The notes under the pieces: generated by a model
The model's database searches: none
What the model was told of the DNA's origin: nothing
Seen by the model: only the letters and a program-made list of their open reading frames with translations
Made by a program: the position numbers and the translations under genes
Shown here: piece after piece, positions 1 to 64,000 of the stretch
Layout of the letters: every line of letters starts with the position of its first letter
Position numbering within the stretch: the first letter of the stretch is position 1
Assembly (NCBI GenBank): GCA_946902875.1
Contig: OX336344.1
Span: 23,767,791-23,831,790 of the forward strand
DNA: 64,000 nucleotides
Reading direction: 5' to 3'
Source of the DNA: Nematopogon swammerdamellus
Lineage: Eukaryota; Arthropoda; Insecta; Lepidoptera; Adelidae

Positions 1-1170
1 ACCTATATAATTTTTTTTGGACCTTGGGCTTTTTTTATGAAAAATGTTTTTGTATGAAAATGTATGTATGTAAAAAAATATGTGGTTGATTTTTATAGCC
101 TAATCGATTCATTTTCATAACAGTAACAAAAAAGTCTTCAATACCATTTTGATGTAACACGTGTAAGTTGGTAAAAAAAATCAAATTCTTTCTATTCCAT
201 ACTAATAAAACTAAAATTGTGGTTTTCACAATTTCTGAAAGAAAGAGATTTATGTGTTGGAAGACTTTTTTGTTCCTGGCATGAAACTGAAACGATTAAG
301 AAAAGAATTTTTTTTTTACATTTTACATTATTATAAATTTTTTTTTTTTGTAAACAAAAATCTTTGTTCCTCAAAAGTGATTTATTTACGATACAGAACC
401 CCCCATTAGCGTACTATTAACTAATTTTGAAAGAACTTATATATAATATCTTGTTTTCCATGTGCTTAGAAATATTTGGTTCAACTGGCCAATTAGGGCT
501 GTCACAACGCTACTTCAATTTGAAAATTTTGTACATTTTATGTATTGACCTCGCATTGCAATAACATAAGCATTATTTAATTAAACAAATAAATTGAACG
601 CGCTCATTAGGGCTGCCACATATGAATGATTAGAAATAGAGTTCTGGGATATCATGTATGAAAGTAAATAAATATGTATTAAACCACGTTAAAATATGAG
701 AGTGAATTGACCGCTAATTAGGGTTGTCGCTATTCTTTTAATTTTTTTTAATTAGTAAGTAATTGAGAAATTTTCAAGAAAAAAAAATTTTTTACAAGGT
801 TTCCACATCCTACTAAGGGATCAATACGAGAAAGATGGATAAAAATTGTCCAAGATGATACATTGTTTAAGGGAAAGTGAAAATTTAAATTTGTGTAAAG
901 TGAAATTTAAATTATTTTGTTTAAGTACGGAGGAAGAGTTATTTTAGTTGTGTTTGTGTGTGTAGTCCAAAGTATACCTAATGGTTTTTTTAGTTATATA
1001 TATATATTTTTTTTTTTTTATAAATGCTGCACTCTTTATTTTATGTATGTTTGGTTTGGAGATTTTAAGTTTAGTCCAAGGCCAAGACCGCAGTTATGAA
1101 TTCTTTATTATTAAGTTTAGTTTTTTAGATATTATTCTAGTTATTAAGTGTAGGTATTATAAGAATACAA
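1..1170. other. AT-rich noncoding sequence with a degenerate ~112-bp periodicity
   Basis: No coding region is supported; the open frames are short and full of A/T runs. A motif ATTAGGG followed by TTGTC, CTGTC or CTGCC recurs near 492, 606 and 717 (spacing 114 and 111 bp), suggesting an eroded tandem repeat. The rest is homopolymer-rich intergenic or intronic DNA. Confidence 0.5.
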
Positions 1171-1305
1171 AACGGCTTTACTCGCGGTCGAAATACGAGC
1201 TGTGTGGCTCGACGTTTCGGGCCAAACGTATGGCCCATCATCATGAGCACTCTGGCCGAAATGTCGAGCCACACAGCTCGTATTTCGATAGCGAGTAAAG
1301 CCGTT
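1171..1305. repeat. Fold-back (inverted repeat, ~52-bp arms)
   Basis: The left arm (1171-1222) is nearly the exact reverse complement of the right arm (1254-1305), with about 30 bp between. The arms contain a CTCGACGTTTCGG-like motif, and the loop has TGGCCCATCATCATGAGCAC. Such 'cgacgtttcg ... tcatcatga' palindromes occur in Penelope-like element termini, so this may be a solo terminal segment; that link is inference. The arms differ at only a few bases. Confidence 0.75.
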
Positions 1306-1382
1306 GTTACTTCTTAAAATGTCAAATAACCACGGTAATTAAAAAACCCATATAAGTTTAGGTATGTATTTCAAGTTATTCA

Positions 1383-1549
1383 AGTACAGTCTGGGGTTTT
1401 TCAAAAGGGGCGTGAAAGGGCTCCTGTCAGGCCGGCATGACATTCGCAATCCCCGTGCATCACAGAATGTCCATGGGCATCGTTAGACACCTACTTGTAG
1501 GTGTAACGATGCCACATGTCGCGCTATCGATAAAAAAAAAAAAAAAAAA
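1383..1549 (+). mobile_element. LINE-A 3' end fragment (5'-truncated CR1/jockey-like retrotransposon)
   Basis: This matches the 3' end of the larger LINE at 33.2-37.1 kb: the same 'gtcaggccggcatg', 'gaatgtccatgggc' and 'cgcgctatc' blocks in the same order. It ends in an A-rich tail at about 1533-1549. It is a dead-on-arrival copy lacking the endonuclease and reverse transcriptase. Confidence 0.85.
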
Positions 1550-1955
1550 TTATAGTTCTGTATTTTAAGTTTAAATACATAAAAACGTTTTTTTTCGATG
1601 AAATTCACTATCTGTTTTCTTCTATAATCCTTTAAAACATCCCACTGCTAGGCACGGACTCTGCTCACTGACATAGGAGGTATTGTTTTTATTGTTGTTG
1701 TTTTATTGTTTATTGAGTATTCTTATGGCAGTCATATTGCACTCGAACTTGTCACAATTTGTTATATCCGGTTCGATTACTCGTACATGGTGACCAGTGG
1801 AAATCAGAAGCAGTTTACACAAAAATACCTTTCATAGACCAGTGTGCACTAGTTACCTAACTTTATTTTTCTTCATCGGAGCCATCGTACCTATTCGTTA
1901 TGAAATGCACATATATCAATCCTTATCAAGGAAAAAAAAATAAGTACATTAGTTA
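1550..1955. other. Noncoding sequence
   Basis: AT-rich; no frame resembles a protein and no repeat shared with the rest of the window was noticed. Confidence 0.5.
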
Positions 1956-2016
1956 GTGCTCGGGATTTGAACCCGCAACTTCTGCATGAGAAGCGTTACC
2001 ACTAGACTACGGGCAC
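1956..2016 (-). pseudogene. tRNA-like sequence (tRNA-derived SINE head or degenerate tRNA)
   Basis: On the minus strand this reads as a 61-nt tRNA-like sequence. It has an A-box-like TAGTCTAGTGG, a B box GGTTCAAATCC, and first and last seven bases that pair 6 of 7. It is about 10 nt too short for a functional tRNA. The anticodon arm is imperfect, with a G-T closing pair and C at the usual U33 position. A run of nine T follows about 17 nt downstream, as a Pol III terminator would. A retroposon head or decayed tRNA is more likely than a working gene. Confidence 0.55.
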
Positions 2017-2235
2017 AATTAACCATAATACCTACTCGTAAAATAATAAATAGAAAAATATATTTTTGGTAGACTAAGTGACAACCCTACGTATTCCAAT
2101 GCACGTGTTGACTGACCGGCCGGGCCGGCCGGGCCGCTAGCCGCTAGGCGCTCGCTCGCTAGCTAGCCCCTCTCCCGCTCGCTTCCCGCCCCGCGCGGCT
2201 CAGCGTTCCGCCACCCCGCTACCTTACCTCATACC

Positions 2236-2385
2236 TCAGCTATTGGCCGTCATTTCTCTGTATTCTTTCTTCGTAGTGCTCACTCTATACATAAAATCTC
2301 TTTGTGACAGACAGACAGACATACACACGAGTGATCCAGTAAGGGTTTCCGTTTTTCCTCTTTTGAGACACGGAACCCTAAAAAC
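2236..2385 (+). repeat. SINE-like fragment with GACAGACA and GGAACCCTAAAAA tail
   Basis: It contains the GACAGACAGACA block and ends with CACGGAACCCTAAAAA, the tail shared by the elements near 7.0, 15.0 and 55.6 kb. It is immediately preceded by a GC-rich stretch (2110-2225) of GGCC/GCTAGC-rich sequence. Confidence 0.65.
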
Positions 2386-3333
2386 TGTAAATTCCGCGCC
2401 GGCAGGGAGACAACCTTCCAAGCACGCCTCGAGCCGACAACGCGATGCAAGCTGCGAGCGACGAGCGGTACCTGGTGGACATTACACTACTCCCACAAAC
2501 ATTATATGACGATTATTTTGATATAGGTATTTTTAATCTATGTTTTGTATTTTCCTGATGTCTTTCGAAATATTTTTATATGTAGTATTCACTGGTAAAA
2601 TTGTTATTATCATAATAAAAAAAGCCTCCTTGCGATACATTTTTTCGATGTTATTTTGGTCAGGTAATAAGAAGTGATGACTTGATAGCATCTTTACACA
2701 ATTTGTAGGTATTGCTACTTAGCTGACGGCACTGAAGCCGGCTCTACGTCGTCATTAGAGTACATTAGAGGAGGCGGCCTGGCCCGCTAGCTCACCGGGC
2801 GGGTCTATCTAGACCTACCCACCTACATTACACTATACATACATATCTATACACTTGTTATGATACGAAAATGAGGCGTAGTACCAAACTCTCTTTACTT
2901 ACATTATCTTCTGTGAGTAATTGTATCTTCTTTCATGTTGAATATTTATTTTCGTTAAGAATATTTTCTCTCGGCCTGAGAATGAGCTAAGCACCTTCGC
3001 ATTACGTATAAATAAGTCAACTAATAAATACAGCGAACAAACCTTAGAGTAACTAGGTAATAATTTAGTTGCGATCCAGGCTATAAAAAACATACATACA
3101 CGCGCACACTACACACGTCGAGGGAAAGAAGACTGAAGGAACTATTGCATTTGTCATAATTTTTTGCATTTCTCATAAATCGTGTTTGTTGTGAATTATG
3201 TGTGTTATGATAACACGTACCTACTGTGTAGGCGTCGAAAAAATCTTCTCATAAAAATGATGTACGAGTACTTTCGTCTTCTTCGTACGGCTAAACTATA
3301 GTAGGTAGGTTCGTTTAGGCTTTTACCGCTATT
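2386..3333. other. Noncoding sequence
   Basis: No gene seen. Mixed AT-rich sequence with a short GC patch near 2755-2800 and a few TACATACA-type simple repeats near 2830 and 3090. Confidence 0.5.
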
Positions 3334-4103
3334 ACATATTGTATAAATTTTTCGGTTATGCGGTATAGGTATAGCGACTCACTTTTATTTGTCGACATTT
3401 CGTCCCTCGCTCCGAGGACATCGTCAGGACTCGCGGAACTGCGACGACCTGGAGGACACCCGACACGTCCAGTCAGATGTCAACTGCCGGTCGCCGCTGA
3501 CGTAGATTGTAGCGATGCGAGGGTACTTCGGCCGATGCGGGTAGGTTCGACATCTCTTGCTGGAAAAGGTCGGCGCATACGTAGCTCACTGTGTCTATGG
3601 CTGCCAGAGCTTGATGCTGGTTACCATCCGAGCTATCCTTCGCCAGCAGAGGAGTCCACGACGAAGAGAGTACCATGCTGTCTTCCCTGTTGAAATTGGC
3701 ATGTCTGGAAATTTCAATGGATTCTCGAACCAAACGTGGTACATAGTGTTTTTCGACTGATATCCGACCTCTTCGTCGTGGACTCCTCTGCTGCCGAAGG
3801 ATAGCTCGGATGGTAACCAGCATCAAGCTCTGGCAGCCATAGACACAGTGAGCTACGTGTGCACCGACCTTTTCCAGCAAGAGATGTCGAACCTACCCGC
3901 ATCGGCCGAAGTACACTCGCATCGCTACAATCTACGTCAGCGGCGACCGGCAGTTGACATCTGACTGGACGACGTGTCGGGTGTCCTCCAGGTCGTCGCA
4001 GTTCCGCGAGTCTTGACGATGTCCCCGGAGCGAGGGACGAAACTTCGACTAATAAGAGTGAGTCGCTATACCTATACTGCATAACCGAAAAATGTATACA
4101 ATA
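3334..4103. mobile_element. Penelope-like element 3' fragment in a large fold-back
   Basis: Two ~335-bp arms (about 3334-3668 and 3766-4103) are inverted copies of each other around a ~100-bp centre. Both encode the same C-terminal peptide, ending HRYNLRQRRPAVDI then stop: on the minus strand from the left arm and on the plus strand from the right arm (stop near 3963). The minus-strand copy extends into the centre with HYVPRLVRESIEISRHANFN and NRED. This resembles the C-terminal GIY-YIG endonuclease region of Penelope-like elements (established family knowledge; assigned by eye). The reverse transcriptase is absent. The arms differ at scattered bases and small indels, so the duplication is not brand new. 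Confidence 0.65.
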
Positions 4104-5019
4104 TAGTAGGTAGGTAGAAGAATATTACTTATTCGGCCCGACAGATCCATTCGACGATAACCTTAACATATTGCGTTTCAATGGTGTCATACCCTCCGGA
4201 GTTTGCTCTGAAAATTTGTCGAGGCGCGGTCGCCGCTCACTAAGAAGCAAGCTAGCGACCAAACTACTTGTCCGTTTGGGACAATTTAAACTGCATTTTA
4301 TAGACAAGAGTATTGCCGACATTTTATTAACAATTTAACATAAAACTAAAATAATTGCAACATAAACATTTTTAAAAGGAAAAGCAAAATAAGAAGGCAT
4401 AATCCCATTCGCGGCTGACCAATACCCACTCTCGGGCGCTGAGAGAGATCTCCGCTCCTCTTGAAAGAACAAAGAAGCCCAAGAAAATCAAACCAGCTCG
4501 AATTAGGTTGACCAAGATGTTCAGCGTGGACTACGCTCTTCGACGTCTTCAACTTCGCAGCCCTCTACCGCGGTCCAGACGCTTCCGATCTACTCGAGCT
4601 TGCTACCAATGGACGAAAATGATCACGAGGAGACAGAAAATACACAGTAGGTAGAGCAGTACTAACACCGACAGTGGAGGCAATACAGGGGGGCAAATAG
4701 AAGAAAGGGCAGAGCAGACATTAGGACACTAAAGTAATAGGATACAATATAAATAAAGGATTGCCTCATTTAATAATCTTCAAAAAGAGCTCAGTACAAT
4801 TTTTTCTAGTACTCGTACGAGTATGGTCCGAGATAATCGCGTTAGGAAAAGGTCGCAGAAACCATGTCCAACATCTGAGGCCTTTTAAATATGGCGATTA
4901 TCTCGAAAAATACAAGTATTTTGAGTCTTGAGTCAGAATTGTACTGTCTTTTCTGAAGACAGTACAATTCTGACTCGACGAGGAATCACGTGGTGGTAAA
5001 ATAATCCGGTCGATAACAG
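4104..5019. other. Noncoding sequence with two adjacent hairpins
   Basis: No recognisable protein. Two stem-loops lie close together. The first, about 4827-4904, has CGAGATAATCGC and its complement as outer 12-bp arms; the second is at 4930-4977. A polyadenylation-like AATAAA lies near 4752. It may be a worn transposon remnant, but nothing identifies it. Confidence 0.45.
4930..4977. repeat. Perfect 21-bp-arm inverted repeat
   Basis: GAGTCAGAATTGTACTGTCTT is followed after five bases by its exact reverse complement. A perfect stem of this length with a tiny loop suggests a recent local inverted duplication or a template-switch event. Confidence 0.85.
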
Positions 5020-5270
5020 GGACGCCATACATATCACACACGCTGAATCCCGACAATCGGGGTAAGCAGAGTAATCGGTGTTGTGCTGCAAGAACTCTGG
5101 TAAATTACAGTACAACACCGACCACCACGTTTCGCAAATTATTCGAACAAGATTCAATCGATCAAGCAGCAAGTAAGGCACGAAGACCCACCTGCTGCAT
5201 GACTCGGTGGAAGTACCATGCCAAGGTGAGAAGTGGCGAGCCTGTCGCCCTTTAGCACGGCATCTTGAGG
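5020..5270 (-). mobile_element. Family A retroposon, 5'-truncated copy
   Basis: On the minus strand this matches the complete family A copy at 61910-62285. Shared blocks include GCTGAATCCCGACAATCGGGG, a conserved stem CGGTGTTGTG...CACAACACCG, and GCCAAGGTGAGAAGTGGCGA. Its 5' part (the GTGTGGGGCC end) is missing. The TACATA-type edge near 5025 corresponds to the tail of the element. Confidence 0.8.
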
Positions 5271-6370
5271 GACAGGGACGGGATCAGGGACGCCTAGTGT
5301 AATAAATAAATAACATATTTATTATTCACCCGCGCCGCTTCTTTGTATGAAATTGTATATGAGGTAAACCGTACTGCGCCGCGCCGCTGCCGCGCAGGCA
5401 AACAATTCGCAACGCGTGGTGCGGTCGCACTCTTATAATTAAGCTACTCACCATTAAGGTTGCCATACGAATAGAGATGAGGCAACCAATAATACCTGCT
5501 TGTCTACACATTTTTCGATTCAACAGCAGATACAGATGTTCTGTCTTACGAAGTCCGTTTGGTTCTGGTTTTAGTAGTGACGTGTGTGTTGTGTGCGTGG
5601 ACCGCGTCGCGATCGTGACTGAGCGCTCTCGAGGTTAAGCACACTAAAACAATGTGTACGTGCACGCCTGACAACATTCATAACCAAACAGACTTAGTGA
5701 GATAGAATATCTGTACATGTTTCTTAGATTTCAAACGTTTTAGGATTAGACTTCAAATGAGCGAACATAGCGAGCGGATTGCTCTGGAGCGCAAGTAGAT
5801 AATAACAAAGTAATTTAACTAATAAACATTCAGTACACAGGCGAGGCATAATTTGAGGGAATTATCCAGATGTTCTCTCGGTAATCCTAGACCTAAAGCT
5901 TCGACAGCCGGAGGTCTCGGCGCGTCTTCGTCGCAAAGGAGATTCCCCTTTAAATACGTCGAGCTTAGGCCGCACTAATCCCGCGGATAATTAAAGTCGG
6001 AATGTGCTCCAACCACCGCAAAACAAAGAGAAGAAATTGCTGTAACTGTAGCGGTGGGGGCGGGGCTCACTCCAACTCACAACCCGCGTCGCTCAGCCGT
6101 CTAGTCTGTCTGTGCTCTCAACCATCTTAGACTTGCCCTCGCGTCTGATATTCTTCCTCCTCAGCGCCAGCGCTCCGCAGGGCCTCACGTAGAGAGTAAC
6201 GCGATCCCTTGTGATTCATCCCTGCACAAGTTGTCATAGATAAGTCTCCGAATGTTAAAAGGGCATTTCAGTATTCCTTTCCATAGTTTGGACTTGCGGT
6301 CTGACGACCAAATGCTTTATGGACACTGACGCATTTGGATTGACCACCTACAACAACTTCATCCCCTTAG
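5271..6370. other. Noncoding sequence
   Basis: No gene supported. Moderately GC-rich near 5340-5410, 5590-5640 and 6050-6190. Some of it may be conserved noncoding or regulatory DNA, but no specific site can be named. Confidence 0.45.
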
Positions 6371-6760
6371 TGAACTAGATACCTGTTAGATGTGCATACT
6401 TACTATAGAAAGTTCGCACGTAGTGGGGTTGGCGTCCTGCCTGCGTCGACGCGCCGCCGCGCCGGCACCGCGGGCAGTCTGAGAATAGAGCTACTTCAAG
6501 CCGGATGTGTCGCGTTTGATTTGCCTCCGCACCCCGCATCCACACCCACATACCCAACAATACCATGTCAGTGTTTCCCGTTGGTCGTGCCGGCGACACT
6601 GACTGAACTGGACAAAAAAAAACTATTTACATAGTCGCTTCGACAGACCTTACATTCAGCGTGGGCGGTGGTATCAACCCAGGCGAGTTAAACCTTACCA
6701 CCTGGTAAGGAATGACGGTAAATTACCTAGAACGACGGTTAGCCACCAACGGTATACAAT
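6371..6760. repeat. Family D dispersed repeat interrupted by a GC-rich insertion
   Basis: GTGAACTAGATACC at 6371 and CATGTCAGTGTTTCCCGTTG from about 6565 are parts of one family D sequence. They are contiguous in the copies at 18555 and 23630. Here they are separated by about 170-180 bp of unrelated GC-rich sequence. The remainder, with GGTGGTATCAACCC and CCACCTGGTAAGGAA, matches family D. Confidence 0.6.
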
Positions 6761-6897
6761 ACCTGTCAAAAAACCATACTCGTCTATAATGCAAAATGCT
6801 TTCTATAATGCAAAATGTAAATAACTATGGCGCCATCTATTATTCAGTAGCGTGAATATGTACTAATTCATTCTTAACCCGTTTCTTGAAATAACAC

Positions 6898-7026
6898 CAT
6901 ATTCTGTGAAAATTTGAACCGGCTACCGATTACTATTCAAATGATACAGCCCTAGGACGGACGGACAGACAGACAGACAGAGTAGACTTAGTAATAGGCT
7001 TCCGTAATGATACGGAACCCTAAAAA
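6898..7026 (+). repeat. SINE-like 3' portion (GACAGACA / GGAACCCTAAAAA tail)
   Basis: ATTCTGTGAAAATTT, GATACAGCCCT, repeated GACAGACA and the terminal ACGGAACCCTAAAAA match the 3' half of the more complete element at 14690-15092. Confidence 0.75.
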
Positions 7027-7404
7027 TGGCAGAGTTTAGTTAAAAATGCCACTAGTGGCATAACATAAACGTATGCACTAATAAAACTCTTATAAATTGT
7101 GATAGTGACAGTTTAATTTTAAATGCGCGATGTATTGCTTCTTGTTGATGATTTGTCGATGATTTTGAAAACAGCTGAACCAATTTCAAGCAATTTCGTG
7201 CAGCCAAGCTGTGGAATCGGCTACCTCTATACATTCGGGTTTCTCCTACTATCAACATTTTTAAAAATAATATTTACAATTATTACTTGACCTCCTCAGT
7301 GTAACATTTTCTGCACATTAGCACTGTTCTCCCAATGGCCAATTATATATGTATTAAGTAATGTATAAGTATGTATTTATTTACTAATTATTGTATTGTA
7401 TAAA
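7027..7404. other. Noncoding sequence
   Basis: No gene and no shared repeat recognised. Confidence 0.45.
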
Positions 7405-7470
7405 TATATATTGCCTTGGGAGAGGCCTATGTCCAGCATTGGACCGATACAGGCTGATGATGCTGATGAT
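7405..7470 (+). mobile_element. RTE-like LINE 3' tail with TGA repeats
   Basis: GAGAGGCCTATGTCCAGCA followed by CAGGCTGATGATGCTGATGA is the 3' terminus typical of moth RTE-clade LINEs, ending in (TGA)n. The same terminus recurs at 51600-51665. Only the tail is present. Confidence 0.7.
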
Positions 7471-7794
7471 GATGATATATATATATATTTAGGTATTTTA
7501 ATATATGTATATATAATATACAGGAACAAGTACTATGTATACTTATATATTATATATTGTAATCATGTATGTATGTTTATTCATACCTATTTATTTAGTT
7601 ACTATTCTCTCACATTATCTGTGCGCCTACTTATACACATTTACCACATCCCAAAGGTTTGCTCTAACATAATGCAGATCTGCATTCAGCCGACCTTTTT
7701 GTACCTTATTTTATCGAAAAATGGTGTACAATAAACAATAAATACAAATACAAATTTCCAAGAAACGTAGCTAAGAACCTAAATAATAGCTTTC
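7471..7794. other. AT-rich noncoding sequence
   Basis: Dominated by TATATA and GTATGTATG low-complexity sequence; no gene seen. Confidence 0.5.
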
Positions 7795-7925
7795 GCAAAA
7801 AAAAAACAACTAAGTTAGTCCATCCGTTTCGTCGCTAGGTGGACACACAAATATTGACCCACATACCACACACACACACACACAATGTCTTCTAACTTAT
7901 AACACTCTTCTTTTTGCGTCGGGCA
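7795..7925. repeat. Family E 3' end with (CA)n
   Basis: The order GTCCATCCGTTTCGTCG..., (CA)n, then CTTATAACAC and GCGTCGGGCATT matches the ends of the family E copies at 22.8-23.2 and 55.2-55.5 kb. The body of the element is missing. Confidence 0.6.
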
Positions 7926-8336
7926 TTTATTGATAATTATATTTACACTATTACTTCATGATAACATGCTTTCAAACTGGAAAATTGGGAGAAGTTTTCA
8001 CATTTAAAATATTCTACCTGGGCCTCTCTAGCCGTCCGCGAGCAACAGAGTGTGCGTGTTCCGGCAGAAGTACGATAATCTGCTGCGAGCTGCCGCGAAT
8101 ATAAAGCGAGCTGCGAAGAGACGCGCGCGGGTCAAGTGCGGACAGCGCGCGGGGGCGGGGCGGGGGCGGGGGCGGGTCGCGCGCGCGGCGCCCTCCTGGT
8201 GCTCTGCCCCGAGCGGGACATAGCTTTCAATAATATTTCAATACTTTTAATTACAAATATTCAGGACAACCTGTTATGCCGGCGACGGCTGCGCTCGCTG
8301 TGTAGTCGGTTAAAACTCAATGTAAACCGGTTGAGT
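7926..8336. other. Noncoding sequence with a GC island
   Basis: 8120-8215 is extremely GC-rich with repeated GGGGCGGGGGCGGG blocks, then ordinary AT-rich sequence. No coding evidence. Confidence 0.5.
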
Positions 8337-8471
8337 AGTTTTTTTTATGGATAGCAATGTGGCATCGTTTCGCCTACGAGTAGGTGCTCTAACGATGCCC
8401 ATGGACATTCTGTGATGCACGGGGATAGCGAATGCCATGCCGGCCTGATAGGAGCCTTTTCACGCCCCTTT
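8337..8471 (-). mobile_element. LINE-A 3' end fragment, minus strand
   Basis: Reverse-complement match to the LINE-A 3' end at 1383-1549 and 36960-37117. The T-run at 8338-8346 is the A-tail read from the other strand; then come GGGCATCGTTAGA- and CCGGCATGGCATTCGC-like blocks. Confidence 0.85.
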
Positions 8472-8509
8472 AACTTAGGTTATTATAATAAACAAATATA
8501 AAGTATCAT

Positions 8510-8660
8510 TTATACAAACCGGCTACGAAAACCTAAGGAATTATCAAGGAACATTGATCGAACATTCTACAGTCGGTCTACCTGTCTAATTGAATCCTTC
8601 TACGCGACTGACTACACTATATTCGATCAATTTTCCTTGTTATTTCCCAAGTTTACCGTA
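8510..8660. repeat. Family F dispersed repeat, partly palindromic
   Basis: CGGCTACGAAAACCTAAGG, TTCTACAGTCGGTCTACCTG and AATCCTTCTAC... recur in the same order at 26815-26950. The two ends form imperfect inverted repeats around GATCGAACATT/ATTCGATCAA, consistent with a small fold-back element. Confidence 0.55.
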
Positions 8661-8967
8661 GTCGGGTTTTATAAAATGTAAATTTTTTATTTATTTATTT
8701 TATTAGTTCGAGAGTCACGTTCTCACGAGGCGAGTCAGTCGGTCAACTTCTAGTTGTTGTAAACTAACACAGCCAAAATCATAACGCTCCTTTTGGATTC
8801 GCCGTAATCGGGTAATAAAGTAGGGGAAATAGTTTTATGAATTCCTTGTAAATAAAAAGTTACAGTTTTCATAGAGAGTACTTAATAAAGTGAAAACTTT
8901 TTGTATTTCCGAAAATAATTCTTAGGTGGTTATAAAAAAAACTAAACACGCTAAAAAAATTTAAAAA
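8661..8967. other. Noncoding sequence
   Basis: AT-rich, no gene seen. Confidence 0.45.
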
Positions 8968-9312
8968 CCGTAACATTGCTTAAAAAAGAAAAAAAAAACA
9001 AAAAAAATTATGAGGGATTCGAACCCATGGTCAAAAAATACAAATCCTACACTCTTACCATTGAGCCACGAAATCACATAAACGACCAAACGAATATCGG
9101 ATTCCCTTGATTCGCTTTCGGCTTTACTGTCATTGAGAGACGAACAGAATTGATCCCGAACCACTCGTAACTTAACCCTTAATGCAATGACTTAAGGTTA
9201 CATTTTAAATAATAAAAATAAATCTGTCGCTTTTCGAGATCTGACGCGAGTTTAACATTTTTTACCCACCTAAAAAAGTGCCAAGCGCCGCTAAAGAAGT
9301 TTTTACTTAAAA
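8968..9312 (-). mobile_element. Family G element carrying a tRNA-like module
   Basis: The flanking blocks CCGTAACATTGCTTAAAAAA and AACTTAACCCTTAATGCAAT, and GCGCCGCTAAAGAAGTTTT near the other end, all recur at 28720-29490. At 9009-9076 the minus strand has a tRNA-like segment with A-box-like TGGCTCAATGG and B box GGTTCGAATCC. It is followed by long T runs that could terminate Pol III. In the second copy this module is replaced by a tandem array. The element class is unknown: SINE-like, or a small DNA element that acquired a tRNA. Confidence 0.6.
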
Positions 9313-9768
9313 AAAAAACGGCCCAAGGCGAGGAGGAAAGTTCTTTATCTCCAGGCCCGTCAGGAAAATAATGTTCTCAGTGATTACATCAGCAAGCTGT
9401 ACACACTACTCAGGCAGATGTAATGAGTGTGTGGCATATATCAGTACATACATCATGTATTAGCAGAACACTAAGGAAAAACCTGATTCGGTTTATCCGC
9501 TAATTGCCAATTATTGAGTAGTCGTATCAGTAATGTTACTAACTAGATCCTTACCACGTGTGTGTGAATATAACGTAAACTGAGCGTCAATTGCTCTCTA
9601 TACATATATATCTGCCATCTCTAACTACATATACAAATACCGTACCAAACAAACTTGGTACGGTCTTTGTATATAGCGCACACAAGTACCAGCTAGCTAG
9701 TAAAAAAACCCTAGCGAGAGCATTGATATCTATTGATAGTGTAAAACATATTCATTTAGATCTACAAA
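9313..9768. other. Noncoding sequence
   Basis: No gene seen. Short palindromic words (TACCAAACAAACTTGGTAC at 9642-9661) but nothing diagnostic. Confidence 0.4.
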
Positions 9769-9846
9769 GTAGCAGTGTGAGCAGTGTGAGCACTGCAATC
9801 TAGAACCATTATGGTTCTAGACTGCAGTGATAGTATGCAGTGCTAC
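9769..9846. repeat. Extended hairpin, ~78 nt
   Basis: GCACTGCAATCTAGAACCAT is followed directly by ATGGTTCTAGACTGCAGTG. The outer GTAGCA/TGCTAC ends also pair, with an unpaired internal stretch. It could be a small fold-back, a cruciform or a hairpin RNA. There is almost no terminal loop, which argues against a normal miRNA precursor. Confidence 0.6.
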
Positions 9847-12060
9847 TTAACTAAATTTTTACACTTACACCATTAATATTATTACTTTATTAGTGATACT
9901 TTGATTAAATATAAATAATTTAAAATTTTCATACATATAAGAAATTAAACTCAATATTAATATATCAAACAGGAAGTAAGAACCATAGTAGAAGAAACAC
10001 CAGAACCATAGTATTAATGGCTAGTTAAGTATATATGTTGAGGCGATGATATGCGCGCGCACACAATGGCAAGTTTTTAGTGGTAAGGTTATAAACAAGG
10101 AACAGAGTGGGGAGCGGACGTGTGACTCCACACGAGCAATGTTAAGTGAGCTGTGGCTCCGCTCCTCGTACCTACGTCGCGCGTGTACGTCTACAAACTC
10201 ACTGAAACACATCGCCGTTCGTGATTCATGAGCGATTAATATCAACGAGGTCTGGGAAGAATAGTTTACTAACGTTTTTAAGTTTTTTAATTTTTTTATT
10301 TATTTATACTTCCATACTTTACAAATTCATGTTCTGCGAAGCGTACCAGGCTTATCCGCAAAAGTAGTTTTGTCGCAGTCTATTATTTATACATTATTAT
10401 TCGTGATGTAAATGGCTAAATTTTGCCTTGTTATTACTCGTAATTAACTCATTTTAAATTTTTGCGTATTAATTTATGTCAACCTATGTACTCTTAAGTC
10501 TTCGTCAGTACCTACCACTGTTAATCCTTAAAAATGTAAAATAATCAGAATAGTTTACGTTTAAATTACCAGTATTTACTTTCAGTGATTAAGACCTATT
10601 CATAATTAAAAGAACTTTAAAATACAGACCCTCCGACAAGACTTGTCACTCAACACCAAGTCCGACAAGCTACTAGACTTGTCGAGGTTCCGTGGAACAC
10701 GGCGCCGGTCACTGATTCTCGTCACGTAGAGTTTTAAGTGAAGTCGTGGTGCGGGCGTGGTGGGAGCGGAGGCGCGGGGGGCGGCACCGGTACATTAACA
10801 GCCTGTTCCGAGGCGCCGCGAACATATAAATCCATATAATTTGCTCGCGGCGTCAGATGAATATTGATGTCTCTATTACCAGATCGTTGGCGCCGCGTCG
10901 ACCTGACCCGCGCGCCGCCGCGCCGCGCCGGCGCTCCCGCTCCTCTGTGCGGTGTGCAGCTGTGTGCGGTGTGCGGTGCAAGAATGCGGAGCGAAACCTT
11001 AACATATTTCTCACTTCATTCAATGTTTGGGACTTTACAAAGTGTCGGCTAATTACAAACTTAGGCGCTTTATAAACACAACGTCTAGTCGTCGTTAACC
11101 TAACCTTAGCATTTTTAAACATTTCGTTACTAGCATTTTGTAAAGAGCCTGTTTACAAATCATCTTAAGCACTTCATAGGTACAACAACTTTCACAATCA
11201 TCCGCCAGCCTAGATATGAATATGCTATTACACCTTACACGCGAACAGAAATTCACAACACGGACAACCAGAGTTGACACCGCCCCCCGCCCCGCCCCGC
11301 CCCGCCCCCGCTCGGCGACCACGAGCGACGGCGACGTCGTCCCCCCGGCCGGGGATCACAGATTCACATTAACTATGAGGTAGATGCTCGTATGAACGTT
11401 AGTGGCCGGTTATTGTTTCATTAAGCTGTCCCGCGTCTCGTTGTGACGTCACGCACTACTATTACTGCCTCCACCCCTCCGACATCCACCCGGGCGGTAC
11501 CCCGGTACTACACGTATCGGCCGGAGCGGGAAACTACATAAGGCATTCACAAAGCGACGGTGAGCGCTGGCGCTCAGCGCTCACCGTCCGCGCCGTCGGC
11601 GTCGGTACAAGTTTGCGTTTTGGTCTCGCTCGACACAGCAGTGTACGGCCTAGTGACAGAGTGTTGGTACTCGGTCAGCGCCGCTCTGAATTGCCCCACG
11701 GCATCCAATAGCGCGTCGGCGAGACGAAGTACACACCGCCGATAAGCCGAGCTGACCGCATAAAATCTCGCGTAGAAAAAATGCACGACGCGTACGGTGA
11801 GCGCGGCTGATACGCGCCCGATGCCAGCGCTCACCGCAAGCTTGCTCGGTGAAGGCCCCCACCGCTCGAAGTGCACGTCACGTTGGCGGCTCGCTATCCT
11901 ACACGTCGCCGCCGTGTCTGCACGGAGCTGCGAGTGCCGTCAGCCCCCGTAATCGTTTATTTCCGGTTTGTGATAGTGGAGAAAAATCAGTTGGGAACCT
12001 GGGCCAGTTCAGGAAGTATGAGCTTTTGATACTCAAATACACGTTTAGAGCATCCCAATA
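9847..12060. other. Noncoding sequence with GC islands
   Basis: No frame resembles a known protein; apparent open frames follow GC-rich composition on both strands. GC islands lie near 10730-10990, 11270-11350 and 11440-11950. A 29-bp palindromic stem-loop at 11558-11586 has 11-bp arms (CGGTGAGCGCT and its complement). The islands could be promoters or conserved noncoding elements of the surrounding gene, but no specific motif supports this. Confidence 0.45.
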
Positions 12061-12382
12061 ATTGGGGTAAGCTTTCTATTGATGCTAAGTATTTTAATGT
12101 ATAATATAATATAATATAATTTTAATCTGACTGATTTTATTTTAATTTTTTAACTGACTATTTTTTATTTATATTTTTTTTTAGTTTATTGACAATTCGC
12201 TTGATAGGTAGGTGGGCATATTATTGCTTAGGCTAGAACATAGTCAATTATTACTTGATTGCCATGGCTGGAACCAGAAAGTTATAAATTGTTAAACAAA
12301 TTGTATAAAATTTGTGCCGAACTCAAGTATATCGGTGTACTACCTTACCTACGGCTGAAACGAATAAATAAAATAAGTAAAA
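12061..12382 (+). repeat. Family H repeat (probable LINE 3' end)
   Basis: GATGCTAAGTATTTTAAT, CCATGGCTGGAACCAGA, GCCGAACTCAAGTATATCGG and the final GAAACGAATAAATAAA match in order the segment at 35556-35908 that interrupts a LINE. The AATAAA-rich end suggests the 3' end of a retroposon. Confidence 0.7.
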
Positions 12383-12384
12383 TA

Positions 12385-12510
12385 TCTATAAAGCAGCAAG
12401 TACATACGTAGGGCACGAAGTCATGCAGTTACCTACCGCACGACATAGGAAGGACCGTGCCAAGGTGAGAGGTGGCCAGCGTAGCATGTTGTCCTTGTGC
12501 GCGGGAAGAG
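12385..12510 (-). mobile_element. Family A retroposon, internal fragment
   Basis: GGCACGAAGTCATGCAG and CCGTGCCAAGGTGAGAGGTGG match the middle of the family A copies. Both ends are missing and divergence is high. Confidence 0.6.
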
Positions 12511-12639
12511 TTTAGTTTGAAGCAGCGGGCGACTCACGGTAGGTATATTAAATATTTTAAAAGTATCTAGACGAATGAGACTCAAACAAAGGCTTACCGA
12601 CGCGGCGCGGCTGCTGCTCTAGTATAAATATTAGTTTGA

Positions 12640-12763
12640 GCAGCTGTAGCTGTAGCTGTAGCTGTAGCTGTAGCTGTAGCTGTAGCTGTAGCTGTAGCTG
12701 TAGCTGTAGCTGTAGCTGTAGCTGTAGCTGTAGCTGTAGCTGTAGCTGTAGCTGTAGCTGTAG
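12640..12763. repeat. (AGCTGT)n hexanucleotide microsatellite
   Basis: About 20 uninterrupted copies of the six-base unit. It is open in several frames (Cys-Ser, Tyr-Ser or Thr-Ala dipeptide runs), which explains apparent small proteins here. Every unit creates an AGCT palindrome. The absence of interruptions suggests a young, length-variable locus. Confidence 0.95.
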
Positions 12764-14689
12764 GCGGGTGCGATATTATTGTAACGCGGCACAAAGTAAC
12801 TTTGGGAATGCGCTAGAAGATACATAAAGCTCGGCGTCTGCTCACGAAACATTCAGCAGAAGTGAAAAGGAAATCTCCAAATGTCTTAAATACCTGCAAC
12901 TTCTCCAGGGGAGGCGAATTCTTAACGCTCGGGTTGACGCGGGGTGGGGGCGGGGCGGGCCGCCATGAGAATGTTGACTCTTGGCGACGACGGAACCCTT
13001 TGCGAGACGTGGGTGGAGCGGCCCAGTACTCCATACAACCCTATATAATCCTCAGATTTTTTCTTCAATATAAGTATTAGAAAATAGCTATCACAATAAC
13101 ACATAATATTATGATTGTCACTCCTACAATCCACGGATCGTCAAATCGCGTGTTAAAAGCATTCCCCCCAGCGACGGGGGTGAAATTGGCTGCGCCTGAG
13201 GCTTCGACCTCGGGGAAAGCCACGCAGTTAAGAAGAAACAAAAAAATCATATAAATTAACAAAAAAAAAAAAAAAAAATACACAGCATTTCATTCACTTT
13301 CCATATATTTTTCCAAATCTTTAGTTCAGTTTGAGAGTCGAGCAGAAAGGAAATTATAAATAACAGGAAGGAGAAAGTTGTTACAGTAACACTATTAATA
13401 AAATACCTTGACAATAGAATACTTTAGTCCTTTCTAATATTATCACAAAATTTACATATATTATTATGATAAAAATAGACTATTTGTTTCAACATTTTTG
13501 GTAACCGAATTAGAAGCAAGTGAAACCGCGGGCAAAAAGTATTCAATAAACGCTACAGTGTCCTTTGGCTTTTCGTTCTATATAAATAAAGAATTTTCCA
13601 AGATGGCCCATTCTATCTTTCACATAAACATTGCTCAGTTTACGCCGCGGAGTAGTGTCGCGCGCGCCACCCCCGCACCGCCAGCTTCCGCTCACATGTT
13701 AATGAGCGAGTGTTGTCAAGACTGCTTGCACGCTATGTACAAGATCGCGCGCCCGAGTTCCGGAAACAATGGAAATGTCACTAATTTATATCCGGAGCGC
13801 GACAACACAACGCGTCGAGTGAAAAATGTGCATTCCCGCACACCGCGAGCTGGCGGCGGCGGCCGTGTGTCGCTACAGTACACGCCGCCCCCGCCCCCGC
13901 CCCCGCCACCACCCTGCACCCCCGCTCGCCACCGTCCATGGTTCTAAACACTAGAAGGTATTCACGAGCAAGTAGGTGCTTTAATCTTGTTTGCTGTTGG
14001 TCATACCGTAGAGGTTACACTGGAAATGACACTGGATCTGTTTCGCCCATCAACTATCTGAGACAAAAATGTATGGAATAGTGCGACGCGACGGCACGAT
14101 GTTGGCGTCGCCGGCTAGTGCGAAATCTGATTATTTGGGCCGCGAGAACCTTGTTGATTTCAACATCAGTGAAACTTCTCCTTCTGTCACTGATGTTGTT
14201 CATAGAGTCTAAAGCTATAGCATGGAGACGAGTGGGTGTGTAGCGGCAAAGGCTGCGCCTATCCATTTTTCTCTTTTGGTTTTTTTGTACCGTTTGTTAT
14301 TTTTAAGGATTAATTAAGAGAAAATAAAAATCATTTCTTTCTTTCTTACTTGCCTACAAGAATTTAGGCGTCCTTTACCGCAGCAGACATTTCTTCTCAC
14401 CGGCGCTGGCAGCGGCGACGCAACTACTTATGCTGTGTAAAGCGCAAGTTCGCCCTATGATGGAGTACTTTAGTCATCTGTGGCAAATTTTTACTTGTTG
14501 GCGCCCTCGGACTCTTTCCAACCGCTTTCCGAGCTATCCGCCCAATCGGTGATCCCAAGCTCACAGAGGGACTTGAATCATTGCACCACAAGCGAAGAAT
14601 CGGTTCCCTCGTCAGTTCCCTTAACCTGTTTTATATGTAGTACCAACCATGGCCGATGCTCTTATGAATGCTGCAACACTGTTTTATCA
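12764..14689. other. Noncoding sequence with a small repeat and a hairpin
   Basis: 13140-13230 is a family I fragment (inverted GCAGCCAATTTCACCCC block, also at 25.3 kb). A perfect 12-bp stem (CAACATCAGTGA with its complement, 14-nt loop) lies at 14161-14198. A CCCGCC-rich run lies at 13887-13915. A 149-codon frame at 13498-13947 shows no recognisable domain and runs into a poly-proline GC track; I do not treat it as a gene. Confidence 0.45.
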
Positions 14690-15092
14690 AAAAAAAAAAC
14701 GGCCAAGTGCGAGTCGAACTCGCGCACTGAGGGTTCCGTATCACCATGTCATGGCCAGCGCCACTCACGCCATCTATGGCGTGTATTATGAAGTGCTTCA
14801 TATTAGTTAAAATTCATGATTAGTTAAAATGCTTCATACTGTTGGTAGATGGCACACATACACTTTTTACTTTATTCAATGGGGACTCACAGATAGGGAC
14901 CCCTGCGATTTTTTTACTTTTTCTTATTTGTTGTTATATCGGCCATAATAACACATATTCTGTGAAAATTTCAACGGACTACCTATTACGGTTCAAGAGA
15001 TACAGCCCTCGGACAGACAGACAGACAGACAGACGGTGTAGGTTCATAGGTATACGTGATACATGATACCGGATACGGAATCCTAAAAATCC
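14690..15092 (+). mobile_element. SINE-like lepidopteran element, fairly complete
   Basis: It starts after an A-run with CGGCCAAGTGCGAGTCGAAC and GAGGGTTCCGTA. It continues through ATTCTGTGAAAATTTCAACG, five GACAGACA steps and the terminal ATACGGAATCCTAAAAA. This head-to-tail arrangement is widespread in moth genomes (general knowledge). It ends about 100 bp upstream of the Ig exon at 15190. Confidence 0.75.
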
Positions 15093-15189
15093 AATTTTTT
15101 TCAGAAAACTTGTTGAATGATTTCAAATAGATGTGTTATCTTATGTGCGGGTGATGATGTGTAACTTGGTGCGTGTGGTGCGGCGGCAG

Positions 15190-15375
15190 GTGGCGTGGAT
15201 CAAGTCAGACTCGAAGGCGATCCTGGCCATCCACACGGCGATGGTGGCGCTCAACCCGCGCATCTCCGTCACCTACAACAACCACAACACGTGGCGGCTG
15301 CACGTGGCCAACGTGCAGGCCAACGACTCCGGCACCTACATGTGCCAGGTCAACACCGACCCCATGAAGAGCCAG
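15190..15375 (+). CDS. Ig1 second-half exon of a DIP/lachesin-like cell-adhesion gene
   Basis: This 186-bp exon (62 codons) follows an AG acceptor at 15188-15189 and ends before GTGAGT. It is phase 0 at both ends. It encodes strands C to G of an Ig V-type domain: VAWIKSDSKAILAIH (C and C' strands with the core Trp), NPRISVTYNNHNTW, DSGTYMCQVN (F-strand Tyr-x-Cys) and NTDPMKSQ. The VAW... start and the CQVNTDPMKSQ ending are hallmarks of insect DIP/lachesin-type proteins, neuronal surface receptors with three Ig domains, many of which bind Dpr proteins. The B-strand Cys would lie in an upstream exon that I did not find. Splicing to 17011 gives SQ|MGHLSVVIPPDI, the expected family junction. The subtype cannot be fixed by eye. 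The donor is followed by eight partial copies of this exon. Confidence 0.88.
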
Positions 15376-16623
15376 GTGAGTAGTCGCTACTCGCACGCGC
15401 CGACGCAGAACTCGCGTCTCTCCGTCACACATAGCGGACACAACAAGTGGCGGCTGCACGTGGCCAACGTGCAGGCCAACGACTCCGGCACCTACATGTG
15501 CCAGGTCAACACCGACCCCATGAAGAGCCAGGTGAGTAGTCGCTACTCGCACGCGCCGACGCAGAACTCGCGTCTCTCCGTCACACATAGCGGACACAAC
15601 AAGTGGCGGCTGCACGTGGCCAACGTGCAGGCCAACGACTCCGGCACCTACATGTGCCAGGTCAACACCGACCCCATGAAGAGCCAGGTGAGTAGTCGCT
15701 ACTCGCACGCGCCGACGCAGAACTCGCGTCTCTCCGTCACACAGAGCGGACACAACACGTGGCGGCTGTACGTGACCAACGTGCAGGCCAAAGACTCCGG
15801 CACCTACATGTGCCAGGTCAACACCGACCCCATGAAGAGCCAAGTGAGTAGTCGCTACTCGCACGCGCCGACGCAGAACTCGCGTCTCTCCGTCACACAG
15901 AGCGGGCACAACACGTGGCGGCTGCACGTGTACAACATGCAGCCCAAGGAATCCGACACTTACATGTGCCAGGTCAACACCGACCCCATGAAGAGCCAGG
16001 TGAGTAGTCGCTACTCGCACGCGCCGACGCAGAACTCGCGTCTCTCCGTCACACATAGCGGACACAACAAGTGGCGGCTGCACGTGGCCAACGTGCAGGC
16101 CAACGACTCCGGCACCTGCATGTGCCAGGTCAACACCGACCCCATGAAGCGCCAGGTGAGTAGTCGCTACTCGCACGCGCCGACGCAGAACTCCCGTCTC
16201 TCCGTCACACAGAGCGGACACAACACGTGGCGGCTGCACGTGGCCAACGTGCAGGCCAAAGACTCCGGCACCTACATGTGCCAGGTCAACACCGACCCCA
16301 TGAAGAGCCAAGTGAGTAGTCGCTACTCGCACGCGCCGACGCAGAACTCGCGTCTCTCCGTCACACAGAGCGGGCACAACACGTGGCGGCTGCACGTGGC
16401 CAACGTGCAGGCCAAAGACTCCGGCACCTACATGTGCCAGGTCAACACCGACCCCATGAAGAGCCAAGTGAGTAGTCGCTACTCGCACGCGCCGACGCAG
16501 AACTCGCGTCTCTCCGTCACACAGAGCGGGCACAACACGTGGCGGCTGCACGTGTACAACATGCAGCCCAAGGAATCCGGCACCTACATGTGCCAGGTCA
16601 ACACCGACCCCATGAAGAACCAG
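15376..16623 (+). repeat. Eightfold 156-bp tandem repeat of the Ig1 exon end, with splice-like spacers
   Basis: Each unit is a 33-bp spacer starting GTGAGT and ending GACGCAG, then 123 bp homologous to the last 41 codons of the exon at 15190-15375. Donor positions are 15376, 15532, 15688, 15844, 16000, 16156, 16312 and 16468, all 156 bp apart. The last copy ends at 16623 before GTTAGA. All copies are open and in frame, so translation without splicing would read through the array. Every copy keeps the F-strand Cys but lacks the B strand. Variable positions cluster at HSG/QSG, K/T before the Trp, and VANVQAN / VTNVQAK / VYNMQPKE. Unit 6 has TCMC instead of TYMC and KRQ instead of KSQ. Units 4, 7 and 8 have CAA rather than CAG before the donor. 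Whether any copy is spliced into mRNA is unknown. A 33-nt spacer is too short for a normal insect intron. Confidence 0.92.
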
Positions 16624-17010
16624 GTTAGATTTTTTTAAATGTATGTACATTCAAGTGAAACCATTTCCAATCACCACCTCTATTAGGAATACACAGCAAC
16701 ATAATATTATTTATGTTGGTTTGTCTGTAACGGGAACACTAGAAACTTTCATTCGGTATTGCCGTCTCTAGCTCCACTGAATCGCAGAATTTTCTGGAGG
16801 AAAAACACCCTCTGCCCTCTCGACCGATACTCCTTCCTGATCCATCTTCCGCTGATGACAACATTATCAGAGTTTCCGATAAACGATCGTTGCTCATATT
16901 TAACTTGAATGCTTAGCTCAGATACCTGCACTCAAACCCGACAGACAGTAGCAGCGGGGACGTGGGAGGTGTGTGCGCGGTGTGTGTGCAAGGCTTGCGC
17001 CGGGTTGCAG
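16624..17010 (+). other. Intron of the DIP/lachesin-like gene
   Basis: Lies between the end of the Ig array (GTTAGA) and the acceptor GGGTTGCAG before 17011. It is short for this family. A minus-strand open frame here (16749-16931) has no recognisable feature. Confidence 0.75.
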
Positions 17011-17200
17011 ATGGGGCACCTCTCCGTGGTGATCCCGCCCGACATCGTGGACAGCGTGGGCGAGGGCGCGGCGGCGCGCGAGGGCGGCAGCGTGCGGCTC
17101 TCGTGCGTCGCCACCGGCGTGCCGCCGCCGAGAGTCGTCTGGAAGCGCGACGGCGGACGCGTCATCGTGTTTCGGCACGACCTGGTCAGGGAGAAGAAAG
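17011..17200 (+). CDS. Ig1-Ig2 linker and Ig2 first-half exon of the DIP/lachesin-like gene
   Basis: A 190-bp exon between the acceptor TTGCAG and the donor GTGAGC, entering in phase 0 and leaving in phase 1. It reads MGHLSVVIPPDIVDSV (G strand of Ig1 and the conserved VIPPDI linker), EGGSVRLSCVATGVPPPRVV (B strand with its Cys) and VWKRDGG (C strand Trp), ending near LVREKK. The linker and the C-x(n)-W spacing are typical of Ig2 in DIP/lachesin proteins. The entry phase matches every donor of the upstream exon and its tandem copies. The next exon should carry the rest of Ig2 with its F-strand Cys; I could not find it before the window ends. Codons are strongly GC-rich, unlike the flanking introns. 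Confidence 0.88.
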
Positions 17201-18554
17201 GTGAGCCCCGAGTCTAATCGTAACTTATTATTGATTGTTGATGTGTAAACTTGGTATCCCCGGGCGAGAGTAGAGCCCTGGCGCGGTGCGGAGCCAGACT
17301 ATTTAATATTATTTGGTAATGGTGTGCGTATGGTGTGCATCCTTCGGACTACTGACAATTATTTCAGAACTACGAAAGCGTTTTTTGTTTTACGATTTTT
17401 TTTTATTAAAAAAGATTTTTAAATAAAAGAAGAGAACAGTCTATGAAAAATAATCTTCTTCCTCTGTTCAAAACACAAGGCTTCATTCAACTCTTTGGAG
17501 TTGAACCGTTCACTTAATGTTTTCTCATTAAACGAATGACTTCAAGAAGTGAGCGTAATAAGAAAGTGGAGCGAGGCCGCGTGCAGGCAGGGCTGCCACA
17601 CGTGTCGGTGTCCCGACACCCACCACCTGGTCACCTGGTCACCCCCTCCTGCACCGTGTGCGGCGTGGGCGCGGGGACCGCTCAGTACATACCGTGCCTT
17701 GTCATATAGAAGATAACATTAAGTTTGACTCTATAGCTGTGTATGTCATCGTCTCTTGGATATTTGAGGTTTTGAATATGAATTTTCTTTCAGGTTTTGT
17801 GTTATGGCAAGGCGACACACTTGTACCTTTCCCAGCTGTCACAAACGGCATAGAATTATTGTTGTGTGGTGCGGTAGTAGCCCTGGAGAGAAAGGTGCGG
17901 GGCGGGGCGGCCCGGGGCGGCGCGGGCGACGGCGGCGTGCCGGACGAGGGAAGGAGCAAGTTTGAGCCTTCGATTAAATCATTTATTCGCCTCATAAAAC
18001 TCGCCGCCGAGCGTTAACTTTCCTGCAGACTGCACTCCGGAGCTACGGAGTAGCTCGAGATATTTTTCTGCAGCGGACAAATTATTAGTTACGAGTATTT
18101 GGGCTCTTCAGAGTTCGAGTCCGCCGGAGCGCGGCAGTTTCTTTCCTTCTGAGCGAAATTTAGAAGCGCCTCCCCCTTTTTAAATAAAATACGTTTGAAA
18201 AGTAAAACTTGGACCGCAAATATAATTTTACTTTTAGAAAGAGGATCCTCGCGCGAACGTCGTCGCGCCGCCGAGGGAAGCTCTTTTTCTATCTTTCTGT
18301 ATTCTGCCGCAGGCTGCGTTGAGTTTCAGTAATTAGATTTAGTTCCGCGAGATAAAGCCTCTTTTATTTTTCCCTCTAGCGAAGGAACAATGACATCTCT
18401 GCACCGGTTGAGTCGGGAATTCGAAATAATGCGTAGAAGACATATTTTTTTTATGAAAGCTGACATTATTACCGCCTCATTAGTGTGGCATTTTATTACT
18501 GCTGAATTATTATTCATATTATTATTGACTACTACACCCGTGCGTGATGTCAGT
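17201..18554. other. Intron sequence with GC-rich patches
   Basis: No further Ig exon recognised. A possible acceptor (TTTCTTTCAG at 17785-17794) precedes an open stretch with no recognisable protein, so it was not called. 17880-17960 and 18115-18280 are GC-rich and could hold regulatory sequence. Confidence 0.5.
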
Positions 18555-18800
18555 CGTACCTTGGTGAACTAGGTGCCATGACAGTGGTTCTCTTCGATCG
18601 TGCTGGCTAGACCGAATTGGACAGAATACACGAACGACTTCATTCATTGAGTGCGGTATCAATAACCCGAACGAGTTAAAGTGAGTTAAACCCTAACCAC
18701 CACATAAGAAGGTAAGCGAAGGCACCTACAATCTTCGTTTAATCACCTACAGTCGAACGGTCACCAATGCAAGGACCGACCGCGCCCCGTGTGCTTAATT
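18555..18800 (+). repeat. Family D dispersed repeat
   Basis: CCTTGGTGAACTAGGTGCCA begins a sequence that matches 23630-23870 in order, including the tract from GGTCGTGC/GATCGTGC to GAACTGGACAGA and the GTGCGGTATCAA... and CCTA(A)CCACC blocks. The class is unknown. Confidence 0.65.
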
Positions 18801-21800
18801 TAGAAGATGACGCCAATGGATCGCACCACAGATCTACCGAGGATGACATAATATTGTTATGTTACTTTGAGTAGAAATAACGATTAAGATAATATTTTAG
18901 AGTAACGAGTAACGACTGTGACGGCCATAAATGTTAGAGCGTATGAGACTAGATAGAAAATGTGATAAAAACTAAAATCGTGATCGGCGCACCCTCGCTG
19001 GAGACGCTAAACCTCCAATATCTCCCCATCAGCGGAGCGAACTCACCCCATAAGTCACGCAAGTTCCTAATCCGTTTTCACCAGCACGCGGCACACGTGC
19101 ACACAGCCACACGTGCGCCCGCTACGTACACGAGTCATAAATATAAGTGGTTTAGAGACGTGCAAACACATTAAATCAAGAACCCGCAGTTCGTAAGGAC
19201 GATAGACTCTCTGCTTACTGCGGGCGGGCTGCGCGGGCGGGCTTGGCGTGGAGGTAGTCACTGGTGGGGAGGCGCCTCAACTTGTGTTCACTTGCAGCTG
19301 GTGAGCCCGCTCGGAGCAGTCGCTCTGCTGGACGCAGCAGAAACGCGAACTCGCGAACAAGACTGGGTTCCCAGCGCACACAATTACATTATATCCGCAA
19401 TTTTCATTTTTCTTATATTGGATTTAGCCATCGACCGCGAGCATGATGGCTGGCCGGCAAGGCGATGGCTGGCCCTGGCGTGATGCTCGTGAACCGGTGC
19501 TGTTTGTAGAGGCTGGCCTGCTCCAATTGGCAACATTATATATTTTATATGTTAGGCATATATGTTGAAAAGGAACTATGCTATCGGTCATGAATTGTTG
19601 GATTTTTCGCAGATTGATTGATTTTCATGATGTATATTTCTTTTTGGTTTTTGACCTTGTTATTCCTCGTATGACAATACTATAATAATGTTTATATGTT
19701 GACTAATTGTGATTCTAACTGCATAATAAATTTTGAACTTTGACAGGGTGCAACCTGTACGTTAATTTATTCTGCTAACCCATACTAAAATATTATTTTG
19801 ACAAATTGATAGGTACTTTATGTATCAAATTTATTAATTTATTTTGACATTGTGGTATGTCATTTTAACTACAAAGCGGTAGATATGTAAATTTACTAAC
19901 TGACATGATTTTATATTATGATATGTATCAAACATTTCTGACAAAGGCTTTACACGCCTGATTTTATTTTTACCTTTACTTTTGTTTTATGTGGTCAGAA
20001 TTATCAAGCTTAAACTATAGTTATTCTAGCTCTCAAATCGTAGTTTGCCACTGTAAGCGGTGTACATAATCTTTGTGGGTGCAATCGAACCGGTTTAAAA
20101 AACAAAATAATTATGACAAATTCAAGTATAGTGTCATGCATGACCCCACGAATGATGAATAAACAATAAAGAAGCAGACGCGCCGTACGCGATCTCGGCG
20201 CCCCCTCTAAATTCGCCACTGGCTAGGAACCACGCAACTGTGAAAGCAGCCGCAAGCCTCGTCTGCGCTCCAGCGCGATTAGTTGTTCGTGGAGAGACTC
20301 GAACACCGCGCTATTCATAAAGCATTGAACGTTAAAGATAACGAAAATGAAAACAAAAATACATTAAAAACATTTTAACTTATTATAACTATGAATGTAT
20401 TTGTATAAATTATTAAAATGTTAAACTGTCTCTTATTGTTGTATATCGCTTCACATCGATCCGACCCGGCACTGAAGCAGTAGTTCGGTTTCCTGTTCGT
20501 ACGCGTAGCGTGCCTAGTACCGACACCAATTGCGTATGGAATAGTCGCTCGTAGCGCTTAACACCCGGCGGATTCACATAAACTTAGATAGTAATTACCT
20601 TATTGTTTACACACCTTTGTGATTTATTTGGGGGTTCAACTAGTCGACGAAAACGTATGCTGTGTTTAGCGAGCTAACATAAACTTACAAGATTTAGGTA
20701 TGGATGTCACAAGGTCATTAAGAAATGCTCTTATCAAAGATTTAAAGACGGACCGATTAAATTTATTTTTGCTATCGACAGGGCATTAAGGTGATCCCCT
20801 CAAGGAAAAATGCAAAATACTCACTCACTACATTTTTCCAAGCATCTCTAGGCCTCAGAGGCTAGAGATTGTTTAGTAGTTACGATGGGGCTGGCATAGT
20901 CGACAGGCGGCTAAAGCCCTATTTCGTCAAGTAGAAAAAAAAGGCTATTCATAAATTTATTGTAAGTCTTGAAAACCTTTCCCAAATATTATATTAACGG
21001 AAAACAGCTTTCATAAATAAAACACGAATTTGATGAAATTTAGAAAGAATGACTCGGGCTGTGAACACAAGATTCCAGCAGTGGCGACTAGCGACAGGCG
21101 AGCGACAGGAAGGTAGGTAGTAGTAGTGGGAGCGGGTTGGGCGGGCGCGCGCGACTCGGCTCGCGCGGTAATGGCGCGGAAAATATTGAGGATTTCCCGA
21201 TTCCCAGCTGTTTAGAGCGGAAGCACCGGCGGCAGCGGCGGGCGGGGGGCGGGGCGCGCGGGCGGTGCAGTGTGACGCGACCTCAGAGTCTCATCATGTG
21301 GGTATAATAGAGTGCGCGCGTGCTGCCTCGACCTTACTGCCAAACTAAACCAGCTGATGTATAACCGATGCGCTTCAAGTTTGCCGAAGCGTGCAGTGAA
21401 GACCCTGCGTCTTGCCCATGGATTAACCAGAAACATTCTGGTTCATCTATGGTCCTGCTGCTCGACGAAATCCCCGCTACCCAGCTAGCTACCGACAGCA
21501 ACGCCACAGCCGCCGCGCCGCGCCGCGCCGGCGCCGCCGCCGCCCTCGCTAATAACAAATTTGAAGATAGCAAAACTTTTTTGTTTTTGTTTTTCCATTC
21601 GCGAAGTCACAGCGTCGCCGGCGAACATGAATCAGAGCAGTTCATGTGTAAACTGTGACGCGCGATACCAAATCGCAATTCACTTCAGCTCCGGTGTAGA
21701 TGTTTGCACATGAATAGTGTGGTGAGCTCGCGCTAAGCGCCGAGTTAGTGCCGGTGCTTACTGTTGATACAGCGAGGCGAGGCGCACTCGCGCCCTGCGT

Positions 21801-22615
21801 GATTAGTCTGAGGACACGGCGCGGCTTACGCGAGTTAGGCGCGCTCTCGTGCCACTGTTTTATTGCGACGGCGCGCGTGCGGTGGATCAACGGAGGCTTT
21901 GATTGAATGCGGAGGCCTCGCCCCCCTCGCGCCGTCTGTACAGTAGATACTGTGCCTACTGTGTCGCGCCAGGCTCGCAGTAAGTCGTACGCTTCCGTTT
22001 CGCTCACGCGCGATTACTTGGCTATTGTACCTTGAGACTGTATACACGAAAACCATCAGAAGTAGAAACAAAACATATATGGCATCCGCGGTAGGCATAA
22101 TGTTTAACATTTTCATTTGTATTCCTTCCCTTGCCCATTACTAGGTGGTAGGCTCAAATTTTAGCCTACTGGGTTGATACCACCGTACTGGAAGTAAGAT
22201 GTCCGCAGAGTAACCTGGGCTGTGTGTGTTGTCCTCTAGTCTCGCCTCTAGTCCAGATAACCAGCAATCCAAAAGGAAGTTTTCGGTATGGCACGTACCT
22301 TCTCGGAGGTGATATTGGCTGGTCCGAACGAAAATACGAGCAGCGCAGTGGAAACGGTTAGGTGATTGTTAACGAGGCACTGCAGGGGAGCTGAAGGAAG
22401 GGTGAAGCGCGGCAGGTAGGGGTACAGGTTGGTAGGCGCGCGCGTCTCAACGCCTCAAACTCTAAATGAAACCTCAAACGGAAAGCCGCTCGCTGTATCC
22501 AGTCAGTCAGTTCTTCGTGCAAAGTTCGCCACAGACGCCTCCGCGGCGGCGCACACGGAGAATATCAGTAGAGCGGCGGCGGCGCACGCCTAGCACGCGG
22601 CGTTGTTGATCTTTT
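18801..22615. other. Long noncoding stretch (probably intronic)
   Basis: No exon can be supported. GC islands lie at 21090-21270, 21500-21545, 21720-21960 and 22430-22600. 22135-22200 has a partial inverted match to family D (CTAGGTGGTAGG, GTTGATACCACC). 20780-20900 has a short inverted pair of no clear type. An acceptor-like TTCACTTGCAG at 19287-19297 precedes a 62-codon frame with a hydrophobic stretch, which I rejected as too weak. Confidence 0.45.
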
Positions 22616-22690
22616 TTGTGTTTCCGTATCCGTACGGAAGCCTATTACTAAGCCTACGCCGTCTGTCTGTCTGTCTGTTCGAGGGATATT
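22616..22690 (-). repeat. SINE-like 3' fragment, minus strand
   Basis: TTCCGTATCCGTACGGAAGCC, CTATTACTAAGCC and the CTGTCTGTCTGTCTG run are the reverse complement of the tail at 6980-7020. Confidence 0.65.
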
Positions 22691-22784
22691 TTATTGCGTT
22701 CACTCAAATTCATCATAACCTACAATGCCACGAGCTCGCCAATACCCGCGCAGCTCTTAGTGTTTATATTTTATTTATTTAGCG

Positions 22785-23185
22785 ATCCCCCGACTCCTTA
22801 AAGTAACTAAACGGAAATTATTTTTGACTTTTAAGGGGTCGGGGGTATTCTAAATGTGTCTCCGCGAAATTTGTAATTCAACTTTTATTCCAAGCTTTAA
22901 AAAAAAACAAGTCGGTCCATCTCTTGGACGTGATTTTTTTATTACTTCATAATTACTTGATTGATTACTAAACATAGCTAAGAACAATCCCGGTTAAACC
23001 AGCTTTCTAATAAAAAAACCGCATCCAAATCGGCCCATCACACACACACCCACCCTAAACACCCGCACACACCCTCACCACACCCTCTCCCGTACCCACA
23101 CACACACACATGCGCGCGCGCACACAGGCATACAGACGGAGGTGGCAAACTTATAACACCCCTCTTTTTCGTCGGGGATTAAAAA
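22785..23185 (+). repeat. Family E dispersed repeat
   Basis: It matches 55150-55535 in order: TTTAGCGATCCCCCGACTCC, ACGGAAATTATTTTTGACTT, GTCGGGGGT, a CCGCATCCAAATCGGCCCATC block, a CA-rich run, CTTATAACACCCCTCTTTTT and TCGTCGGGGATTA. This copy lacks the big inverted duplication seen at 55 kb. Confidence 0.75.
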
Positions 23186-23629
23186 TACAATGGAGTGCGA
23201 AATCGCGCCCACCTCCGCAACTCCTCGCACGCATTTTACTAGAAATGAGAGCGAGCAATATCTCCTCTCCATGTATCTGCTCCGTGCGACCGCACCTCAA
23301 ACTTGCTGGAGAAGCCGTGCGGTGGTGGCTGCGGAGGCTGCAGTCACCCCGCCGCCGCAGCCCGTGCGCCGCCGCCGCCGCGCCCCTAGGTAACCGCGGC
23401 CGCGGCACAAGCCACCTCATATTTGTTTATTTAGTGGTCTGCATGATATTGTGAGGAGGGTCCTGGCTAAATTCTACGATATTAGGGGTATTAAGAAGCA
23501 ATTCCTCCTGGTGATAATATTTATTTTACGAAGATTTAAAACAATAATGTATTCCATCGCGTTGGACTTCATAGCAAATCACGGTTGAGTACATCACCAA
23601 CACCCATGATAATAAGCCCATAACACCTT
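23186..23629. other. Noncoding sequence with a GC island
   Basis: 23320-23410 is a CCGCCG-rich island. No gene supported. Confidence 0.45.
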
Positions 23630-23880
23630 GGTGAACTAGGCGCCATGACAATGCTTCCCTTTGGTCGTGCCGACTACACTGAACTGGACAGATAGCAGAA
23701 CTATTTACCTTCTTTCATTCAGGCCGAGCTTTCATTTAGTGCGGTGGTACCAACTCGAGCTATTTAAACCCTACCACCTAGGAAGGTAAGAAGGGAAAGG
23801 ACCGACATTTTTAAACTGGGTCCGAACGGTAAGTGAAGGTATGCATTCACGTAATTCTTTTGTCAGAAAAAAACTCATTG
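23630..23880 (+). repeat. Family D dispersed repeat
   Basis: TTGGTGAACTAGGCGCCATG, TTGGTCGTGCCGACTACACT, GAACTGGACAGATAG and GGTGGTACCAACTCGAGC match the copies at 18.6 and 59.6 kb. It runs directly into the tRNA-like sequence at 23881-23954, so the two may be parts of one composite element. Confidence 0.65.
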
Positions 23881-23954
23881 GCAAGCCGACCGGATTCGAA
23901 CCTCGAACCTATCGCAAGAGAAGCCAACGTCCAGACCTCTCGGCTACCCGCCGC
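23881..23954 (-). pseudogene. tRNA-like SINE head
   Basis: The minus strand reads GCGGGTAGCCGAGAGGTCTGG (box A region), later GGTTCGAATCC (box B), 74 nt overall. The acceptor stem does not pair well, so it is not a convincing functional tRNA. tRNA-derived SINE heads of this kind are common in moths (general knowledge). Confidence 0.6.
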
Positions 23955-25309
23955 TTAAGGTTTTTGAATGTTTCTTAATCGGAACTTACGCCCTTCCATT
24001 CTGAGTGATCGTTCTACCGCAGATATATGTTGCTATTCGTTCGCAGACAGTCTGAATATTTGTCTGTGATTTGCCTATATATTTGTCTGAAGTATTTCTG
24101 GCCCTTAATAGTGCCCTCCCCGCTATCCGGGTCCCTGATCTTTCCCCGCCCCTCTCGCTGCGCCCTGACAATGCGGCGAGTGTGATGTTTACAGAGAGTA
24201 CGCACACGCACCGAGATTGTAAACACTTTAGTTACCCAGACACAATGTATTGCTGCCTTCTGTCGCCTCGTGTAGTCAGAATATCTTGTATCTGTATCAG
24301 ATGTTCCTGCGGCGGCGGCGCGCGGCGGCCGGTCGGGGCGGATAGACCTCTATTCAACTGAGTTTAATTTGCATGAAACAAAATCTCCTTCCTAGGGAGG
24401 CGTATGGGGCAAATTGGGAAAACGGAGGTAAGTTTCAAAGATACTCGTACTTTGCACTACCGTCAAAAAATATAAATCAAGTGGAAATTATATAGAGATT
24501 TAAGATGAGTTGAAGATGCAAAGGTAGTTTCTTTATTGCAATATGGTTTTAGAAGTATACAGAGTGATTTCATTAAACTATACATATAAAAGAAAAAAGA
24601 ACAACCCCGGACCAGTGATATGAATGGGATCTGTAAATCAGGTTGATAAATAAAAAATCTCATCCATATCATCGTTGAAGATGACCTGAAATTTAACATA
24701 TCTTTTTCACAGATGTTTTAAATTCGTAATTTTGGGAGTAGCTAGAGGAGAAATCAACTAAAGTAAAAGAAACGTATTGTTATTATTAAAAGTTGAAAGG
24801 TATGGGATAATGTGTTTGTCATTAAGTTAGCAACGAAGAAGAATGAGAATACGATAGTATCAGCATATGTTGTGGGGGAACAAGCAGACTGTTCCACATT
24901 TTGCCGTATAAGTGCTTGAGTGAGTGTGGATCGGCGGGGGCGGGAGGAGCAGTGGGTTGAGGAGGGGGGGTTGGTGAATGTTAGAAGTTGGCTCACCCCG
25001 CTTCGAACTTTGTTGATTCCTTATTATCTCACTCAACCGGTGGCAGCCAGGGCGACGACGGCGGCGGAGACAAAAACACAAACACTTGAAGAAAAAACTT
25101 GTCCTAACCGCGGCGCGGCGGCGGCGGCGGGGCGGCGCGCCGCGTGCGGCCTCCGCTACCAGATACTTTTTATTTGCTATACTTACGAAGGTTTTGTATT
25201 ATCTACACAGCCTCACTGCCTCCAGTAAGTACATATATTCATAGTCAGCGAAACCGAAGACTTTCCTGTAGAGTTACGTATTGTTTTTTTTTATTGCTTC
25301 CGAACTGGG
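23955..25309. other. Noncoding sequence
   Basis: No gene supported. A GC patch at 24310-24345 and another at 25050-25155 lie in otherwise AT-rich DNA. Confidence 0.45.
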
Positions 25310-25420
25310 TGGCTGTGATTGAGGCCGGAGCCCCGGGCGCAGCCAATTTCACCCCATTGGAGGTGCCAGTCCGGCTTGAAGGCGGATTAATATCGCTGGG
25401 GAAAGGCCATTAACCCTTGA
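25310..25420 (+). repeat. Family I short dispersed repeat
   Basis: GGAGCCCCGGGCGCAGCCAA and ATTTCACCCC recur inverted at 13170-13200; a related GGAGCCCCAGGCGCAGGCGC block lies at 41858. It is followed by ACTGGTATCGT twice around a TCGTAAATTTTACGA palindrome (25425-25455). Confidence 0.5.
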
Positions 25421-26394
25421 CTGGTATCGTAAATTTTACGATCGTAACTGGTATCGTGGGGTATTTGTGGCCCCCACTGAAAATTACTTTCTAGCAGGCT
25501 AGTTTCAATGGAGAGCCTGGGTAATATACTAATACTAGTTCGTAAATGTTAAATAATACTCTCATTTTATTTAATTAACTTGATTCTATTACTTTCTTTT
25601 CACTAAATGTATCTTCTACAAGAGATCACAATAAAGTTAAAAAAAAAATAATATTTTTTTAAGTGCCTACAAAAACTCTAAAAAGATTAACTTAACTTTT
25701 CAATATAACTATAATTTTTTTCTTATATAGTATGAACTAATTATGAAATAGAACTCAATCACATGCCTCTCCATATCAAATTAAAAAAAAACACATGTAA
25801 TTCGTCTATAATGTTGTGTTGCCGAGTACGCGGAGACACAGGTGGATTCTTAGACCACTTGTATCTGTTCAGCTAACTATATCAGATTTCTTAAAAAATC
25901 TCCTAGTACCTAACAGGAGCACGGGAGCGTGAGACGAGATTCGATTAGTAGTAGATGGTCATGGCCTACAGGGCTTCAACTCCGGACGACACGACGGCGA
26001 CGCGTCGTCCACGCACAGGTTCACTGGAGAGCGGAATAGCGTAGAGTCGGAGAGCAGGCAGAGTGCGGGGGCGGGCGGGGGCGGCATTCTCGCTGTCCGC
26101 ACCCCGTGTCTGGCTGGCTCGACCGGGCCGCCCGCCGCCGCCGCAACCACTCCCGCTCGCCTTGCAGCTGTGTCCGTTACACGCGCTCGTGCCGCGCCGA
26201 GCGAGCGCGAGCGGAGCCGACGTACATACATACAGCGCGTAGCGTACACAGTACACACCGAGTCTACATACACCGAGAGACATCGCCCCGACGCGTCACC
26301 TCATTCCGGACACCGATCGTGGCATTGTGCCACAGTCACCACTTTCAAATAATTCAACTCAATGTACTCAGTCCCGAGACTCATTACATTATAT
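25421..26394. other. Noncoding sequence
   Basis: AT-rich to about 25900, then a GC island (25970-26270) whose open frames on both strands look like composition artefacts. Confidence 0.45.
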
Positions 26395-26698
26395 ACATAC
26401 ATATCACACACGCTGAATCACAACAATCGGGGTAAGCAGAGTAATCGGTGTTGTGCTGCAAGAACTCTGGTAAATTATAGCACAACACCGACCACCACGT
26501 TTCCTAAAGTACTCGGACAAGATTCAATCAATCAAGCAGCAAGTAAGGCACGAAGACCCACCTGCTGTATGACTCGGTGGAAGTGGCGAGCCTGTCGTCC
26601 TTTAGCACGGCATCTTGTCCTTATCCCTTAGTCGCCTTTTACGACTTGCACGGGGAGAGATGCAGTGAGGCTATTCTTTTTAAGTACCGGCCCCACAC
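26395..26698 (-). mobile_element. Family A retroposon, near full-length
   Basis: Reverse-strand match to 61910-62285. It starts with TACATACATA (the tail end), then GCTGAATCACAACAATCGGG, the conserved 13-bp stem around CGGTGTTGTGCTG, GGCACGAAGACCCACCTGC, CCTTATCCCTTAGTCGCC, and ends at the CCGGCCCCACAC terminus. Confidence 0.85.
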
Positions 26699-26814
26699 CA
26701 ACGCCCCACACGGTACTCAGTCATCTCATAACTACACACTTGTTCACGTACGAACTGTTTTGCATTGGAATTCAGCAGTGTTACAAGTAGTTACCTATAG
26801 TTAGAAATACTAAT

Positions 26815-26950
26815 TTTATAACTGACTACGAAAAACGAAGGAAAGAACAAGAACGTTGATCTTATCAATCAACTTTCTTGTTCTTTGTTGTTACAGTCGG
26901 ACTCCCTGTCTATTCCAATCCTTCTACTAGACTAATCCTACTAGACTAGA
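26815..26950. repeat. Family F dispersed repeat with hairpin
   Basis: Same order as 8510-8660 (ACTGACTACGAAAA..., ACAGTCGGACTCCCTGTCTA, CCAATCCTTCTAC). It contains an inverted pair: AAAGAACAAGAACGTTGATC and GATCAACTTTCTTGTTCTTT-like. Confidence 0.6.
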
Positions 26951-27409
26951 AGCCTGCTTCTATCTACACCAAAAGTGTATGTAGCGACACGAGAGGAGGT
27001 CGCGATTTACATAGATTGTACATGACGTAACCAGAGACAGCGGCGGCGCCCGCTCTCTGTGTCCGCCGCTCCAGCTTTTATTTTGTAGATAAGTATTTTT
27101 TTCCAATGCAATCCACTTTGCATTGTTCCTCCCCTGCCCCACCCCCGCCTTTTCATCTTACCCCCGCCCCCGTGTTCTCATGAACAGAAGCGGCGCAGCC
27201 CGTGCGGACTATCTTGTCGGACTTGATTTCTTTGTTGCGTTTTTAAATATCGAAAAATGCCTTCGCTACTTTTCTCGCTGATCGAGCGGAGTTTATTCAC
27301 TTGTTGAATTTGAGACTATCTAATATCATGGAGACCACAAATCATGTTCGAAGGCACCTACTAATTCAGCGAGATGTTCAGGGCTGGCTGACATCGCGGG
27401 CGCGCGCGT
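26951..27409. other. Noncoding sequence
   Basis: No gene supported; two pyrimidine/CCCCGCC-rich stretches near 27120-27170. Confidence 0.45.
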
Positions 27410-27540
27410 GCTGGGTGTGTGGGTGTGTGTGTGTGTAGGTGTGGGTGTTGGTGTGGGTGTTGGTGTGGATGTATGTGGGTGTGGGTGTGTGGGTGAGGGT
27501 GTGTGGGTGCGGGTGTGTGGGTGCGGGTGTGTAGTTGGTG
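27410..27540. repeat. GT/GGTGTG-rich low-complexity tract
   Basis: Imperfect repeats of GGTGTGGGTGTTGGTGTG and GTGTGGGTGCG. The Thr-Pro-His-rich frame on the other strand and the Val-Gly-Cys frame on this strand are products of this repeat. Confidence 0.85.
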
Positions 27541-27599
27541 ATGCAACCAACCATGTCAGGTTACTCAATACAAGTTATTTACATTATAATAATTTATTT

Positions 27600-27910
27600 C
27601 GTTACTAGCTTTTGCCCGCGGCTTCGCTCGCGTGAAATTCGTATTTAAAAAGAAGAAAGTAAGTAAGTAAGTAAGTAGAAGGCCGAGCTGCGTAGGAACG
27701 CAGGAAATAAAGGTAACGCAGGAGAGTTACCTTTATTTATTTCGGCGCGCGGAACAATTCGGTTTGTATGAGAGTCATCATCTTAGCGTATCCGGAACTC
27801 AATTTTATTTAGCCTATCCTGTGTCACGTATGTAGTTAAATGTGCTTGTACTAAGTTTCATCAAATTCGGATCATCGGTCTAAGAGTTATTTACATACAT
27901 ACATACAGAA
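27600..27910 (+). mobile_element. SINE-like element starting TAGCTTTTGCCCGCGGCTTC
   Basis: It begins with the very common lepidopteran opening TTTGCCCGCGGCTTCGCTCG and continues with GTATCCGGAACTCAATTTTA, TTTCATCAAATTCGGATCA and a TACATACATACAGA end. It contains a (GTAA)5 run and a perfect 13-bp hairpin (AAATAAAGGTAAC and its complement, 27705-27738). A related copy lies at 52665-52890. Confidence 0.7.
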
Positions 27911-28575
27911 AATATTTCTAAAAGTCGTTAATTTAGTTTTAGTATTATACATAGAGCCTACAAACGCAGTATCTCATAAAACAAAGTAACTTACTCCATG
28001 ATCATCCCTTACAGATTTATTATTAGTAGGTGGATAGTTAGATAAATAGAAATACGTTATTTCTTTTTATAATTTTTTTTTGTTATTTCTCCAAAACAAA
28101 TTACACTAAAAACTATCAGAAACTCCCGGAGCAGGAGTGAGCGATGTGCGTCGCGAGGTCCCGCCCCGCCCCTGCTTGCAACAAGGAAGATTGCACTAAG
28201 CTGTAAACAGAGACAGTTTGCTTGTAGTTTTCTAATTCGTTTTGTTGGCGAGATGTTCAAGTAGTGCGGATTGCTTCGCTCGGCGGCGCGGCGCGGCGGC
28301 GCCGGGCGGCGGCGGGCGGGCGGGCGCCGCATGAGGAGGCTTCATTTACATCAACACAGCGCTTTCATTCAAGTTGCCCTTCCAATTTAAATATAAATAT
28401 TAAATAATGTGCGAATGAAATATTGTATGGCGCCTACATGTCTAAGATTACTGTAGATATGCTTTAGATATATTCATTTAATTAACATGGAGTGTTTTAT
28501 TATTTACGAAAAATTAATTTGTCTTTAAGTGAATACTTGATATATTACATTTATAAACACGCACGCACTCCCTGC
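27911..28575. other. Noncoding sequence with a GC island
   Basis: 28270-28335 is GGCGGGCGG-rich; flanks are AT-rich. No gene supported. Confidence 0.45.
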
Positions 28576-28675
28576 CCATCTATTTCCTCCCAAGTACAGC
28601 CCATAGGAATCATTAGACACCTGCTTGAGGTGAAACGATGCCACATATCGCGCTATCCATAAAACAAAAACAAAA
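28576..28675 (+). mobile_element. LINE-A 3' end fragment with internal deletion
   Basis: It starts CCCATCTATTTCCTCCCAAG, matching 36950-36970 of LINE-A. It then skips about 85 bp to ATCATTAGACACCTGC and GCCACATATCGCGCTATCCA, then an A-rich tail. Confidence 0.75.
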
Positions 28676-28719
28676 AAAGCCACAGTTGCACTCCGGGAGT
28701 GCCGGCAGAAGTGAAAACA

Positions 28720-29490
28720 ACACCGTAACATTGCTTAAAAAAACAAAAAAAAATTCATGTTAAATTTAGTAGAACGGACAGACAAGCATTTGTTACGGAA
28801 CCCTACATTCATTTTGAAATAAATGTTAAATTTAGTAGAACGGACAGACATGCATTTGTTACGGAACCCTACATTCATTTTACAGAACTTAGTAGAATGG
28901 ACAGACATAAACGTGTTACGGAACCCTACTTTTATTATAAAATAACCGTCGGAGGACCTTGGTTGAAAATTGTAAAATTTAGTAGAACAAACAGACATGC
29001 ATTTGTTACGGAACCCTACATTCATTTTGAAATAAATGTTAAATTTAGTAGAACGGACAGACATGCATTTGTTACGGAACCCTACATTCATTTTGAAATA
29101 AATGTTAAATTTAGTAGAACGGACAGACATGCATTTGTTTCGGAACCCTACATTCATTTTGCAGAACTTAGTAGAATGGACAGACATAAACGTGTTACGA
29201 AACCCTACTTAACAGTTGCAATCCGGGAGTGCCGGCAGATCCCGTGCCCATCGTAACTTAACCCTTAATGCTACATTACTATAGTAATGTACATTACTTA
29301 AGGTTACATTTTAAATAATAATGACGCTGTCGCGGTGTCGCGAACAGAATTGATCCCGTGCCACTGTAACTTAACCCTTAATGCAATGACTTAAGGTTAC
29401 ATTTCGCTTTTCGAGACTGACGAGGACGCGATGACGCGAGTTTAAAATTTTTTACCCAAGCGCCGCTAAAGAAGTTTTCACTTAAAAAAT
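28720..29490. mobile_element. Family G element expanded by a tandem array
   Basis: The left edge (CCGTAACATTGCTTAAAAAA at 28723) and right part (AACTTAACCCTTAATGC..., AACAGAATTGATCCCG, GCGCCGCTAAAGAAGTTTT at 29461) match 8968-9312. Between them, instead of the tRNA-like module, is an array of GGACAGACA...GGAACCCTACATTCATTT units. CAGTTGCA(C/A)TCCGGGAGTG occurs on both sides of the array (28683 and 29214). The segment AACTTAACCCTTAATGC is also duplicated (29255 and 29369). Confidence 0.65.
28760..29215 (+). repeat. Composite tandem array of 66-, 57- and 90-bp units
   Basis: The anchor word TAGTAGAA occurs at 28767, 28833, 28890, 28980, 29046, 29112 and 29169, giving steps of 66, 57, 90, 66, 66 and 57 bp. 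Units share GGACAGACATGCATTTGTTA and CGGAACCCTACATTCATTTT. Because 66, 57 and 90 are all multiples of three, both strands stay open for 119-150 codons. I regard these frames as repeat artefacts, not genes. The GGAACCCTA word resembles the tail of the SINE at 15 kb. Confidence 0.85.
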
Positions 29491-29529
29491 CTATCCAACA
29501 TGTCTGAGTACGTACGCATCGCCAATCAA

Positions 29530-29870
29530 ATATTACATACATACATACACACCACACGCCGTATCCCGACAATCGGGGTGAGTAGAGTAATCTGTGTTGT
29601 GCTGCAAGTATTCTGGTAAATTACAGCACAACACCGACCACCACGTTTAGCAAAGTATTCGGACAAGATAACTCAGATCAGGCAGCAAGTAGACATGAAG
29701 GCCCGCCTGCTGCAAGACTCGGTGGGAACATCGTGCCAAGGTGAGAGGTGGCTAGCCTGTCGCCCTTATGCACGGCATCTTGTCCTTATCCCTTAGTCGC
29801 CTTTTACGACGTGCACGGGGAGATATGCAGTAGGGCTATTCTTATTAAGTACCGGCCCCACACAGTTCAC
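29530..29870 (-). mobile_element. Family A retroposon, near full-length
   Basis: Minus-strand copy from the TACATACATACA end through GTATCCCGACAATCGGGGTG, the conserved stem, GTGCCAAGGTGAGAGGTGGC, CCCTTAGTCGCCTTTTACGA and AAGTACCGGCCCCACACA. Confidence 0.85.
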
Positions 29871-30369
29871 ACCGCCAATCAAATATTTAAAGTTTAAAGG
29901 CTCTACATAAAAGGAGGCTTTGCTACTTCACGACAGGGAGGTCACAACAATATACTGTATCATGAAAGTACATAGAAATAAATAACAAATAATCTAAAAC
30001 GCACAAATAAACAAACTGAAACCAGTTGCAATGTTCATCGCGAACGTGAAAGTCCCAAAAGGCTTTACAGGAGTTACTCACACAGGCGATATCTCTTTCA
30101 GCCTAAGGTTTTATTTGCGATCAATAAGCATCGTATCATTATTAAATTGTAGGCGATCCTTCCCGGTCTCCCAGCGGCGCGAGTGCGCAGAGCTCACGAG
30201 CGCTCAGAGTCGGCTCCAGCCCTCCTCGCCTCGCTGCAGCCTAGTTGTCTCCACCTCGCGTCGCGCGCGACTATGTGCACTAGCGGCGTGGCGGCGCGGG
30301 CGGTCAAGTGCGAGACGGACTCGCGCATAGCTTCCGTGCCTGTCGTTTAATGAAATATCATTTTATTTT
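29871..30369. other. Noncoding sequence
   Basis: No gene supported; GC-rich from 30165 to 30320. Confidence 0.45.
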
Positions 30370-30625
30370 TTATAGTTAGCGCGACACGTGGCGCCGAGCC
30401 ACCCGTAAGGTATCTAACGATGATCATGGACATTCGATCGTATGCGGGGGTGGCGAATGCCATGCCGGCCTGACAGGTGCCTATTCACACCTCTCTTGAA
30501 GGACCCGAGACTGTACTTGGGGGAAATGTGTGGGCGGGGAGAGCGTTCCCGAGTTTACCGGTTCTGTGGAGGAAGAATCTTCAGAACAGATTGGTACGGA
30601 GCGTGGTGCGGAGGTGGAAAGGGCT
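30370..30625 (-). mobile_element. LINE-A 3' end fragment, minus strand
   Basis: Reverse complement of LINE-A 36870-37100: CGTGGCGCCGAGCCACCCGT, GGACATTCGATCGTATGCGG, GCCATGCCGGCCTGACAGGT, GACTGTACTTGGGGGAAAT and GTTTACCGGTTCTGT in order. It is 5'-truncated, with the A-tail end near 30370. Confidence 0.85.
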
Positions 30626-31134
30626 GACTCGCGTATTATGAGCTCATATGATGATATTATGTTTGATTTTATTTGAACCTATATCTAAGCTATAGCTGGT
30701 TGTGATGGCTAGAAGCTGTCTCCGTGACACCACCTTCGACGTCAATGTTGGAGAAAATGTATGCCATCAGTGGCAGCCTAATCATGTGTTGTACGGAATT
30801 CGGTTGCAAGAACCTGATAACTATTGATATGCAAAGTGTGCTGATAATATGATACTTAATTCTGTGACTGTAGTTTAACCGCTATCAAATTACGTATACG
30901 CGACCAGCCGCCCCGCGCCCCGCGCCCCGCCCCGGTCCGGGGCAATATGAAGCGCGGTGACCGCCGCCGCCGCCGCCGCCCGCCTCGCCCGCAACTGGAA
31001 CTGCTGTACAATAAATATATGTTTAATATTTTGCGGCGGCCGTGATAAATGTTGAGGTGAAGGGTAGCTCGCCAAGCGAATAACCAGCACGTGTTGTTAG
31101 CCATGCCCAGCCCAGAGCCACCCATCCGCTTCTA
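30626..31134. other. Noncoding sequence
   Basis: No gene supported. 30905-30990 is CGCCCCGCC/CCGCCGCCG-rich. Confidence 0.45.
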
Positions 31135-31212
31135 TCTAGCTACATACCACGCACCAGCCCCGTAGCTCGGCGTTCCGTATTAGAAGTTAAGCACACCGGG
31201 CGAGGTCGAACT
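31135..31212 (+). pseudogene. 5S rRNA-like fragment
   Basis: CTACATACCACGC, then GAAGTTAAGCACACCGGGCG and AGGTCGA, fall in the order and approximate spacing of the first half of insect 5S rRNA (…CATACCA…, …GAAGT(T)AAGCA…, …CGGGCG(x)GGTC…). The middle is diverged and the 3' half is missing. It could be a 5S pseudogene or the head of a 5S-derived SINE. Identified by eye from known conserved words. Confidence 0.5.
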
Positions 31213-31575
31213 TTGGACAGATTAAAACGTACCATGCACAAATAATATTTATTTTTAGATCTAGCTACGTTACTACAAATTCTTTGGCATCAGGTTCACA
31301 ACAGGAACAAACTCCAAGAGTTTCTACAGAGAAAGACTACAGAGAAACGTTACAATGCGAAAGTTATATTTTAGCAAATTATAATTAGTGGTTGATTTTG
31401 ATTACACCTACATAATTTTTTAATATTTATATAAACTACGTACGATTTTTGACCAAAATCGATCGTTGATCGATCGTCGCAGTAAAAAGGTTTTACATAA
31501 AGCAAATTACGGTTCATTTATGTATGCAGTATGTAGGATATATGTATGTCCCGTGACATCCTCTCCCGCTCGCAG
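31213..31575. other. Noncoding sequence ending in a good splice acceptor
   Basis: AT-rich, with pyrimidine-rich CATCCTCTCCCGCTCGCAG immediately before 31576. Contains a GATCGATCGTTGATCGATCG word cluster near 31458-31478. Confidence 0.5.
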
Positions 31576-31698
31576 CGCGTCAAAATCGCGAGTTTGGTGG
31601 ACTCGTCGTCACCTCAAGTCAAGTCCACGATGGTCAAGTCTCAGTACTTCGTGATCTCAGTCATCGTGGTCGTGCTCAGTGTCATCTGTTATATATAA
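31576..31698 (+). CDS. Candidate terminal exon encoding a C-terminal hydrophobic segment
   Basis: After the strong acceptor CTCTCCCGCTCGCAG, an open stretch of 40 codons ends in TAA at 31696-31698. It reads RVKIASLVDSSSPQVKSTMV, then a hydrophobic stretch YFVISVIVVVLSVICYI right at the end. Composition and codon choice (GTC, ATC, TCG, AAG) look coding against AT-rich surroundings. A terminal hydrophobic tail would suit a GPI signal or a C-terminal membrane anchor. DIP/lachesin-type proteins commonly end in GPI signals, so this could be the last exon of the gene at 15-17 kb. However, the intervening Ig2-Ig3 exons were not found, so this is speculation. It could equally belong to another gene or be chance. 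Confidence 0.4.
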   Translation, partial: RVKIASLVDSSSPQVKSTMVKSQYFVISVIVVVLSVICYI

Positions 31699-31740
31699 TA
31701 GTCCAGGAAACGAGGAAATTCCTTGTATGGGCTCTTCGGA

Positions 31741-32305
31741 CTAATTCCTCTGTCGCTGAAACTTTGCAGTGTGATAGAGTAGTGTTTAAAATATACGTTT
31801 GACAAATTATCTAGGATTTTTGATGTTTGGAAGTTAGGTATTAAAATGAATGAATGCCTAAAAATGAAAATCGCTTATAACTGCTGATGAAAAATTGCTC
31901 CGTCCGAAATTCCTTCGGTATATGATATTATATATTAATAAGAGTATATATTAACATTATCTAGGAAAATTTCGATTTCGAATAGGCAGAAATTTGAAAA
32001 TATCTATTTTGTATCACAACTTCTTCAGAAAAATTGCTCTGTCAATTTTAATTTTTTTATATGTCTTAATTTATTTAAATATATCGCTTTTGACAATTAT
32101 CTAGGAAATTTTCCATATCGATCACACCTTTACAGATTTTCGGCAATAATTCGCTGTGAAAAATTGCTCCGTCCGAAATTCCTTCGGAATATGATATTAT
32201 ATATTAATAAGAGTATACATACAACATTATCTAGGAAAATTTCGATTTCGAATAGGCAGAAATTTGAAAATACCTATTTTGTATCACAACTTCTTCAGAA
32301 AATTG
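31741..32305 (+). repeat. Repeat X, plus copy, with internal ~266-bp duplication
   Basis: It matches 41087-41757 in the opposite orientation. It contains two tandem sub-units: the block GCTCCGTCCGAAATTCCTTC occurs near 31898 and 32166, and TTTCGATTTCGAATAGGCAG and TATTTTGTATCACAACTTCT follow in both. Outer parts are less conserved. The element type is unknown. Confidence 0.75.
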
Positions 32306-33189
32306 ACCATATAAATGCCAAAAGGCACCAACCCACAAATTGGTTAAAAATGAGTTAAACATACCAATCGAGAGCTAATCAACCCTCCATTTTTTGCAGA
32401 AAAGACCCAGGCAGGCTACTTGGTATATACTAATAGGTTTCTACACATTCGTCCGCCCAATTGAGGTATATCGCAACAGCAGAAAAGAATTATGCTACTT
32501 GGTACTAGCTAACTGGTCAGATTTTTTTTTTGCGTAAAAGATCCAAGCGAGATGGACTTTTTTGTTTTTAATGAAGTACGCTAAAAGTATTTATCAAAAC
32601 AGAGCCAAGATATCTGGTTCTTTTTGGCATTATATAATAAAAACAAACTGTATATCGCAAAGTGGAACCAATTTATGTGGTTCTTTTTGGCATTTATAAT
32701 AAAAACAAACGGTATATTGCAAAAATGGAATCAATTTATGTGGTTGGTTTGCCTTTGGGGACCTATAGTGAGTCTTATTTCATTGGAAATAAGAGTTCTT
32801 TTTCTAAAAATAAAATCAAACATGTCTACGTTCTATGAAACAGAACGCCTAATAATAAATAAGTTCAGTTCAGTTCACTACCGCGACGAATGTGTCAGTT
32901 CACGACCGCGAAGTAAAGTAAATTGCTGTTTTCGACGTGGCTCAATGTACCTACTACGTAGTGATCGCGACATATCGTCAGAGTGTAGTTCGACGTCGTC
33001 GTCCAAGCAGGTGCCTACGCCGCGCCGCCTAACGTAACCATTGAAGATAGAATAGAATAGAATAGAATATTTATTTGTATAACATATACAAGTCACAAAC
33101 TAACATTCACACATTTTAAAATTTTTCTATTTAGAAAATAAAATAATATGAAACATAATAAATGAATCCTATTAAAATTAAAATTATTA
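32306..33189. other. AT-rich sequence with a ~64-bp dimer and an (AGAAT)n run
   Basis: 32612-32740 holds two tandem copies of a unit starting TGGTTCTTTTTGGCAT and ending GGAA(C/T)CAATTTATG. 33045-33070 is (AGAAT)n leading into TATTTATTTGTATAACAT, a pattern seen at ends of 3' LINE tails read in reverse. A short GC-richer piece at 32880-33040 shows no recognisable protein. Confidence 0.5.
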
Positions 33190-33992
33190 ATAATAGAAAT
33201 CCGATATAAAAGTCACACGTGCCTCCTGGGTGGTGCCAAATGAACAGCAATCAGCGTGTGGGAGATCTTCGGATCGGCTGGGTTCGCCACCACACCCCGG
33301 GAGAAACAATTACACCGGCATAACAGTTCGCTGTGTTCCGGTGTACTTCCCGGGGACCCAGTAGCAGGTGGGGTTGGCTGTGGTGAGGAGTAGGCCAGTG
33401 ATCCCGACGCGGATTCGCTGTTCAGAGGTGACGCATCGACACGGTTGACAGGGAGACCCGGTTAAACGGTTATTCCGCTGGCCGCCCGCCGGGTAGTACA
33501 GGAGCCCAATCGCGTCTAACCAACGCGAGAGGCTGCCCCGGTCAACCGGCGCATAATCCCGGAGTGGTCCGTCGTGCCGGTTGGTGACCGGAGTAGGGGT
33601 TCCGGCGGCCACTTCCGGGGGGGACCGGGGGCCTTTCCGTCTTCCGTGTCGGCGCAACACTAACCTGAGTAGTAAGCGATGAAGCTAGGGTCCACGCTTT
33701 GCCCGTGAATCACCACAGCCACCCTTTCATGCTCTTTCCCTCCCTCTTACAAAAATCATGGCAGCGAAAAAAAAGGAAAAAAAGGTTCAATCAGCGGTGC
33801 ACACCCTTACACCACTATTTAGCGTTGACTAGACCAACGTGCGGGGGTTGCATACCAATTTGAATGCCGTCCATCACCACCTGGAGACGAAGAAGCCGGC
33901 CTTGCTTTTCCTGACGGAATCACAAATATATCGACCTGCACTACCCCGGCTACACCCTGGAAGAAGCCTTCCGGTCGCGAGCCGGGGTTTGC

Positions 33993-34796
33993 TTGTTTGT
34001 CAGGGCAGATATTTGCTGTCGTCGCCTGCGCTGCCTTGAGGACTCCGAGCTATCAGTACTTTGGGTCCACGAGGATCTGGGAACGGTCTCGCGGGTGTAC
34101 GCCTGTCTGTACAGGTCGCACTCTGGTGATGCAGAGACAGCTCGGTTATTTGAGTACCTGAGTGGAGCGGCAGACAAAGTCCAAGAGCGGTTCCCTACCG
34201 CGGATTTGGTTCTTCTTGGAGACTTCAATGCCCATCACGAGGCATGGCTAGGCTCCAGGAGAACTGACTTTGCGGGGAGAGCCGCCTACGACTTCGCCCT
34301 GACGCATGACCTGTCTCAACTGGTAGACCAGCCCACCAGGCTGCCAGATATAGACGGTCATGAACCCTCTCTGCTGGATCTTCTGCTGACAACGAACCCC
34401 ACTGGATATAAGGTCGCAGTGAGAGCCCCGCTGGGTTCCTCTGATCATTGTTTAGTGCGGTCCACGGTGCCATCTTCGCCTCCTCAGTCCCGTACTGGAG
34501 GAACGCGTCGAATTTGGCACTACGCGTCAGCAGATTGGGATGGGATGCGAGAACACTTCGCATCCTACCCTTGGAGAGAGATCTGCTTCAGTTCGGGCGA
34601 TCCGTCGCAATGCGCTAATACCGTTGCCGAGGTGGTTCTGGGGGCAATGGAAATGTTTATTCGCAGCGCCTCTGTCTACCTAGGTGGTAAAAGCCAACCA
34701 TGGGACAGCCGCGACTGTGCTGATGCTGTCGCAGCTAAATGCGCAGCTTATCGGGCATGGTCGCGCGCTCGTGCCGGACGTGATCCGAACGCATCC
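33993..34796 (+). pseudogene. LINE-A endonuclease (EEP-type) domain, frameshifted
   Basis: 268 codons of apurinic-endonuclease-like sequence. The GDFNAHH motif is at residues 76-82, LLDLLLTTNP is near 130, and SSDHCLV near 150 carries the catalytic Asp-His pair typical of this fold. The N-terminal part continues upstream in another frame from 33839 (GLHTNLNAVHHHLETKKPAL). The frame stops at 34797-34799, after which LKKEYNRLSRSC-like sequence carries on in a degraded state. Confidence 0.88.
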
Positions 34797-35111
34797 TAAC
34801 TGAAGAAGGAATACAACCGCCTCTCCAGATCCTGCAAAAAGGTTATTGCCAGGGCCAAATTTGACCACATCGGCAGAATCGGCGATAGACTGAACCAGCA
34901 CCCAACTGGGAGCCGTGAGTTCTGGTCTCTCGCTAAATATGTCGAGTCAAATTTCTGCCGCTCCTCTCTTCCACCTCTGCAGTGTCCTGGAGGCTCACTT
35001 GTCCACTCCGCAAAGAAGAAAGCCGACTTACTGGTATCTCTCTTTGCGGGGAACTCCAACCTGGACGATGGGGGTGCCACTCCCCCATCCATACCTAGGT
35101 GTGAGAACTCC

Positions 35112-35555
35112 ATGTCGGAAGTGCAGTTTCGACAACGGACTGTACGGGCGGAACTTCTCTCCCTAGACGTCAGGAAGGCGAGTGGGCCGGATAGGATTCC
35201 TGCATTGGTGTTAAAAAGGTGTGCTCCCGAGCTGGCCCCAGTGCTGACGCGCCTATTCCGTCTCTCCTACTCCAATTGCCGTGTGCCGGCGGCCTGGAAA
35301 TCTGCGTTTTTGCAAGCGGTCCCTAAAAAGGGTGACCGCTCAAACCCGTCAAACTACCGACCTATAGCGATTACCTCCCTTTTCTGTAAGGTGATGGAGC
35401 GCATTATCAATACGCAGCTCATGAAGTACCTGGAGACGAATGACCTCATCAGCGATCGGCAATACGGCTTCCGGCCAAAACGATCTGCTGGTGATCTCCT
35501 AGCGTACGTCACTCACCTTTGGGGGGAATCGCTTGACGGTCATGGTGAATTGATG
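35112..35555 (+). pseudogene. LINE-A reverse transcriptase, N-terminal part
   Basis: Contains the typical early RT blocks: KASGPDRIPALVLKRC, VPKKGDRSNPSNYRPIAITS and ISDRQYGFRPKRSAGDLLA. The frame is interrupted just after WGESLDGHGE by family H sequence. Confidence 0.9.
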
Positions 35556-35908
35556 CTACCTATTTTAATTTTGAATTTTAATTTATTTTAATTTATTTTA
35601 ATTTTATTTTAATTTTATATTTTTTTATATTGACATAATTGAATTTTTAACCTTTAACAATTCTATTGATGCGAAGTATTTTAATTTAGCTCTAGTTTTA
35701 ATTGCCTTTCATGCACAAAACAGTTTTTTTTTCTCTGTATTCTTATAATTTTTAGTTATGTACCTATATTATTGCTAATTATTAGTCCCTTACCATGGCT
35801 AGACCCAGACAGTTTCAATTGTAAATTTGGTAAACTAAAATGTGACGAACTCAAGTGTACCGATGGTACCTAAGATGGAAATGAATAAATGAAAAATGAA
35901 ATGAAAAA
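35556..35908 (+). repeat. Family H insertion nested in the LINE-A reverse transcriptase
   Basis: AT-rich sequence starting in ATTTTAATTTTGAATTTTAA repeats. It contains GATGCGAAGTATTTTAAT, CCATGGCTAGACCCAGACAG, GACGAACTCAAGTGTACCGA and an end rich in AATGAAAAATGAAATG. It matches 12061-12382 in order. The RT protein similarity resumes immediately afterwards (LAIGLDIAKAFDRLWH), so this is an insertion. Any target-site duplication is only a few bases. Confidence 0.85.
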
Positions 35909-36838
35909 TACTTGGCAATTGGCCTTGATATTGCCAAGGCATTTGATCGGCTTTGGCACAAGTCGCTCTTGGGCAAATTGCCGGCTTACGGACTTCCTTC
36001 TGGCCTCTGTGACTGGGTCGCCGACTTCCTACATGGGCGTAGCATTCAGGTCCTAGTGGACGGTTGCTCGTCGGACGCCATGTCAGTGAACGCCGGCGTA
36101 CCACAAGGATCTGTGTTGTCACCCACGCTGTTTCTTCTGCATATCAATGATATGCTGTCTCTGGGCAACATACATTGTTATGCGGATGACAGTACGGCAC
36201 ACGGATCCTACACCAGTCACCCTTCAGCCAGTCGGGATATTGTGGATGAGAAGAGGCGAAGACTTGTGTCTGAGCTCGAACACACACTCGGCTCTATTTC
36301 CGAATGGGGCCGTAGCAATTTGGTCGAGTTCAACGCTTCCAAGACACAAGTTTGCGCGTTAAGTGCGAAGAGAGCGGCGTTCACACCGGCTCCTTCATTC
36401 CAAGGCACGTCGCTTAAATTAAGCGAACACCTCGGGGTCCTCGGAGTCGAACTGTCGCACGACTTGAACTTTCGTCGCCATATCGAGGGGAAGGCCAAGC
36501 TGGCTTCTAAAAAGCTGGGCGTACTCAATAAGGTGCGACGGTACTTCACGCCGGACCAAAGGCTGCTTTTGTATAAATCGCAGATCAGGTCCTGCTTGGA
36601 GTACTGCTCGCACCTGTGGGATGGCTCTGCCAAATACCAGCTTGCGCCTCTGGACTCGATCCAGCGTCGAGCCGTGCGACTAGTGGGTGACCCCGCAGTG
36701 TCCCGCGATCTAAAACCACTGCAACACCGTAGGGATGTCGGCTCCCTAAGTGTGTTCTATCGCTTATTCCATGGGGAGTACTCGGAGGAGCTGTTTAACG
36801 CAATCCCGCCGTCCCCTTTCCATCTCCGCACCACATGA
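35909..36838 (+). pseudogene. LINE-A reverse transcriptase, catalytic and C-terminal part
   Basis: Starts within LDIAKAFDRLWHKSLL (RT motif with catalytic Asp), then GVPQGSVLSPTLFLLHINDM and the catalytic YADD at 36179-36190. The thumb region and SCLEYCSHLWDG, LDSIQRRAVRL and FYRLFHGEYSEEL follow. A stop at 36836 reflects a frame break; the typical end (LHPYTLDLPRMRTNRFCRS, LWNALPAHIFPP) continues from about 36842 in another frame. Confidence 0.9.
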
Positions 36839-37117
36839 ACTGGGCAGGGATTGCATCCCTATACGCTGGACTTACCGCGGATGCGTACTAATCGATTCTG
36901 CAGATCATTACTCTACAGAACCGGTAAACTCTGGAATGCTCTCCCTGCTCATATATTTCCCCCCAAGTACAGTCTCGGGTCCTTAAAGAGGGGCTTGAAT
37001 GGGCACCTGTCAGGCCGGCATGGCATTCGCAACCCCCGCATACGACCGAATGTCCATGGGCGTCGTTAGACACCTTATGGGTGGCTCGGCGCCATATGTC
37101 GCGCTTTCAATAAAAAA

Positions 37118-37426
37118 AAATAAAAAAAAAACGTTCCTCCATTCTCTTCGCCTCAAGACTCTACCTGCAGCGGTCTTCATGCAAGAAGCACACAGCGCCT
37201 CCTGGCGGAAAGGAGAAGAGTCCGGTTGCCTAGGCGACGGACTGTTGTGATCTGACACGTCCGAAAATACAAGCGGGAGCGGGCGGTTTTGTTCAAACAT
37301 TTTGCTCTGGAAAAGATAAAATCCACCCTGATCGAGCGCGGCGCGGGCTCTCAGGGCTTGTTGCGACCTAATACGGCATAAGTATAGTAAGTGTAGTTTC
37401 CTAAGTGTGTGCGTAGCTGGGCCCAG
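37118..37426. other. Noncoding sequence between LINE-A and a candidate exon
   Basis: No gene seen. It ends in GTGCGTAGCTGGGCCCAG, usable as a splice acceptor but with a weak pyrimidine tract. Confidence 0.45.
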
Positions 37427-37528
37427 CAGATCCTCGGACACCGGGACGTTTCCGTGCCGATCGACGACCACCACCTGAAGGACCGAGCTATCGAAGGTGC
37501 GGCTGCGGGCGGAGACATCAACATCCAG
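37427..37528 (+). CDS. Candidate internal exon of unknown identity
   Basis: A 102-bp open segment between GGGCCCAG and the donor GTAGGA (a 99-bp version starts after the next CAG). It is phase 0 if read as QILGHRDVSVPIDDHHLK, then DRAIEGAAAGGDINIQ. Codon use is GC-biased and coding-like (GTG CCG ATC GAC GAC CAC CAC CTG), unlike the repeats around it. No family is recognised. It is acidic/His-rich followed by an Ala-Gly linker. It could be an exon of the DIP-like gene's host transcript, of a nested gene, or chance. Confidence 0.4.
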
Positions 37529-37569
37529 GTAGGAGGTACCACACCACCACACACTTTTCGCTACACCTC

Positions 37570-38345
37570 GAAGCTAGTCCGACGAATCCCAACGCTGCTC
37601 AGAAGGAGTCCAACATTTCCCTGTGTTCCCCCGACGCCATCCAGACGCAGTCCGACATCTACGTGAGCTCGGAAGCTAGTCCGACGAATCCCGAAGCTGC
37701 TCAGAAGGAGTCCAACATTGCCCTGCGTTCCCACGACGCCATTCAGACGGAGTCCGACATCTAAGTGAGCTCGGAAGCTAGTCCGACGAATCCCGACGCT
37801 GCTAAGAAAGAGCCCGACACTGCCCTGGGGTTCCCCGACACAATACAGACGGAGCCCGACATCCAAGTAAGCCTTAAAGCTAGTCCGACGAATCCCGACG
37901 CTGCTCAGAAGGAGTCCGACACTGCCCTGCGTTCCCCCGACGCCACCCAGACGCAGTCCGACATCTAAGCGAGCTCTGAAACCAGTCCGACGAATCCCGA
38001 CGCTGCTCAGAAGGAGTCCGACACTGCCCTGCGTTCCCCCGACGCCATCCAGACGCAGTCCGACATCTAAGCGAGCTCCGAAACCAGCCCGACGAATTCC
38101 GACGCGGCTCAGAAGGAGTCCGACACTGCCCCTGCGTTCCCCCGACGCCATCCAGACGCGGTCTGACATCTAAGCGAGCCTCGAAGCCAGTCTGACGAAT
38201 CCCGACGCAGCTCGGAAGGAGCCCGACACTGCCCAACGTCCCCCGACGCCATCCCGATGGAGCCCGATACTGCCCTGCGTTCCCCGACGCCATCCAGATG
38301 GAGCCCGACACCTAAGCGAATTTCCGAAGTCAGCCAGACGGATCC
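37570..38345. repeat. 102-bp minisatellite, ~7.5 copies
   Basis: Unit starts fall at 37570, 37672, 37774, 37876, 37978, 38080 and 38183, followed by a longer irregular last copy. Each unit has AGCTAGTCCGACGAATCCCG or AAACCAGTCC..., GCTGCTCAGAAGGAGTCC, CCCTGCGTTCCCCCGACGCC and CAGACGCAGTCCGACATCTA. Since 102 is 34 codons, the minus strand stays open for 202 codons. The plus strand has an in-frame TAA at most unit ends. Probably noncoding. Confidence 0.9.
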
Positions 38346-38639
38346 AGACGCTACGCCAAACTAATCCTATCACGAAGCGCAAAATAAGATCTGAACTGAC
38401 TGATAGATAACAGTAGACAACACCCGTCGCCGCCGCGTAAACCAGCCTCGGGGAAACTTGTAAAAGTCCCAATCGTCTCTTATTTACCCTATTTCACCCC
38501 TTATGAAACTATCAAACCCAGAATATGAGTACCGCTGCGGTGACGGCGTGATATTGCATGTGCACAGTCGCACCCCCACCCAACTACAGTCCACCCACTA
38601 ACACCACGGGGTGAGAACGACTGTTGCGTACAGCGGCCC

Positions 38640-40208
38640 CATTCGGAAATAGACCGAAGCGTTTGTTTGAGATCAGACAAAAGTCTTCGCCTCTTCATCC
38701 ACAACATCCCGTCTGACTGAAGGGTCACTGGTATAGGATCCATGTGCTGTACTGTCATCCGCATAACAATTTATGTTGCCGAGTGGCAGCATGTCATTGA
38801 TATGCAGAAGAAACAGTGTTGGTGACAAGACAACACAGATCCCTGCGGTACGCCGGCATTCACTGACAGGGCGTCCGAAGAGCAACCGTCCACTAGGACC
38901 TGAATGCTACGCCCATGTAGGAAGTTGGCGACCCAGTCGCAGAGGCCAGAAGGAAGTCCGTACGACGGAAGCTAGCCCAGAAGCGATTTGTGCCAAACCC
39001 ATTCGAATGCCTTGGCAATATCGAGACCAATTCACACCGTTTCAGCACCAATGCAGGAATCATATCCGGCCCACTCGCCTTCCTGGTGTCTAGGGAGATA
39101 AGCTCCGCCCGCACAGTTCGTTGTCGGAACTGTACTTCCGGCATGGAGTTCTCACACCTAGTTATGGATGGGGGGATGGCACCCCATCGTCCAGGGTGGA
39201 GTTCTACGCAAAGAGAGCACTTACATTTGCGGAGTGGGCAAGTGAGCCCCCAGGACACTGTAGAGGTGGAAGGGAGGAGCGGTAGAAAATCGATACGACA
39301 GATTTGGCGAGAGACCAAAACTCACGGCTCCCAGTTGGGTGCTGGTTCAGCCTATCACCAACTCTGCCGATATGCTCGAATTTGGCCCTGACGATAGCCG
39401 TCTTGCAGGATCTGGAGAGGCGGTTGTATTCTTTCTTCAGTTCGGATACATTAGGATCGCGTCTGGTACGAGCGCACGACCATGCACGATAAGCTGCGCC
39501 ATTAGCTGCGACAGCTTCACCACAGTCGCGGCTGTACCAGGCCTGGCTTTTACCACCGAGGCGCACGAGGGCGCTGGGAATGAACATCTCCATTCCCCCC
39601 AGAACCACCTCGGCTACGGCATTGGCGCATTCTGCCGGAATGCGCCAATGCCGTAGCCAAGGTGTAGATCATCCGAGGTGTAGATCATCCGAACTGAAGC
39701 ATAGCTCTCTCCATGGGTAGGATGTGATGTATTCTCGCATCCCGTCCCAATCCGCTGACACGTAGTGCCAAATTGGACGCATTTCTCCAGTACGAGACTA
39801 AGGAGGCAAAAATGGCACCGTAGACCCCACTAAACAGTGGTCAGAGAAGCCAAGAGGAGTGCTCACTGTGACTTTGTATCCAGCAGGGTTCGTCGTCAGC
39901 AGAAGATCCAGCAGAGAGGGTGCATGACCGTCCATGTCTGGCGCTTTGGTAGGTTGGTCTATCAGTTGAGGCAAGTCATGCGTCAGGGAGAAGTCGTAGG
40001 CGGCTCTCCCCTCGAAGTCAGTTCTCCCGGAGCCCAGCCACTCCTCGTGATGGGCATTAAAATCCCCAAGCAGAACCATATCCGCGGATATATATATATA
40101 TAGGGAAACTACATGCACTTCATCTGCCGCTCTACTCAAGTGCTCGAACAATCGAGCTGTCCCCGCGTCGTCTGAGTGCGACCTGTAGATACTTACAGGC
40201 GGACACAC
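38640..40208 (-). mobile_element. LINE-A second copy, minus strand, truncated
   Basis: Running from 40208 down to 38640: endonuclease end (ADMVLLGDFNAHHEEWLGSG, LLDLLLTTNPAGY, FSDHCLVGS), then VVLGGMEMFIPSALVRLGGK, LKKEYNRLSRSCKTAIVRAK and SLDTRKASGPDMIPALVLKR. RT motifs include LFLLHINDMLPLGNINCYAD near 38770-38830. The RT block between KASGPD and FLHGRS is deleted, and the 3' end is missing. Several frame breaks. It faces the copy at 33.2-37.1 kb. Confidence 0.88.
39603..39662. repeat. Local inverted duplication inside the LINE-A minus copy
   Basis: ACCTCGGCTACGGCATTGGC…GCATT is followed after seven bases by its reverse complement with one mismatch (25-bp arms). The corresponding place in the 33-37 kb copy has only one arm. 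The 19-bp word GAGGTGTAGATCATCCGA is also partly repeated directly afterwards (39660-39690). Confidence 0.85.
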
Positions 40209-40224
40209 GCGACTCCGTCCCCAA

Positions 40225-40385
40225 GTGAACCGATTGTGATGATTCTTTTTTTATTTGAAAGCTGGTGCTTTCCGCGTGGTCCCATTTCAATTTCATCAAG
40301 ATCGGATTGGAAAGCGAGGCGGATTCGCGAAGCCAAAAGCCGAGCGATTCCGCCGAGTACATTAATAGCAAAAAATTACTAAAAA
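40225..40385. repeat. Dispersed repeat J fragment
   Basis: TTTGAAAGCTGGTGCTTTCC, GTGGTCCCATTTCAATTTCA and TCAAGATCGGATTGG form a sequence common in moth genomes (general impression). No second copy was seen in this window. Confidence 0.4.
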
Positions 40386-40416
40386 AACTGAAATAAAAAA
40401 CTATTAAAAAAAATAT

Positions 40417-40554
40417 AAAAACCGCCTTCAAAAATGTATGAAATAAAAAAAATCGAACCCTAGAGTTGAAGGCGGTGCAAGCAAAAATAACCGACCGCCT
40501 TCAACTCTAGGGTTCGATTTTTTTTTATTTCATACATTTTTGAAGGCGGTTTTT
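40417..40554. repeat. Near-perfect palindrome with ~60-bp arms
   Basis: The left arm (40417-40476, AAAAACCGCCTTCAAAAATG through CCTAGAGTTGAAGGCGGT) and right arm (40494-40554) are almost exact reverse complements around a 17-bp loop. The GAAGGCGGT word occurs at both the inner and outer end of each arm. Confidence 0.9.
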
Positions 40555-41086
40555 AATTTTTTAAATCGTTTTTTTACAAAAATGTATACACTTTATTTAC
40601 ATACAGACTGTACGTGCATGAAATATGTTTAATAAGTTGTTTCGACATACTGTCATACAAATTAAATTACAGAACGAAAGTTAAATTTTAAAAGTTCCTA
40701 ATACTATATAGATAGGCCCTACATTTTCGTTCCATAGGCGGCAGGACGGCGCGGCGGAGCGGCGTTGTAGTGGGACGACAGAGGTGGCGGGCGGAATAGC
40801 GAGCCGCGAGCATCGACGACGCTCGCGTGTCGTCTCGTCGGTCGCGGTGCGGGACGATGAGCTGCTGGCGCGCGGGCGGGCGGGCTTATTCTTCCCCACT
40901 CCCCGCAGCCCTCCCGCACCCCGAGTTCAGTGTAGTGCGAGCGCGCGCTTTTTAAACGTTGTTTTATTATATTGCGATACTCGAAACTACTCGAAAGTTC
41001 ATGTTTAATGGAGAAATTTTATTGGATAATATACAATTATATTATATTTTGATGTTCTGTGTCTAATAAGTTAATAAAAACAGACG
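40555..41086. other. Noncoding sequence with a GC island
   Basis: 40735-40960 is GC-rich; open frames on both strands here look like composition artefacts. Confidence 0.45.
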
Positions 41087-41757
41087 AAGCAATTTTTCAC
41101 AGTGCTTGGGTTATTGCCAAAAATATGTAAAGGTGTGATCGATAAGGAAAATTTCCTAGATAATTATGAAAAGCGATATATTTAAAGAAATTAGGAGATG
41201 AAAAAAAATAAAAATTGACAGAGTAATTTTTATAGGTATTTTCAAATTTCTGCCTGTTCGAAATCGAAATTTTCCTAGATAATGTTATATATATACTCTT
41301 ATTAATATATAATATCATATTCCGAAAGAATTTTGGACAGAGCAATTTTTCACAGCGAATTATTGCCGAAAATCTGTAAAGGTGTGATCGATAAGGAAAA
41401 TTTCCTAGATACTTGTCTAAAGCGATATATATAAATAAATTAAGACATATAATAAAATAAAAATTGACAGAGCAATTTTTCTGAAGAAGTTGTGATACAA
41501 AATAGGTATTTTCAAATTTCTGCCTATTCGAAATCGAAATTTTCATAGATAATGTTATATTTATACTCTTATTAATATATAATATCATATACGGAAGGAA
41601 CTTCGGACGGAGCAATTTTTCACCAGCAGTTATAAGCGATTTTCATCTTTAGGTATAAATACCTAACTTCCAAACATAAAAAATCCTAGATAATTTGTCA
41701 AACGTGTATTTTAAACCCCACTTTATCACACTGCAAAGATTCAGCGACAGAGGAATT
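41087..41757 (-). repeat. Repeat X, minus copy, open for 172 codons
   Basis: Inverted copy of 31741-32305. It has two full tandem sub-units: GATCGATAAGGAAAATTTCC occurs at about 41139 and 41387. On the minus strand the frame is open from 41615 to 41097 and encodes two similar ~89-residue units (MILYINKSI, KISISNRQKFENTY, YLGNFPYRSHLY repeated). The plus copy retains only part of this frame. Whether it ever encoded a protein is unknown; AT-rich composition alone can keep such a frame open. Confidence 0.7.
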
Positions 41758-42659
41758 ACGTCGAGTGGAAATGCTTTATTGATTGGAGTATAATGCTCTG
41801 TGGCAATTTACTTGCTTTTTTTATTGCTCTCTGGTTGATAGATGCTGGCTAGTGGTCGGAGCCCCAGGCGCAGGCGCAAGCAATACTTCATTTTAGATGT
41901 GCGTTCAATTATGTGACAATTCATAAATTTAATTGCAAATAATTCCATAACATTCTCTACCACTAAAATGAAAATACCGCAGCATAAAGGCGTATAATAT
42001 TGAGGAATCTGGACAAATTCACGACGCATGCACAAAATCATACAACTTGGAAGGCAAAATTTCTGAAATATTATTATGCAAGCTTTTGTGCAAGTGCGAC
42101 TGGATGTTTCACCTGGCGCCCGCCCCCGCCGCCCCCGCCGACCCCGCCGCGCCCCGCGTCGCCAAGCACCGCGACCACTGAACTATATATTACTGGAATG
42201 CTTTAGTTAGACGTACACTTTTTAGGCAAATTAGGTTTTCGCCATAATAGTGTAGTGGAACCAATGTTATTTATTTATTGGGAAACTTAACAGCTAACCT
42301 ATGAACTATTACATACACATTAAAGAAAAAATTACATAGCCAATAACAACGCTTCACGATTTACAAATTACAATATATAAGTACATATTACGTCCTGCTA
42401 TCTTAATAAAATAAGAAGAAAATAAAACCAAAATAAAATAAAACCAAATTAAACATATGTAGTACTTACACAAATGACAATCACAATAACTAATATTTTC
42501 ACAAAGCCGCTCTGAACAACCCACGACGGCCTCGTGTGCATTAACTGACATGGTTGGTTGGCTCCCGGGACCGGACGCTCACTACCTTCTATCTGCATCA
42601 AAATATCCATAATTACATCCTCACACAAATATGCTGTAAGTTAGTATGGTACTGCCATT
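41758..42659. other. Noncoding sequence with a possible LINE tail
   Basis: 42265-42560 begins TTATTTATTTATTGGGAAAC and looks like a reverse-oriented 3' tail of an unrelated LINE. A CCCGCCCCCGCC island lies at 42117-42165. No gene supported. Confidence 0.45.
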
Positions 42660-43177
42660 CCAGCCAGCTGGTGTACTAGACAGAGTTCAGTGAGCGCCGC
42701 GCTGTACACACAGCTCACTAGTAGGAACACATTCCAGCCAGCTGGTGTACTAGATAGAGTTCAGTGAGCGCCGCGCTGTACACACAGCTCGCTAGTAGGA
42801 ACACATTCCAGCCAGCTGGTGTACTAGATAGAGTTCAGTGAGCGCCGCGCTGTACACACAGCTCGCTAGTAGGAACACATTCCAGCCAGCTGGTGTACTA
42901 GATAGAGTTCAGTGAGCGCCGCGCTGTACACACAGCTCGCTAGTAGGAACACATTCCAGCCAGCTGGTGTACTAGATAGAGTTCAGTGAGCGCCGCGCTG
43001 TACACACAGCTCGCTAGTAGGAACACATTCCAGCCAGCTGGTGTACTAGATAGAGTTCAGTGAGCGCCGCGCTGTACACACATCTCGCTAGTAGGAACAC
43101 ATTCCAGCCAGCTGGTGTACTAGATAGAGTTCAGTGAGCGCCGCGCTGTACACACAGCTCTCTAGTAGGAACACATT
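42660..43177. repeat. Seven-copy 74-bp tandem array
   Basis: Units begin at 42660, 42734, 42808, 42882, 42956, 43030 and 43104, each exactly 74 bp, ending at 43177. They are nearly identical; differences are ACAGAG/ATAGAG in unit 1, CTCACT/CTCGCT, CATCTC in unit 6 and CTCTCT in the last. Each unit contains the E-box CAGCTG (CCAGCCAGCTGGTG), GAGCGCCGCGCTG (near-palindromic) and ACACACAGCTCGCTAGTAGG. All three frames are interrupted, so it is noncoding. Confidence 0.95.
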
Positions 43178-43549
43178 TACAGAAGCCGAATATTTCACTA
43201 GAGCCGCGCTCGCTTGGACAGCAGCCTCCTGAAAAGGCTTCGTTGCATCAGCTTGTAATGCCGGCCCGCCCGCTCCGCCTCCGCCGCCCCCGCTCAGCCG
43301 AGGCGCGGGGCGGTGGCGGGGCCGGCGGGGGCGGCAGGCGTTATTAGCAGACCTATGTTATCCGTAGCCGGTCTCTGCCGTGAGGTCACTGGTCACTTCA
43401 GTGCTGCGCGCGCGCGTCGGATTTCGATGAATTTGGAACTCACTGTCGTAGCTGTAGGATGGTTTGAAAATACAATTGAACCCGGTAGATGGCGTCGTGA
43501 TAACTCCACGCGGACGAAGTCGCGGGCACAGCTATTACACGCATATATA
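43178..43549. other. Noncoding sequence with a GC island
   Basis: 43259-43340 is CCGCCGCCCCCG/GGGGCGG-rich. No gene supported. Confidence 0.45.
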
Positions 43550-43991
43550 CAGGGTGTAAAAACGGCGAGTACATTAAATTTAGGAAATGATTATTGGGAT
43601 CAAGAGTAACAAAAAAGTCTAATAACTTTTTTCTGAATTCCCAAAGTTACAGTTTTCATACAAACGAATTGATTATTTTAGTGTAAAAATGATCTAATGA
43701 CAACAGGGTAGGGCGCAGGGGGTAAGAGCGGGTGAGACGTGAGCGCCTCGGACGGTGGTGTTGGCGGGAGGGGCGGGGGTTAGCTTTGTGAGTGGAGGAC
43801 TGGAGGTCGGCAGGCGGAGGGTGCGGAGCGGCAACAACGCGATAAATTACAGTAGACGAAAACATACATTTCAAAAATTCATATCTCGAAAACTAGACAC
43901 TTTAGAGAAAAAGTTTTATTTGCTTTTTTGTCTAGGAAAAACATGAGGATTGCGCTGGCGAAATTAATGTACTCGCCGTTTTAACACCCTG
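43550..43991. mobile_element. Non-autonomous DNA transposon (MITE) with TA target sites
   Basis: The left end CAGGGTGTAAAAACGGCGAG and the right end (reverse complement CAGGGTGTTAAAACGGCGAG) form terminal inverted repeats of about 30 bp, continuing into TACATTAA(A)TTT. TA dinucleotides flank both ends (43548-43549 and 43992-43993). The 442-bp interior has no transposase. Consistent with a Tc1/mariner-type or similar MITE. Confidence 0.85.
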
Positions 43992-44653
43992 TATGTATAT
44001 GTATATATACTGATCGCTTCACCAAAACTATGGTCATCTGTGGTCGAAATATTAGCTCTTTACAAAGTGCCAGACAGCCGGCACGAGTGGGTTTGCCCAA
44101 AACTTCAACGGAAGGTCATAAATAGCCAATAACACCACTCCTCACGAAAGCGAGGCGCCATGCCGGCTACAAGGCAGACAAGAAGTCGTCGACTAATTAA
44201 TTAAGAGGGCTTTTGAACAGCCGATGTTATAGGTAGTAGGGAACACACTCGCTGGAATGCGATACCATATTTTCGCCGTACGATACAGGTGAACGATATC
44301 GAAAAGCGATGCGTTCTCAGTAGTTGGGTGTCAACAATATATGGATGTTCTCAGCGAGTCCGGCGGGTGTGGCGGATACGGACGGGGCAGGAGGGACCAA
44401 TCCGCCGCCTAGGCAAATTATATACATTATTATTAACATCGCATCGCATGACAAATAACAAAAGGTAACGCTATCAAAGGGCATAAGTAAGCGGACGTCG
44501 TCGGTCGCGGATGATAGAGCGCGGACGGGCCAGTTAGTCGGCGCGGCGCGGTGGCGGCGCGGTGGCGGCGCGGAGGCACAGCAGACGAGACGGATCGTTC
44601 GCTTCTGCGAATGTGTACACGTGGCCTACTGTATCACTTCATACATCCTCATA
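43992..44653. other. Noncoding sequence
   Basis: No gene supported; GC-rich at 44500-44600. Confidence 0.45.
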
Positions 44654-45596
44654 TACGTAGTCTGGCAATTAAGCTCCGGGAATTTGGATATAGCTCGGGA
44701 ACTCGCAACACTGTCGTTCATAAACATATGGCTGGAAATAAGGGACCTTCCTTTCGTTCCATTCGAAATTTGAAATTAATGGCGCGCTTGTTTTGTTTTT
44801 TATGCGTGTTTTTCTAACGTAACTTTGTAGTGACGTCGTGAAAATGAGTGACTCTTGTTATTTAAACAACGTGTTGTGATCAAATTTTTAGTGAAATCTG
44901 GCGAAAAACCAACGGAAATCCATAGAAAATTGCAGGTGATGTACAGAGACGAGTGCATGTCAAAAACGCGCGTGTTTCAATGGGCGAAGCGGTTCAAGGA
45001 GGGGCGTGAATCAGTAGATGACGATCCGCGTGAAGGAGCTCCCGCCACGTCTCGTACCGACGCGAATGTCGACCGTCTACGCACGCTGATCACGTCTGAC
45101 CGGCGCCTGAGCATTCGTGCGTTGTCTGATGAGTTAAACATTAACAAAGAAACCGTTCGCAAAGCAGCACAAAGTTACCGTGTGCGGCCCGAACTCACCG
45201 ACACCACCTGGATCTTGCACCACGACAACGCGCCGGCACATTCCTCGTTCATTGTGCAAGAGTTTTTGGCAAAAAAAGGCACTCCAACGTAGCCGCACCC
45301 ACCCTATAGCCCCGATATCGCCCCCTGCGACTTTTTCTTATTTCTCAAGATGAAGTTGCACCTCAAGCGAACTCATCATGGCGGTGTACAGGAGGTCAAG
45401 GAAGCTGTAACCGCGGTGCCATCTCTTCATCTTCGGAAGATTACCAAGGGTGCTTCCAATCGTGGGAGCATCGTTGGAATCGTTGTGTAGAGTTAAAAGG
45501 AGACTATTGCGAAGGTCGATAATAAAATTTTGTTTGTAACTTAATTTTTTTGTGTTTTATTGAAAAATTCCCGGAACTTAATTGCCACACCTCGTA
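44654..45596 (+). mobile_element. Mariner transposon, internally deleted, with intact ends
   Basis: The left end TACGTAGTCTGGCAATTAAG and right end (reverse complement TACGAGGTGTGGCAATTAAG) continue into (C/T)TCCGGGAATTT, giving ~33-bp terminal inverted repeats. TA duplications lie at 44652-44653 and 45597-45598. Total length is 943 bp against the usual ~1.3 kb, so about a quarter has been lost from inside the transposase. TIR mismatches are few. Confidence 0.92.
44855..45490 (+). pseudogene. Mariner transposase, deleted and with a stop
   Basis: The N-terminal DNA-binding part is present: KFLVKSGEKPTEIHRKLQ, RVFQWAKRFKEGRESVDDDP, then RRLSIRALSDELNINKETVR. The frame then jumps at about 45168 to the catalytic C-terminal part, TWILHHDNAPAHSSF and, after a TAG at 45290-45292, YSPDIAPCDFFLF. 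The second and third catalytic Asp are separated by 34 positions (DD34D). The block with the first Asp is deleted. The degraded C-terminus runs to about 45490. It cannot make active transposase but keeps ends that an active relative might use. Confidence 0.92.
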
Positions 45597-47529
45597 TACA
45601 GCCATCCGCGGAGGACGCCCGCGAAGCTCGTCCGAGTGCTACTGTATCCAACCTTAGACATTAATTGCAAGAAAAAGTGAACTGAAATACAGCGCGGGAA
45701 CGCGGCGGCTGTCCTCGGGACAATGAATGATGTCCCGAGGATGCAGGAATATTTTTATTTAATTTAAGTTGTTACATTTCTGTTTAATTTAATTTTCCTT
45801 TGTCTAATAAAGATTTACATCTCTTCTTAATGTTATAATAATATAATATTATGATGGGTGTGGAGATGTCGCCGCACTAGTCGCCGCCCGAGCAGACTCT
45901 CCCTCCTAATAACGAGATCGTAATATTTCTTTGTAGTGCACAATGTAGTGACCACTAATGCAACACGAACCGACTGCCGTTCCCCGCCCGGCCCCGTCAC
46001 ACCCCCGCACCTCCCTACAACTACGTACTTACAGGACGAGGCTGACCGACGATCTTTCACCACCTATGTATATGATAATGATAACCCTATTTTTTTTATT
46101 CATTAAGAATGATTTAGCTTTGCATACGTAATTTGGGAATACATTAATTGTTTATGTAATTGTATGGGTGAACAAACAGGAGCACAGTCACATTAAACAG
46201 GATAAGAGATAAATAAATATGCTCGCAACTCCGTGTTCCCGAAGAGGTTATATTATGTGCAACTGAAGGTGCATTCACGAAGTACAATATTTTATAAATG
46301 AAGAAAAAAAAATATCAACATGTGTGCTAGGACGTCGATCATTTTCAATATCTAGGTACGTAGTTAGATTTTTATTTAAAGTTTGTAAACTTCATACAGA
46401 GTTGAGTGATCTTAAAGTTGAGGCGCACACTTGGCGCTTCGCCGCCGCGCCCTCCCGCAGTGAGCGTCGAGAGAGAACAGATGCAGTTTGTTCTTGATGA
46501 AGTGAGGGCAGGTAATGTTTTGGAAAGCATCACAAAAAAAAAAAAATTTGCAGGTTTTTAGTTCAAACACTACTTAATAGTAACAAAAATAGAAGCGGTA
46601 AACACAACTAATGTTTTGTCAAAGTAATGAGGAGTAGGTACATACGCACATTGCTAGACCTAGCTGTACCTGTACGTCAAACCCTGAGAATTCGACAAAA
46701 AAAAAAATTAAGAAGACGCTTAAAAACACGACTCGGAATCTTCCTTTGAGGGATCAAGCAAACGATCAGAGTTCGTTGTAAGTGCGCAAGTATATGACAT
46801 GTTAATGTTACTCCGGCTCAGTGGGTCGTGGTGTCCGGCGCGGAGCACACCGATCAGCTTAAAAACAATTAAATATTTTTGACAAACTTCGTTTACTTAT
46901 CCTAATTAATGGTAAAAATATTAAACGAAGATCTTATTATATTCATCTTACTCTTACTCACGAGAATGACGAAATTATGGAGGATATTGAGTTTTCTAGG
47001 GAACCCCAATAAGTTGTGTCGGGGTCGGTGCGGACACGGGCGCGGGCCTCCGAGTGAGAGGGGAGTCCGGGCAGACAATGAGAGGGCCGCACTACACAGG
47101 TACAGGAGCCCTGACAAGGTAGAGGGGAGGGGTAGGGGGAGGCAGTAGACGTTACAGGTGAAAACGTTTTGTTTTCTTTTAATTTCGTCTCGAAATTTAA
47201 GGTTTTGTCTAAAAATGTAATTTGAGGAACAAAAGGAATCAAAAAGAAAGTAAAAGACAAGATGAAGGACGACCAATAAAATATCTTTATAGGCGGCTCA
47301 CTGAGCATCGCGCCGTGTGGCGGCGGCGAGCGAGCACCACCCACCTCTGTGGCACCACAGCACCATCGCACCACCACACCGCCGCATCACCCACTCCACA
47401 ACAAGCGGCGGGTGGTCGCGGTCGGAGTGGTTTAGTTAGGTGGTGGACTAAAAGCTCAAGGTTCGAGGCCCACACGTGCACCGACGCATTTTTATAATTG
47501 AAACATTTACGTGCTTACCTACATCCACT
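45597..47529. other. Noncoding sequence
   Basis: No gene supported. A 10-bp-arm hairpin (CCTCGGGACA ... TGTCCCGAGG) lies at 45713-45740. GC patches lie near 45970-46015 and 47030-47140. A moderately coding-like stretch at 46902-47377 shows no recognisable motif. Confidence 0.45.
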
Positions 47530-48620
47530 GATTTGCGTAAGCAGATTCGGCTGTGTTTTCCAATAATCCAGTATAGCCAATAATACGCAATAAAAATCGC
47601 CGACATCGGTATAAAATCCTTAATTTTCTAGACGCTAGTTTCGCCTTGGACTCTATGAACGATCGAAATCTAACATCCCTGGACACTTCCGTACCCAGGA
47701 CGCCCAGACTACCATCGGGGGACACTTCTCGGAAAATAGCTTGGAGAGGATAAGGATCAACCTTAATAGAGAAGGCGCGAGCTTGCGTTTTGGCTACTTT
47801 GAAGTTGAACAAGTTTTCCTTCCCCCTATACGATACTTTTTTGACAACTAGGTCAACCTGAGCAATAGTTTCTCTACCCTACAAGTCTTTGTTGAACCCT
47901 TCGTGCACCGTGCTGTCGTCCTCGTAACAATGTATTTCGCCGAGCGAGAGCATATCGATGATAAATAATAGAAACAGCGTAGGCGACAATACGGATCCTT
48001 GTGGAACACCAGCAATTATTGAGTAATCCGTCGAACAGGCACCATCTAGGGTGATAAAGATCGACCGACCCCTCAAAAACCCGAAGAAGACATTGAGCCG
48101 GAGGAATAGTAGCGTTTGAATAAGCGGGTGAGGATTGGCGCCAATTTCAGAGCACAATTTTTCAAGACGATTGCCGGGACACCGTCAGGTTCACAACTCA
48201 TCGAAATATTCAACCCATTTATAAAGACTCTGGGATGGAACCTAATATTTGCCATCATACGACTGCATTGGGGTGATGAAGGGGGGTTGGCGTCAAGTCG
48301 GTCATGTTTGAGTTGGATGCGAAAAGGCGTTCAAAGATACTCGCCTTTTCCTTCGCGAGTATAGCGAGCGAGCCATCCGGATGTTTCAGCGAAGGTGTAA
48401 CAGGACGGCAGAAATTCCGACCGATAGATTTGGCGAGAGACCAGAAGGCGCGGCTACCCGAAGGGCTACGTGCAAGTTTCGCGCCAATTCCACGGTCGTG
48501 CCTGAACTTGGCCAAGTTGTGCGTTCGTTTGCAAGACCCAGCAGCGACATTGAGCTCTTGTCTGCTCTCGACAGCCATTTCCTATAAGCCTGGTTTTTAG
48601 TGTCAACCTGCATTGACGAT
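47530..48620 (-). mobile_element. Second LINE family relic, minus strand
   Basis: From 48620 downward: RQELNVAAGSCKRTHNLAKF, SGSRAFWSLAKSIGRNFCRP and KHPDGSLAILAKEKASIFER. Next come the pre-RT region (PDGVPAIVLKNCALKLAPIL), then FLRGRSIFITLDGACSTDYS and AGVPQGSVLSPTLFLLFIID. A YEDD replaces the catalytic YADD. The end is LGTEVSRDVRFRSFIESKAK. It is clearly related to LINE-A in order and motifs but much more diverged, with a large RT deletion and frame breaks. Confidence 0.85.
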
Positions 48621-50431
48621 TGAACCAATAGGCAACGTATAGTCGAGTAACCGATAGTTTAAAGTTCACTTTGATCCTCACAGATTTGCGTATAATTTAC
48701 TCAATCAATATCCTACACATCATCAAATAATACAACTTCATAAGATTGCCACGAGAGCGGTCGTCCTGCCGCCTCCGCCGCCGCGACCGAGTTTCGCAAA
48801 ACAGATAGAGGACGCGGGAACTTTGTTCCGCCTGTGTGTGTGTGTGTATGTGTGCGAGCGAATACGTGTCTCGCGGTCTCCGAGTGAATTCTTTCATGAA
48901 GTTGCGAACATTATGAAGTTGTACCGAATTGAACTTTTGGGGAGTACGGGCAACTTAATTGCGATCCCTCCGCGCTACAATGTCGAGCAAATCGGAGCGC
49001 CTTCTTTCCCGATACGTACAATATAAGGTGTGGTGGTGCGCGCCATAACGAGCTGGCCTCCGCTCCGCTCGATGTTGCGGCGACGAATTAATACCTTCAA
49101 CACTATCTCTTATAGTTTACGAATTACACAGAACTTTACTCATGTTCTCGAGGCGAGACAATCCAACTATTCTGTGCCGGTCGCGCCAGCTTACTTGGTT
49201 GCAAGTAAGCTTACGCCGGTATTATTACAACATGCAGTCAGGATTAACCATGATTTGTTTATGCGAAAGAAGAACGAATCGTATTTTGAAGATAAAGTTA
49301 AGCAATGAATTAGGATTTGTATAATTTATCGAGAATGCATGTAACAAAGGAACAAGGAAAAACGAAGGTAATTTTCATGAGGAAATCCCCACGAGGAAAT
49401 TCCCAGGGTGTTTCCTTTTATTGTCGTTTCTATTATACGTTTACCATTCAGAATTCAGAAAATTAATTATATATTACCAGAGACTGCCAGTGCCAACTGT
49501 CGAGTCTTTCGAAAAGTGTTTTTTTTTTTCAGTATTTTTAATTTTTAATGTTTCATTTATGTTTTTTTATTTGCGTTTAATGTGGATGCTAGTAGCACGA
49601 GACATACGTAAGTCAAACCTAACAAGTCCAATACGGGATTGTTGTTCACAGTGAGCACGGTAGGGAATATACAACCAGGTAGCTGGTACACAAATTTACC
49701 TTTATGATTTCTACATACATTAATGTAATAATCGATTCCGTACTAATTTTTTTAACAATATCCCTTATTTTTATTCTATTCTAGATTTTGAAGAAGAATA
49801 ATCTTTTTACAAAATCTGATATTATGTGCATCTCCGTCTGCTTGCTTAATCTAGATGACAGTTTATTAACAAACAATATTTGATTAAATGAATTTGAAGA
49901 ACTAAATAAGATTGCTCAGAATAGCCCCGGTTGTTGGAGCATGTTTTACTCGCTGACATAGCTAATGGAAATGTCGGGTTCGCATATAGAAAGTACAGTA
50001 TGTGAGCTCTCGCTTACACACCTACAACCACTCGCACAGCCAGCCCCTCCGACATCACTTGCGCCGCTCTAGGACAACTCCGCACCACCGTTATATCGCC
50101 ACCCGCGCCGCCGCTTTCAGCGAGTCACCACCGAGAGCCATTTCCCCATCTCGTCTATTCACTGCGAATCTATTCGGCTCTGCATAATATCTGTCACGAT
50201 GCCCAAGCCGTCATCCGCCGATTTAGCATCGCCCGACTTGACTCGAAAAAATTACTAAACATTGTGTGATGTCAATTTGTAGTTGGCTATTTATCGGAAA
50301 GAGCGAAGCAGGCGCCTGGCTTGTGAGGGTCTTACAACAACTTTGGGATGGAATGTATATATTATTGGTGTATGCATTTTAACGTCTTTGTAGACGCATT
50401 ACTGGAGGGGTATTAATTAATGAAATCGGCT
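48621..50431. other. Noncoding sequence
   Basis: No gene supported. Includes a GTGTGTGTGTGTATGTGTG tract near 48833-48853 and T-rich stretches near 49520. Possible regulatory content cannot be assessed. Confidence 0.45.
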
Positions 50432-50590
50432 TACCGGTGGGATTATGGCGAGCGAATCGCTGCAGCTCGACGTTTTGAGTCCTCTATGGGACCCGTTCTC
50501 AAGAGGACGTGCTAGCTCCTTGGGCAGCCAGCACGTCACTGACAGGAGTCCGCCTGCTACACCACTTCATTAATTAATATGAGTGACGGT
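50432..50590. mobile_element. Possible Penelope-like terminal fragment
   Basis: GCAGCTCGACGTTTTGAGTC, CTATGGGACCCGTTCTCAAG and GCCAGCACGTCACTGACAGG resemble the 'cgaaacgt...gaccc...tcatgag' style of Penelope-like terminal repeats. ATTAATTAATGAA-type sequence flanks it on both sides (about 50413 and 50565). The family assignment is uncertain. Confidence 0.4.
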
Positions 50591-51509
50591 GCGGGACTAA
50601 AAACTAATTTACTGGAGAGGTAGTTGTTCATCGCAGTTTATATCTTTCTAGAACCTTATTCATTAGACCTAAAAATAAACGGGAATGCCCGAGTTCAGTT
50701 GCACCACAGAGCATCGAATACCGCGCCGCGCGCGCGCCCCCTACTAGAGACGCCCTAAGCGATAATATTTGAAACCCAATAACTGCATGCAGTGCTGCTA
50801 GCGCTTCGTATGTGTGTGTGTGTGTGTGTGTGTGTTAGTATCGACAGTACACACAAAAAGGAGCAAGTTAGACACACGCACAAAACAAATGCACACGCAC
50901 AACACACACATGTAAGTCATAGGCCACGCCCACAGGCTTCAACGCCGTTGTAGGGAAATCGCGCTCAGGGCGCCTCTAGGAGAGGCGCGCGCGGTATTCG
51001 ATGCTCTGTGAGTTGCACGGAGTTGAGTTAGCCCTGCACGTTTCTCTCGGCTTAGAGCTGCCCGTCGCGCGAAGTGTCTGTATTGGTCTGTATAGTATAG
51101 TAAGTTGGACCAAAGTTGGAAGGACTGCATCGCGTCGCGGCGGGAGTGAGTCGGTGGGGCTGAAACGGCGCGGGCGGCGCGGCGGAGGGACGGCCTACTC
51201 TACACACACTCACTCACTGCCCACTAGCCACTAGCCACTAGCCAGTACGCGAGAGCACGTCGAGCGGAGGTGAGCTAGCTCTAGCTAAGCTGTTGTTCCT
51301 GCTTCCTTCCCGCTGTGTCCGATGCCTGTTCTCCGCGCCGCCGCGCCGCGCCGCCGCGCATCTCGCTGATATGGAAGTAATTATGTGGCGACAGTGTCGG
51401 TATTGTTCGCGAATAGCCCCGACTCACGCACACCTACGCATTTAAGTTTTATTACAATAATTTACATTATGCAAATATTAATTAATTGTCAAAACGTTTT
51501 AATAATAAT
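50591..51509. other. Noncoding sequence with (GT)n and GC island
   Basis: 50811-50835 is (GT)12-13. CGATGCTCTGTG at 51000 and CACAGAGCATCGAATACCGC at 50714 form a distant inverted repeat (GCGGTATTCGATGCTCTGTG at 50991-51010). 51140-51360 is GC-rich. No gene supported. Confidence 0.5.
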
Positions 51510-51665
51510 GTTGCCCCCGGCTAGGTGGACGGTCGACCTCATCCACTCCCGGCTGTAGCCCCGGGAGTGGATGGATGAGAAGATCGGAAGACCGCGTGTG
51601 GTGGCTGGCTTGAGAGAGGCATATGTCCAGCAGTGCCCCGATACGGGCTGATGATGATGATGGAA
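51510..51665 (+). mobile_element. RTE-like LINE 3' end
   Basis: CCCGGCTAGGTGGACGGTCG, a strong hairpin (CATCCACTCCCGG ... CCGGGAGTGGATG) and GGCATATGTCCAGCAGTGCC end in GGGCTGATGATGATGATGGA. This is the 3' terminus of an RTE-clade LINE of the kind widespread in moths. The coding part is absent. Confidence 0.75.
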
Positions 51666-51859
51666 ATGTTATTGGTAACCCATTCGTGCGACAAATATTC
51701 ACACGATAACCCGGCTCTATTCCTCGCTCTCTTCATTATTTCCTCGAAGACAGAACACAAAGAATATTTAGAAATTGAAAATTATCAATATTTGACTTTT
51801 TTCGAACATAAAAATGTGACTGCTATCGGCTCGAAACATAGAAATTAATCTCTACTTAT

Positions 51860-51960
51860 TATAAAGGGGAACGTCTGTCTGTATGTATGTTTGAGGTAAA
51901 CTCCGGAACAACTGAAGAGATTTTGATGCGGTTGGGTCCGCCGCGTTGCTCACGTGATGC
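51860..51960 (+). repeat. SINE-like fragment
   Basis: CTACTTATTATAAAGGGGAA, CGTCTGTCTGTATGTATGTT and GGAACAACTGAAGAGATTTT form a phrase very common in moth SINE-type repeats (general impression). Confidence 0.5.
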
Positions 51961-52664
51961 CGTCGTATTATCTCAACTAGATGTTTCTAAGAAACTGCCT
52001 TTTCTACATAGATTTAATTTCGACATTAAGTAATGACTACTAGAAATACGTTCAGTAATCAACCGTTTCCTTTACTTTCTATTGTGATATGAAAAAGTTG
52101 AACTTCTTCCATAATACATTTCATTTCAATGAAAGATTTAAAAATGTATGATCTGAATGTATGTATGATGAACTACAATAATATTATTAGTTTCACGTAA
52201 GACATTCGGTATTATCGAACAAATTAAACCATTTTGACCAATTATGTGAGACACCGAGGATTATCAGAAAATAATAAGTCTGTTTCTGACAAATTAAATC
52301 GTATTTTCGGCAAAAGATCCTCCGCCCACGCCACCGCTCCCGGGCGGCCCCGCCCCGCCCCGCCCCGCCCCGCCCCGCGCCACAACAAGCAGCTACGATG
52401 AAACTAAGAGAGTTGTTCTCGGGTAATTGGCGCCTGATCACAAAACAGAATTATCGCGCCACTTGCCTTTTTTATGCGGATCACCTGCGCGGTGTCGTCC
52501 TCCCGCCCCCGCCCTCCCCCGCCCCTACACCTACGCCCCGGAGCCGGAGGCTTCGCGCCGTAAAAACAAAATCCGCAGGAGGAGGGAGAACGCTCTCACA
52601 TTACACTACGGCTACACCAATTATTTGTTGTCTTTCTACCACCACGTATAAAAACTCTTGTATA
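51961..52664. other. Noncoding sequence with (CCCCG)n
   Basis: 52345-52380 is (CCCCG)6-7; 52496-52560 is CCCGCCCCCGCC-rich. Open frames here follow this composition. No gene supported. Confidence 0.5.
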
Positions 52665-52890
52665 TAAGTAACAAGCTGTGCCCGCGGCTCCGCCTGCTCT
52701 CATATTTCACTTCACTGCTAACCTCATAAGCTATTTAGCGTGATAGTAAGTAGCCTATAGTTGATGGGAAGAATCAAGCTATCCGTAGAATTTTGTTTTA
52801 TTAAAATCGGTTCAGTGGTTCTCGAGTTATAAGCGGACAGACAGACACTCAGACAGACAGAAAGCAGACGTTGGATTTTATTATAGGTAA
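52665..52890 (+). mobile_element. SINE-like element (CCCGCGGCTCCGCCTGCTC type)
   Basis: It opens AAGCTGTGCCCGCGGCTCCG and continues with AAAATCGGTTCAGTGGTTCT, CGAGTTATAAGCGGACAGAC and GACAGACACTCAGACAGACA, ending in GATTTTATTATAGG. It is related in style to 27600-27910, a common class in Lepidoptera. Confidence 0.7.
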
Positions 52891-54295
52891 GGAAGGAAGG
52901 ATATGACATTCTTTATAATCCAATAAGAATCACCAAGGATATTTTTATCACCCTCGTTATTTATTTTTAGGTTTCGTAGCCAGGGCGCATGGGGAGAACT
53001 ACTTGTATGAGTTATTATTATTAAAATCTTCCTGAATAACCTAAATACAAAATTATTATATAAAAATAATCTTTGTTAATTGTCCATCTTCAGCAAGGTT
53101 ACTTCGTTGAGGAGACATTTGGGGAAATAATAATTATCTCGTAATACATACAACTGTGACTCAAACCAGTCGTCCGGTCGGTTCCTGTCATAAAATAGGA
53201 GTACAGAGCGTCCGCCCGACGGAGCGGCGAGTGTGCGGGCAGCTTAATATGCTCTGCAACACCCGGGCGCCCCGGCGGGTGTCCGACCGCGCCGTCGCCG
53301 CCGCCCCCGCCGCCGTAATTAGGAGCCGCGTGAAATATCGACTCGTTAAAATCGACACTCCCCCCTCCACCACCCCGCGCCGTTCCGCACCGGTTGGGTG
53401 GGAAGAATCACGCGCAATTATCTGATGCTGAATTTTTTTAAATATTTTTTTCCTGAAATTAATTTGAAGTATCTTTTCGTGCCGCCCGGTTGTACATGCG
53501 ATACATGACGCTGTCGGGGCGTTATTGCGGTGAATAATTTGGGCGCAAATGCTGGTTTCTCTGATGCAGTATTGGATGGTACGGCCTACTGCACACTGCA
53601 TACTGATACTACTGCAACCGTCATCGATGCTACACTTACTACTTCCTTTACACGAAGACTAGCTATGCTTGCCTCCAAGGCGCTTAAAACATCCGCCGGC
53701 TACTAGCACAAGGTCTCATCGCTCATCTGTCTCCAGGGCAGCGAACACTGTACACTGAGTGAGCGCATGATGTCCATCGTAGCACAAGTACACTTTCCCA
53801 CTCTCCCTCGCGGCGTGCGATCTTTGCGCGGTGGTTTCGCCAGGTGCTTTGCTCGAGGCGGCGCGACGCGACGTGATGCCTGGGGCCGAGCTTGCAGAAA
53901 GTAAGTCGAGTTCGCTTCGTGTGTTGGCGTCGCGGCGCCTAGTCGGCTTCCGCGCACAAACATTCACTAATTGTCTCCAGGGCAAGGGCTCCACTGTACT
54001 CGAACCGGTGTAACGCCGCATAGTCTTAGTTAATCTTCTAGAGCACGCAGCCTACGAGCGCTGGCCAGTGCAAGTACGCCGGGCTGTCCATTGCTTTTGT
54101 CGCGGTAGATCAGCAGGCGAACACATGAATGTCGGGGGCAGGGTTGGTGAGGCGCGGTAGGTTGCTGATCCCCTGCATCTCAGTGTTGAGGATCACTTCC
54201 GGTCTCCCAAATTGGCGTTCTGACGTCGTCATGATTGACTCAGGGTCACTTGTCGTGTGTAGTCTGGCGGACATGGTTTCTTTGTCATCTCCCGT
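52891..54295. other. Noncoding sequence
   Basis: No gene supported. 53200-53400 is a GC island. The phrase GTCTCCAGGGCA occurs twice (53728 and 53974) about 245 bp apart, without longer similarity. Confidence 0.45.
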
Positions 54296-54960
54296 CGCAG
54301 CGTGTTTATTTTATTTATTTATTTATTTTAAGGAAACACACAGTTATCAATATCATAAATTAAATAAACTTATAGTAATAACATAAACCAGTAAAGTTTC
54401 CACAATTAGGAAAAACTATAAACATGTTTCAAAACTAGTATATAATAAAAAAAAGAAGTGAAATATATGCAAAAAAAAAATCTAAATTAGTAATGAAATT
54501 TTAAGCACCTAGAGCAAATTAATTTCTGTGCACAAAGTTAAACACTGTTTCTTAAAACTACTTAATTTTGAGTTAAATATGTCTGCACTATGGAAAATTT
54601 CATTATAAATTTACAACTTCTATCAATAAATCTATGTTTACTGTAATTACAGTGGGTTTTATATAAAATGAAAGTGTCGTTGGAACGTGTTCGTTTGTTT
54701 GGGCATCTGAATTTAATTCTCTCCAGTAAGTAGGGAGATTCGACAATGTTGTTAATAATTTTGTATAAGAAGGTAACGTCCGAAATTTGTCTTCTCTGCG
54801 ACAGAGGATATAAAGAAAATAAGTATTCATATATAAGTGTTGCAGAAGCTTATAAAAATATATATTTGTATTCCTTATAACAGGCTCTTTTTCAACGATA
54901 TGCCACATGAGACATGATGCACTTAAACAGTTTTTTTCCCCTTCTAATTTGTCCCCCAAA
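54296..54960 (-). repeat. Possible retroelement 3' end, minus strand, with (TTTA)n tail
   Basis: The tail TTTATTTATTTATTTATTTT at 54309-54330 reads as an A-rich end on the minus strand. Upstream on that strand a 118-codon frame (54959-54603) has no motif I can name. The arrangement suggests a LINE 3' end, but the evidence is weak. Confidence 0.4.
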
Positions 54961-55039
54961 ACTTACCCCCAAAATCGAAATTCGTTCATTTATTTACCCT
55001 GTACGCCCGTCATTGGCCATTAAACTCTATTAATTAAAA

Positions 55040-55456
55040 AGTTAAATTACAAATTTAAAAAACCCCCGACTCTTAAAAAGTCAAAAATAATTTCCGTTTA
55101 CTTACTTAAAGGAGTCGGTAGACCGCTAAGTAAATTCCCGCGCAACTTTTGAGTCTTTATATTTAATTTACTTAGCGGTCCCCCGACTCCTTTAAGTAAG
55201 TAAACGGAAATTATTTTTGACTTTTTAAGAGTCGGGGGTTTTTTAAATTTGTAATTTAACTTTTATTTCAAGCTTTTTAAAAAAAACCGCATGCAAATCG
55301 GTCCACTTTTGAAGATAATAATTTTTTTTATTACTTAATTACTTAATTACTTGATTACAAACATAGCTAAGAACCATCCCGATTAAACAGGCTTCCTAAT
55401 AAAAAAAACCGCATCCAAATCGGTCCATCCGTTTGGGAGCTACGATGCCACAGACA

Positions 55457-55497
<41 letters not shown>

Positions 55498-55535
55498 AAC
55501 TTATAACACCCCTCCGTTTTTTTCGTCGGGGGTTA
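55040..55535. repeat. Family E element with a ~97-bp-arm palindrome
   Basis: The left arm (55040-55136) and right arm (55166-55263) are near-exact reverse complements containing CCCCCGACTCTTAAAAAGTC and ATTTCCGTTTACTTACTTAA, with a 29-bp spacer. The right arm continues as normal family E through CCGCATCCAAATCGGTCCAT, (CA)n at 55459-55494 and CCCCTCCGTTTTTTTCGTCG to 55535. The 22.8-kb copy has only the right-arm part, so the left arm is an inverted duplication. Confidence 0.9.
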
Positions 55536-55559
55536 AAAAGTATTGAATTTCACCTTTTT

Positions 55560-55662
55560 TGGTCCAGTAGATTCGGAGAAAATAGGCTGTCATAGACAGA
55601 CACAAGAGTGATCCTATAAGGGTTCCATTGTTTCCCTCCTTTGAGGTACGGATCCCTAAAAA
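55560..55662 (+). repeat. SINE-like 3' fragment
   Basis: GGTCCAGTAGATTCGGAG, GACAGACACAAGAGTGATCC, TAAGGGTTCC and the terminal ACGGATCCCTAAAAA match the element at 2236-2385. Confidence 0.65.
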
Positions 55663-57829
55663 CACTATGCATTCTATTTAAGCCAAGATAAACTTCAATA
55701 TACATTCTGGGATTATGTTGAATGTATTCAAAACAAGTGTGAAATAGTTTAAGCTAGGTCCTCAGAATCCCGCTCAGAGAAAATTCCGAGAAAATCGGAT
55801 TACGGGCGCCGGCGCCGCGCGACTGTGCTGCACCCATAAATACAAAATCAATCTGAAAAGGATTCCCCCTACCGGAGCAAATGAACACTCCATTTTTTTA
55901 TAAATAAAACATGAAGGGCTAAATGATGGCACGTCGCTTCGGGCGCGGGAGGAGAGCCGAGCGAGACGCCGCCGCCGGGGGGGAGGCCGGGAGCCGAGCC
56001 GGGCCGGGAGGCGGCGCGTGGGCGGCTCCGCTCTCGGCCTTGCGGGGAAATTAGAGCGATAAAAACTTTTCTCTGCATTCTACGAGAATTTTATTGTCTG
56101 CTCGACGCGACGACGGCGACGTCGGGATCTGTCATTTTATCGGTTATTGGCCCAACTGGCATATTCTTACGGTTACCTGATATATACGATTGTTTGCACT
56201 CGAAGGCTAGTCGAACCATTGAAAAACCCTTTGGGAGTAGAAAGTCTCATGTTTCCTTTAATAGTATGTAATAGATGTATGTGCGGTTTGAGTGAGTGGT
56301 TTCGGCAACAACTCATCTTCGTTCTCTTTATTTTTCTTAGTTTCCAGCGGGCGACACACAAATGCCGGAGGCTACAAGAGAAATAAAATTAAAAATTATT
56401 ATTGATATTATTGATGTGCGGTGTGAGGCTATTCCTTATTTTCGCGATACCGCCTTCTTATCTACCTGCTATACCTGACATTGTAATATAAATGTTATGG
56501 TGATTGTATTGATAACACGGCGACGACGTCGGGTGTAAGCGGTGGGTGTTGGACTAGGTGCGGTGCGGTGCGGCGGTGGTGAAGCGAGCGGTCGGATGAG
56601 CGATGTCCGCGCGGCTATCGGCGCCTCGCGAGCCGAGCATACGTCACGCCGCCCCGCCCCGCCCCGCTGCTGTCTATCTCGCTGCCTCCACATCGCTCCT
56701 GTCGCTCGCCGCCCGTCCCTCGTAGTCGGTATTGCTGCAGCATCCGTGTGTCAGAAGCAGCCAGTAGTACGTAGTTTTATTCAGGCTTTTAGTGTACCCC
56801 ACACGGCACGGCTCTTCGTGTCGTCCGTCGCTCGGTGTTTCCGCACTTGCTACCGGCGCCGCTAGCGACTGGCACCTACGCAATAGGACTGTAGCGCGGC
56901 CGATATATAGCGGCAATATTTCCTTGCGCCCTAACCCTCACTCATCACATCACCGCGGCTGCCCCTCCCCCCTCCCCCCCGCCGAGCACGACGCGTGCGG
57001 AAACTTCAAATTTTGTGTGTGTGTGTGTGTGTGCGGGCGCGGCGGGTACGCGGTCGAGGGGGGGGGGGGGGGGGGGGGGGGGAGCTGCTGCAGCGATACA
57101 CCACTGAGAACGCGCAGGAACACAACAGCTGGGACGGCAGAGGAGCGAAGCATAACAGAGCTGAGATATCGAGTCTAATTTCATGAAAGAGAAGTGGAGA
57201 GCGCGGTACTCGCCGACACGACAGATTGCTTCGTAGCGACACGACGACGACACCGAGTGGGTGAGAGGAGTGAGCTGCAAATCTCCTCAATCCTCGAAAT
57301 GAAAAGTGACGCCGCCGCGTCGCGCCGTCTCAGTCTCTGGCGAGAATGATGTAGAGCAAACTGCGAGGAACAAAATGAAATCGACTCCAATAAAAAACAC
57401 CCCATCGAAACCCTTAAATTTTGACCGGTCGCGTCGCGCCGCGCCGTGCCGCCCAGCCGGCTCATAAATTTTAAATCGCTTAAAATTCGATTCAGCTCTG
57501 TCGTCTAAACGCTTTTTAAGTCAGCTCTTAAGCGATCGCTTCTTTTGGTTGCGGGCGAAGTAGTCCGGTGCAGAGTTCTAATGCATTTTGCATGTCGGTC
57601 GGACCGCGGACGCGCCCGCGCCGCCCCCACTCCGCCCCCCGCCCCCCGCCCGGCTCGCTCAGCGGCGACGCCTCCACTGTAGCTAATGCATTCAATCATC
57701 TTTTTTTTGTTCGTAAGCAGATACGAGTACAGAGCGCGAGTGCATCGATATCGAAGCGAAACTGCGAAGAGCTTCAACTAAGCTCTGAAAGAAGGCAATT
57801 GAGCGACTAACCGAAGCGTATCTATTATA
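55663..57829. other. Noncoding sequence with several GC islands
   Basis: No gene supported. GC islands at 55920-56060, 56550-56720, 56930-57080 and 57600-57670 alternate with T-rich sequence. Frames up to 128 codons on both strands follow the islands and repeats, with no recognisable domain. Confidence 0.45.
57058..57082. repeat. 25-base uninterrupted G run
   Basis: G runs continuously from 57058 to 57082, preceded by GGTACGCGGTCGA and a (GT)n tract at 57017-57032. Such a run is prone to quadruplex formation and to length errors in sequencing. Confidence 0.95.
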
Positions 57830-58660
57830 CAGCGTGTTCGGCACATCGAGCGACAATTTTTTTTATAGGTAAATGGGGTCATTTTCAAGGTTTTGACCCA
57901 TGCAACCTTTTGTCAGGTGTCACGTGGTACCGGCATACAATTTTTTTTCCTTATTTTTGAAAATTACCAAAATCCCAGCTTTAAACCTTGGTAACTTTTT
58001 TGTTTATGAATGGATCAGAACGAAATAACATTTATTGGATTTAACTATTTATTGCAAGGAGGATTATTTATTGTATCTTTATTCTAGAAAAAATATTATT
58101 TGACGAAGTTAATACCATGAAAAGGTCTTATAACATCCCAAAGTCCAGAGGATGAGTAAAAATATGACAGAATTTTAATTTCTTAATTAACAAAAAAAAA
58201 AAAACTCACGGTAATTGAGCTTCTTTCGAAAGAGCTTCTTTTCTTTTAAAAAGTTTGCTAGTTTATGCTCTTTCCAATGGTACACCACATGTCATACAAA
58301 TCATTCACTATTTGGTGGCCAGAATTAGGGATAATTTGCTAGAGTCTAAACATTAACAATCGAAGCGAAGTAGTTCGAATTGAACAAAGTGGCCGCGACC
58401 GTTACATGTTCTAAATTTGAAAATGCTCCGGAAAACGCTCTCAACACGGGAAGCGACCACCGATAAGTGGCCCTGTTACAAAGTGGCCGTGTTGTCGTTC
58501 TGTTCTGGTCTCTGTCCCTCATTTTGGCCACATATATTTAGCCTTGACCTTTACCTTGATCTCCAAGACATCCGTCTGCTCGTCTATTTATGGGAGGAGG
58601 AACACAGTCTCAAATTATAGGCTAATTTCGCTGGTTAGTTATAGCGACACCCTCTATCAT
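57830..58660. mobile_element. Possible DNA transposon remnant
   Basis: The left boundary ATACAGCGTGTTCGGCACAT and right boundary (reverse complement ATAGAGGGTGTCGCTATAAC) resemble degenerate terminal inverted repeats of the CAGGGTG type. The interior (~830 bp) is AT-rich with no transposase. The TIR match is weak, so this is tentative. Confidence 0.35.
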
Positions 58661-59584
58661 TTTATGAAGGATATGATATGGTAACTCATATTTTGAATGT
58701 TAGTTGCATATTAAAGATGTTTTAATGTTTCTTAATAAACGATTTCCTTGCATTTTGTATCTGTAATTTCTTGGTTACGAAGCTTTTCCTTGGTCCCTTT
58801 TTTATGAAAGTAAAATAAAAGAGTGCGGATTGTAGGGAGTGGTGCTAGTTAAATATTGATTGAAGAAGCCGAGCGACTTTGTTGTCCGATGTCTGCGCGG
58901 CGGGGCGGCGGCGGCGGCGGCGGCGCGGCGGGCCGCCTCCACTCTACCGACACATACATTTGCATAATTTATTCGGAACTGAGACCACACACAAGCCACT
59001 CTCCGCCGCCGTGAGGCGCGGAGCCGCTGGCTATTCAGTTGACGTACGTCGTGGGCGCGTGCGTGCAAGTGTGCGTACGCGCGTGCGTGTGCGTGCGCAC
59101 GGAAAATATTTTGAAAATGTTTTCTTTTCACAGAAGTACAAACGCACAAGTAGGCACACACATGCAGCAAGGTCCCGGACTCTCGGACAACTCTGACGTC
59201 CAAAAGCGTCCGTATATTGTGATTGGCTATTTCCAAATTCCTAAGCTCAACCCGCCGCGCCGGCTGTGAATTGTTAACACCGCATTCCCGTGCCCCCCAC
59301 CCGCTCCCGCTGCTCTCCTCCCTCACCTCAGCCTACCCGCTCCTGTTTGCATTTTTGCAACTAGTATAACAAAGAAAACAAGTCAGAATAATTACATGAG
59401 ATGCAAAATAAATTCGACCAGTGAACACAATTAAGAAACGTGAACGTAGCAAAAGAGACGAACGAGTAGTCGGTGATAGCAAAATAATGTTGATATCAAC
59501 ATTTAAATATATTTTGAAATTATAAAATTATAAAATATGAAACCTAAAATGGTTGACTTCTTCAGCTACATCACACCGCCGCGG
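58661..59584. other. Noncoding sequence with GC island
   Basis: 58900-58940 is GGCGGC-rich; 59040-59100 is GTGCG-rich. No gene supported. Confidence 0.45.
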
Positions 59585-59690
59585 TGAACTAGGTGCCTCT
59601 TCAGTGCTTTACTCTGGTCGTGCCCGCTACGTTGAACTGGACAGAACACACCTTTAATTGATCTTCAGTTGGACTTTCGGGAACACCCCA
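59585..59690 (+). repeat. Family D fragment
   Basis: GGTGAACTAGGTGCCTCTTC, CTCTGGTCGTGCCCGCTACG and TTGAACTGGACAGAACACAC match the 5' part of family D at 18.6 and 23.6 kb. Confidence 0.65.
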
Positions 59691-61037
59691 CATTTTTTTA
59701 AAGGTAAAAATACATTATTAATATCACAAAAACATTAAATAAAATCATACAATAATATCTTAGTAATACAAACTAACAAACAAACAAAATCATTTATTGT
59801 GTAAATTAAATTAAAAGATACAACAAAAAAAATCTTTTACAACGATGTGTGCTCAGAGCTAGGCACTAGGCTCCCACCTGTAATAAAAATATAAGTTACT
59901 ATATCTATTTCAATATTGTTTAGAAGTTTTTAAATTTAACTATTTATTTGTCATAAGCAGTTTTAATAATTTCTGTAAAAAAATTGGTTGTCTGTAAAGT
60001 CGGTTTACGGACGATAGTTTTACGTGATGATGTGGAATAATCGTAGTACATAGAGCAAAGATCAGTAGTTCTATTTCCAGTAGAAAGATTAATCATCTTG
60101 TGACTGGCCATCAATAAACTTCTGTTGTCTGATCTTGACGGTTTTATTTCTTAAGACGTTTCCATGGTAACTTTGACTATACCGATTGTGCCTCTCTATC
60201 GCTTGTTACGCGTTCTTGCTTGCACACACAGGCTCAGATGGAACGTGACACTTTTTCGTGTGTGCAGACGGTGTTCATCAATTTATAAGACGTGACGTCA
60301 TCACGTCAAAAAATACCACCATGAACAGATTATGTTGGGGGTACGGGGCCGTGGCGGTACGTAGATATATGTTGTCGCAATTGACGTAGCGTGTGTTGTG
60401 CGAGCTCGCGGCGGCGTGGCGGCGGCGCGGGGGCGGCACCGCGGCGGCGGAGCGCCGGCGGACCCTATAAGCTGTTTTTCACGGGAGCATCTCTCCGGCC
60501 GAAAGAAGTTGCGGTTGTTTTCTCGGCCGTCGAGGGCGAGCGCGGGGGAGGAGCGGGGGCGGAGGGGGCGGAGGGGGCGGAGGGGGCCGGAGGAGCTGCT
60601 TGTGCAACTCGCTCACGTATTTTTTTAGCACCAGCGAGCCGTGAACGAAGCTTAATAATGTCATAACCCCACCCTTTGAGCTTGTCACTGCACGCGCAGG
60701 GCTGCCACCGTTGCCAGCGCGCGCCGGGGCCGCCGAGCAGCTGGACTCCCAGTGTCGCGTCTCTACAAAAATACCTCTCTGAAACATCGAACCAATTTAA
60801 GTAATAAAATATAACGGCGTCAGTCTAAGCATATAGCAACTACTATTTATAACGAAATAATCGTTCTAATCGTCTGCACGCACCGCGCTGCACCACGCCG
60901 CGCAGTCATCGTATTCATTGCTCTAAATTTCACCAGTGGGATGGTGCAGTAGATGGATACTTACAATATTATTCTTATAAAATTATCACTTAAATTATTA
61001 TAGTCAATTAAATTCTCAGGTCACAATAAATATTAAG
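59691..61037. other. Noncoding sequence
   Basis: 59750-59870 (CAAAATCATTTATTGTGTAA …) looks like a reversed LINE tail. 60395-60470 and 60535-60600 are strongly GC-rich, with GGAGGGGGCGGAGGGGGCGG repeats. A GTGACGTCATCACGTC palindrome-like word lies near 60293-60308. No gene supported. Confidence 0.45.
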
Positions 61038-61215
61038 ATAAGATAAGATAAGATAATCGTTTATTTTGCATAATAACTAACTTAACCTATTTACATTTTA
61101 TATACAATTCTTAATTTATGCAAAATTGGCCATTCGGCTCAGCGTGTGCCAGGGCAGGACAGTCCTTTTCTGGCGCTGTTTTTCAGCCGTTGCCATGTGT
61201 GTGTGTGTGTGTGTG
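61038..61215 (-). repeat. (AAGAT)n and reversed LINE tail, then (GT)n
   Basis: AAGATAAGATAAGATAAGAT followed by AATCGTTTATTTTGCATAAT looks like a pentanucleotide LINE tail read from the opposite strand, similar in plan to 33045-33100. (GT)n lies at 61197-61215. Confidence 0.5.
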
Positions 61216-61909
61216 TTAAGAGGGTGTGTGTGTGTTAGGGTGCGTGTGCGAGTAGTATTGAATGAGCAACACGTAGCAATGCAGTATTAGTGTCAGATTG
61301 TCCCTGACTGGCGACCAGGTCAGCTGGCGACAGAGTCGACAGATATTTGCAGCAACTCTAGCAAGACAATAGGCTCGTTACAACAAGTGGGCGCGCGGCG
61401 CGGGGGCGGGGGCGCCGCCGAGTTAACTTCTCGCTAATAAAATCCTTCCTTTCACTCCAATCACCGAGGCTTTTGGCCCGACTCGACCGTCTGACTGACT
61501 CGAAAGTCGAAACGAAACAAAAGGAAAGTGTTGTGTCAACCCCGGCTCTGGCGGGGGCGCAGTGCGGCGCGGGGGCGGGGGCGGGGGCGGGCACGTCCGC
61601 CGCGACGCGACGCTGAAAAAGATCGCTGATGGCCGTAATCCAGGGGCGCGCCGCCGGCCGCCCTGCATTTATATTGTGAGATTGTATGTGCGGTAATTGA
61701 ATGCGGAGGAGCAGAGAGATCAATTTAATATTCTTTGTCTTTATTGCCGACGTTGACACCCTCGTTGCGGCGCCGCCGGGGCGGGGCGGGGGGCGCGGGG
61801 CGCGGGGCCAGTCTGAATATCTACTTCACGCACGTCTTGGCAAAAAGGAAAGGAAAATTCCCTACGTTCACAGAGCGCGCTGGTTGATCGTTTAGTCATT
61901 CAGAGTGCT
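61216..61909. other. Noncoding sequence with GC islands
   Basis: 61385-61425 and 61550-61605 have GGGGGCGGGGGCGG repeats; 61770-61810 is GGGGCGGGGCGGG-like. No gene supported. Confidence 0.45.
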
Positions 61910-62285
61910 GTGTGGGGCCGAGTGCGAGCGAGCCCCCCACAGAGAGTACTGTGTGGGGCCGGTACTTAAAAAGAATAGCCCCACTGCATCTCTTCCCGTG
62001 CATGTCGTAAAAGGCGACTAAGGGATAAGGACAAGATACCGTGCTAAAGGGCGACAGGCTCGCCACCTCTCACCTTGGCACGGTACTTCCACCAAGTCAT
62101 GCAGCAGGTGGTTCTTCGTGCCTTACTTGCTGCTTGATCGATCGATGTCTTGTTCGAATACTTTGCGAAACGTGGTGGTCGGTGTTGTGCTGTTGTGTAA
62201 TTTAGCGGAGTTCTTGCAGCACAACACCGATTGCTCTGCTTACCCCGATTGTCGGGATTCAGCGTGTGTGATATGTATGTATGTA
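61910..62285 (+). mobile_element. Family A retroposon, complete, with 14-bp target-site duplication
   Basis: The word TCATTCAGAGTGCT flanks the element exactly (61896-61909 and 62286-62299). It begins GTGTGGGGCCGAGTGCGAGC. It contains a short duplication of CTGTGTGGGGCCG, CCCTTAGTCGCC (inverted as GGCGACTAAGGGATAAGG), the ~13-bp conserved stem, CCCCGATTGTCGGGATTCAG, and a final (TATG)n tail. A 14-bp duplication and a simple-repeat tail indicate target-primed retroposition. No open frame is present, so it is a SINE or a truncated LINE 3' end. Confidence 0.92.
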
Positions 62286-64000
62286 TCATTCAGAGTGCTC
62301 TTAAGAAACTGACTTACGTGTCAGTGAAATAAGTCAATTTATCATCATTCTCAATTAATAGATTTAGTTTTTCTGTTTTGGATGTTATATTTTAATATTG
62401 TGCATTTTATTGTTTGTGTCGTTACATTGAATCATTGGAATCATTTTAGGCTAGGCGTATGCTGGCGCGCTGGCGGCACAGCCACAGACAACGCAGACAT
62501 CGTAGCTACAGATGTTGCGTGAGGCAGGTGATGCAGACGCAGCACTCTGCGTATGCTACGGCAGCGTGTTTTGGTCTGTTGATGTAGCAAGTGGCAAGAA
62601 ATACAAGAAAACAATACGAAGCTGCGTCGCCTGCGCGCAGAAACTGTACACTGAGTACAACTCGACGCAGACGCAGAAACTGCGCGAACTGCCGAGCAGC
62701 ATACGCAGGTTCATACATGTCTGTAGAATACAAAATGTGTGCGGCCCGCGCCACACAGATCTGCGTCGCGCAGAAATGTCTGCGCGCCAGCATACGCCTA
62801 GCCTTGTTTTAATATTTTCTTTAAATTGTAAGCAGCGAGTCTGCGATCTGATTCTATATTGCGTGCGAATGTATGCTGGCCTTTAACCGTCCGTCAGTCG
62901 CTTTCCAATTGATCGCTCTCGTAACAAAAGAGAGCACGTACTTAATACGACTACACATTTGCCGAAGATAGTATTTTATCTATCTACTCGGGTCATTACT
63001 GCAAGAGCAAAGCTGTAAGGATAGCAGCAGGCGGCGGCACGGCGCGGCGCGGCAGTGCCGGCGAGTAGCTGGTGCGGGAGCTCGGTGCGCGGTGCGGTGC
63101 GGGTGTGCGCGGCATGTCTGGTGGTCGCAGGGAGGATACTATATGATTACATTAAAGCGCAATGTCTGACCCGGCGACGTGCACTCCGCCCCCCCGTCCG
63201 TCCGTTCACAATTTATGCGAGGGCGGCACAGGGACGCACTCGGGCCGTCGTCGTGTCGTCGGAAATAGCAGTTTCACTTTTGCCAGATGTGTCAAACGAC
63301 GAAGAAAGTTAAAAGAGCAAAGATGGTGTTTTACCGATTCTGGTCAGAAAAGGGACAAAAAAGTCTAAAATCTAATATCAAATAAATCAGTGCACCTAAT
63401 AATTTCATGAATGGTCACAAGACACATTGGAAGTAGATTGGAGGAAAACAACATTCGGCGACAATTTCATGTGACCATGAGTTATTGCCCTAGATAGCAC
63501 TATCGTTATTGAAAAACAGGCAAGACGAGACGAGACGGGCAGATAGATAACGAATAGGTATACAACTGTGTGATAGTGGAGAGATTGTGTAGTTACTATC
63601 TGTACCATAGTCCCGGGCCGGCTCGCTCGAGTTCAACTTTGCGTCTCTCATAGTTTACGTGGACCCGGAAAATTATTTAAAGTCGTTTCCTAGATCGATA
63701 TTCATAAAATAAAGGAACTACTTCCGTCCGTCGCCGTGTCATAAAACTTTATCTGCCTCCGTAGTGCGGCCCTGGCGGGCGGGGCGGAGCGGCGCCGTGC
63801 GGTCGGCGGAGGAAGTCTCTCGAGCTTTTATTAAAAAATACGAAGTGTTCGAACGTCGCCAACGGGCTCTTAACCCTTACGGTTATCGGTGCGAGTCGTG
63901 CGAGCTGTAAATATGAGACACTCCAATGTTAGCTCTCCGCGGAGACCGTTACGATAATACCAGAGATGGAATTATCCGGCGCGGCGGAGGCGGGGCGGTG
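62286..64000. other. Noncoding sequence
   Basis: No gene supported. 62490-62800 is rich in GCAGACGCAG/CTGCGCGC-type words and open in several frames, without domain likeness. GC islands lie at 63030-63070 and 63765-63800 and at the very end. Confidence 0.45.

Follow-up and report, generated by a model that had tools for sequence, protein, structure and literature searches.

The window, by which we mean the whole 64,000-bp stretch of DNA analysed (C12:23767791-23831790), holds part of a gene here called gene A; searches covered the genome at 699 Mb in 39 contigs. Six exons of gene A were found on the + strand (C12:23762269-23858757), with canonical splice sites and, once the array described below is left out, a single frame of 307 residues. 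The signal-peptide exon and the last exon of gene A were not found. Pfam marks three Ig stretches, and residues 10-306 align with Drosophila DIP-alpha (6efy; E 2.7e-96), the best solved match. The twelve best matches listed are lepidopteran lachesin-like proteins with 73-78% identity over 305-312 residues, and the top protein match of exon Ig1b reaches 93.5% among the 120 best matches listed. Based on three Ig domains aligned lengthwise with solved DIPs, we assign gene A to the DIP (Dpr-interacting protein) family, in keeping with the DIP/lachesin type named in the first-pass annotation.

The native exon Ig1b (62 codons, 15190-15375 of the window) is preceded by GCGGCGGCAG and ends in the donor CAG/GTGAGT (the slash marks the exon end). 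Eight extra units of exactly 156 bp follow, repeated head to tail at one period outward from the 3' edge of the Ig1 exon, giving nine copies in total, the last ending at 16623. Spacer starts are evenly set (15376, 15532, 15688, 15844, 16000, 16156, 16312 and 16468) and TRF describes the array as 156 bp x 8.6 with 95% matches and 0% indels, which agrees with the original count of nine copies without length change. The reading frame is open through all 478 codons (15190-16623), free of stops and of frame loss as had been noted at the outset. A donor is likewise present in every copy: agreement with the consensus is 8-9 of 9 positions in copies 1-8, where donors 2-8 are about equal in strength to the first, and 7 of 9 in copy 9 (CAG/GTTAGA). 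The exon at 17011-17200 joins the exon at 15190-15375 in phase 0, which bears out the claim of phase-0 donors facing a phase-0 acceptor. The features, in window coordinates, are as follows.

15190..15375, +: native exon Ig1b of DIP-type gene A, 62 codons with phase 0 at both ends; copy 1 is formed by its final 123 bp
15376..15531, +: unit 2; begins with donor GTGAGT and a short intron stub, exon-like over 15409-15531
15532..15687, +: unit 3, with the same sequence as unit 2; exon-like over 15565-15687
15688..15843, +: unit 4; exon-like over 15721-15843
15844..15999, +: unit 5; exon-like over 15877-15999; shows the least conversion to exon A (1/6 diagnostic positions)
16000..16155, +: unit 6; exon-like over 16033-16155; changes Tyr to Cys and Ser to Arg
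16156..16311, +: unit 7; exon-like over 16189-16311
16312..16467, +: unit 8; exon-like over 16345-16467
16468..16623, +: unit 9; exon-like over 16501-16623, then the weaker donor GTTAGA at 16624
15376..17010, +: predicted intron, assuming use of the first donor; the array accounts for 1248 of its 1635 bp
17011..17200, +: exon Ig2a, the next one in gene A; 190 bp, with its acceptor in phase 0 and its donor in phase 1

A linked paralogue with a second 156-bp array

Gene B lies on the opposite strand (C12:23990404 down to 23892829), 190 kb from the gene A array, and both genes fall within the last 0.35 Mb of C12. Seven exons of gene B were found, which likewise join in one frame without arrays; the gene matches other moth lachesins, with 55% along its length to a Bombyx protein (P0121). 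GC3 is 0.94 in gene A and 0.90 in gene B. The exon end MKSQ/MGHL is common to both genes, and the moth lachesins examined read MKSQMGHL, MKSQMGYL or MMSQMGHL with no insert at the Ig1b junction. The intron position at the end of Ig1b is common to A and B and has been kept; the array lengthens the intron. A linked pair of A-type and B-type genes is probably present also in Bombyx, Manduca and Colias, and is probably old. In a tree of 28 rows, gene A groups with the A-types and gene B with the B-types, and Plutella P0028, labelled B-type beforehand, fell among the A-types. Both genes are placed outside the sampled moth sequences, a weak placement because both evolve fast.

In gene B, nine more units with a period of 156 bp come after exon Ig1b. 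Unit 8 contains two stop codons, and the tenth unit (the ninth extra one, at about C12:23972290) is interrupted by unrelated sequence that may be a retroelement. Within their first 75 positions, the A units 2-9 depart from the B-unit consensus only at 39, 57, 63 and 71, and all 33 spacer positions are identical to that consensus. The differences between the A copies and their local exon lie mainly in this first half, where the copies match the paralogue's array. Beyond position 75, exon A differs from the B consensus at six positions, and the exon A base is found at 6/6 of them in units 2, 3 and 6, at 5/6 in units 7 and 8, at 3/6 in unit 4, at 2/6 in unit 9 and at 1/6 in unit 5. Given that the native Ig1b exons of A and B differ at 26 of 186 positions, the shared 156-bp unit is younger than the genes. 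The A array is a B-type unit partly converted to the local exon, and it therefore probably arrived by exchange. The simplest account is probably a transfer from B followed by conversion by exon A, with the direction of transfer read from one genome.

The paralogue also clarifies the 33-bp spacer, which had been described as an intron-like GT...AG element. The spacer is present, but comparison with the paralogue assigns about 20 of its 33 bp to exon and about 13 bp to intron. The CAG at its end corresponds to a Gln codon within the paralogue's exon, and since ACGCAGAAC is internal coding sequence (T-Q-N) in B's exon, the GT...AG look is accidental. In the paralogue's version, the repeat unit consists of about 143 bp of exon, the donor and about 13 bp of intron. 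Each array copy carries 123-143 of the 186 exon bases. The copies had also been said to lack the B strand. They do, but so does the native Ig1b exon, as the B strand sits on the preceding exon in our exon models.

Changes among the copies look neutral, with no sign of selection on protein. The 19 changes in A units 2-9 comprise 5 synonymous, 14 nonsynonymous and 0 stop changes (simulated neutral mean, 5.0 synonymous), and the 23 changes in B units 2-9 comprise 9 synonymous, 12 nonsynonymous and 2 stop changes (neutral mean, 7.3 synonymous). In simulation, the chance of zero stops given 19 changes is 0.47, and the open frame of the A array is therefore unremarkable.

Tandem copies at the exon edges of both genes

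Running TRF on 320 kb (non-overlapping arrays, period at least 40, at least 2.5 copies) returned 33 arrays, of which 12 come from two dispersed repeat families. Seven arrays overlap one of the 13 exons and 26 touch none. Random placement predicts 1.25 overlaps (at least 7 in 3 of 20,000 trials) and GC-matched seeds predict 0.61 (none of 200,000 draws reached 7), an about elevenfold excess over the GC-matched figure, in a region that was picked because of the flagged array and in which the two 156-bp arrays are not independent. When the flagged array and its twin are omitted, extra copies are found at 6 of 11 exons. The other coding-like array in the 320 kb, at C12:23882300, sits in what we take to be a retroelement frame.

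Altogether, 8 of the 13 coding exons found in A and B carry tandem copies of their own edge, which cross a splice site or stop codon and all extend outward. The amplified edges are on the donor side in five cases, on the acceptor side in two and at a stop codon in one, which are small numbers (n = 8).

A Ig1b: 156-bp array
A Ig2b: single extra copy rather than an array; open and in frame
A Ig3b: 108-bp array; a 1-bp insertion puts the copies out of frame
B Ig1a: 124-bp array, acceptor side; out of frame
B Ig1b: 156-bp array; two stops
B Ig2a (C12:23957423-23959050): 73 bp x 22, comprising the last 36 bp of exon, donor AAG/GTACGT and 37 bp of intron; leaves the frame
B Ig2b: 153-bp array, acceptor side; read-through meets a stop
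B last exon: 196-bp array crossing the stop codon

No extra edge copies were found at the other five of the 13 exons (A Ig1a, A Ig2a, A Ig3a, B Ig3a and B Ig3b); the intron of B Ig3b starts with another repeat.

Similar arrays in other genes and other insects

Searching the genome with a predicted DIP of Mythimna separata (described below) gave 72 matches; by our grouping they represent about fourteen DIP-like loci plus some further Ig genes. Two further DIP loci carry arrays. The first, on C8 at 5.47 of 26.1 Mb, is an array of 148 bp x 13, out of frame and with two TAG per copy. The second (C20:21226700-21227800) repeats a whole Ig3a exon with a 35-bp GT...AG stub (174 bp x 3.9) and contains an in-frame TGA, so that each read-through hits a stop. 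The same C20 gene shows its Ig1 segment twice within 0.42 kb, as judged from match positions only. In the protein search, no array was seen at the nearest own-genome relatives of the Mythimna protein outside A and B (C12, 12.93 and 13.29 Mb).

Profile searches were made for Ion_trans, Protein kinase and Phosphatase, in which the best 150 of 188, 129 of 580 and 79 of 79 candidates were scored. Regular spacing was judged by eye from the match tables of these best candidates and short edges are missed, so the rates by family are rough lower bounds. The sampling is uneven, with two clear ion-channel arrays, both on C30 (111 best-candidate rows), one kinase array (135 best-candidate rows) and none in 48 phosphatase matches. 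One C30 array, at 5.52 of 15.0 Mb, was read and consists of 176 bp x 5.1, with an exon end, the donor CAG/GTTTGT and a stub; the gene presumably encodes a voltage-gated calcium channel. Match positions only are available for the second (C30:5597483-5598428, an ion-channel segment at about 180-190 bp) and for the kinase array (C1:26365374-26366463, five rows at about 196 bp). Doubtful ion-channel pairs or triples were seen on C11, C30 and C34, the C11 case (C11:5935654-5936291) being a doubtful triple known from match positions only. Periods of 73, 124, 148, 176 and 196 bp, among the sister arrays of this locus and those on C8 and C30, are not multiples of three.

In Mythimna separata, the predicted DIP PYW07_016568 (P0001) contains six Ig1 exon-edge copies spaced 51 residues apart; GEYATS joins them at five points and would read as G/GTGAGT plus an intron stub. 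The protein resembles the A array in that a DIP Ig1 exon edge is repeated in tandem, but it is a different DIP gene in a different species and a gene prediction only. By score, no other array of the Mythimna kind stood out among the best 120 of 1891 or the best 120 of 1395 protein matches. A predicted DIP of Anopheles quadriannulatus (P0002) has one exon twice, apparently with an intron of about 50 nt retained between, possibly a duplicated exon pair or an annotation error. A predicted DIP of Heliothis virescens (P0172) has the stretch from the Ig1 end to Ig2 twice.

Origin and use of the arrays

We favour, with a probability of roughly 0.78, the reading that the Ig1b array is an exon-edge minisatellite, tolerated since splicing at the native site leaves the copies intronic. 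Its units run head to tail and cross the exon-intron boundary. Since repeats of this kind also occur at many exons of A and B and at some other genes, the array is probably silent intronic repeat sequence and probably does not serve to produce many proteins. Short tandem duplications would arise often at A and B and expand by unequal exchange. Those within an exon would harm the protein and be lost, while those crossing a boundary would survive because the outermost complete exon retains its own splice site or stop codon; in the case of Ig1b, splicing at the first donor, presumably the one used, would remove the array with the intron. The Ig1b array would have begun in gene B, been copied to A by exchange between the paralogous exons and later been partly overwritten by exon A, with copy number and open frame as by-products. 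Donor-side arrays (5/8) may have an advantage in that transcription reaches the native donor before the copies; acceptor-side arrays place the copies ahead.

The first-pass annotation had proposed that different donors are chosen, giving in-frame proteins longer by multiples of 52 residues. The in-frame potential is real, and given the open A frame and the strong donors 2-8, longer products from later donors are possible. The Mythimna model reads through a like array at 51-residue spacing, and the extra copy at A Ig2b is open and in frame. Purposeful use of these donors nevertheless seems to us quite unlikely, as does any isoform use of the A array. The copies look neutral and their lack of stops is expected by chance, the paralogue's array has two stops, the arrays at A Ig3b, B Ig1a, B Ig2a, C8 and C30 are out of frame, and those at B Ig2b, C8 and C20 read into stops; moreover, each copy would supply just the later Ig strands with one Cys, and the Mythimna entry is a gene prediction. 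A protein-diversity device was accordingly rejected as the main reading.

Dscam carries arrays of mutually exclusive exons in a neuronal Ig gene, and the use of one copy per transcript had been suggested here by analogy. In both cases a neuronal Ig gene contains similar Ig exon pieces in tandem, and the moth copies are of equal length, each ends in a donor and the spacer begins with GT and ends with AG. We give this reading practically no credence. Unlike Dscam exons, the copies are partial (the 3' part) and have no acceptor or real intron of their own, so that no copy is a complete exon with both splice sites. The 33 bp between copies are too short for an intron, the spacer AG lies in a Gln codon of the paralogue's native exon, and swapping the exon for one copy would remove its first 14-21 codons. 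It is also very improbable that a single real copy was expanded by the assembler, the outcome that had been named as fatal to the original claim. Units 2 and 3 are identical, as such an artefact would produce, but units 2-9 have 17 variable sites with changes private to single copies, the paralogue 190 kb away has its own array with other changes, and other exons and chromosomes have arrays built of different units.

A further alternative goes beyond slippage and tolerance and invokes a directed process at splice junctions or transcribed exon edges, for example nascent RNA-DNA loops or repair templated by unspliced RNA. The excess over the GC-matched expectation in the 320 kb exceeds what tolerance alone explains, the eight edges are split five, two and one between donors, acceptors and a stop codon, and arrays occur in an ion-channel gene and, by match positions only, in a kinase gene. 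Against it stand the unit that crosses a stop codon and no splice site, which fits tolerance better, the 26 of 33 regional arrays off these exons, the phosphatase matches without arrays and the small numbers per side. We consider such a process improbable. An outside chance, in our estimate, is that exon edges, and donors above all, are preferred sites of amplification, with seeding linked to transcription or splicing in several gene families and introns growing from their own exons.

Three generalisations were set aside. A subtelomeric effect alone was rejected on the positions of the C8 and C30 arrays within their contigs, and a DIP-only effect on the C30 ion-channel array and the C1 kinase rows. 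That arrays are a feature of every gene is unsupported by the phosphatase and kinase counts.

Comparison with known systems

In the Rogers model, introns are gained through duplication of an exonic segment with a proto-splice site. The moth arrays share with it a tandem duplication with splice signals in the copy; unlike in that model, A and B retain their common intron position and the array makes the intron longer. Drosophila cases of intron gain by a duplicated exonic segment have been described (PMC2891723). In human paralogues within segmental duplications, exon-intron boundaries have been reported to carry internal tandem repeats (De Grassi and Ciccarelli, 2009; PMC2812944). These too are minisatellites crossing exon-intron boundaries in paralogues, for which slippage or unequal exchange is named and splicing may change. 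The human repeats described there average 30 bp x 4, are variable, belong to recent duplicates and have RNA support, whereas the moth units measure 73-196 bp in up to 22 copies at 8/13 exons of two old paralogues and are known from DNA alone. In a potato RdRp gene, a tandem duplication likewise crosses an intron-exon boundary and the extra copy is partly intronic (PMC4974935); it is one duplication that made a new intron, whereas the moth arrays are multi-copy and create no new intron position.

Tandem duplication across an exon edge is already known (PMC2812944, PMC4974935); next to these cases, the density, recurrence, spread and exon-edge preference seen here are unusual. Among the titles and abstract openings listed from open-licence papers, no insect report of such exon-edge arrays was found. 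In the same open-licence set, a search for GC-biased conversion at chromosome ends in Lepidoptera listed three bird papers, and one for DIP splicing listed a single unrelated paper.

In every case the native exon is retained together with its splice site or stop codon. Should the pattern prove general, introns would lengthen from their own exons and a steady source of decoy splice sites would exist. Gene predictors, which may read arrays as protein (perhaps in Mythimna), would call for caution, and the arrays would offer a natural test of the cell's choice among many equal donors in series.

Other repeats in the window

Three other tandem arrays were observed in the window, at 37570-38254 (102 bp x 6.7), 42656-43177 (74 bp x 7.1) and 12642-12763 (AGCTGT x 20, perfect). 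Endonuclease-like and reverse-transcriptase frames with YADD occur at 33915-36838 (+) and 39204-40250 (-), partly repeated in reverse, and are pieces of a non-LTR retrotransposon.
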